Source of the DNA: Nitrospira sp.
GTDB lineage: Bacteria; Nitrospirota; Nitrospiria; Nitrospirales; Nitrospiraceae
Assembly (NCBI GenBank): GCA_024330945.1
Contig: JANDJJ010000012.1
Coordinates: 1 to 36,979, forward strand
Reading direction: 5' to 3'
Length of the DNA: 36,979 nt
Positions within the stretch are counted from its first letter, which is position 1; each line of letters opens with the position of its first letter. The translations under genes were made by a program, and so were the position numbers. This document shows positions 1-36,979 of the stretch, one piece after another. The notes below the pieces were generated by a model. That model saw only the letters and a list, made by a program, of their open reading frames with translations, had not been told where the DNA came from and did not search any database.

Positions 1-115
1 AAGGCGGCGTTGAAGACAGGACACAACCGTCTCTCTTGGAGCTGAATTCGGCGGCGTTTGTGTGATGAAAATGAATGTAAGCCGCAGAGTCCGATCTCAC
101 GTATGACCGGGGCGC

Positions 116-121
116 ATTATA
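116..121 (-). promoter_or_regulatory. Candidate leftward -10 box (TATAAT)
   Basis: Read on the minus strand this is a perfect TATAAT hexamer inside an AT-rich patch (about 116-180) that stands out from the GC-rich surroundings. The sequence about 17 bp upstream is T-rich but a poor match to TTGACA, so the call rests mainly on the -10. There is no ATG on the minus strand between this box and the left edge, so the transcript would have a leader of more than 100 nt. Confidence 0.3.
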
Positions 122-295
122 CACGCAGCTCTTCAAAAATAAAACCGCTTCCGATGATGACTCCGACTATTTTTTGTGCGGCTATCGCCGGAGCGGACCG
201 GCCGCTCTCTTGCGTCATTTCTCCCGCTCTTCTCCCGCCTTCCCGGTGTGTCGGAAGTCGAAATCGTGAAAAACCGAGCATTTCGAAATGACGTC

Positions 296-340
296 CCCGG
301 AGAGTGTGCGCCCGGAGAGTGTGCGCCCGGAGAGCGTGCG
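296..340. repeat. 15-bp tandem repeat, three copies
   Basis: The unit CCCGGAGAGTGTGCG occurs at 296-310 and 311-325, and with one change (T to C) at 326-340. It lies about 80 bp before hemE. The period is a multiple of three, but the reading frame through it has no other sign of being coding. It could be slippage-derived or a regulatory array. Confidence 0.85.
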
Positions 341-401
341 ATTGACAAGGAGTGGGTTTTCAGGACCCGGTTGAAAGACCTGGAATAGTTTTTCGACACC
401 C

Positions 402-410
402 TGCTACAAT
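402..410 (+). promoter_or_regulatory. Candidate extended -10 promoter of hemE
   Basis: TGCTACAAT is an extended -10 (TG, one base, then TACAAT, 5 of 6 matches to TATAAT). The -35 position 18 bp upstream (TGGAAT, 381-386) is weak, which is usual for extended -10 promoters. The predicted transcription start falls at about 417-418, which is the A of the likely hemE start codon, so the message would be leaderless. This agrees with the lack of a Shine-Dalgarno sequence. Confidence 0.4.
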
Positions 411-417
411 GCACGGA

Positions 418-1443
418 ATGAACGATCGTTTTTTGAGGGCCTGCCGCCGAGAGCCGGTCGACTGTACCCCGGTCTGGTTCATGCGCCAAGCCGGGCGGTA
501 TATGGCTGAGTATCGGGCGCTGCGCGCCAAACACTCGATTCTTGAGATGTGCAGGACGCCGGAACTGGCCGCGCAAGTGACGCTTCAGCCGATCAATCGA
601 TTCCCGCTCGATGCCGCGATCATTTTCGCGGACATTCTGCTCCCCCTCGAACCGATGGGCATGGATCTGGAATTCGCGCAAGGTGAAGGACCTGTGATCC
701 ATAATCCGATCCGCGACCGCGCGTCGGTGGATCGGCTGAAGGTTGGAGATGGGGACGAGCTTGGCTACGTGGCCGAAGCCATCAAACTGACCCGACGCGC
801 TCTCGATGGGAAAGTGCCGTTGATCGGCTTCGCCGGGGCACCCTTCACCTTGGCCAGCTATGCGATCGAAGGCGGCGGATCGCGCAACTATCTCCATACC
901 AAGCAGATGATGTACGGCGATCCCGCTTCGTGGCACAAGCTGATGGACAAGTTTGCCAGGGTGATTACGGGCTACCTTCGGCGTCAAATCAGGGCGGGCG
1001 CCCAAGCCGTTCAACTCTTCGACAGTTGGGTGGGGTGCCTGTCTCCCGGAGATTATGCGGAATACGTGTTGCCGCACGTGCAGGTGATTTTCGAGGGGCT
1101 CAAGCAGGAAGGGGTGCCGATGATCCATTTCGGGACCGGCACGACGGCGCTTCTTCGACTGATGCGCGAGGCGGGGGGCGATGTCATCGGCCTTGATTGG
1201 CGTGTACGCCTGGATGAGGCATGGGCGATGGTCGGACACGACCGAGCCGTGCAAGGAAACTTGGACCCGCTTGTCTTGTTCGCTCCGCTCCCCGAAATTG
1301 AACGCCGGGTTGAAGATATTCTGCGGCGAGCCGGCGGACGGCCTGGTCACATCTTCAATCTCGGTCACGGCATTCTTCCGACGACGCCGGTCGATCACGT
1401 CGCCGCGACGATCGACATGGTGCATAAACTCAGTCAACGGTAA
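418..1443 (+). CDS. hemE: Uroporphyrinogen decarboxylase HemE
   Basis: HemE decarboxylates the four acetate side chains of uroporphyrinogen III to give coproporphyrinogen III in the cytoplasm. The protein of about 341 residues has the family length. Near the N-terminus it carries the substrate-binding MRQAGRY motif, then the IIFADILLP segment with the conserved aspartate, the YAIEGGGSRNY stretch and the C-terminal FNLGHGILP motif with the conserved histidine. I chose the ATG at 418 because it gives the usual family N-terminus (MNDRFLRA) and sits where the promoter predicts transcription to begin; an ATG at 409 is also possible. There is no ribosome binding site before either. It heads a haem gene cluster with hemH and hemY. 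Confidence 0.95.
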   Translation: MNDRFLRACRREPVDCTPVWFMRQAGRYMAEYRALRAKHSILEMCRTPELAAQVTLQPINRFPLDAAIIFADILLPLEPMGMDLEFAQGEGPVIHNPIRDRASVDRLKVGDGDELGYVAEAIKLTRRALDGKVPLIGFAGAPFTLASYAIEGGGSRNYLHTKQMMYGDPASWHKLMDKFARVITGYLRRQIRAGAQAVQLFDSWVGCLSPGDYAEYVLPHVQVIFEGLKQEGVPMIHFGTGTTALLRLMREAGGDVIGLDWRVRLDEAWAMVGHDRAVQGNLDPLVLFAPLPEIERRVEDILRRAGGRPGHIFNLGHGILPTTPVDHVAATIDMVHKLSQR

Positions 1444-1450
1444 GGACGAC

Positions 1451-1576
1451 ATGACGTCTCGTTCAGGCAACCCGCTTCTGATTCTCGCCGTTCACCCTCA
1501 TGCCATTTCCCGCAGAGAAAACGGAAAACTGACGACCTCCGTCCGTAGGACATACACAAAGAAATGGACAGGGTAA
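1451..1576 (+). CDS. Possible 41-residue leader peptide between hemE and hemH
   Basis: This ATG frame follows the hemE stop by 7 nt and is preceded by an AAGGA ribosome-binding-like sequence at 1442-1446, which itself overlaps the hemE stop. Its TAA stop overlaps the ATG at 1576, a possible hemH start, as TAATG. That arrangement would couple hemH translation to the small frame. The peptide is basic towards the C-terminus, has no recognisable domain and no predicted membrane segment. It fills a 120-bp gap in an otherwise compact operon. It may be chance: no comparison with relatives was possible. Confidence 0.3.
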   Translation: MTSRSGNPLLILAVHPHAISRRENGKLTTSVRRTYTKKWTG

Positions 1577-2526
1577 TGCCGAAAGCAGCACGTCCTACCG
1601 CCGTGTTGCTGATGGCCATGGGGGGACCCGATTGCCTGGAGCATGTCGAGCCCTTCTTGCTGGACGTGCGGGGAGGGCGGCCGACCCCTCCCGAACTTGT
1701 CGAAGAAATTCGGGAGCGATATCGAGCCACCGGCGGAAAGTCTCCAGCTCTCGATATTACGCGGCGTGTCGCCGAACAGTTGGAGCGGCGTTTGAATGAG
1801 CCGGGGGAGGGGTGGTACCGGGTGTACGTGGGAATGCGCCACTGGCATCCGTACATCAAAGATGCCTACGCGGAGTTGCTAAAAGAAAACCCTGATCACG
1901 TGGTCGGGGTCTGTATGGCGCCGCAACAATCGTCACTCAGCACCGGGGCGTACAAGAGAAAGGTCGAAGAGGCTCGAGCAGCCCTGCAAAGCACCGTGCC
2001 GGTCAGTTACGTGGGATCGTGGAATACCCACCCCATGCTGATTGCGGCCATCGTCGATCAAATCGAAGAGGCGCTGCTCAAGTTTTCAGTCGATGAACGA
2101 GGCCGTGTTCCGGTCCTCTTTACGGCCCACAGTCTGCCGGAGCGGATTGTCGCGCAGGACGACCCCTATCCCATGGAGGTCAAGGCGACGGTCGATGCCG
2201 TCACCGCCCGTTTGGGGGGGAGACCGACGGCGTTCGCGTATCAAAGCCAGGGGCGATCCAACGAGCCGTGGCTGGGGCCGACGGTGGAGGAGACGCTCGA
2301 TTTCCTGCATCAGACCGGACACAAGCAGGTGGTGGTGGCGCCGATCGGCTTCATCTGCGACCACGTCGAAACCCTCTATGATATTGACATTGAACTCAAG
2401 CAGCGGGCGTCCGGCTTGGGGATGCGGTTGGAACGCATGCCGATGCTCAATGACCGCCCGGCGTTGGTCGAGCTATTGGCCGATATTCTGATGGCGCACG
2501 AAGCCACATCCGCTCCTCAACGGTGA
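1564..2526 (+). CDS. hemH: Ferrochelatase HemH/CpfC
   Basis: It inserts Fe(II) into a porphyrin, either protoporphyrin IX or coproporphyrin III. The 320-residue protein has the ferrochelatase pattern: an N-terminal LLMAMGGP segment, then AHSLPERI with the metal-site histidine (His189), the QSQGR...PWLGP loop, and IGFICDHVETLYD with the acid partner (Glu269). The 80-residue spacing between the two metal residues matches that in Bacillus subtilis ferrochelatase as I remember it. The N-terminal pattern GGP...VEPFL also looks more like the Gram-positive, coproporphyrin type. The start may be ATG 1564 or ATG 1576; the second overlaps the stop of a small upstream frame. Its TGA overlaps the GTG of hemY by 3 nt (GTGA). 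Confidence 0.93.
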   Translation: MDRVMPKAARPTAVLLMAMGGPDCLEHVEPFLLDVRGGRPTPPELVEEIRERYRATGGKSPALDITRRVAEQLERRLNEPGEGWYRVYVGMRHWHPYIKDAYAELLKENPDHVVGVCMAPQQSSLSTGAYKRKVEEARAALQSTVPVSYVGSWNTHPMLIAAIVDQIEEALLKFSVDERGRVPVLFTAHSLPERIVAQDDPYPMEVKATVDAVTARLGGRPTAFAYQSQGRSNEPWLGPTVEETLDFLHQTGHKQVVVAPIGFICDHVETLYDIDIELKQRASGLGMRLERMPMLNDRPALVELLADILMAHEATSAPQR

Positions 2527-3980
2527 AACGATTCCACACGGTCATCGTCGGCGGCGGCATCTCAGGATTGGCCGCCGCGTTTGCTTTGCAAGAAACGGCT
2601 TCGGCAAGAGGCCTGTCCTGCCGCTGCACGGTTCTCGAATCCGCTTCCTATTGGGGAGGAAAGATCGTCACCCATCGAATCGGTGATCTTGTCACCGAAG
2701 CCGGGCCGGATTCTTTTCTGTCCCAAAAACAAGCCGCGCTCGATCTCTGCGCCAAACTCGGTCTTGCCGATCAGGTGATCGATACCAACGAGACGGGCAA
2801 AAAGGCCTGTGTGCTTCGGGACGGGCGGCTCTATGAATTGCCGGACGGATTGATTTCCTTTGCGCCGCGACAATGGAAGCCTTTGTTGCGGAGCGGATTG
2901 CTCGATTGGACCGGGCTGGCGCGAATGGGGCTGGAGACGCTGGTCCCGCGCGGACCGGCGGAGGGGGACGAATCGCTGGCGTCGTTTTGCCGCCGCCGCT
3001 TCGGCCGTCAAGCGTTCGAACGGGTGCTGGAGCCGCTTATGGCGGGGATCTACGCGGGCGACGCCGAGCAAATGAGCCTCAAAGCGACGTTCCCCAGATT
3101 TTGGGAGCTGGAGCAACGGCACGGCAGCGTCATACGAGGCATGGTGGCCGCGAAGCGGGCGGCGTCGCGGCCTGTACCCGATCGCCCTCGGCACACGATG
3201 TTCGTGAGCCTCAAGAACGGGCTCGGCGACCTGGTGTCCGCCTTGACGGTTTGGTTGGAGCAACGAGGCGTGGAGCTTCGATCGAGGTGTACGGTTGAAG
3301 CGGTACGGGTTCGGTCTCATCAGCCGGGCCGTTGGATGTATGATCTGATTCTTGATGACGGCTCGGCGCTTTCTTCGGAGAGTCTGATCCTCGCGACGCC
3401 GGCCTATGTCTCCGCCGACCTGTTGCGGCCGCTGTCCCCGATCGCCGGAGGACTGCTCGACATGATTCCTTACGCCTCGACCGCCACCGTCGCGTTGGCG
3501 TATCCGGCCGAGCAGTTGGCCGGCGCGATCGAGGGGTTCGGGTTCGTGGTTCCCAGAATCGAGGGCCGCGATCTCATCGCCGCGACGTGGACCTCGCTCA
3601 AATGGCCGCATCGCGCTCCGGCGGATCGGGTGTTGATCCGCTGTTACGCCGGCGGAGCGGGCCGCGAGGATGTGCTGAACGCCGATGATCGCGAGCTTGT
3701 GGCCAAGATTCGAGCCGAGCTTTCAGCTCTCTGCGGAGTCCGAGCGGAACCGGTCTATACCGAGGTGAATCGATGGTGGAAGGCGATGCCGCAATACACG
3801 GTGGGGCATCTTGACCGGCTCAATCAGCTTGAGGCGGCGTTGAGCCGCTATCCGGGCCTGGCGCTCACGGGCGCGGCCTATCGGGGGGTCGGGATTCCGG
3901 ATTGTATTCGCGACGGAACGGCGGCTGCGGAAAAGATCGTACAAGACCTCTTGGGAGAAGGCCGTCGCTCCGAGTCGTGA
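2523..3980 (+). CDS. hemY: Protoporphyrinogen/coproporphyrinogen oxidase, HemY family
   Basis: This FAD enzyme uses oxygen to oxidise protoporphyrinogen IX or coproporphyrinogen III by six electrons. At 485 residues it has the usual length. It begins with the dinucleotide-binding motif VIVGGGISGLAAAF, followed by the acidic end of the second strand (LESASYWGGK) and the family signature GDLVTEAGPDSFLSQK. The C-terminal FAD motif is in LTGAAYRGVGIPDCIRDG. The start is GTG, overlapping the hemH TGA as GTGA, which points to translational coupling. The gene is named hemG in some databases; it is unrelated to the flavodoxin-like HemG of E. coli. The hemE-hemH-hemY order is the one seen in Bacillus, where the coproporphyrin-dependent route operates. 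Confidence 0.92.
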   Translation: MKRFHTVIVGGGISGLAAAFALQETASARGLSCRCTVLESASYWGGKIVTHRIGDLVTEAGPDSFLSQKQAALDLCAKLGLADQVIDTNETGKKACVLRDGRLYELPDGLISFAPRQWKPLLRSGLLDWTGLARMGLETLVPRGPAEGDESLASFCRRRFGRQAFERVLEPLMAGIYAGDAEQMSLKATFPRFWELEQRHGSVIRGMVAAKRAASRPVPDRPRHTMFVSLKNGLGDLVSALTVWLEQRGVELRSRCTVEAVRVRSHQPGRWMYDLILDDGSALSSESLILATPAYVSADLLRPLSPIAGGLLDMIPYASTATVALAYPAEQLAGAIEGFGFVVPRIEGRDLIAATWTSLKWPHRAPADRVLIRCYAGGAGREDVLNADDRELVAKIRAELSALCGVRAEPVYTEVNRWWKAMPQYTVGHLDRLNQLEAALSRYPGLALTGAAYRGVGIPDCIRDGTAAAEKIVQDLLGEGRRSES

Positions 3981-3993
3981 CCTGATCAGGACC

Positions 3994-4014
3994 CGCCGAA
4001 CCGGGGAATCGGCG
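3994..4014. terminator. Possible shared terminator hairpin between hemY and cfa
   Basis: CGCCGA (3994-3999) and TCGGCG (4009-4014) form a 6-bp stem around a 9-nt loop in the 36-bp gap between the convergent genes hemY and cfa. A 10-bp palindrome, CCTGATCAGG, lies just before it at 3981-3990. Neither is followed by a T-run, so this is not a classical Rho-independent terminator. Confidence 0.3.
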
Positions 4015-4016
4015 CG

Positions 4017-5279
4017 TCACTCATACATCCATCGCCTGGTCAGCGGCAGTTCGGTCGGGCCGTCGGTTTCTTGCAGGCTGGCGAGGACTTGGTGGACGTT
4101 CATCCATCCGCGGTGAAATCCCAACGACGTACCGGCCAGGTAAGCCCGCCAGATTCGTACCGTCCGTTCCCCCACGACTTGACGGGCGGCGTCCAATCGT
4201 TGTTCCAACCGTTGCGACCAGAGCGCGAGCGTGCGGGCATAGTGCGGTCGCAGGCTCTCGACATCATAAATTTCGAACTGCTGGGCGCCTATTTCCCGAA
4301 TGATCGTATGCAGGTGAGCCAACTCGTTGTTGGGAAAGACGTAGGTGTCGATGAAATCGTCGACGCCGGAGCCGACGGGACGACCGTCGACATCGGACGA
4401 CGTAAAACTGTGGTTGAGCATCAACCCGCGATCGCGCAAGAGACGGCGGGCGACGAGGAAATAGGTCGAAAAATTCTTGAGGCCGACGTGCTCGAACATG
4501 CCGACGCTTGCAATCTTGTCGAATGAGCGTTCGCCGAAATGGGCCGGGGCGTCCCGATAATCGAGGAGCCGCACGTCGGCGCGTCCTTCGAGGCCGGCTT
4601 GCCGAATACGCTCCCGGGCCAGCGCGAACTGATTGTCGGACAGGGTGATGCCGACGGCATGGACTCCGTACCGTTCGGCGGCGCGAATGATGAGCCCTCC
4701 CCAGCCGCAGCCGATGTCCAGGAACCGTTCGCCGGGACTCAATCGCAGCTTTCGGCAAATATGATCCAGTTTGGCCAGTTGCGCGACGTCGATCGTTTCC
4801 TCGCCCGTTTCAAAATAGGCGCAGGAATAGACCATCCGTTCGTCGAGCCAAAGGCGATAAAAATCATTCCCCACATCGTAGTGATGTTGAATGTCGGCGC
4901 GGTCTTGATGTGGTGGATGGTCTGATGGTGTCGCCTCGACCCGTGCCGTCACCGGCGTGCCGCCGGCCGCTACGAGTTGTTCGGCGGCGACGATAGCGGT
5001 CATGATGTCGCCTTCGACGTCGATACGGCCGTCGACGAAAGCCGTGGCGAGCCCCCCCAGCGTCGGATTGGCCAGCTCGACCAATACGGTCGGATCATGA
5101 ATCGACAAGACGGCTTGAGGCGCCATGCCGAGGTTCAGGCGCGATCCGTCGGGGAAGGCGACGTCCAACGGCTGTCCGCCTTTCGCACGGATCTCCTCCG
5201 CCAATTGACGAATCCGATGGGCGACGGCCTTGTCCGTGATCCAATGGGTCACCTGCGACAGCAGATCTCGATGGGACAT
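4017..5279 (-). CDS. cfa: Cyclopropane-fatty-acyl-phospholipid synthase
   Basis: It transfers a methylene group from S-adenosylmethionine to the double bond of unsaturated acyl chains in membrane phospholipids. The 420-residue protein has the Cfa layout: an N-terminal lipid-binding part (about 1-125), then a class I methyltransferase domain opened by QHHYDVGNDFY. The active-site region MVYSCAYF has Cys153, the SAM-binding motif FLDIGCGWGG is at about 186-195, and the conserved glutamate is in SVGMFEHVG. The start is well supported by AGGAGG at 5285-5290, 5 nt upstream. The related methoxy-mycolic-type methyltransferases share this fold, but length and motifs fit Cfa. A flavin reductase gene lies 179 bp upstream on the same strand. 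Confidence 0.93.
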   Translation of the reverse strand: MSHRDLLSQVTHWITDKAVAHRIRQLAEEIRAKGGQPLDVAFPDGSRLNLGMAPQAVLSIHDPTVLVELANPTLGGLATAFVDGRIDVEGDIMTAIVAAEQLVAAGGTPVTARVEATPSDHPPHQDRADIQHHYDVGNDFYRLWLDERMVYSCAYFETGEETIDVAQLAKLDHICRKLRLSPGERFLDIGCGWGGLIIRAAERYGVHAVGITLSDNQFALARERIRQAGLEGRADVRLLDYRDAPAHFGERSFDKIASVGMFEHVGLKNFSTYFLVARRLLRDRGLMLNHSFTSSDVDGRPVGSGVDDFIDTYVFPNNELAHLHTIIREIGAQQFEIYDVESLRPHYARTLALWSQRLEQRLDAARQVVGERTVRIWRAYLAGTSLGFHRGWMNVHQVLASLQETDGPTELPLTRRWMYE

Positions 5280-5458
5280 ACGTGCCTCCTGGATCTGTCG
5301 CGGAATCGTTCCTTCTGGAGAGTAAGGGCGGCTCGGCGTGCGTGATTTGGTGTAATCTTACCGTAAGACGGTATTCCATTAAAATAGCCGGAAGAGCCGA
5401 GGTCGAACGACGGACGATCCGGATTACGGATTGTCGCAGCGACGCGGCGTACTCCGTG

Positions 5459-6187
5459 CTAGGGAAGAATGATCGCTTGTTGCGGGTAGCCGAGCTCCAG
5501 GAGCATGGCCTCCACCGCATCGACCATGGGAGGCGGGCCGCACAAGAAAATGCGTGTTTCAGGCCCTGGAGGGGGGAGGTGTCGGCGCAGCACGTCGGGC
5601 GTGACGCGGCCGGTTCCTTGCCGCCACCCGGAGGGAGGATTCTCCAAGAGGTGGTGACAGTGGAAGTTCGGATGTTCTCGAACATTCCGTTCCCACTCCC
5701 GGCGGAAGATAATGTCCGCCTCGGTCTTGTTGGCGAAAATCAAAAACAGCTCGGCGTCGATCCGGTTGGCGAGAATCCAGCGGATGATGGAGATCATCGG
5801 CGTGATGCCGGTGCCGCCCGCCACGAAGCCGACCTGTTTGGCCATGCCGTCCACCCAGTGACCGCCGGCATTCGGTCCGCTCATCAAAACCGTGTCGTCG
5901 ATGCGTTGCTCGTGCAGGTATCGGGAAACAAGCCCTGTTTCATACCGTTTGACGGTCAGGTCGAAATAGCCCGTGACTCCAGGCAGAGATGACGGGGTAT
6001 AGGCCCGCTTCACCGTCTTACCGTCGATGGTGGCATGCACATAAAGAAAGTCTCCCGGCAACATGTCCAACGTCGCATCGGCCGGAAGTTCGAACCGGAA
6101 AGTCTTCGTGTCGTGCGTATCCGGCTCAATCCGGGTCAGTTTGTAAGGAACGGGAGTGGCGGTCTTGATGCGAGAGATTCGATCCAT
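5459..6187 (-). CDS. Ferredoxin-NADP reductase / cytochrome b5 reductase-like flavoprotein
   Basis: A soluble FAD- and NAD(P)H-dependent electron-transfer protein of 242 residues. The N-terminal beta-barrel carries the FAD motif RAYTPSS. The C-terminal nucleotide-binding domain has GGTGITPM and ends with CGPPPMVDAVEAMLLELG, the usual pyridine nucleotide site. There is no iron-sulfur domain, so it must pass electrons to a separate partner that I cannot name. Being upstream of cfa on the same strand, it might belong with lipid modification, but the 179-bp gap allows an independent promoter. There is no clear ribosome binding site before ATG 6187. Alternatives in the family include the reductase parts of oxygenases and haemoprotein reductases. 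Confidence 0.85.
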   Translation of the reverse strand: MDRISRIKTATPVPYKLTRIEPDTHDTKTFRFELPADATLDMLPGDFLYVHATIDGKTVKRAYTPSSLPGVTGYFDLTVKRYETGLVSRYLHEQRIDDTVLMSGPNAGGHWVDGMAKQVGFVAGGTGITPMISIIRWILANRIDAELFLIFANKTEADIIFRREWERNVREHPNFHCHHLLENPPSGWRQGTGRVTPDVLRRHLPPPGPETRIFLCGPPPMVDAVEAMLLELGYPQQAIILP

Positions 6188-6207
6188 ACGCAGGCGTCAT
6201 CATACGA

Positions 6208-6231
6208 GGTGCAATCCCTTGGTGCAATCCC
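6208..6231. repeat. 11-bp direct repeat
   Basis: GGTGCAATCCC occurs at 6208-6218 and again at 6221-6231, 13 bp apart, a little over one helical turn. It lies about 20-45 bp upstream of the flavoprotein gene read leftward, where a regulator could bind. The rest of the 212-bp gap between 6188 and 6399 holds nothing I recognise. Confidence 0.5.
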
Positions 6232-6399
6232 AACGTGCGGCGCTCCGGTCACTCGGATGTGCGTCCGGTAGGCTGGAACGAGCGCTCTCCGTTGGAGCCT
6301 CTCGTAGGCGGACCTCGAAGGAACAAACTCGGCGCACCGTTCGGTGCTCAGGAGGAGAGCAGACGCGTTTCGGAATAGCGGGAGGCAAGAGGACGACGG

Positions 6400-7302
6400 T
6401 TACCCGTCGTGGTCCGTTCTGACGTGCTCGGCCAACCGATGTTTTTCCAGGCCGGCCAGCACCGGTCGAGCCGCCGCAATCCGGTGTTCGACGGCCTGAA
6501 GAAGCCAGTGCCGCGCCTCTTCGGTGTCACGCTTGACGCCTCGCCCAAATGCGTACATCACTCCCAGCACGTACATGGCTTCTCCATTGCCGGCTTCCGC
6601 CAAACGGCGAAGGCCGGTGGAGGCTTTGCTGTACCAATTGACTGATTCCGGCGTCTGTTGCCCGTCCCGCTGGGCGTAAAACCGACCGAGGCGGTATTGG
6701 GCAAACGCATCGCCTTGTTCGGCCAACTGATGGTCGCGGGTCGCGTGTGTGGTCGGAACGGGGGAGGGAACAGCGGTCGGCACCGTGGTCGGAACGGGAG
6801 TCGTGCGGGGTGAAACCGTGTCTGTCCGGTGACCGAGAATCGGCTTCTCCTCTTGCTTGGCCGTGGGGAGAACTGCGACTTTGGGTTCGGAACCGGGAAG
6901 GTCGGCAGAGAGGTTCTGTTGGGTTTCTTGTTGAGTGATGGCCCGGTTGCTCGCCGGTTGCGGCGTGACGACCTTGCGAGAATCGGGCCGGTCCATTTCC
7001 TTTGAGGGTCCGTTCATAGCGAAGTCGGTATGACGAGGAGGAGGATCGGTTGCCGCTGCCACGTGTTGATCGGTCGGCTGCTCCGGTCGGTTGCACATTT
7101 CGTGCGAATCGGCGGAAAAACTCAGGTCAAGATTCCGGAGGCAGTCGGCGGATTGATCCGGTGAGGGGAGCCACACGTTCAGCGCGGATATGCCGCCCAC
7201 CATGGCGAGGGCGAGAAGTGCCCATCGGGTCAACCGACGTTTGACGAGTTGTCGATCGCTGGGAGGGACGAGGACGAGTCCGGGATAGCCCTGTTTGGCC
7301 AT
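6400..7302 (-). CDS. Membrane-anchored Sel1-repeat (TPR-like) protein
   Basis: The likely product is 300 residues. A positively charged N-terminus (KRRLTR, about 21-26) is followed by one hydrophobic segment at about 27-45, so it is probably anchored in the inner membrane with the rest in the periplasm. A long Pro/Thr/Ser-rich linker follows, with a VPTTVPTAVPSPVPTT stretch. The C-terminus carries Sel1-type repeats: QYRLGRFYAQRDG, and GEAMYVLGVMYAFGRGVKRD followed by EEARHWL. Sel1 repeats usually mediate protein contacts; no enzymatic role is evident. I chose ATG 7302, which has GGAG 5-8 nt upstream. The frame remains open a further 60 codons upstream, but that part has no supporting signal. 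Confidence 0.75.
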   Translation of the reverse strand: MAKQGYPGLVLVPPSDRQLVKRRLTRWALLALAMVGGISALNVWLPSPDQSADCLRNLDLSFSADSHEMCNRPEQPTDQHVAAATDPPPRHTDFAMNGPSKEMDRPDSRKVVTPQPASNRAITQQETQQNLSADLPGSEPKVAVLPTAKQEEKPILGHRTDTVSPRTTPVPTTVPTAVPSPVPTTHATRDHQLAEQGDAFAQYRLGRFYAQRDGQQTPESVNWYSKASTGLRRLAEAGNGEAMYVLGVMYAFGRGVKRDTEEARHWLLQAVEHRIAAARPVLAGLEKHRLAEHVRTDHDG

Positions 7303-7465
7303 ACACGCTCCGGGAAAACTCCCGGCAGTATACCAAGACATTGGCGGCTTGTCTCGCGATTCTTCTCTGAAGGATGCTGAAGCGGCGGAGGAGGGATGAA
7401 AAGTGCCTGTGCCGACGGAGCAGGGCTGAGTCCCGAACCCGTTGTCGGCTCCTGGTGGCTGCCTC

Positions 7466-7495
7466 TTGCCCTCTTTTATCATGAGGTTCTATAAA
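7466..7495 (+). promoter_or_regulatory. Candidate sigma70 promoter for the gene at 7539
   Basis: TTGCCC (7466-7471; 4 of 6 to TTGACA) and TATAAA (7490-7495; 5 of 6 to TATAAT) are 18 bp apart. Transcription would begin near 7502, giving a 37-nt leader that contains the GGGAGGG ribosome binding sequence. It lies in the divergent gap between the Sel1-repeat gene and the hypothetical gene. Confidence 0.5.
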
Positions 7496-7538
7496 GAAGA
7501 GGAAGCGGCACCATGCATAGTTCAGCGAGGGAGGGCTC

Positions 7539-7955
7539 GTGCAATCGATCGACGCCAAGTTGACCGTGGTTGCGACCGGCGGTCCGTTTCGTGAGCCAAG
7601 GGAAGAGGTCTTGTCGTATGACTATGCGATTCAACGTTCAACGTGGCCGACTCCGCACGGGGTCCGCGCCAAAGTGTCCATACCGGATGAGCTTACCGTG
7701 TTTAAACGGCGATTGTTGGGCGAGATCACCGGCTCTCCCGGGCAGCAATTGGTGATCAACAACGTGCTCTCCAAGAAAATCGCCGATTGGAAAATCCGAG
7801 TCGCCGAGACAGAGGGGCTCTTGACGGAGCGGCGCGATGTCATGCTGGCGCCGTTTGTTGGCTCACTCGCCCACTTGTTTCCCAGGCTGGAAGAGTGGTT
7901 CGCCTTGGAACAAGCGACTGTTCGGGAGGAAATCCGAAAACGGGCCGGGATCTGA
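7539..7955 (+). CDS. Hypothetical protein, 138 residues
   Basis: I do not recognise the family. The start is GTG, supported by a GGGAGGG sequence a few nucleotides upstream and by a promoter at 7466-7495. The protein is soluble and charged, with no signal peptide, membrane segment or cysteine motif. The C-terminal half (from about residue 75) looks helical and may form a coiled coil. The gene stands alone in its direction, between a divergent Sel1-repeat gene and a convergent membrane-protein gene. Its stop and the convergent one are 6 bp apart, and CTGAC/GTCAG (7952-7956 and 7961-7965) could form a small hairpin across both stops. Confidence 0.65.
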   Translation: MQSIDAKLTVVATGGPFREPREEVLSYDYAIQRSTWPTPHGVRAKVSIPDELTVFKRRLLGEITGSPGQQLVINNVLSKKIADWKIRVAETEGLLTERRDVMLAPFVGSLAHLFPRLEEWFALEQATVREEIRKRAGI

Positions 7956-7961
7956 CGAGGG

Positions 7962-8579
7962 TCAGAAGATTCTACGGTAGTGTTTGGAGTGCACGCCCGA
8001 CTCGTCGGCGAATCCCAGGGACCCGGTGTCCGGATTGCCGGTGTCGTTGAGATCGATTCGGTAATGGCCGCGGACGGCCTCCATCGCGACCTCGAAGGGG
8101 ACGGCGCCCGGATAGAGGCTGCCGGGAGCGTGGGCGCCGCGGGTCAACGTGCGGAGAGTCTCGGCGTCCGCGAACGACGAGTCGGAGAAAACATAGATGT
8201 TGGCGACCGCGTGATCGCCCAGAAGGTGGCCCGGCGTGGTTGCGGGCAGTTGGTCGCCGAGGGCTCCGACCAGTCGATCATGTTTGAGGCGTTTCAACAG
8301 CGCGGCGATCTGGCTGTCCGTCGCTTGCGGCGGCACGACCAATCCGATCGCGTTCATCTCCGGGACCGTCGCGCGGACGGTAAAAATGACGGGGGCCGCG
8401 TCCGGATCCTCGATGGAAGAGACGGCGGGGCCTTCGGTGCCAGTCGCTTGTTTGTTGCGGGAGCTTGGAACGATCATGGCGACGAACAGCCACAATCCCA
8501 CCAACACCCCCAGCAAGACGAGCATGGGATGGAGGCCGGCCCGTTTCCCCTCTTCGTAAGGACCCTGTTGGTCGCTCAT
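7962..8579 (-). CDS. Single-pass membrane protein of unknown function
   Basis: The 205-residue product starts MSDQQGPYEEGKRAG. A single hydrophobic segment follows at about residues 20-40 (MLVLLGVLVGLWLFVAMIV). The remaining 160 residues would be outside the cytoplasm. They contain a segment about handling pairs of alternatives (VPPQATDSQIAALLKRLKHD) that looks like a folded alpha/beta domain, but I recognise no family. The ATG at 8579 overlaps the stop of mazG (ATGA), so the two are almost certainly co-transcribed and coupled. A longer frame upstream of 8579 lies inside mazG and is not supported. Confidence 0.7.
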   Translation of the reverse strand: MSDQQGPYEEGKRAGLHPMLVLLGVLVGLWLFVAMIVPSSRNKQATGTEGPAVSSIEDPDAAPVIFTVRATVPEMNAIGLVVPPQATDSQIAALLKRLKHDRLVGALGDQLPATTPGHLLGDHAVANIYVFSDSSFADAETLRTLTRGAHAPGSLYPGAVPFEVAMEAVRGHYRIDLNDTGNPDTGSLGFADESGVHSKHYRRIF

Positions 8580-9472
8580 CCGCGGCCGCCTTTCTCCGAA
8601 ATGGTCCATGCAGGCGTAGATTGGTCCGGCGGGGAATCGGCGAGGCGCCGTTTCGCCTCTTCCCACAGGACATCCATGTCAGCCAAGGTCATATCCGAGA
8701 GGGATCGTCCTTGTTCCACGGCCAGAGCTTCAATCAAGTGGAAGCGATCGACAAACCGATTCGTAGCCCGCCGAAGAGCCTCTTCCGGGTTCACCTTGAG
8801 AAAACGGGCCAGATTGACGAGCGAGAACAGGATATCTCCCAGTTCCGCTTCGACCTCGGTCTGCTTGGTCGGCTGGGCGGAGGCAGGGTCCATTTCGGCA
8901 TCCCCCAAGGCCTGTTTCAATTCGCCGATTTCTTCTGTGATCTTCCCGAAAATTTGATCGAGACCCGCTGCATTGTGCGGCCAATCAAATCCGACGCGAG
9001 CCGCTCTGGCTTGGATCTGATAGGCCCGCAGGAGGGCTGGAAGGGTCTTAGGGACTCCATCGAGGGCTGACCGGGGGGCTCCTGCCGCTTCGCGCTCGGC
9101 CCGTTTGATCTGTTCCCATTGGCTGAGGACATGCTCGCTGGTGGTGACGGAGCCCGGCTGGCCATCCGTGGCGAACACATGGGGGTGCCGGCGAATCAGC
9201 TTTTCCGCCAGCGTCTTCAAGACGTCGTCGATGGTAAAGGTGCCGGCTTCGGCGGCGATCTGGCTGTGAAACAAAACTTGCAACAGCACGTCGCCCAGTT
9301 CTTCCCGCAGCTTGGCCTTGTCGCCCAGGTCGATCGTCTCCAAGACCTCGTAAGTTTCTTCCAGAAGATACGGCTTAAGCGATTCATGGGTCTGTTTGCG
9401 ATCCCACGGGCATCCGTTCGGGGCGCGCAGCGCCGCCATGATGTCCGTTACCTTGTCGAAGTGTTCCGACAT
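8576..9472 (-). CDS. mazG: Nucleoside triphosphate pyrophosphohydrolase MazG
   Basis: MazG hydrolyses (d)NTPs to monophosphates and pyrophosphate. In other bacteria it removes aberrant nucleotides and influences ppGpp levels. The 298-residue protein has two MazG domains. The first, after GCPWDRKQTHESL, has the metal-binding set LLEETYEVLE and LREELGDVLLQVLFH. The second has ITEEIGELKQAL and VEAELGDILFSLVNLARFL. Length and duplication match the E. coli-type enzyme. It is the first gene of a leftward pair with the membrane protein at 7962-8579. The C-terminus after the second domain (about 30 residues) is poorly conserved in the family. Confidence 0.95.
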   Translation of the reverse strand: MSEHFDKVTDIMAALRAPNGCPWDRKQTHESLKPYLLEETYEVLETIDLGDKAKLREELGDVLLQVLFHSQIAAEAGTFTIDDVLKTLAEKLIRRHPHVFATDGQPGSVTTSEHVLSQWEQIKRAEREAAGAPRSALDGVPKTLPALLRAYQIQARAARVGFDWPHNAAGLDQIFGKITEEIGELKQALGDAEMDPASAQPTKQTEVEAELGDILFSLVNLARFLKVNPEEALRRATNRFVDRFHLIEALAVEQGRSLSDMTLADMDVLWEEAKRRLADSPPDQSTPAWTISEKGGRG

Positions 9473-10073
9473 GATCCGCTTCGCCCCGTCAGATCAATGA
9501 GACCCCGATGCGTCGTCACTCTATACCGAGAGCGGCTGTTTCTTCAATGTCGGCGGCAGACGACCATAGGACTTGACGGTAAACATGAATCGGCCGACAA
9601 AGCGCGCGAGCGTTGTGCTTGCGCCGGATGAACAGGGTGTGCGTTTGCCGCCGCTTTACTTGAGGGCTGTTTGAGGTATCAGACGATTCCGAGTGTCTGG
9701 GACGCTGGGACGACTATGACCCACCCGTCGTCTTCCATCGAAGTGGGAGGGGAGCCCGCAGCTTGGCGGATGAGCTGCGACAAGGATGAAGCCCTTGCAG
9801 CTCTCATGGAACTTGGCTGGTCCGTCCAGCACGCCATCGCGATGCTGTGGAGAAAGTTGACGCGTGCCGGACCCCGCGTAAGAATCTCACGCCAGTGCAT
9901 AGGTCGTCTATACGGACTGTGCCGATCAATATACCCAATGATTAGGTCTGCTAAGCCTAGCCAGAAAAAATTCACGACTGGCACCCTAAAAAAGCCGTCG
10001 AGGCTCGAACCGGTGCGAGAGGAGCGGTGCTCAGGCACTGCTCCAGACAGTTTGGAGGGAACTTGACGGCGAC
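9473..10073. other. About 600 bp without a recognisable gene
   Basis: Open frames exist on both strands (9671-10066 rightward, and a long leftward frame ending at 9679), but neither resembles a known family and neither has a good ribosome binding site. The base composition is less uniformly GC-rich, with A-runs near 9963 and 9987. The stretch ends with a strong hairpin pair and a transposase remnant, so it is most likely degraded mobile or intergenic DNA. Confidence 0.45.
10021..10057. other. Pair of overlapping hairpins
   Basis: GGAGCGGTGC (10021-10030), a TCAG loop and GCACTGCTCC (10035-10044) form a 10-bp stem with a single G-T pair. CTCCA (10041-10045) can instead pair with TGGAG (10053-10057), so the two structures exclude each other. 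No T-run follows. It sits just before the transposase remnant, where an IS end or a translation-control hairpin could be expected. Confidence 0.5.
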
Positions 10074-10262
10074 AAACTGAAGCCAGTGGTGGAGTACGTT
10101 GATCAGGCGCAGGTCGGCATCGATGGCGGGGCGGTGTTGCTGAAGGCGCTGGATGCCCGGCTTCCGGTGACCGATCCGTTGGCCGGGTGTTTGGTTGGCC
10201 GCCGGGATTCCGACCCAGATCCGGCACACGGTGCGGGAACTGCTGCGTCGATTCTGTGGGGA
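10074..10262 (+). pseudogene. Decayed N-terminal fragment of an IS1380-like transposase
   Basis: One frame from about 10074 reads KLKPVVEYVDQAQVGIDGG, then AVLLKALDARLPVTDPLAGCL. Another frame from about 10195 continues IPTQIRHTVRELLRRF. Together these follow the order I know from IS1380-family N-termini: a DGG..LL..LD.RL.LT..LA.CL block, followed by DP..IRH...ELLR. A frameshift between about 10186 and 10225 separates the two parts, and the similarity stops near 10262. No catalytic DDE portion is left. The 226 bp between here and the next gene hold nothing I recognise. The family call rests on remembered patterns only. Confidence 0.4.
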
Positions 10263-10488
10263 CAAAGCTCGGACAGTGGAAGACGACTTCATGGCGCGAT
10301 TGGAGCGCGATGATCGCCGATCCCTTGCGACGGTGTACTGCTGCGTTCCCGGCACCCCCCCGTCTTATGGAGCCGCCAGGATCAAGGAGTGTGGCCGGAC
10401 CGGCGACGTGCGCCATGCGCCGCCGGGAAGCTGGCGCGGAGGCCTTGAAAACTTGCCACCTCATGAAACGATGGGATAGACTTGCAAC

Positions 10489-10710
10489 ATGATTCTCATA
10501 CGCTTTCCAAATCCGGAATCCAAGCATGCCGCGCTCGGTCGTCTTGCCGGTCGTTTCCGTTTCAGGAGTTGGGCGAGCGGAGAAATGTTAGTGCCCGAGG
10601 AAGCGCTTTCGTTTCTTGCGACGGAGGGAATCGTCTTTATCGCCGAAGGACCGGCGACCTATGAGCAGAGTAGTTCGGCGTTTCGAAATTCTCCTGCCAC
10701 TACGTTTTAA
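10489..10710 (+). CDS. Small conserved-looking protein, first of an overlapping pair
   Basis: The 73-residue product begins MILIRFPNPESKHAALGRL and contains GEMLVPEEALSFLATEGI and EGPATYEQ. This resembles small hypothetical proteins with a LVPE.AL..L...GI pattern that I recall from cyanobacteria and other phyla, usually beside a partner like the next gene. The function is unknown to me. It is soluble, with no signal peptide or cysteine motif. Its last 50 nt overlap the next gene in another frame, a degree of overlap often seen in co-regulated small pairs. There is no strong ribosome binding site before ATG 10489. Confidence 0.6.
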   Translation: MILIRFPNPESKHAALGRLAGRFRFRSWASGEMLVPEEALSFLATEGIVFIAEGPATYEQSSSAFRNSPATTF

Positions 10711-10981
10711 CGACGGGACTCCGATCTCGGACAAGACAATCGCCGACACGTTGCTCGAATTGGAGCAGCAATTTGGAGCTCTGTCGTGCGACACGCAAGG
10801 CATTCATGGGCAGTGGCGGTACGAGGGGCAGGGTTACCGTGACGACCTGATCCGCGTCTCCGTCGATGTAGCCGATGAGCCGAAATATCGACACTACTTC
10901 GTTGAATACAAAGAACAGCTCAAGGCCCGCTTCAAACAGATCGATATCTGGATAACCACCTATCTGATCGAAGTCATTTAA
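10661..10981 (+). CDS. Conserved hypothetical protein, second of an overlapping pair
   Basis: The 106-residue protein starts MSRVVRRFEILLPLRFNDGTP and ends with KARFKQIDIWITTYLIEVI. The pattern of an N-terminal FEILLPL.FNDG block, a central GQWRYEG.GYRDDL..V.VDV block and a C-terminal YKE.LKARF.Q..I.I..Y.IEV block looks like a single conserved domain of unknown function. I recall similar proteins in cyanobacteria and other bacteria. I chose ATG 10661; the frame is open 15 codons further upstream without a start signal. It overlaps the preceding small gene by 50 nt, so the two should be expressed together. A regulatory or toxin-antitoxin-like role is possible but nothing in the sequence proves it. 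Confidence 0.7.
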   Translation: MSRVVRRFEILLPLRFNDGTPISDKTIADTLLELEQQFGALSCDTQGIHGQWRYEGQGYRDDLIRVSVDVADEPKYRHYFVEYKEQLKARFKQIDIWITTYLIEVI

Positions 10982-11011
10982 AGAAAATCGCCTCACAGGC
11001 TTCCGTGGTAT

Positions 11012-11029
11012 CCGGCCTTACCGGCCTTA
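11012..11029. repeat. 9-bp tandem duplication
   Basis: CCGGCCTTA is repeated head to tail at 11012-11020 and 11021-11029, in the gap behind the small gene pair. The rest of the gap up to 11170 shows nothing I recognise. Confidence 0.6.
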
Positions 11030-11170
11030 ATATGGTCATTCACGCTGCAGCTTTTGTGCGGGCTCGAGCAGGTGTGTGCGTTTCTCAGGTTCGGGGTCAT
11101 GCGCCGGACCTGTGATTCTAAGGATGATATCCCACCATCATTTCGCGGCCGGCTTGTCGCGGCTGTCGGC

Positions 11171-11199
11171 TTGCGGGGTAACAGTCCCTATGGTAGGGT
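11171..11199 (+). promoter_or_regulatory. Candidate promoter of the DUF1844 gene
   Basis: TTGCGG (11171-11176) and TAGGGT (11194-11199) are separated by 17 bp, and a TG one base before the -10 makes it an extended -10. Each hexamer matches 4 of 6. Transcription would begin near 11206, giving a leader of about 43 nt that includes the AGGAGG ribosome binding site. Confidence 0.4.
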
Positions 11200-11248
11200 A
11201 CCACCCATCTGTCTTCCGTCAGTCGAAATGTGCGGTGAGGAGGAGAGA

Positions 11249-11641
11249 ATGAGTGAGCAAGAACAAGGGTTTGTAGTGCGAGATCGGCGGGGGAGCGGCG
11301 GGTCGGGAACGGCCGAATCATCGGCGTCCGAAGAGACGCGGGCGGCGTCCTCATCAAGACCCGACGTCGGGGCATCGCAGAAGGCTTCGCCGCTTCCGGT
11401 GACGTTCTCGTCATTCGTCATTTCGTTGGGCTCTTCTGCGTTGATGTTGATGGGGGAGCGACTGGATCCTCGTCAAGAGGCGCTATCCGTCGATCTCCCT
11501 CAGGCGAAAGAAATCATCGACCTCCTCTCGATTTTGGAAGAGAAGACCAAAGGCAATCTGACGTCCGAAGAGCAGACGGTCTTGCGGGATATGCTCTATG
11601 CGCTTCGCCTGAAGTACGTTGCGTTGGTCCCGTCCAAGTAA
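11249..11641 (+). CDS. DUF1844 domain protein
   Basis: The 130-residue protein has a variable, Ser/Ala/Gly-rich, probably disordered N-terminus (about 1-55). A DUF1844 domain follows: FSSFVISLGSSALMLMGE, then QAKEIIDLLSILEEKTKGNL and LRDMLYALRLKYV. The family is widespread in bacteria and has no established function; it is often found as a small helical protein. The start at 11249 is chosen because AGGAGG at 11238-11243 is well spaced and because the upstream extension of the open frame looks non-coding. It precedes ntrY in the same direction, with a hairpin between them. Confidence 0.8.
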   Translation: MSEQEQGFVVRDRRGSGGSGTAESSASEETRAASSSRPDVGASQKASPLPVTFSSFVISLGSSALMLMGERLDPRQEALSVDLPQAKEIIDLLSILEEKTKGNLTSEEQTVLRDMLYALRLKYVALVPSK

Positions 11642-11689
11642 AATTCCGGTCCGACTCTCTTACGGCTGGCTCCTGATTCCGATGGTTCT

Positions 11690-11712
11690 CCGAGCGAGAG
11701 GTGAGCGCTCGG
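11690..11712. terminator. Hairpin between the DUF1844 gene and ntrY
   Basis: CCGAGCG (11690-11696) and CGCTCGG (11706-11712) form a 7-bp stem with a 9-nt loop. A TCTTTTT run comes about 20 nt later (near 11730). It could act as a weak terminator or as a leader structure ahead of ntrY. Confidence 0.35.
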
Positions 11713-11755
11713 CTGAGTGACTGGGTTGTGTCTTTTTCGGCTCTGGCAGGCGGCC

Positions 11756-14134
11756 ATGGAGAATCGTCAAAGAAAAGAGACTGAACTCATGCCAGAGCCC
11801 GGCCGGTCGGCGGACGGTCCCGACAGACCATCCCATCTTCAAACCGACCATACCGATGATCGCCGGCGGCCGACCTCCGGTCCTCACCCACGTGGAAACT
11901 CTTCGGGTGCCTCCAGAGAGCCGGATCGAAAAAAACCGCACCTCCGTCCCGTCTGGATCGTGCTGATCCTCTTGATTCCGTGCCTGGCCTTGACGTTCTA
12001 CTACGCGCAAATGGTCGTGCCGGGCGGCGAAGAGAAGGGATCGCTCGTGCCGACGGCCAGCTACGCCATCGTGTTGCTGCTGGTCAATCTCGATTTGATC
12101 GGGCTGGTCGTTCTGACCCTGCTCCTCTCCCGCAATCTGATCAAGGCCTATTTCGAGCGCCGCCATCGGCTTGTCGGCTCGGGGTTCAGAACCAAACTGA
12201 TCGCCGCGTTCATCGGGTTCTCGCTGATCCCGACCGTGCTGCTTGCGATCGTCGCCAGCGGATTTCTCAACAAGGCGGTGGACGTGTGGTTCAGCGAGCA
12301 GATCGAAAACGTCATGCGGGATTCCTACGAGGTCGCGCGGTTGCAGCAGGCGGGACATATCGCGTTGGCGGTCAACAGCGCGCGGGCGATCGGGCAGGAA
12401 ATATACCGCGAGGACATGCTGCTGCCGGAGCAGCGGGATCTTCTCATCGCGGCGATGGCGCGGAAACGCGCGGAATACGGAGTCGCGGGGATCGAGGTCT
12501 TTTCAAACAAGATGGAAGCCCTCACCAAGACGTTTGATGCCAGCGTACCGGAGGGCGTGTTGGATCTACCGGTCAGCCAACTCGTCCTTCAGGCCATCAA
12601 CGGCAAGCAGGAATCCACTTCCGTGCAAGAGGCTCAATCGGGCCGGTTGGTGCGGACGGCCATTCCGGTGCCTTCCGGCACCCGGAGCGGCGAGGTGGCC
12701 GGCGTCGTGGTGGTCGAAACCTACGTGCCGGAGTCACTGCTGACGAAAATGGAAGGCATCAGCCGGCAGTATGAAGAGTATAAACAGATCAAGGCGATGA
12801 AAAACCCGATCAAGGCCGGCGCCTATCTTGTGATCGCCATCGTGACGGTCATGATTCTGTTCAGCGCGACCTGGTTCGGGTTTTACGTGGCGCGCGGCAT
12901 CACCGTGCCCATCCAACGATTGGCCGAAGCGACCGAGGCGGTGGCGCAAGGAGATCTCACCGTCCAGATCGACGCCAAGGCCACGGATGAAATCGGCACC
13001 CTCATCGCGTCTTTTAACCGGATGACTCAGGATTTGCAAACCAGCAAATCCAAATTGGAAGAAGCCAATCTGACGCTCTGGAACACGAACGTCGAGCTGG
13101 ATCGCCGGCGGGCCTATATCGAAACGGTCGTGGCCACGATCCCGACGGGCCTGTTGTCGATCGATCGCCTGGGGACGATCACGACGTTCAACCCGTCGGG
13201 CGAGCGCATTCTCGGACTCGCGGGCGACCGATTGCGGGGACGTCAGGCCAATGAGGTCTTTAAGGAATTCGGACTCGACATCTTTCAGGCCGCCTATGAC
13301 CGTCTGTTGGCCGAAGAGCGGAACGATGTGAGCCTGGAAGGACAGTTGGACGTCCAGGGCAAGTTGATCACGATTCGCTTGAGCGGATCGCGGATGCGGG
13401 ACGAGGCGAACAAGGACCTGGGCTTCGTGTTGATCTTCGAGGACTTGACCGAGCTGATCAAGGCGCAGAAGGTCGCGGCGTGGCAGGAAGTGGCGAGACG
13501 GCTCGCCCATGAAATCAAAAATCCGCTGACTCCCATTCAGTTGTCGGCTCAACGGCTGCGGAAGAAGTTTTTCGAGCAGTCTCCGGATTTCAATCGTGTG
13601 TTCGACGAGGCCACGAACGTCATCGTCAACGAGGTGGGCAGCATCAAACATCTGTTGGACGAGTTCACGAAATTCGCCAGAATGCCGGTTCCTCAGATGA
13701 CGCGCCAGTCGCTGCATGACGTCGTGCGAGAGACGGTGAGTCTGTACGAGCCTATGCGAAAAGACATTGATTTTGTTTTGGATCTCGAAGAAGCCTTGCC
13801 GCCGATCAATTTCGATCGGGAACAACTCAAGCGGGTCTTCGTCAATCTGTTCGATAACGCCGTTCAGGCCATGAATCACAAGGGGCGGATCTGGGTAAGT
13901 ACGAAGTATGATACCAAACGGAAGCGGGCGGTGGTGACCGTGGCGGACGAGGGGCCCGGTATCCAGCCGGAGGATCAGGAACGGCTGTTCGTGCCCTATT
14001 TCACGCGGAAGAAGACCGGCACGGGCCTGGGGCTCGCGATCGTGCGGCGGATCATCACGGACCACGACGGGCAGATTCAAGCCGGCAACAATCATCCCAA
14101 GGGGGCGGTGTTTACGTTTGAGTTGCCGGTCTAA
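11756..14134 (+). CDS. ntrY: NtrY-type sensor histidine kinase
   Basis: A membrane-bound sensor kinase of about 792 residues that should phosphorylate NtrX. A disordered, charged N-terminus (1-62) leads into two membrane segments at about 65-83 and 103-125, a third at about 147-168, and a fourth at about 355-378, with an extracytoplasmic sensor stretch between the last two. A HAMP domain (about 379-432), a PAS domain (about 450-565) and the kinase core follow. The phosphoacceptor is His585 in RRLAHEIKNPLTPIQ; ATP-binding motifs are NLFDNAVQAM, DEGPGI and GTGLGLAIVRRI. Start choice: ATG 11756 with AGG upstream; GTG 11717 and ATG 11789 are alternatives. The stop is 38 bp before ntrX. In other bacteria NtrYX answers nitrogen and redox cues; the signal here is unknown. 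Confidence 0.9.
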   Translation: MENRQRKETELMPEPGRSADGPDRPSHLQTDHTDDRRRPTSGPHPRGNSSGASREPDRKKPHLRPVWIVLILLIPCLALTFYYAQMVVPGGEEKGSLVPTASYAIVLLLVNLDLIGLVVLTLLLSRNLIKAYFERRHRLVGSGFRTKLIAAFIGFSLIPTVLLAIVASGFLNKAVDVWFSEQIENVMRDSYEVARLQQAGHIALAVNSARAIGQEIYREDMLLPEQRDLLIAAMARKRAEYGVAGIEVFSNKMEALTKTFDASVPEGVLDLPVSQLVLQAINGKQESTSVQEAQSGRLVRTAIPVPSGTRSGEVAGVVVVETYVPESLLTKMEGISRQYEEYKQIKAMKNPIKAGAYLVIAIVTVMILFSATWFGFYVARGITVPIQRLAEATEAVAQGDLTVQIDAKATDEIGTLIASFNRMTQDLQTSKSKLEEANLTLWNTNVELDRRRAYIETVVATIPTGLLSIDRLGTITTFNPSGERILGLAGDRLRGRQANEVFKEFGLDIFQAAYDRLLAEERNDVSLEGQLDVQGKLITIRLSGSRMRDEANKDLGFVLIFEDLTELIKAQKVAAWQEVARRLAHEIKNPLTPIQLSAQRLRKKFFEQSPDFNRVFDEATNVIVNEVGSIKHLLDEFTKFARMPVPQMTRQSLHDVVRETVSLYEPMRKDIDFVLDLEEALPPINFDREQLKRVFVNLFDNAVQAMNHKGRIWVSTKYDTKRKRAVVTVADEGPGIQPEDQERLFVPYFTRKKTGTGLGLAIVRRIITDHDGQIQAGNNHPKGAVFTFELPV

Positions 14135-14172
14135 CGGGTGAGGGAGAAATTCGAGAGCGAGGAGAGACGGGC

Positions 14173-15573
14173 ATGTCGGCTTCAATATTGGTGGTGGACG
14201 ACGAAGAGGCGATTCGGACGTCGCTGCGCAGCATTCTCGAAGACGAAGGGTATCAGGTCATCGTCGCGTCCGGCGGCGACGAAGCGCTCAAAATCTATGG
14301 GACCGACCCGCCGGATCTGATGCTGCTCGACATTTGGATGCCGGAAATGGACGGGTTGGAAACACTGCGCCGGGTCAAGGAGCTCACGCCGGCCGCTCAA
14401 GTGATGATGATGTCCGGCCATGGGTCCATCGAAACGGCGGTCAAAGCTATCAAGCTCGGCGCCTACGATTACATCGAGAAGCCGCTGTCGCTGGAGAGTG
14501 TCACTCTCCGTGTGAAACACGCGCTGGAACAGTTTCGTTTGGAACAGGAGAACCGAGCTCTGCGCACCAAGGTGCAGCAAAAATTCGAGCTGGTCGGCCA
14601 GTCGCCGGCCATGCAGCAGCTCCGGCAATTGATCGGAACCGCCGGTCCGACCACCAGCCGAGTATTGATCGGCGGGGAGAATGGAACCGGCAAGGAGCTC
14701 GTCGCGCGCGCCATTCATCTCAAAAGCGCCAGGGCCGACCATCCGTTCATTGCTGTCAACTGCGCGGCCATTCCTGAGACGTTGATCGAGAGCGAATTGT
14801 TCGGCCATGAAAAGGGCGCGTTCACCGGCGCCACCTCCATGAAGCGGGGCCAGTTCGAGCAGGCCGACGGCGGCACCCTGTTTCTCGATGAGATCGGCGA
14901 CATGAGTCTCAGTACGCAGGCCAAGGTCTTGCGGGCCTTGCAGGAACAGCAGTTTACGCGGGTGGGCGGCACCAAACTCATCAAAGTGGACGTGCGGGTG
15001 TTGGCCGCGTCGAATAAAGATCTCGAGGCGGAAATCCACAAGGGGCGCTTCCGCGAGGATCTCTATTACCGCTTGAACGTCGTTCCGATCGTCGTACCGC
15101 CGCTGCGCGAGCGGCGGGAGGATATTCCCGCGTTGGTCCGGCACTTTATGAAGATCCATGCCGAGGAGCAGGGGTTGCGGATCAAAGAGGTATCGCCCGA
15201 GGCGATGGCGGCGCTCCAACAGTATGAGTGGCCCGGCAACATTCGCGAACTGCGCAATCTGGTCGAGCGGTTGATGATCATGGTGCCGGGTCCTGTGATC
15301 GAGGCGTCGCACGTCACCATGTCCGTACATGCGAGAACCGTTCACTCCGCCGCGTCCGCTCAGGCGGACGGGCGGGCCGCCTCCGTGCTGTTTTCCAAGT
15401 CGTACGACTCGCTCAAGGATGCCCGGAACGCCTTTGAGAAGGAATACATCGGCCGCAAGCTGCGGGAACATCACTGGAACATTTCGCGTACCGCCGAGGA
15501 TCTGAAGATCGAGCGCAGCCATCTCCACCGCAAGATCAAACTGCTGGATGTGGAAATGAGACCGGAGGGATGA
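14173..15573 (+). CDS. ntrX: Sigma54-dependent response regulator NtrX
   Basis: A 466-residue transcription activator, partner of NtrY. The receiver domain (about 1-125) has the acidic pair in VVDDEE and the phosphorylation site Asp53 in LMLLDIWMPEMDG. A linker precedes the AAA+ domain: Walker A GENGTGKE (usually GESGTGKE), the sigma54-contacting GAFTGA loop, Walker B GGTLFLDEIGD, and the arginine-rich RFREDLYYRL region. The C-terminal Fis-type helix-turn-helix is in HHWNISRTAEDLKIERSHLHRKI. The start has a GGAGA sequence about 9 nt upstream. GAFTGA means the target promoters should have -24/-12 elements; I did not find a clear one within the window. NtrC-like relatives exist, but the NtrY partner supports NtrX. 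Confidence 0.92.
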   Translation: MSASILVVDDEEAIRTSLRSILEDEGYQVIVASGGDEALKIYGTDPPDLMLLDIWMPEMDGLETLRRVKELTPAAQVMMMSGHGSIETAVKAIKLGAYDYIEKPLSLESVTLRVKHALEQFRLEQENRALRTKVQQKFELVGQSPAMQQLRQLIGTAGPTTSRVLIGGENGTGKELVARAIHLKSARADHPFIAVNCAAIPETLIESELFGHEKGAFTGATSMKRGQFEQADGGTLFLDEIGDMSLSTQAKVLRALQEQQFTRVGGTKLIKVDVRVLAASNKDLEAEIHKGRFREDLYYRLNVVPIVVPPLRERREDIPALVRHFMKIHAEEQGLRIKEVSPEAMAALQQYEWPGNIRELRNLVERLMIMVPGPVIEASHVTMSVHARTVHSAASAQADGRAASVLFSKSYDSLKDARNAFEKEYIGRKLREHHWNISRTAEDLKIERSHLHRKIKLLDVEMRPEG

Positions 15574-15668
15574 GTCACGCAGCCGGTTGTTCCGACCGAA
15601 GAGCAGGGGCCGGTCGTCTTCAATCAACCCGGCCGATGAAACGAAAGAAAAAACGATCCCATGGTCCG

Positions 15669-15697
15669 TTGACCCTCGCCGTGCCCTCCTCTAAGAT
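15669..15697 (+). promoter_or_regulatory. Candidate sigma70 promoter of purM
   Basis: TTGACC (15669-15674; 5 of 6 matches) and TAAGAT (15692-15697; 4 of 6) are 17 bp apart, the optimal spacing. The predicted start near 15704 is only about 3 nt before the purM ATG at 15707, so the transcript may be leaderless or nearly so. There is no Shine-Dalgarno sequence. A CGACCG/CGGTCG inverted repeat at 15593-15616 behind ntrX may separate the two units. Confidence 0.5.
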
Positions 15698-15706
15698 AGC
15701 GCGCCC

Positions 15707-16744
15707 ATGACGACATACCGAGAAGCCGGCGTCGATATCGACGCCGGTGATGAATTCGTCGATCGCATCAAGCCGCTCGTGCGCTCCACCTTTCGGCCTG
15801 AAGTCTTAGCCGACCTGGGCGGCTTCGGCGGACTGTTCGGCCTGCGGGCGGAGCAGTACAAAGAACCGGTGCTGGTCTCCGGCACCGACGGGGTCGGGAC
15901 CAAGCTCAAGATCGCTTTCTTAATGGACCGGCACGACACGGTCGGCATCGACCTGGTCGCCATGTGTGTCAATGACATCGTGGTGAGCGGGGCCGAGCCG
16001 CTCTTCTTCCTTGATTATTTCGCGACGGGTAAGCTCTCGGTGGCTAAGGCCCAGGATGTGGTGAGGGGCATCGCCGAGGGGTGTCGCCAAGCCGGATGCG
16101 CCTTGATCGGCGGCGAGACGGCCGAGATGCCGTCGTTCTATCGAGACGGTGAATATGATCTGGCCGGTTTTGCGGTGGGCGTCGTTGAAAGGGCTAAGAT
16201 CATCGACGGTCGAGCGATCGTGCCAGGTGATGTTTTGATCGGGATGGCGTCGAGCGGCCTGCACAGTAACGGCTACTCGTTGGCGCGACGCGTGTTGTTC
16301 GAACTGGCAAAGCTGACCGTGGACAACTTGGTGCCGGAGCTTGGTCGGACAGTGGGAGAAGAGTTGCTCACACCAACCAGGATTTATGTGAAGCCGATCC
16401 TGACCCTCTGCCGTGAATTCCCCATCAAAGGGTTGGCCCATGTGACCGGCGGAGGGATCACGGAAAATCTGCCTCGTGTGCTCCCCCCCGGCGTCAACGC
16501 ACGCGTGGATCGACGGGCCTGGGCCGTTCCTCCGATATTTACGGTGCTGAGCGGGTTGGGTCGCATTGATTCGGGAGAAATGTACCGAGTGTTCAATATG
16601 GGGATCGGCATGGTCTTGGTCGTGCCGCCGGATGCCGCGGATTCGGTCGTTTCTCGTGCCGCCGATCTGGGAGAACGGGCAGGGGTGATCGGCGAAATCG
16701 TGACATCCCAGTCGGCGGAACCGGAGGTGGAATATGTGGCTTAA
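15707..16744 (+). CDS. purM: Phosphoribosylformylglycinamidine cyclo-ligase PurM
   Basis: It closes the imidazole ring of purines, turning FGAM and ATP into AIR, the fifth step of de novo purine synthesis. The 345 residues match the usual length. Motifs are [12 protein letters not shown] (nucleotide and substrate region), [47 protein letters not shown] and [11 protein letters not shown]. No ribosome binding site precedes the ATG; the promoter places the transcript start almost on it. Its 3' end overlaps purN by 11 bp, the normal sign of a purMN operon. Confidence 0.96.
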
Positions 16745-17420
16745 GCGGGGGGCGCCGCTGCGGGTGGCCGTGCTGGCATCGGGCCGTGGGTCCAACCTCC
16801 AGGCGATCATCGATGCCATTGAAGCCGGGCGAGTCGAGGCCACGATCGTGGCCGTCATCAGTAACAAAAAAGACGCTCAGGTCTTGGAGCGGGCACGGAA
16901 CCATGGAGTGCCGGATCTCTTTGTCGACCCCAAACCCTTCGCCGGCTTGCCCGACGGTCGAGAAGTCTATGATCGAGCGATTCTGGAGATTCTCCAACAA
17001 CGAGAAGTCGAATTGGTGCTGCTTGCCGGCTACATGAAGATCGTGACCTCCGTGCTGGTGAATGCCTACCAAAATCGGATGATGAACATTCATCCTTCGT
17101 TGCTACCGTCGTTTCCCGGCTTGAATGGCCAGAAACAGGCGTTGGACTGGGGATGCAAACTGGCCGGCTGCACCGTGCATTTTGTCACCGAAGGGGTTGA
17201 TGCAGGGCCTATCATCCTCCAAGCCGCCGTGCCCGTTTTTGACGATGACACGCCAGAAACCCTCGCGGCCCGCATCTTGGTCCAGGAACACAAGATCTAT
17301 CCTCACGCCGTGCAACTCTTCGCCGAAGGCCGCCTCCGCGTCGAAGGCCGCCGTGTGTATATCGACGGCTGGTTCGACAGAGCCCAGCACGAAACCCAGG
17401 CGCTTATCAGTCCGGCGTAG
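16734..17420 (+). CDS. purN: Phosphoribosylglycinamide formyltransferase PurN
   Basis: It transfers a formyl group from 10-formyl-tetrahydrofolate to GAR, the third step of purine synthesis. The protein is 228 residues, slightly longer than the E. coli enzyme. It shows [14 protein letters not shown] for phosphate binding, [13 protein letters not shown], the catalytic [12 protein letters not shown] stretch (Asn and His), [13 protein letters not shown] with the catalytic aspartate, and the closing [16 protein letters not shown] inside the end of purM provides the ribosome binding site, and the 11-bp overlap with purM suggests coupled translation. Confidence 0.96.
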
Positions 17421-17594
17421 CAGGCGGCTGCGTCCCTTTATGAGGCTGGTCGCCTGGTGTTGCTCCGTCAAGCTGCATCCGTTCATTCTTCAGCCGATCC
17501 CGATCGCGCATGTTCCGCCCCCTGATTTCACCTGTTCAATCCTTCTATTGACCTACAGCAGAGCCGGACGAGCAGAAGAGTTTCCCGCAGCCTG

Positions 17595-18629
17595 CTAGGA
17601 CTTCGGTTGGAAAGAAGATCGGGAGTGGGAGCGTCGATTCTGTTGCGCGATGGCCGCGTTGCGACGAAGCCCGTCCAGTTTAGCCCGCCGAATTGGACTC
17701 TGCTGAAACAGGTCGGAGAAGGTCGATTCGTCCAGGGTGGACAGGGTGTCGAGGTTCGGTGCAAGGGCCACAGGCGTAGGCTGGAAAGCCGGTTCATTAG
17801 TCGGTTCGGCACGGAGATTAAACGGGCAGACGTCGAGACAGTCGTCGCACCCGAAGATCTTGTTGCCCATCCGTTGTTGGAGGTGGGGTGAAATTTCTTC
17901 TTGAGGACCGCGCAATTCGATGGTCAAGTACGAAATGCACCGGGTGGCATCGACCACATAGGGTTCGACAATGGCGCCGGTCGGGCAAGCTTGAATGCAA
18001 AGGCTGCAACTGCCGCAGAGGTCGGTGGCCGGTTCGTCGGCATCCAAGGCCAGGGTCGTCAATACCTCTCCAAGCAGAAGCCAGGAGCCATAGTCCGCCG
18101 ATACAAGGTTGGAATGTTTACCGATCCATCCCAGGCCGGCCCGTTCCGCCCAGGCTTTCTCCATGATGGGACCGGTATCGGCATATGAGCGTGTGTGGGC
18201 GTCCGGCGCCAGGCTCTGGATCCGTCTTTCAAGCTGCCTGAGGCGATCGCGAAAGATCTTGTGATAATCCCGTCCCCAGGCGTAGCGGGCAATACGGCCA
18301 TGCCCCGGTCGTTCATCCGCCCGGTAGTCGGTCAAATAATTGAGTCCGACGGAGATGATGGACCGACACCCCGGCAATACCAGCCGGGGATCTGACCGTT
18401 TCGCCGGGTCACGGTCCATCCAGGCCATGGTCCCATGGTAGCCACGACGGAGCCATTCGCTCAGGCGGTTCAGCAAAAGATTCGTCAACGAAGCGACGGA
18501 TGCCGGTCCGACGTCGGCCTGTGAACCGGCGTCCGCCCGTAAACGCTCCTGTTCATCGATCCGTGCGATGCCGACGGCGTCGAACCCCAGGGCGAAGGCT
18601 TCTTGTTTGATGGATTCTGTGAGGGTCAT
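17595..18629 (-). CDS. queG: Epoxyqueuosine reductase QueG
   Basis: It reduces epoxyqueuosine to queuosine in the wobble base of certain tRNAs, the last step of queuosine synthesis, using cobalamin and two [4Fe-4S] clusters. The 344-residue protein has the catalytic acid Asp151 in SYADTGPIMEKAWAERAGLG. Cluster ligands are in CGSCSLCIQACPTGAI (Cys205-Cys215), Cys231, and CDDCLDVCP (Cys261-Cys268). The C-terminus ends soon after LRRNAAIAQQ, so the HEAT-like repeats of longer relatives are absent. Compared with E. coli there seems to be extra sequence at about residues 25-60. The start lacks a strong ribosome binding site. It is convergent with purN across a 174-bp gap. Confidence 0.95.
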   Translation of the reverse strand: MTLTESIKQEAFALGFDAVGIARIDEQERLRADAGSQADVGPASVASLTNLLLNRLSEWLRRGYHGTMAWMDRDPAKRSDPRLVLPGCRSIISVGLNYLTDYRADERPGHGRIARYAWGRDYHKIFRDRLRQLERRIQSLAPDAHTRSYADTGPIMEKAWAERAGLGWIGKHSNLVSADYGSWLLLGEVLTTLALDADEPATDLCGSCSLCIQACPTGAIVEPYVVDATRCISYLTIELRGPQEEISPHLQQRMGNKIFGCDDCLDVCPFNLRAEPTNEPAFQPTPVALAPNLDTLSTLDESTFSDLFQQSPIRRAKLDGLRRNAAIAQQNRRSHSRSSFQPKS

Positions 18630-18706
18630 GCAACTGTCCGGAGATGGAGGCTAACACAAGCTCCCGGCTTGCGACCATAGAACGGCCCCACGTAGAATCC
18701 ATCGCA

Positions 18707-19354
18707 ATGAAAACGTTCATGAGAGGCAACGGCCATACAACGCTGGTTTCTCTCGGACGACCCGATCGGAACCGATGGATTTTCATGGGGCTGCTGTTTT
18801 TCGCCGTCGGACTAGATTTGACGATCGGAGGTCGGGATCTTTGGGCGTGGGCTTCATCGGAAAGCTCGATTGATGCGTTGGAGGTGGCCCAAGATCCGAC
18901 GGGCGGTATCCGCGCCACCGCCCGGCTCGTGTTGCCGGCCAAGACGCAAGTCATTCACGACCTGTTGACCGATTATGTCCATTGGCCTGAATTATTTGAT
19001 GTCCGTATGAGGCTCGCCGGATTGACCGTGCAAGACGGAGTCGCCACGGTCGATCTCAGGATCGCGCACCCCCTGTTGCCGGGGGAACGCCGGTTGGTGA
19101 CGGAATCACGGATCGTACCGGGCGGCGGACTGGTTACCGACCTCAAAGGCGGGGATTTCAAACGGTATCGCCGTATCTGGACCCTCCGCCAAGCCGGAGA
19201 AGGGAATCAGACACAGGCCGACTTTGAATTGGTGTTTGAGTTGGACTCGCTCGTCCCGGATTGGATCGTGGTGATCGCGGTTCGGCAGGAGCTGGAAGCG
19301 CACTTTCGAATCCTCAAACAAAAAGCGGTGGAACGTTCGAGGCTATCGTCCTGA
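18707..19354 (+). CDS. SRPBCC/START-type polyketide cyclase-like protein
   Basis: The product is about 215 residues from ATG 18707 (an upstream ATG at 18644 would add 21). One hydrophobic segment, WIFMGLLFFAVGLDLTIGG, lies near the N-terminus and should anchor it or act as an uncleaved signal. The rest resembles the SRPBCC fold: VLPAKTQVIHDLLTDYVHWPELF is a typical helix-after-strand opening, and the C-terminal PDWIVVIAVRQELEAHFRIL is a typical long final helix. Such proteins bind hydrophobic ligands or help ubiquinone function (COQ10-like); the ligand here is unknown. It is divergent from queG and 46 bp before thiE. Confidence 0.65.
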   Translation: MKTFMRGNGHTTLVSLGRPDRNRWIFMGLLFFAVGLDLTIGGRDLWAWASSESSIDALEVAQDPTGGIRATARLVLPAKTQVIHDLLTDYVHWPELFDVRMRLAGLTVQDGVATVDLRIAHPLLPGERRLVTESRIVPGGGLVTDLKGGDFKRYRRIWTLRQAGEGNQTQADFELVFELDSLVPDWIVVIAVRQELEAHFRILKQKAVERSRLSS

Positions 19355-19400
19355 CCGGAGCGGGCCGGCAAGGGAGCGAACCCTCGATCCAGGAAACCAG

Positions 19401-21610
<2,210 letters not shown>

Positions 21611-21775
21611 ACCGCTCGAATTATGTGAGCAGGAGCGGGCGAACGCAAGCCGGCAAACGGCAGGGACGACGTGACAAACGGTTTGCTTGCTGAGCCTGTG
21701 ATTCCTGTGGTACGGTCGAACACCGTCCAGGCAGGTGGAAAGTCGGAGGCCGTTCGTCGTCGGAGACCATTCGTC

Positions 21776-22552
21776 ATGGATCGATACAAGATGATCGCAA
21801 TGATCGTGCTGTCCGGCTTGTGGCAGGTGGGGTTCTTCACGGGGCCGGCTGCGGCCGCCGCCGCGGAGCCCGTGACGATTACGGACTCCGCCGACTATTT
21901 TCCCGATGCGGTCGGCAATCGCTGGGTCTATCGCGGGCATATTATGGAGGGGCCGCTCCAGACGGTGGACAACAAATTTTTCACCAATGTCTCGACGGTG
22001 ACGGGAACCAAAACGATCAATAACGTGCAAGTCACCGTCTTTCACGATACCAATCCGGGCAACCACGGTCCTTCGGACAGTTTTTACCGTCGGGACAGCG
22101 TGGGCATCGTCTATTATGGGTCGGAGCCGGGGACGCCCTTGGAAAAACAACTGACCCCGTACCAAATTTTTCGGTTTCCCATAAAAATCCCCTCTTCCTT
22201 TCAACAGTTCGACAGGACCGGCCTCGATTTTGGGTCGGACATGGACCATGACGGCGCCAGCGAGAAAACCGACGTGAAGGGATGGGTGACCTTGCTCGGC
22301 CGTGAAACGGTCACCGTGCCGGCTGGTACGTTTGCGGACGCGATCAAGGTCGAGGCCAAGATGACCATGCAGATTCATTTGTCGTCCGGCCGAGGCGTCA
22401 TTGCAGGATCGGACGTCATGACCGCGTGGTTCGCCAAGGGGGTCGGTCTCGTGAAGTACGCGGAGCGTCAGGACATGGGGCCGATTAAAGAAGACCGCGG
22501 GGTCATCGTAGAAATTACGGAAGAGCTGGAAGAATACGAGATCAAGAAGTGA
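21776..22552 (+). CDS. Exported protein of unknown function
   Basis: From ATG 21776 the product is 258 residues. The N-terminus (MDRYKMIAMIVLSGLWQVGF and a following Ala-rich run ending before EPVTIT) is a typical Sec signal peptide, with cleavage likely near residue 30. The mature part begins with a SADYFPDAVGNRWVYRG segment seen in many exported proteins of unknown function, then looks beta-rich, with WVTLLGRETVTVPAGTFADAIKVE near residue 180. A GGAG sequence lies about 11 nt upstream of the ATG. The stop is 6 bp from the convergent putA stop. I cannot give a function. Confidence 0.75.
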   Translation: MDRYKMIAMIVLSGLWQVGFFTGPAAAAAAEPVTITDSADYFPDAVGNRWVYRGHIMEGPLQTVDNKFFTNVSTVTGTKTINNVQVTVFHDTNPGNHGPSDSFYRRDSVGIVYYGSEPGTPLEKQLTPYQIFRFPIKIPSSFQQFDRTGLDFGSDMDHDGASEKTDVKGWVTLLGRETVTVPAGTFADAIKVEAKMTMQIHLSSGRGVIAGSDVMTAWFAKGVGLVKYAERQDMGPIKEDRGVIVEITEELEEYEIKK

Positions 22553-22558
22553 AACAGT

Positions 22559-25525
22559 TCACTCGACAGCCTCGAATCCCCGGCGGAGGGTGTTTTCGCA
22601 CACGATGCGAGCGATCATGAACTGAGGCAAGTAGTCTTGGCCTCCCGCTTTTGCTCCCACCCCTGAAAAACGATGCCCGCCGAAGGGCTGCCGCCCGACG
22701 AGCGCGCCAGTGATCGGCCGATTTATGTAAAGATTGCCGACGTCGAATCGGTCGCGGGCGAGGGCGAGATTCGCCGGACTCCGGCTGTACACACCGCCCG
22801 TCAGTGCGTAAGGTGTCCCGTTCGCCAGACGAAGGGCCTCCTCGAAACTTTCCGCTTTCATCACGGCGAGCACGGGACCGAAGATTTCTTCCTGCGCCAA
22901 CCGGTGGGACGGTTCTACGTCGACAAAGACCGTCGGGCCGACGAAGTATCCTTCCCGGTCGACCGATCGCTGAACCAGCGGTCGGCATTCGCGCAATCCC
23001 TCCGTGATGAACGTTTGAATCGACGCCTGCGCCCGCGCGTCGATGACCGGTCCCACCCGAGTGCCGGGATCCGCCGGATCGCCGATTTCCAGGCTTAAGA
23101 CGGCGTCCTTTAATCGGCCCACGAACTCGTCGTACACCGAGCGATGCACGACAGCTCGCGAGCAGGCCGAACATTTCTGCCCCGCGTATCCCGTGAAGGA
23201 AGCCACGACGCCGACGATGGCTTCGTCCAAATCCGCCGTGTCGTCGACGATGATGGCGTTTTTGCCTCCCATCTCGGCGATCACCCGTTTCACCATCGGT
23301 TGCCCAGGCCGCACGACGGAGGCGTCGGCTAGGATGTGAAGCCCGGCGGCTTTTGATCCTGTGAAGGCGATCGTCACAATGCGAGGGTGGATCACGAGGG
23401 CGCGTCCGATCTCCGGTCCTCCCGGGACGCAGATGAGCACGTCAGACGGCACTCCGGCGGACGTCAGAATCTCCGAGAGGAGCGTTCCCACCAGAGGAGC
23501 CCGCTCCGACGGTTTAAAGAGGACGGCGTTGCCGGTCACCAAGGCGCCGGCGACCATGCCGGTCGGGATGGCGAGAGGAAAATTCCACGGGGCGATGACG
23601 GCGGCGACGCCGCGCGGGCTGTACAGTCGGTAGTTGATTTCCCCCGGTTTGTCGCCCAATTTCATCGGTTCGGCCAGGCGGCGCATCTCCCGGCCGTAGT
23701 ACCGCAGAAAATCGATCGCCTCGGCAACGTCGGCGTCCGCTTCCCGCCAGGGTTTGCCGACCTCGAAGACTTCCCAGGCGGCCAATTCGTAACGCCGCCG
23801 CGCGATCTCATCGGCGGCTCTGTCCAAAACGGCGGCCCGTTCCTCGGCCGGGCGCCGCCGCCAATTCTCGAAGGCCGCCTCCGCCCGTTGGACGGCTCGG
23901 TCGAGATCCGAGACGGATGCGCCTTTCACCTCCGCGACGACTTCTTCGGGTTTGGACGGATTGTGAGACACCAGCCAGGGACCCGTTGGTTTCAAATCCG
24001 CTCCGATCGATTCCCATCGCCGTCCGAGTTGCGCCCGCACCGACGCGAGGCCGTCCCTCATGGCTTGACGGACCTCGGCTAAGGAAAAATCGCTGTGCGG
24101 CTCATTGGAAAACGTTCGACGATCGGCTGCGGCAAGCGTTTCCGCCTCAACCGCCGGGATCTCGGGCGGAGCCAGAAGTTTCGCCAGCGACTGGGATTCG
24201 ACATATTCTTTACGGAGAAACGATTCATTGGACGTATTTTCCAACAGACGACGGACCAAGTAGGCCATACCAGGCAAAAGTTGGCCAACTGGAGTGTAAA
24301 GCCGAACCCGGCGGCCGAGCGTCACCATGGCTTGTTGAAACGGTTCGGCCATGCCGTAGATCATTTGATATTCCCGCGCGGAGGCCGGCAGGTGGCGGCT
24401 GTTGGCCGTCGCCTCGATGACAGCGAGGGTCCGCAAATTGTGCGTGCCAAAAGCGGGCCGGATCAATTCCGCATGGTCGCAGAGGAGACAAACCAGTCGT
24501 TCATAGTTGGCATCCGTTTCCGCCTTGTGTGCAAAGAGCGGCACCGGCCAGCCTGCCTGCCGATATCGAACTGTGTCGGAGTCCCAGTAGGCGCCCTTGA
24601 CCAATCGGATCGTGATCGGCGTGCCACGGGCCCTTACCCACGCAATCAAGTTTCGAATATCCTGTTCCGTCTCCCGATGGTACGCTTGAAGGGCGATGCC
24701 GGCATAGGGATACGAACGGTATGCCGGCTCATTGAACAGTGTGGTGAAGATGTCCACCAGAAGGGATTTGGTCTCGGCCTGCTCCATGTCGAAGATCAGC
24801 CCGGCCGATAATGAGACGGCTTGATCGACCAAGGGGCGAAGGCGCGCCGCCACCGATCGATAGCTGCCGTCGGGGTCGATCGGGTCCAAGCGAGAGGAGA
24901 GCGCCGAAATTTTGAGGGAGAGTTGCACGCGCGGCAGCGGCCCCAGGTGGTCCGATTCCAAAAGGGGGACCGAGGGCCAGGAAGAAGCCGTCCGCGTCAG
25001 GTTTATCAACGCTTGCAGACAACGGTCCCGGTAGAGATCGGCTTCTGATTCGCTGACCGTCGCTTCTCCCAGGAGATCGACGGACCAGGCCCGTCCGGCT
25101 TTCCAGAGGTGCTCCAACATCGGAGCCGCCTCTTCCACAGCAGCACCCGCGATAAACGTTCGAGCCATTTGTTCAACATGAGCCCTGATCGATTTGCCGG
25201 TCCATCTGGCGCCGAGGCCGGTGGCCGCCAACGCATTGAGTCCCCATTGAAGACCAAACAAGTCGGCGTGTAATCCGCCGAAATATTCCTGGGCGAGAGA
25301 GACGACGCGCTCATCATCCGCGACCGACGGCAGGACATCGATGAAACGAAAGAGACGGGTTTTGAAGACCTGGTCCTTCATGGCGAGATTGATCGCCGAC
25401 TGGGACCACCAACGACCCTCGAAAACGGTCGGCTTGTGGCCGGCGGAGAGGCTGGCAAGATGCTCGCCGATCCGGCGAACGGCCGGTTCGAGCGATTCCG
25501 GTTCGTGTGATGAAGCAGTCGTCAT
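22559..25525 (-). CDS. putA: Bifunctional proline dehydrogenase / glutamate semialdehyde dehydrogenase PutA
   Basis: It oxidises proline to glutamate in two steps, passing electrons to quinone (via FAD) and NAD+. The 988-residue protein lacks the N-terminal ribbon-helix-helix of E. coli PutA, so it is an enzyme only and not an autoregulator. The proline dehydrogenase barrel spans about 150-450, with SYPYAGIALQAYHR and RLVKGAYW (307-314). The aldehyde dehydrogenase domain (about 500-970) has APWNFPLAIP, GSKAAG, EMGGKNAIIVDD and the catalytic Cys785 in GYAGQKCSACSR, then EIFGPVLAV. There is no extended C-terminal domain. A GGAG sequence precedes the ATG. It is convergent with the exported-protein gene and divergent from mrp. 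Confidence 0.96.
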   Translation of the reverse strand: MTTASSHEPESLEPAVRRIGEHLASLSAGHKPTVFEGRWWSQSAINLAMKDQVFKTRLFRFIDVLPSVADDERVVSLAQEYFGGLHADLFGLQWGLNALAATGLGARWTGKSIRAHVEQMARTFIAGAAVEEAAPMLEHLWKAGRAWSVDLLGEATVSESEADLYRDRCLQALINLTRTASSWPSVPLLESDHLGPLPRVQLSLKISALSSRLDPIDPDGSYRSVAARLRPLVDQAVSLSAGLIFDMEQAETKSLLVDIFTTLFNEPAYRSYPYAGIALQAYHRETEQDIRNLIAWVRARGTPITIRLVKGAYWDSDTVRYRQAGWPVPLFAHKAETDANYERLVCLLCDHAELIRPAFGTHNLRTLAVIEATANSRHLPASAREYQMIYGMAEPFQQAMVTLGRRVRLYTPVGQLLPGMAYLVRRLLENTSNESFLRKEYVESQSLAKLLAPPEIPAVEAETLAAADRRTFSNEPHSDFSLAEVRQAMRDGLASVRAQLGRRWESIGADLKPTGPWLVSHNPSKPEEVVAEVKGASVSDLDRAVQRAEAAFENWRRRPAEERAAVLDRAADEIARRRYELAAWEVFEVGKPWREADADVAEAIDFLRYYGREMRRLAEPMKLGDKPGEINYRLYSPRGVAAVIAPWNFPLAIPTGMVAGALVTGNAVLFKPSERAPLVGTLLSEILTSAGVPSDVLICVPGGPEIGRALVIHPRIVTIAFTGSKAAGLHILADASVVRPGQPMVKRVIAEMGGKNAIIVDDTADLDEAIVGVVASFTGYAGQKCSACSRAVVHRSVYDEFVGRLKDAVLSLEIGDPADPGTRVGPVIDARAQASIQTFITEGLRECRPLVQRSVDREGYFVGPTVFVDVEPSHRLAQEEIFGPVLAVMKAESFEEALRLANGTPYALTGGVYSRSPANLALARDRFDVGNLYINRPITGALVGRQPFGGHRFSGVGAKAGGQDYLPQFMIARIVCENTLRRGFEAVE

Positions 25526-25673
25526 GGTCCGTCACTCCGTCACAGAAAGCGGCTGTTGTTCATAAGACTAACATGGAGCAACCGAATGGGCCATCACTTC
25601 CCGGGGGATTTCCCGTGAGAGGCCCATCGGTGCATGATCCGACCGGCCCATTTCTTTCCACGATGCCATCGCT

Positions 25674-25679
25674 TATGAT
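25674..25679 (+). promoter_or_regulatory. Candidate -10 box ahead of mrp
   Basis: TATGAT matches 5 of 6 to TATAAT. The region 17 bp upstream (TTTCTT, 25651-25656) is a poor -35. Transcription would begin about 35 nt before the mrp start, whose ribosome binding site GGAGG is at 25707-25711. It lies in the 196-bp divergent gap between putA and mrp. Confidence 0.35.
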
Positions 25680-25721
25680 GGAACAAAGCGACGGGCGGGC
25701 TCACAACGGAGGATATCGACT

Positions 25722-26597
25722 ATGGCCGATGAACATTCCCAGGGCGGGAAGCCGCAGCATGCGACCGGCAGCTTGGTGCCGGGTGTCAAACACGTGATCG
25801 CTGTGAGTAGCGGGAAGGGAGGCGTGGGAAAATCAACCGTTGCGGCCAATCTGGCCTGCGCACTAGCCTTGACGGGGGCCAAGGTCGGCTTGTTGGATGC
25901 CGATCTGTACGGCCCCAATATTCCGATGATGATGGGACCAGCCAAGGGGCCCGAACAAAAAGACGGAAAAATCGTCCCGGCTGAAAGTTACGGGGTCAAG
26001 TTGATCTCGATGGCGTTTCTGGTTCCAGAGGACACGCCGTTGATTTGGAGAGGGCCGATGGTCCATCAATATCTCCAGGCGTTCTTTCGCGACGTGGAAT
26101 GGGGCGAGCTGGATTATCTTTTGATCGATTTGCCTCCCGGGACCGGCGACGTGCAGCTTTCCTTGTCGCAGATGGTGCCCTTGGCCGGGGCCGTCACGGT
26201 CACGACTCCCCAAGAGGTCGCGCTCCACGACGTGCGCAAGGGGATGGCCATGTTTCAAAAGGTCAACGTGCCGCTGCTGGGCATCATCGAAAACATGAGT
26301 TACTTTGTGTGCGGCCATTGCGGAGAACGGACCGAAATTTTTTCCCATGGCGGCGGCGAACGGGCGGCCGAAAAGCTGGGGGTACCCTTTCTGGGGCGTA
26401 TCCCCATCGATCCTGCGATTCGAGAAGGAGGGGACAGCGGGCATCCGATCGTCGTGACGGACCCGACGTCGCCGCAGGCCGAGGCGTTTCGCGACATCGC
26501 GCGCAAATTGATCGACGAATTGAAAGGCGACAAAAAGAGCGGGCCTTCGATCGAGAGTCTGCTCAAAAAAATCACACAACCGTTGGGCGGTCATTGA
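25722..26597 (+). CDS. mrp: Iron-sulfur cluster carrier ATPase Mrp/ApbC
   Basis: A cytoplasmic P-loop ATPase of 291 residues that holds and delivers [4Fe-4S] clusters. It has the deviant Walker [10 protein letters not shown] (31-39), the [10 protein letters not shown] segment, Walker [12 protein letters not shown], and the cluster-binding CGHC (Cys197, Cys200), which in this family acts across a dimer. The N-terminal DUF59 domain found in longer relatives is absent. A GGAGG sequence precedes the ATG by about 10 nt. The TGA overlaps ATG 26597 as TGATG, joining it to the Rieske gene. It opens a run of four same-direction genes ending with lipA, an enzyme that itself needs two [4Fe-4S] clusters. 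Confidence 0.95.
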
Positions 26598-26629
26598 TGA
26601 CCGATCGACGATTTCTCGTGGAGGAGAGC

Positions 26630-26935
26630 ATGGCGGAGTTTGTGCGGGTTGCCGGAACGTCCGAGGTGAAGCCGGGGCAAGGTCTGACGGCGGAGGTCAA
26701 CGGCCGAACCGTGGCCGTTTTCAACGTCGATGGGATCTATCACGTGATCGACAATACTTGTCCGCACCGCGGCGGGCCGCTGGGAGACGGTGAAGTCGAG
26801 GGAAACATCGTGACCTGCCCCTGGCACGGCTGGCAATTCGATGTGACCACGGGGGCCTGTACCAGGAATCCATCCGCAACCGTCGAGGTCTTTCAAGTCA
26901 AGGTCGAAGGCGACGACATCAAGGTGCTGCTCTAG
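26630..26935 (+). CDS. Rieske [2Fe-2S] ferredoxin
   Basis: A small soluble electron carrier of about 101 residues. The two cluster boxes are CPHRGG (Cys44, His46) and CPWHGW (Cys63, His66), the normal Rieske ligand set, in a protein with no signal peptide, so it is a cytoplasmic dioxygenase-ferredoxin or NirD-type protein rather than a bc1 subunit. I chose ATG 26630 because GGAGGAG lies 4-5 nt upstream. An in-frame ATG at 26597 overlaps the mrp stop and would add 11 residues. It could supply electrons for cluster or lipoate chemistry, but its partner reductase is not seen here. Confidence 0.9.
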   Translation: MAEFVRVAGTSEVKPGQGLTAEVNGRTVAVFNVDGIYHVIDNTCPHRGGPLGDGEVEGNIVTCPWHGWQFDVTTGACTRNPSATVEVFQVKVEGDDIKVLL

Positions 26936-26995
26936 CTGCGAGATCTCGTCGGAAAGTGGCGGCGGAAGAAGCTGGTTTTGAGAGAAAGGCCGGAG

Positions 26996-27367
26996 ATGAC
27001 CGATTCCGCTCTCGACAAGCACCAACTGGCGGGATTTGATCCGAGCGCGCGCGGGTTCAGTCGCGCCGTCGAATTTGAGCCGGTAAGGGAAGGCTATCAG
27101 GCGATTCTGCGCTATGAAACGGTGCGTGTCACGACCGAACCCTGTCGGACGCAGGATGACGCGTTGCTGGCCTTGATCGCGTTGCTCCACGGGCAAGGGT
27201 ACCGGCGATTGAAGACCCAGAAAAGTTTTCACAAGGGTGCGTATTTGGGGTCGCGAGAGCCGTGGGTCGAGTATCCGGATCCGTCCGATGAACCGGAACG
27301 ACGAGGTGTTTGGGGCCGGCTGCTGAACTGGTTCGGTTCCACCACGCGCGTCGGAGGAGACCGATGA
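26996..27367 (+). CDS. Uncharacterised 123-residue protein in the mrp-lipA operon
   Basis: I do not recognise the family. The protein is soluble and charged, with one cysteine (in VTTEPCRTQDDAL) and no signal or membrane segment. The central part, RTQDDALLALIALLHGQGYRRLKTQ, looks like a helix that packs on a strand. It ends in a basic, Trp-containing tail (RRGVWGRLLNWFGS). ATG 26996 has GGAG directly upstream; a TTG at 26978 would add six residues. Its TGA overlaps the lipA ATG (ATGA), so it is almost certainly translated together with lipA. A role in lipoate or Fe-S handling is suggested only by position. Confidence 0.7.
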   Translation: MTDSALDKHQLAGFDPSARGFSRAVEFEPVREGYQAILRYETVRVTTEPCRTQDDALLALIALLHGQGYRRLKTQKSFHKGAYLGSREPWVEYPDPSDEPERRGVWGRLLNWFGSTTRVGGDR

Positions 27368-28305
27368 ATTTTGTTCCCGTCGATCAGCTTCGGTCTTCCG
27401 TCGTCGGTTTTTCAGATTCGTCCCCTTCGACGAGCCCGAACGAAAATCGATCGTCTCGTTCCCGATTGCCCTCTTGGTTTAAAGTCGTCGCCAAAACCGG
27501 TCCCGACTATTTGGATGTGAAGGGGGCGATGGACCGGCTCGGCCTCCATACGATTTGCGAAGAGGCTCGGTGTCCCAATCGCTGGGAATGTTGGAACCAA
27601 CGCACCGCCACATTTTTGATCCTGGGCGATATCTGCACCAGGCGCTGCCGCTACTGTTCGGTCCAAACCGGACGGCCGCAACCGGTCGATCGTGACGAGC
27701 CGCGACGGGTGGCCGAGGCCGTGCAGGCCCTGCGCCTTCGCCATGCCGTGGTCACGTCGGTCAATCGCGACGAACTGCCGGACGGCGGCGCCGCGGTGTT
27801 CGCCGAGACCGTCAGACTCATCAGGCAACTGAATCCGCACTGCACGGTTGAAGTGCTTATTCCCGATTTTGAGGGAAACCGGGACGCCCTCAAGACCGTC
27901 TGTGCCGAACGGCCCGACATTCTGAGTCACAATATCGAAACGGTCGCTCGATTGTTTCCGGCCATCAGACCGCAGGGGAAATATCGGCGGTCGATCGAAC
28001 TGCTGGAGAGGGCCAAGGGATGGGGCATGAGGACGAAATCCGGTCTGATCGTCGGCATGGGAGAGACCATCGACGAGGTCCGAGACGTCATGCGTGATCT
28101 GCGATCGGTCGACTGCGATGTGCTGACCATCGGCCAATATCTCCAGCCGACGAGAGACCATCTGCCCGTCTCACGATTCTACGATCCTTCCGAGTTTGCC
28201 GTTTTGAAAGAAGAAGGGCTTGGTCTAGGATTCAGCCACGTCGAGGCCGGGCCGTTGGTGCGGAGTTCGTATCATGCCGAACGGCAGGTGACGGTCAGGC
28301 TGTAA
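27364..28305 (+). CDS. lipA: Lipoyl synthase LipA
   Basis: This radical SAM enzyme inserts two sulfurs into octanoyl chains on carrier proteins to make lipoyl groups, using one cluster for radical formation and another as sulfur source. The 313-residue protein has the auxiliary cluster ligands Cys65, Cys70 and Cys76 in CEEARCPNRWECWN, and the radical SAM CxxxCxxC at Cys91, Cys95 and Cys98 (ICTRRCRYCSV). Later motifs include SVNRDELPDGGA, EVLIPDFEGN, and QYLQPTRDHLPV. The first 35 residues are a Ser-rich extension. GGAGGAG a few nucleotides before the ATG is a strong ribosome binding site. The octanoyltransferase lipB is not in the window. Confidence 0.96.
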   Translation: MNFVPVDQLRSSVVGFSDSSPSTSPNENRSSRSRLPSWFKVVAKTGPDYLDVKGAMDRLGLHTICEEARCPNRWECWNQRTATFLILGDICTRRCRYCSVQTGRPQPVDRDEPRRVAEAVQALRLRHAVVTSVNRDELPDGGAAVFAETVRLIRQLNPHCTVEVLIPDFEGNRDALKTVCAERPDILSHNIETVARLFPAIRPQGKYRRSIELLERAKGWGMRTKSGLIVGMGETIDEVRDVMRDLRSVDCDVLTIGQYLQPTRDHLPVSRFYDPSEFAVLKEEGLGLGFSHVEAGPLVRSSYHAERQVTVRL

Positions 28306-28345
28306 AACGCACGGGAAGGGGCTTCCAGTGCATCGTCAACCGGCC

Positions 28346-28366
28346 CACGTCACCGCGTTCGACGTG
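28346..28366. terminator. Hairpin between lipA and pgm
   Basis: CACGTC (28346-28351) and GACGTG (28361-28366) form a perfect 6-bp stem with a 9-nt loop in the 89-bp gap between two convergent genes. There is no T-run on either side. It may help end both transcripts, but it is weak evidence. Confidence 0.3.
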
Positions 28367-28394
28367 TGAGCGTCGGTGTGGTTCCCGAAGAGAC

Positions 28395-30035
28395 TCAAAC
28401 CGCCAACGCCTTGCCGATGATGGCCCGGGCTTCTTCCTGAATCTGCTTGAGATGTTCCCTCCCCCGGAAGCTTTCCGCGTAGAGTTTGTACACGGCTTCG
28501 GTGCCGGACGGCCTGGCCGCGAACCAGCCGTGCTCCGTCACGACCTTGAGCCCTCCGATGGGGGCGCCGTTGCCAGGAGCCGTCGTCAACAGGGCGATGA
28601 TTCGGTCGCCGGCCAAGGTCGTGGCCGTGATGTGGGCGGGAGAGAGTGTTGCGAGTACCGCTTTTTGTTCTGGTGTTGCGGGGGCGTCGATTCGCTCATA
28701 AACCGGCTCGCCTAATTCGTTTGTGAGCTCACGATACAGTTGGGCGGGGTTTTTGCCGGTGCTGGCTGTCATTTCGGCGGCAAGCAGGCCCATGATGATC
28801 CCATCTTTGTCGGTGGCCCAGACGGTGCCGTCCTGGCGAAGGAATGAAGCCCCCGCGCTTTCCTCGCCGCCGAACCCCAAGGAGCCGTCCAACAGACCGT
28901 TTACAAACCACTTGAAGCCGACCGGTACTTCGATAAGCCGTCGCTGTAGGCGTGTTGCCACGCGATCGATCAGGCTGCTGCTGACCAATGTTTTGCCGAT
29001 TCCGGCGTCGGTCCTCCACCGGGACCGGTGCGTGAACAGATAGGCGATCGAAACAGCCAGATAATGATTCGGGTTCATCAAGCCGGATCGAGTCACGATC
29101 CCGTGCCGATCAGTGTCGGGATCGTTGCCGAACGCGACATCGAACCGACCTTTGAGCGCGAGCAGATTGGCCATGGCATAGGGCGAGGAACAGTCCATCC
29201 GGATTTTCCCGTCCCAATCAAGCGGCATGAAGCGGAACGTGGGATCGACGGTACGATTGATGATTTCGAGGTCCAAGCCGAATCGCGCCGCAATCGGCTC
29301 CCAGTAGGCGATGCCGGACCCTCCCAGCGGATCGACGCCCAGTTTCAAGGAAGAGGTGTGGAGCAGGTCCATGTTGATAACCTGGGAAAGGTCGCCGACA
29401 TACGAGGAGATGAAATCGTGCCGATAGGTCGTCGAAGCCCGGCGCGCCTGCTCAAACGGCACGCGCCGTACGCCGCGTAAATCGCCCGCCAAGAGTTCAT
29501 TCGCCCGATCCTCGATCCATTTGGTGACGTGGGTGTCGGCGGGCCCTCCGTGCGGCGGGTTGTACTTGATTCCGCCGTCCTCCGGCGGATTGTGTGAGGG
29601 GGTGATGACGATGCCGTCCGCCAATCCGGACGTCCGGCCCCGATTGTAGGACAAAATCGCATGGGAGATCGCCGGCGTGGGCGTGTATCCGTCCTCGTGG
29701 TCGATCATGACGGTGACGCCGTTGGCCGCCAGCACTTCGAGGGTCGTGACAAAGGCAGGTCGGGAGAGGATGTGCGTATCTTGTCCCAAATAGAGCGGCC
29801 CGGTCGTGTTCCGACCGGATCGGTAGTCACAGATCGCTTGGGCGATGGCCAGGATATGGGCTTCGTTGAAGCTGTGTGTCAACGAGGATCCGCGATGGCC
29901 CGATGTGCCGAAAGAGACCCGCTGCTCCCGTATCATTGGGTCCGGCTTCTCCCTCTCGTAGGCAGCCAGGAGCTTTGTGACATCGACGAGCGAAGAAACC
30001 GGCGCCGGTTGCCCGGCCAGTGGATGAACGGTCAT
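28395..30035 (-). CDS. pgm: Phosphoglucomutase (alpha-D-glucose-specific)
   Basis: It interconverts glucose-1-phosphate and glucose-6-phosphate for glycogen and envelope sugar synthesis. At 546 residues it has the length of the E. coli Pgm type. The order is [12 protein letters not shown], the phosphoserine loop [20 protein letters not shown], the Mg-binding [13 protein letters not shown], the sugar-binding [13 protein letters not shown], and the phosphate-binding [15 protein letters not shown]. All active-site parts are present. The ATG has GAGGA upstream. A small TCTCA/TGAGA hairpin (30079-30092) lies in the gap before it. It has no same-strand neighbour closely spaced and is probably transcribed on its own. 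Confidence 0.95.
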
Positions 30036-30150
30036 AGGAATCCTCTTGCTTGAAAAGGAGATGACTCGCCCGACTGTATCTCATGTGTGAGAAGATCTGT
30101 CAAATGGCCGATGGAAGGAAATGAGGAGTGGAAGAACGTATGGTCGATCG

Positions 30151-33012
30151 TCAGGCTGCCTGTCGGAAGGTGCTGGTTTCCTCGTGATACTGTCGCAGCA
30201 CCGGCACGAGTTGGAGAACCGCCGCTTCCAACTCGGTAACGAGAGGCCTCACCTCTTCCAAACGTTTTTGGCGGGCGAGCTCTTCGATCCGGCCGGCCAC
30301 CGATGCCACTTGCCCGGCGCGCAGATTGCCGGCCGCTCCCTTCAAGGTGTGGGCCGCCCGCTCGACCGTCGTGGCGTCGCCCGTCTCAAGACCTGTTTTG
30401 ATTTCAGCCAACCTCGTCTGATGTCGGTCCATAAACAAAACGACCAGTTCCCGGATCAGTCGATGATCGCCTCCCAAATTGGCCTCCAAGTCGGCGAGGT
30501 CGAACGTGTCGGCGTCAACATGGTTCACGATCGGTCGCTTGTCAATCCGGTCCGGAGATAGTGCGGGGCGTGGAATCCACCGATCAAGGACCGAACGCAA
30601 CGTCTCCAATTGAATCGGCTTGGCGAGGTAGTCGTCCATGCCGGCGGCGAGACATTGCTCGCGATCTCCTTTCATGGCGTTGGCCGTCACAGCGATGATG
30701 GGAATGCGCCTGGGGCGGGATGCCCCGGCCTTGTGTGTTCCTCCGGCTGTGGCATCGGCGGCTGTCCCGGCGTCCGCTTCACGTTGCCGGATGATTTTCG
30801 TAGTCTCAAAACCGTCGAGGATCGGCATTTGACAGTCCATGAGAATCGCGTCGTAGGTCTTCTCGGCCAGGGCGTCGAGTGCTTCCTGTCCGTTGTTTGC
30901 GAGCCGGAAGTCGTAGCCCAGTTTCTGGGCCATGCGCGCCGCCAGTTTCTGATTGATTTCGTTGTCTTCAACGATCAAGAGAGACACCCGCCGCGAAGCA
31001 TGGACCGCCGGCGCGCTCTCTGTCGATGAGGAGCCCGGGCGGATAGGGTGACGGGCTGGGGATTCGCTTCCACGAGCCAAGGCCTTGCGAAGACACTCCT
31101 GCAATTGATTGTGACGGATCGGTTTCTGGAGATAGCCGACCGGCCCGACGGACTGTCCCCGTTCAGTGTAGTCTCGTTGAAGGAGAGGAGTGAGAAGAAC
31201 GACGGGAGTCGTTCTTCCCTCGGCGCGTTGCCGCAGTTCCCGAACGAATTGCAGACCGTCTTTCCTCGGCATGATGACGTCGGCGATCACAAGCTCGAAG
31301 GGAGTCCCGCTCGTCGCCGTTTCCGCGAATCGGCGCAAGGCTGCATCGGCGTCTTCCACGGTCTCCGCGAGCATGCCCCATCCGCTTATGAGCTCGCGCA
31401 GCACTCTCCGACCGGATTCATGGTCGTCCACGATCAACACGCGATGTCCCGCGAGGTCGTCCGACGGAACGATCGCTCGCGGAGAGTCGGCCTGCTTCGC
31501 GAATCGAGCCGTGAATCGAAACGTGCTTCCTTGACCGACCGAACTGATCAGAGTGATGCGGCCACCCATGAGTTCGATCAATTGTTTTGAGATCGTCAAG
31601 CCGAGACCCGTGCCGCCGTACCGTCTGGTCGTCGAACTGTCTCCCTGCACGAAGGGCCTGAACAATTTGGCCTGGGTGTCCGGCGGGATGCCGATTCCGC
31701 TGTCCGTGACGTCGAAACGGATCGTGGCGTGGTCCGGCGAGTCTTCCTCCAGAAAGACTTGCAGCGAAACCTCTCCCTGTTGGGTGAACTTGACGGCGTT
31801 TCCGATCAGATTCGTGAGCACTTGGCGCAGGCGCGCGGGGTCCCCCCGGAGGGCGATAGGCACGTTCGCGTGAACGAGTCCGGTCAATTCAAGCCCCTTG
31901 GCGTCGGCCTGCTGAGCGAATTGCGCCAGTGTGTCCTCCACCGTGTCGCGCAGATTAAAGTCGATCGATTCAAGCTCCAGCTTTCCCGCTTCGATTTTGC
32001 TGTATTCGAGCACGTCGTTGATCACGCGCAGCAGCGACTCGCCGCATTGCCGAATGGTCGTCGCATAGGTTTTTTGTTCCGGCGAGAGGGGCGTTTCCAA
32101 CAGGAGGCTGGTCATGCCGATGACTCCGTTCATCGGTGTGCGGATCTCATGACTCATCATAGCGAGAAACGTTGCTTTGGCTTTCGCCGCATCCTGGGCG
32201 ACGGTCAGCGCCTCATCCAACCGATGATTGGCGTCACGCAGCTCTTGGGCGGTGAGCATCAGTTCTTGTTGCGCCTTGCGGATATTGGTGACGTCGATCC
32301 CATAGCCGCGAACCAGGCCGTGCGTGGCGACCGGGCAGAGTATCCATGAGAAGTTGGCATCCGGTAGCGAGACGTTCACTCCTTGCAGAGGCTCGCCGGA
32401 GCGGAGAGCGTGCGCCACGAGATCGGGAAGATTCGGCGGCAAGACGGCCGGTGTGCCGTTCGATCGATAACCGAGAGCGGCGAGCCGAGCCGTCATGGCC
32501 GGATTGGCGTACAGCATGGTTCCGTCGCGATCCAGCTCGACGACGGGCGAGGGCGATTCTTCCGCGATGGCGGCGAGCCGGTCCCGCTCGGCACGCAGCT
32601 CTTCTTCACGAGACAAATCCCGCAGGCTGATCGCCAGATTCGGCGCATTGGAGCGGCCGTCGTGATCAAGAGCATGACAGGTCCATTCGACGGGAGTTTC
32701 GCCGGCGATGCCGATCCGGAGCCGCACGGTCGCGCGCACCGTGGGCTCTCTTGATGCCGCCACGGATTTGAGCCGGTCGAGCACCTGGGAGGAGGTGTCG
32801 GAATCGGTCAGAGCGGCCCAGATGTCGGGAAACGACTGCCCGGAGAGAGCGGCTTGCGGCCGTCCGAGCAGACGCGCCCCCTCCAGGTTGCTCCACGTGA
32901 TGGACCCGTCGTCGCGCAGCAGCACGATCCCGAAGGGAAGATTGTCGAGGAGGGCGCTTACGGAGAGGTGATGGAATTCGTCGTGGAGTGTATGTCGGCT
33001 TGTCGGCGTCAT
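30151..33012 (-). CDS. Hybrid sensor histidine kinase with two receivers and an HPt domain
   Basis: A 953-residue phosphorelay protein with no obvious membrane segment. Two PAS-like domains (about 15-135 and 145-245) lead to a short coiled coil, then HisKA with His288 in MMSHEIRTPMNG, and the ATPase with NLIGNAVKFT, DSGIGIP and GGTGLGLTISKQL. Receiver 1 has Asp578 (LVIADVIMP); receiver 2 has Asp726 (ILMDCQMP) and an insert at about 748-768. The HPt domain ends the protein with His888 in AAHTLKGAAGNL. The layout is that of BarA/EvgS-type kinases, so the output regulator is separate. Its ATG overlaps the stop of the HD-GYP gene (ATGA), linking the kinase to c-di-GMP turnover. Confidence 0.93.
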   Translation of the reverse strand: MTPTSRHTLHDEFHHLSVSALLDNLPFGIVLLRDDGSITWSNLEGARLLGRPQAALSGQSFPDIWAALTDSDTSSQVLDRLKSVAASREPTVRATVRLRIGIAGETPVEWTCHALDHDGRSNAPNLAISLRDLSREEELRAERDRLAAIAEESPSPVVELDRDGTMLYANPAMTARLAALGYRSNGTPAVLPPNLPDLVAHALRSGEPLQGVNVSLPDANFSWILCPVATHGLVRGYGIDVTNIRKAQQELMLTAQELRDANHRLDEALTVAQDAAKAKATFLAMMSHEIRTPMNGVIGMTSLLLETPLSPEQKTYATTIRQCGESLLRVINDVLEYSKIEAGKLELESIDFNLRDTVEDTLAQFAQQADAKGLELTGLVHANVPIALRGDPARLRQVLTNLIGNAVKFTQQGEVSLQVFLEEDSPDHATIRFDVTDSGIGIPPDTQAKLFRPFVQGDSSTTRRYGGTGLGLTISKQLIELMGGRITLISSVGQGSTFRFTARFAKQADSPRAIVPSDDLAGHRVLIVDDHESGRRVLRELISGWGMLAETVEDADAALRRFAETATSGTPFELVIADVIMPRKDGLQFVRELRQRAEGRTTPVVLLTPLLQRDYTERGQSVGPVGYLQKPIRHNQLQECLRKALARGSESPARHPIRPGSSSTESAPAVHASRRVSLLIVEDNEINQKLAARMAQKLGYDFRLANNGQEALDALAEKTYDAILMDCQMPILDGFETTKIIRQREADAGTAADATAGGTHKAGASRPRRIPIIAVTANAMKGDREQCLAAGMDDYLAKPIQLETLRSVLDRWIPRPALSPDRIDKRPIVNHVDADTFDLADLEANLGGDHRLIRELVVLFMDRHQTRLAEIKTGLETGDATTVERAAHTLKGAAGNLRAGQVASVAGRIEELARQKRLEEVRPLVTELEAAVLQLVPVLRQYHEETSTFRQAA

Positions 33013-34256
33013 GGTGCAGCCTCGACCGTGACGTCGTCCAAATACAAGGCGATGTTGACGAATTCGTGAGCCGGGTCGAGCACGCGCGCGATGGCGGGAG
33101 CCGCCTCACCGCCGGAAGGCGCCGCTAGATCGACAGGATGAGGCTTGAGATACGCTTCCCCTCGCGGTCCCTTGATGATCAAAACTTTCGGCTTGAGCCG
33201 CGCCTCGGGATTGAGGCCTGTCACGATGGCCTGCTCGCCGGTGTTCAGAAGCACCAGGCTTCCGATCGGATAGACGCCGACGATCCGAACGGTTGTTTCG
33301 ATCAGCGCCGCGTCGAAGCGGCCTTCTTTGCCGGAAAGGAACAGTCGGCGCACGGCGTCGTTCGGGAGCATGGCCGGACGTCCTCCGCGGCGGCTCACCA
33401 TGCCGTCGTACCAGTCGACGATCCCGACGATTTGGGCAAGACGCGAAATATCCTGTCCCCCCCGTCCATCGGGAAATCCGCTGCCGTCCGTGCGTTCATG
33501 GTGTTCGGCCACGATTCGTTTCACCTCGTCGTGCACGTCGTCGCATTCGGCGAGCACGGTCAGGCCCAATCGCGGGTGTTGTTCCAGCAGCGCGCGTTCC
33601 TGGCCGGTGCATTCATGACGATTTCGGACGAGGTTGCGCGGCAGTCGAAGATAGCCGGCGTCGTGAAGCAGGGCGCCCGTTCCGAGGAGTGTTTGTGCAT
33701 CTTGATCGAGACCATATTCGACCGATACGGCCAGCGAGAGAATGCAGGTGTCGAGTGTGTGGGCGGCGAGGGATTGGTCGAACCGCTTGATTTTGCGAAC
33801 GGCCAACTGCGTCGTCACCGCCTCGCGGTCGTTGAGAATCCGTCGCATGATGTTGACCACGACGGCCTTCGCGACGGCCGAGGGCGGAGGGCCACCCTGC
33901 ATGAGCCGATCGAACATTCGTTCGATGGCTTCTTCGGCGGCGCTATAGAAGGCGTCGGCCGAATCCGCTTGGTCCGGCGACGCTGCAATGATTGAATCCG
34001 GAGCGCCCGCTTCCTCTCCGTCCTGACCGTTGCCCCCGTCGCTCGATGGTTTTGCGACCACGTCTTTTCCTTTGCGGGGGTCGATGGTGACGGTTCGAAT
34101 GCCGCAACTCCGCATGGTGTCAATGACGGCCGTGCCCTCGATGAGACGCTTATGCGAGAGAAAAGGGGTTCGGTACCACGGCACGTCGACGCCGACGACG
34201 TACATGCCGGGTGTCAGATCGTCGATGGAAATGTGTTTCAACTTGCTCTCGGCCAT
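33009..34256 (-). CDS. HD-GYP domain protein with DUF3391, variant active-site motif
   Basis: HD-GYP proteins cleave c-di-GMP. The 415-residue product has an N-terminal DUF3391 domain (about 7-60), an acidic linker, the HD-GYP domain (about 150-300) and a C-terminal beta-rich segment. The metal ligands are present: His166, His198-Asp199, His227, His252-His253 and Asp281 or Asp284. The signature is altered: HDIGK reads HDAGY at 198-202, with the lysine replaced by tyrosine, and the GYP reads GFP (HHERTDGSGFP, 252-262). Activity may therefore be changed or lost. It overlaps the hybrid kinase downstream by 4 nt and is divergent from a canonical paralogue 165 bp away. Confidence 0.9.
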   Translation of the reverse strand: MAESKLKHISIDDLTPGMYVVGVDVPWYRTPFLSHKRLIEGTAVIDTMRSCGIRTVTIDPRKGKDVVAKPSSDGGNGQDGEEAGAPDSIIAASPDQADSADAFYSAAEEAIERMFDRLMQGGPPPSAVAKAVVVNIMRRILNDREAVTTQLAVRKIKRFDQSLAAHTLDTCILSLAVSVEYGLDQDAQTLLGTGALLHDAGYLRLPRNLVRNRHECTGQERALLEQHPRLGLTVLAECDDVHDEVKRIVAEHHERTDGSGFPDGRGGQDISRLAQIVGIVDWYDGMVSRRGGRPAMLPNDAVRRLFLSGKEGRFDAALIETTVRIVGVYPIGSLVLLNTGEQAIVTGLNPEARLKPKVLIIKGPRGEAYLKPHPVDLAAPSGGEAAPAIARVLDPAHEFVNIALYLDDVTVEAAP

Positions 34257-34421
34257 ACGATCGGGCGCACGGGGCGGATCCCTGTGTAAACCGTATCGGC
34301 ATGTGCCGGGGGAACTTGACGGGTCGCGACAGGGGGGAGGTCAAGATTTCGATACGATGGCCGATAGAACATGGGGGGGCTTGCTTTTTGACGCGCGTTA
34401 CAACGGACTGACCGGGCGGCC

Positions 34422-35663
34422 ATGAACAAACGGATTGCAGTGGATGAGCTTCGGCCGGGGATGCGCGTGGTCGCGATCGATCGATCCTGGCTGGTGACGC
34501 CCTTTTTGAGTCACCGGCTGACGATCGCCTCGCGGGAGCAGGTCGAGCAACTGAAGGCTTGCGGGGTTCGAATCGTCGAGATCGCCGCAGACGGGGCGGG
34601 CGGGGAGGAGATCCGCCAAGACGAATACGATGATGAATACGATCGCTCGACAGAGGAGGGCGGAGAGACCGTTTCTTTACGGTCGGCGGCGGATGTCGCT
34701 CCCGAGCCGACCTCGTTCGAAGAGGAACTGAAAACCGCCAAGGAGGTGTACCGGGCCGCCAAGGCCGTGATCCAAGGCGCCATGCAGGACGTGCGACTGG
34801 GGCGGGCGATCAACATGGAAGCGGTCGATCGAGTCGTCTCGGACATGGCGGAAAGCGTGTTGCGTAATCTCGATGCGTTGACCAGCCTCTCTCGACTCAA
34901 GCGGTTCGACGAATACACGTTCTACCATTCGGTCAACACCTCATTGCTCGCGATGGCGTTGGGGCGTGACCTCGGTTTCGCCAAGAGCGAACTCCATCAG
35001 GTCGGCGTCGGGGCTCTGTTGCACGACATCGGTAAGACCAGGATTCCCAACGAGTTGCTCAACAAACCGGCGCGTCTCGAGCCAGATGAGATGGAACTGA
35101 TGAAACAACACGTGATGCGCGGGGTGGAGATCTTGTCGGAGACGACCGGTTTATCCGAGGTGCATACGAAGCCGGCCCTCGAGCACCATGAACGGGTCGA
35201 TGGAACCGGCTATCCCTTCGGCCGTTCCAAAGACGGGATCAGCCGCTTCGGGTTGATCGCCTCGATCGTCGATATCTATGACGCCATCACCAGTGATCGA
35301 TGTTATCACCGGGGGAGGGCGTCCCACGATGCGCTGCAATACCTGTATCTGCTGTCGCTCAAAGGCCATCTCGATGCCGGGTTGGTGCAACGATTCATTC
35401 GCACTGTGGGGGTGTATCCGGTGGGATCCCTCGTCGAGCTGAACACGGGTGAAGTGGCGGTGGTGCGCCGGGTGCATCGAGAGGCGCCGCTGGCTCCACT
35501 TGTCATCATTGTAAAAAGCGCAAGCAACGTGTTGCTCTCCAAGCCGATCGAATGCGATTTGCGGGAGGAGGCGAAGATTTCCGGACGAACCATCCACGCG
35601 GTGAAAGGGCCGCATGACGTTGGGATCGATCCTGCCGTGTACCTTGATAAGGAGCCGATATGA
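34422..35663 (+). CDS. HD-GYP c-di-GMP phosphodiesterase with DUF3391
   Basis: This is the canonical paralogue of the leftward gene, 413 residues. DUF3391 covers about 5-55, opened by VDELRPGMRVVAIDRSWL. A long acidic linker (EIRQDEYDDEYDR) precedes the HD-GYP domain (about 155-305): His169, HDIGK at 201-205, His230, and HHERVDGTGYP at 255-265, with IVDIYDA as the final metal aspartate. It should hydrolyse c-di-GMP to GMP or pGpG. It has no receiver domain, so control is not by direct phosphorelay unless through partners. A C-terminal region (RTVGVYPVGSLVELNTGE) is shared with the paralogue. The TGA overlaps the PilZ gene's ATG. Confidence 0.93.
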   Translation: MNKRIAVDELRPGMRVVAIDRSWLVTPFLSHRLTIASREQVEQLKACGVRIVEIAADGAGGEEIRQDEYDDEYDRSTEEGGETVSLRSAADVAPEPTSFEEELKTAKEVYRAAKAVIQGAMQDVRLGRAINMEAVDRVVSDMAESVLRNLDALTSLSRLKRFDEYTFYHSVNTSLLAMALGRDLGFAKSELHQVGVGALLHDIGKTRIPNELLNKPARLEPDEMELMKQHVMRGVEILSETTGLSEVHTKPALEHHERVDGTGYPFGRSKDGISRFGLIASIVDIYDAITSDRCYHRGRASHDALQYLYLLSLKGHLDAGLVQRFIRTVGVYPVGSLVELNTGEVAVVRRVHREAPLAPLVIIVKSASNVLLSKPIECDLREEAKISGRTIHAVKGPHDVGIDPAVYLDKEPI

Positions 35664-36376
35664 AAGAGACGATCGAGACCGTCCCTCCATCGGCTTGTTT
35701 TTTGACCGTCGGGCTTGCGGTCAAACTCTCGCTCGTGATGAACGGCCGCAAGATCGTCCACGGCAGTACGTTGCTGGGGTGGAAAGAGTCGGTCTGGTTG
35801 ATCTGCGAATGGCCGTCGCAGCTTGACTGGGTGTCCGGCTTGGCGGAGAAAACACCGTGCACGATCAGTTATCTGCGAGAAGGAAAACTCGTCGGCTGTC
35901 GAACGGAGATTCGCGGAGCCATCGCAACGCCGGTGCCGCTGCTGTTCCTGGCCTATCCTCGGCAGGTCGAGGAAATGCATCTCCGGCAATATCCGCGCGT
36001 GTCGTCCAACGAGCCGGCCGTGTTAAGCCGAATCGGGAGTCGAAGCAAGAATGGGGGAGGAAGGGGGTTGGCGGACCATATCGGCGGTCTGGTGAGGGAT
36101 CTGAGTCTGGGCGGTTGCCGCATCGCCGTGGATCGGACTCCGCCATGGCTCAGGACCGGCTTATCCATTCATCTGGAATTTGAATTGCCGGGATTGGGCC
36201 ACGTCACAAATCTGACGAGCGTTGTCAAAAGTATTGACCAGGACAGGGATCACCATCTGATCGGAGTCGAGTTCCAATTCGACAGGATGGAATACATCGA
36301 GTATCGAGGGTGGGGCGGCTCGGTCGAGCAGGCGATCTGGCGGTGGGTGAGGCTCAAAAGTGACGACATCGGCTAG
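35660..36376 (+). CDS. PilZ domain protein, YcgR-like
   Basis: A c-di-GMP receptor of 238 residues. The N-terminal part (about 1-105) resembles the YcgR flagellar-brake-type beta-barrel: SLLGW-like TLLGWKESVWLICEWP is typical. The PilZ domain (about 108-225) has the two binding motifs RQYPR (RxxxR, 109-113) and DLSLGG (147-152, D/NxSxxG). Between them is a Gly/Lys-rich loop of about 30 residues, longer than usual. Its ATG overlaps the HD-GYP stop (ATGA), so the enzyme that lowers c-di-GMP is made together with a protein that senses it. The target of the effector is not shown by the sequence. Confidence 0.88.
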   Translation: MKETIETVPPSACFLTVGLAVKLSLVMNGRKIVHGSTLLGWKESVWLICEWPSQLDWVSGLAEKTPCTISYLREGKLVGCRTEIRGAIATPVPLLFLAYPRQVEEMHLRQYPRVSSNEPAVLSRIGSRSKNGGGRGLADHIGGLVRDLSLGGCRIAVDRTPPWLRTGLSIHLEFELPGLGHVTNLTSVVKSIDQDRDHHLIGVEFQFDRMEYIEYRGWGGSVEQAIWRWVRLKSDDIG

Positions 36377-36380
36377 AGCA

Positions 36381-36413
36381 TATTTCGAAATAGCTGATGG
36401 TACGAAGTTTCGT
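36381..36413. other. Palindromes behind the PilZ gene
   Basis: TATTTCGAAATA (36381-36392) is a perfect 12-bp palindrome just after the PilZ stop. ACGAA and TTCGT (36402-36406 and 36409-36413) form a second inverted repeat with a 2-nt centre. The spacing between them is about 20 bp. They could be regulator sites or the end of the transcript; there is no T-run. Confidence 0.5.
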
Positions 36414-36523
36414 CTCGATCTGTCTGCTTTGCTGTGTCTAGGGGGTGATTGTAACCCTCCCGTAAAATCGGGCCATGCATAACTAGAGGTCTTCCGGCAA
36501 ACTACGATGCCAAGGAGGCCACG

Positions 36524-36790
36524 ATGCGCAAGAGCAGATTTAGCGAGAGCCAGATTGTTGGAATACTGAAAGAAGTTGAAGCGGGGCGGCTGGTCAAGGA
36601 CGTATGCCGGGAGCATGGCATCTCGGATGCGACCTACTACCAGTGGAAATCAAAGTACGGCGGGATGGAGATATCCGACATCAAGCGCCTGCGGGAGCTC
36701 GAAGATGAGAACCGCAAGCTCAAGCTGATGGTGGCTGACCTGAGCCTGGAGAACAAGGCCATCAAGGAAGTATTTGGTTTAAAACGTTAA
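36524..36790 (+). CDS. IS3-family transposase OrfA
   Basis: The 88-residue OrfA is the DNA-binding part of the transposase. It has a helix-turn-helix typical of the family (RFSESQIVGILKEVEAGR, then DVCREHGISDATYYQWKSKYGG), followed by a leucine-zipper-like coil (LRELEDENRKLKLMVADLSL) that pairs subunits. AAGGAGG at 36512-36518, 5 nt before the ATG, is a strong ribosome binding site. It ends a few codons after FGLK. The frameshift site near its end allows fusion with OrfB. The sequence is of the type with MEISD and ENRKLK, near the IS407 group, although I cannot fix the subgroup. Confidence 0.93.
   Translation: MRKSRFSESQIVGILKEVEAGRLVKDVCREHGISDATYYQWKSKYGGMEISDIKRLRELEDENRKLKLMVADLSLENKAIKEVFGLKR
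36778..36784 (+). promoter_or_regulatory. Programmed -1 frameshift site TTTAAAA
   Basis: Read in the orfA frame the heptamer is T TTA AAA, of the X XXY YYZ type that allows tandem slippage by one base. It lies two codons before the orfA stop. After slippage the ribosome reads ACG TTA AGC and continues into the orfB frame. This is how IS3 elements make the fused OrfAB transposase. No downstream structure was evaluated. Confidence 0.6.
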
Positions 36791-36979
36791 GCCCCGGCCA
36801 GAAACGTGGTGCCGCCACGGAATTGCAGCAGCATGGTCTGAGTCAGCGCAGCGCCTGCAAGGCGCTGGGGTTATCGAGGTCGGTCTACACCTACCGGCCT
36901 GATCCGGATGCCGACGATGAAATCATCGCCGTGTTGCAGGAACTGGCGGAACGCTACCCGGCCCGGGGCTTTGGCAAAT
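36790..36979 (+). CDS. IS3-family transposase OrfB, 5' part only
   Basis: In the -1 frame relative to orfA the sequence encodes SPGQKRGAATELQQHG, then LSQRSACKALGLSRSVYTYR, and ends at the window edge with LAERYPARGFGK. This is the N-terminal helical part of IS3 OrfB, before the DDE catalytic core, which must lie beyond the edge. No stop interrupts it, so the element looks intact as far as it can be seen. There is no independent start codon in this part: expression would be by frameshift from orfA. Confidence 0.85.

Follow-up and report, generated by a model that had tools for sequence, protein, structure and literature searches.

The window analysed here is a 36,979-nucleotide stretch of Nitrospira sp. 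DNA, and the nearest of its named relatives, at 91-92% identity, are MAGs of Nitrospira. It contains a gene for a DUF3391/HD-GYP protein, called here the variant, in which Pfam recognised DUF3391 (PF11871) at residues 6-123 (73.3 bits against a cut-off of 27.8) and the HD_5 (HD-GYP) domain at residues 136-318 (86.3 bits against a cut-off of 27.2). Enzymes of the HD-GYP family usually degrade the bacterial signal c-di-GMP. The variant gene overlaps that of a hybrid histidine kinase, whose phosphosites H288, D578, D726 and H888 are present by motif. On the divergent side lie a second DUF3391/HD-GYP gene and a PilZNR-PilZ gene whose product has the motifs for c-di-GMP binding (Table 1). The second HD-GYP protein is 33% identical to the variant over the full length and, as the first-pass annotation had stated, is canonical at both motifs. 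The region between the divergent genes showed neither a sigma-70-like promoter nor a terminator.

Table 1. Features at the variant HD-GYP locus, in positions of the window
Feature	Position	Strand	Basis
Hybrid histidine kinase (PAS, HisKA, HATPase, REC, Hpt)	30151..33012	minus	Pfam; ATGA overlap with variant HD-GYP gene
Variant DUF3391/HD-GYP protein gene, 415 aa, HDAGY, S162/Y202	33009..34256	minus	ATG start, 415-codon ORF
Phe261 codon of GFP; F/Y variable across class	33474..33476	minus	Alignment
HDAGY codons, residues 198-202; Y202 in place of PmGH K225	33651..33665	minus	Codon arithmetic from 34256 and minus-strand pattern match at 33640-33668
Ser162 codon, PmGH E185 position, Tyr in canonical paralogues	33771..33773	minus	Alignments
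Canonical DUF3391/HD-GYP paralogue (HDIGK, GYP, Tyr at E185 position), divergent	34422..35663	plus	Pfam, alignment
PilZNR-PilZ protein (YcgR-like), RxxxR and DxSxxG motifs	35660..36376	plus	ATGA overlap with paralogue gene

Translation and alignment confirmed that the variant has HDAGY in place of HDIGK and GFP in place of GYP. Its residues were equated with those of PmGH, an active trinuclear phosphodiesterase (PDB 4MCW/4MDZ), by sequence and profile alignments and the residue numbers in PMC4159591. In this way D160 corresponds to D183, S162 to E185, H166 to H189, H198-D199-A200-G201-Y202 to H221-D222-I-G-K225, H227 to H250, H252-H253 (followed by E254-R255) to H276-H277, F261 of GSGFP (G260-F261-P262) to Y285 (G284-Y285-P286), D281 to the metal ligand D305, D284 to D308, R290 to R314 and R293 to K317. 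The H...HD...H...HH...D metal-ligand set is complete (H166, H198-D199, H227, H252-H253, D281), in agreement with the earlier statement that the metal-binding histidines and aspartates, with D281 or D284 as the last, are kept; D284 is present as well. The variant thus resembles PmGH in the HD-GYP fold, the seven metal ligands, D183, D308, R314 and a basic residue at the K317 position, but differs in having Y202 for K225, F261 for Y285 and S162 for E185, and DUF3391 instead of the N-terminal GAF domain. The change at residue 162, which is Glu in PmGH and usually Tyr in the family, had been overlooked. The variant lacks both the HDxGK lysine, which is otherwise near-universal, and the GYP tyrosine expected of the HD-GYP family, although the tyrosine is not discriminating, with F, Y and H interchanging in the class. 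It also falls outside both subgroups of PMC4159591, S162 (S in 34 and T in 1 of 35 orthologues) being neither the Glu/Asp of the trinuclear (E/D-T-G) subgroup nor the Tyr/Phe of the dinuclear (Y/F) one.

Orthologues were sought at a threshold of >600 bits in an even sample of the phylum that included 54 Nitrospira genomes. An orthologue was present in 48 of the 54, and all 48 carry the coding pattern HDxGYx[RS]xP; the remaining six genomes lack both the pattern and the orthologue. Since the pattern is found in every orthologue-bearing genome and the reversed control pattern gave almost no matches, HDxGY is not due to chance, and the change is not unique to one genome but conserved as a class. 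HD_5 and DUF3391 matched 34/34 aligned orthologues. Among 35 Nitrospira orthologues, Y202, S/T162 and all His and HD ligands were found in 35/35 and D281 in 33/35; residue 261 is F in 27 and Y in 8. Hence, of the two changes that the first-pass annotation had presented together, the lysine loss is a lineage-wide trait, and GFP is not a trait of the class.

Outside Nitrospira, the lysine position in other Nitrospiraceae is occupied by Y, by F (HDIGF) in ten genomes that form a subclade of one genus, or by E in another genus. The sister family has Q, H or Y there, and L is found in a further DUF3391 paralogue group. Lysine was absent from every member of the non-lysine clade examined. At position 162 the non-lysine proteins all have S, T, G, D, N, A or Q (one of the first four in each of the 76 Y-type proteins), and 28 of the 30 rows with lysine have Y. 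The class keeps D160, HHE and the full set of seven His/Asp metal ligands, the ligands being invariant or nearly so at roughly 45-50% identity, and the positions of R290 and R293, equivalent to the guanine-contacting R314 and K317 of PmGH, are kept in most members. Sampling beyond the phylum consisted of plasmid records, in which homologous HD-GYP proteins of Pseudomonadota, Paenibacillus and Deinococcus retained the lysine in 12/12 cases. None of the motifs HDAGY, HDVGY, HDIGY, HDTGY and HDxGY was mentioned in the literature searched. The variant gene encodes a member of a conserved lysine-free DUF3391/HD-GYP subfamily of the order Nitrospirales.

A tree of 70 rows was built with both trait columns left out. 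On it, lysine versus non-lysine required one change, compared with a mean of 22.6 for shuffled traits, and 0/500 shuffles were as low. SH-aLRT support was 99 for the Nitrospiraceae tyrosine clade and 81 for the non-lysine branch; this deepest branch is just moderately supported because the tree was a quick one with long outgroup rows. The result fits a single ancestral loss of the lysine, followed by diversification at that position. In four Nitrospira comparisons, pairwise dN/dS was 0.14-0.20 for the variant gene, against 0.09-0.12 for the canonical neighbour, so that the variant gene is under purifying selection and somewhat less constrained than its neighbour.

The first-pass annotation had proposed, among other possibilities, that the variant is a regulatory subunit of its paralogue, and gene order bears on this proposal. 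A kinase homologue lies directly downstream of the HD-GYP gene at 73 of the 78 non-redundant loci with enough sequence, those of the sister family included; among the five loci without an adjacent kinase, two have a leucine-type protein. Of 35 tyrosine-type loci, 32 have a PilZNR-PilZ gene on the divergent side. The canonical paralogue is also adjacent at 14 of these 32 and is missing next door at 18, and sister-family loci have no adjacent canonical paralogue. Because the kinase and PilZ linkage is kept where the adjacent paralogue is gone, the stable unit is the HD protein with the kinase (and PilZ), not the HD protein with the paralogue. In 20 chosen genomes, orthologues of the HD protein, kinase and PilZ protein were all present in seven and all lacking in 12, and one had a contig-edge kinase fragment alone; this co-occurrence is suggestive only, since the set was hand-picked and is not phylogenetically independent, and some of the lacking genomes are incomplete. 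The gene orders point to the kinase as a likelier partner of the variant than the paralogue. The HD-GYP response regulator RpfG pairs with the hybrid histidine kinase RpfC, and the variant is likewise genetically paired with a hybrid kinase. Unlike RpfG, the variant has no REC domain and so cannot be a phosphoacceptor in the manner of RpfG.

Profiles and models were compared with HD-GYP proteins of known structure. On active PmGH the canonical-paralogue profile scored 136 bits, against 49 on Bd1817 of Bdellovibrio, an inactive dinuclear protein (PDB 3TM8), whereas the variant-family profile was tied, at 68 and 69 bits, respectively, with Bd1817 as joint best match. The variant was modelled with AlphaFold2 (mean pLDDT 76), and the model had Bd1817 as best fold match (Z 25), followed by DvhD of Desulfovibrio vulgaris (PDB 9RBZ; Z 21.7), PmGH and PA4781. 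We rejected the likeness to Bd1817 as a class-specific sign of inactivity: the control model of the canonical neighbour also matches Bd1817 best (Z 24.5), so the match is a property of the architecture. The sequence profiles, by contrast, tell the two families apart. By alignment Bd1817 resembles the variant at the K225 and E185 positions, with a residue other than lysine at the first (HDYGH) and a small one (T) at the second. According to PMC3774798 and PMC8177086, however, Bd1817 has lost the GYP tyrosine, one residue of HH and the last Asp, while the variant keeps HH and D281 and the Nitrospira class keeps all ligands. The inactive HD-GYPs Bd1817, DvhD and PA2572 have all lost some ligands. 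DvhD has the same fold as the variant and is a precedent for an HD-GYP domain as a c-di-GMP receptor, working by the binding-switch principle proposed below (PMC13090378); it is the reverse of the variant in that metal ligands are lost (SQ for HD) and the lysine is kept.

Previous work on PmGH showed that K225A kills c-di-GMP hydrolysis and that Y285A barely affects activity (PMC4159591). For this reason the change that matters in the variant probably lies at the lysine and its partner position and not in GFP, and we rejected GYP to GFP as a signature, given also the F/Y interchange in the class. The lysine had been supposed to contact the phosphate of c-di-GMP. Docking of PA4108 does place the lysine of that protein in an ion pair (PMC3774798), but in the PmGH crystal structure K225 hydrogen bonds to the metal ligands E185 and D222 and to the acid D183, and a distance of more than 5 A separates the D183/K225 pair from the c-di-GMP O3' (PMC4159591), as suits a second-shell or relay residue. 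The lysine has been proposed to be part of a relay that protonates the leaving group (PMC3774798). No single residue has taken the place of the lysine (Y or F within one genus; Q, H, E or L elsewhere). This variation suggests that the function of the lysine was lost with no new catalytic residue gained, and it is difficult to reconcile with a new catalytic group or with Tyr-OH chemistry. Tyr202 as a replacement general acid, in particular, is weakened by the HDIGF genomes.

As the best explanation, held at a little under even confidence, we propose that the variant binds metal but is impaired in hydrolysis, and that it acts via the kinase as a c-di-GMP sensor or a slow enzyme. Loss of the Lys-Asp relay would abolish c-di-GMP hydrolysis or make it very slow, the aromatic ring at 202 may fill the space left by the canonical tyrosine at position 162, and the metal site would still hold the phosphate of c-di-GMP or a relative. 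The protein would then sense a nucleotide in a metal-dependent way, or be a slow trigger enzyme, its state being passed to the co-transcribed kinase by protein contact. In favour of this proposal are the K225A result, the varied replacement residue, the single change on the tree, the accompanying change at position 162, the metal ligands kept under purifying selection, the linkage and co-occurrence with the kinase, the profile scores and the DvhD precedent. Binding without cleaving, as suggested earlier, is plausible for a class that is conserved and retains every metal ligand.

The metal ligands and D160, equivalent to the proposed general acid D183 of PmGH, are kept as would be expected of an active enzyme, and this is a point against the sensor reading. 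D183 could act without K225, and the K225A result may not transfer to the variant class, since PmGH is a trinuclear E-type enzyme. The main rival, to which we give roughly a third of our belief, is that the variant is active, as a metal-dependent phosphodiesterase or phosphatase whose second-shell chemistry is altered and whose general acid is D160, possibly acting on pGpG, cGAMP or a nucleotide other than c-di-GMP; the sequence is compatible with both this rival and the sensor. The class-wide retention of the seven ligands, D160 and HHE speaks for an altered enzyme, as does the preference of PA4781 for pGpG (PMC8177086). The residue one turn after HD varies in active HD enzymes outside the HD-GYP group (HDxxE in YfbR, as cited in PMC3774798), and one genus of the class has exactly E at the lysine position. 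The death of PmGH K225A and a replacement residue that varies as a catalytic residue does not are harder for an altered enzyme to accommodate.

That the variant serves as a regulatory subunit of its divergent canonical paralogue, for example in a heterodimer, appears improbable. The two are divergent neighbours of shared origin, here and at 14 of the 35 tyrosine-type loci examined, their full-length identity is in keeping with a pairing, and lysine-type paralogues elsewhere in the genomes could still be partners. The 18 tyrosine-type loci that keep kinase and PilZ with no adjacent paralogue, and the sister-family loci, weaken the proposal. We consider it slightly more improbable still that the variant is a pseudoenzyme in decay that has lost any nucleotide function and is either a scaffold only or drifting. 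The loss of a residue essential in PmGH and evolution faster than that of the neighbour would be expected of decay, but near-invariant metal ligands over such divergence, strong purifying selection and a kinase linkage kept throughout the order would not.

A domain search of the genome gave two GGDEF matches, about eight HD_5 loci and no match to EAL. The HD-GYP proteins are therefore the genome's only recognised c-di-GMP phosphodiesterases and far outnumber the cyclases. Part of this excess may reflect non-hydrolytic members such as the variant, and HD-GYP gene counts may overstate phosphodiesterase capacity. Almost no HD-GYP work on Nitrospira was found in the literature searched. With the mechanism of the family still debated, a natural loss of the active-site lysine with the metal site kept separates the roles of the metals and the lysine. 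The variant and its kinase also offer a concrete candidate for how c-di-GMP might be linked to a kinase in Nitrospira, which are key nitrifiers. The broader proposal is that, across the lineage, a whole subfamily gave up c-di-GMP phosphodiesterase activity and became a sensor that binds a nucleotide with the help of metal, does not hydrolyse it and directly controls the hybrid histidine kinase with which it is co-transcribed; it is a tentative one that we judge rather unlikely. If true, this sensor-kinase reading would connect second messengers with phosphorelays in the nitrifying Nitrospiraceae as a whole.

The genome from which the window comes (Nitrospira sp., 95% complete) holds two GGDEF matches and about eight HD-GYP loci, and a search of the whole of it returned no EAL match. 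HD-GYP proteins are thus in marked excess over cyclases. In the window, the YcgR-like PilZ gene translationally overlaps the canonical HD-GYP gene, and its orthologue still adjoins the variant gene even at loci that lack the canonical gene.

PilZ gene of the window and HDIGL-type paralogue of the same genome
Feature	Location	Remarks
YcgR-like PilZ protein	window 35660-36376	RxxxR and DxSxxG motifs both intact
HDIGL-type DUF3391/HD-GYP paralogue (L032)	G000:C149:24288-25526	same group: L113, L114

Two homologous loci of one other genus of Nitrospiraceae, L088 and L089, encode HDIGE/HDLGE, a motif resembling the HDxxE of YfbR, together with Asp at the position of PmGH E185; this charge arrangement is the reverse of that of the canonical lysine. 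Kinase-like genes stand on either side of the HD gene at these loci. The plasmid-borne DUF3391/HD-GYP genes of Pseudomonas aeruginosa (L138) and Rhizobium (L135) are each annotated as two separate ORFs, and the HD domain of L135 is broken by an in-frame stop.

In the HDIGL paralogue group, the residue at the E185 position is small/polar, the E of the HHE motif is gone and, in one member, GYP is gone as well. This group is probably more degenerate than the variant protein (33009-34256, minus strand).
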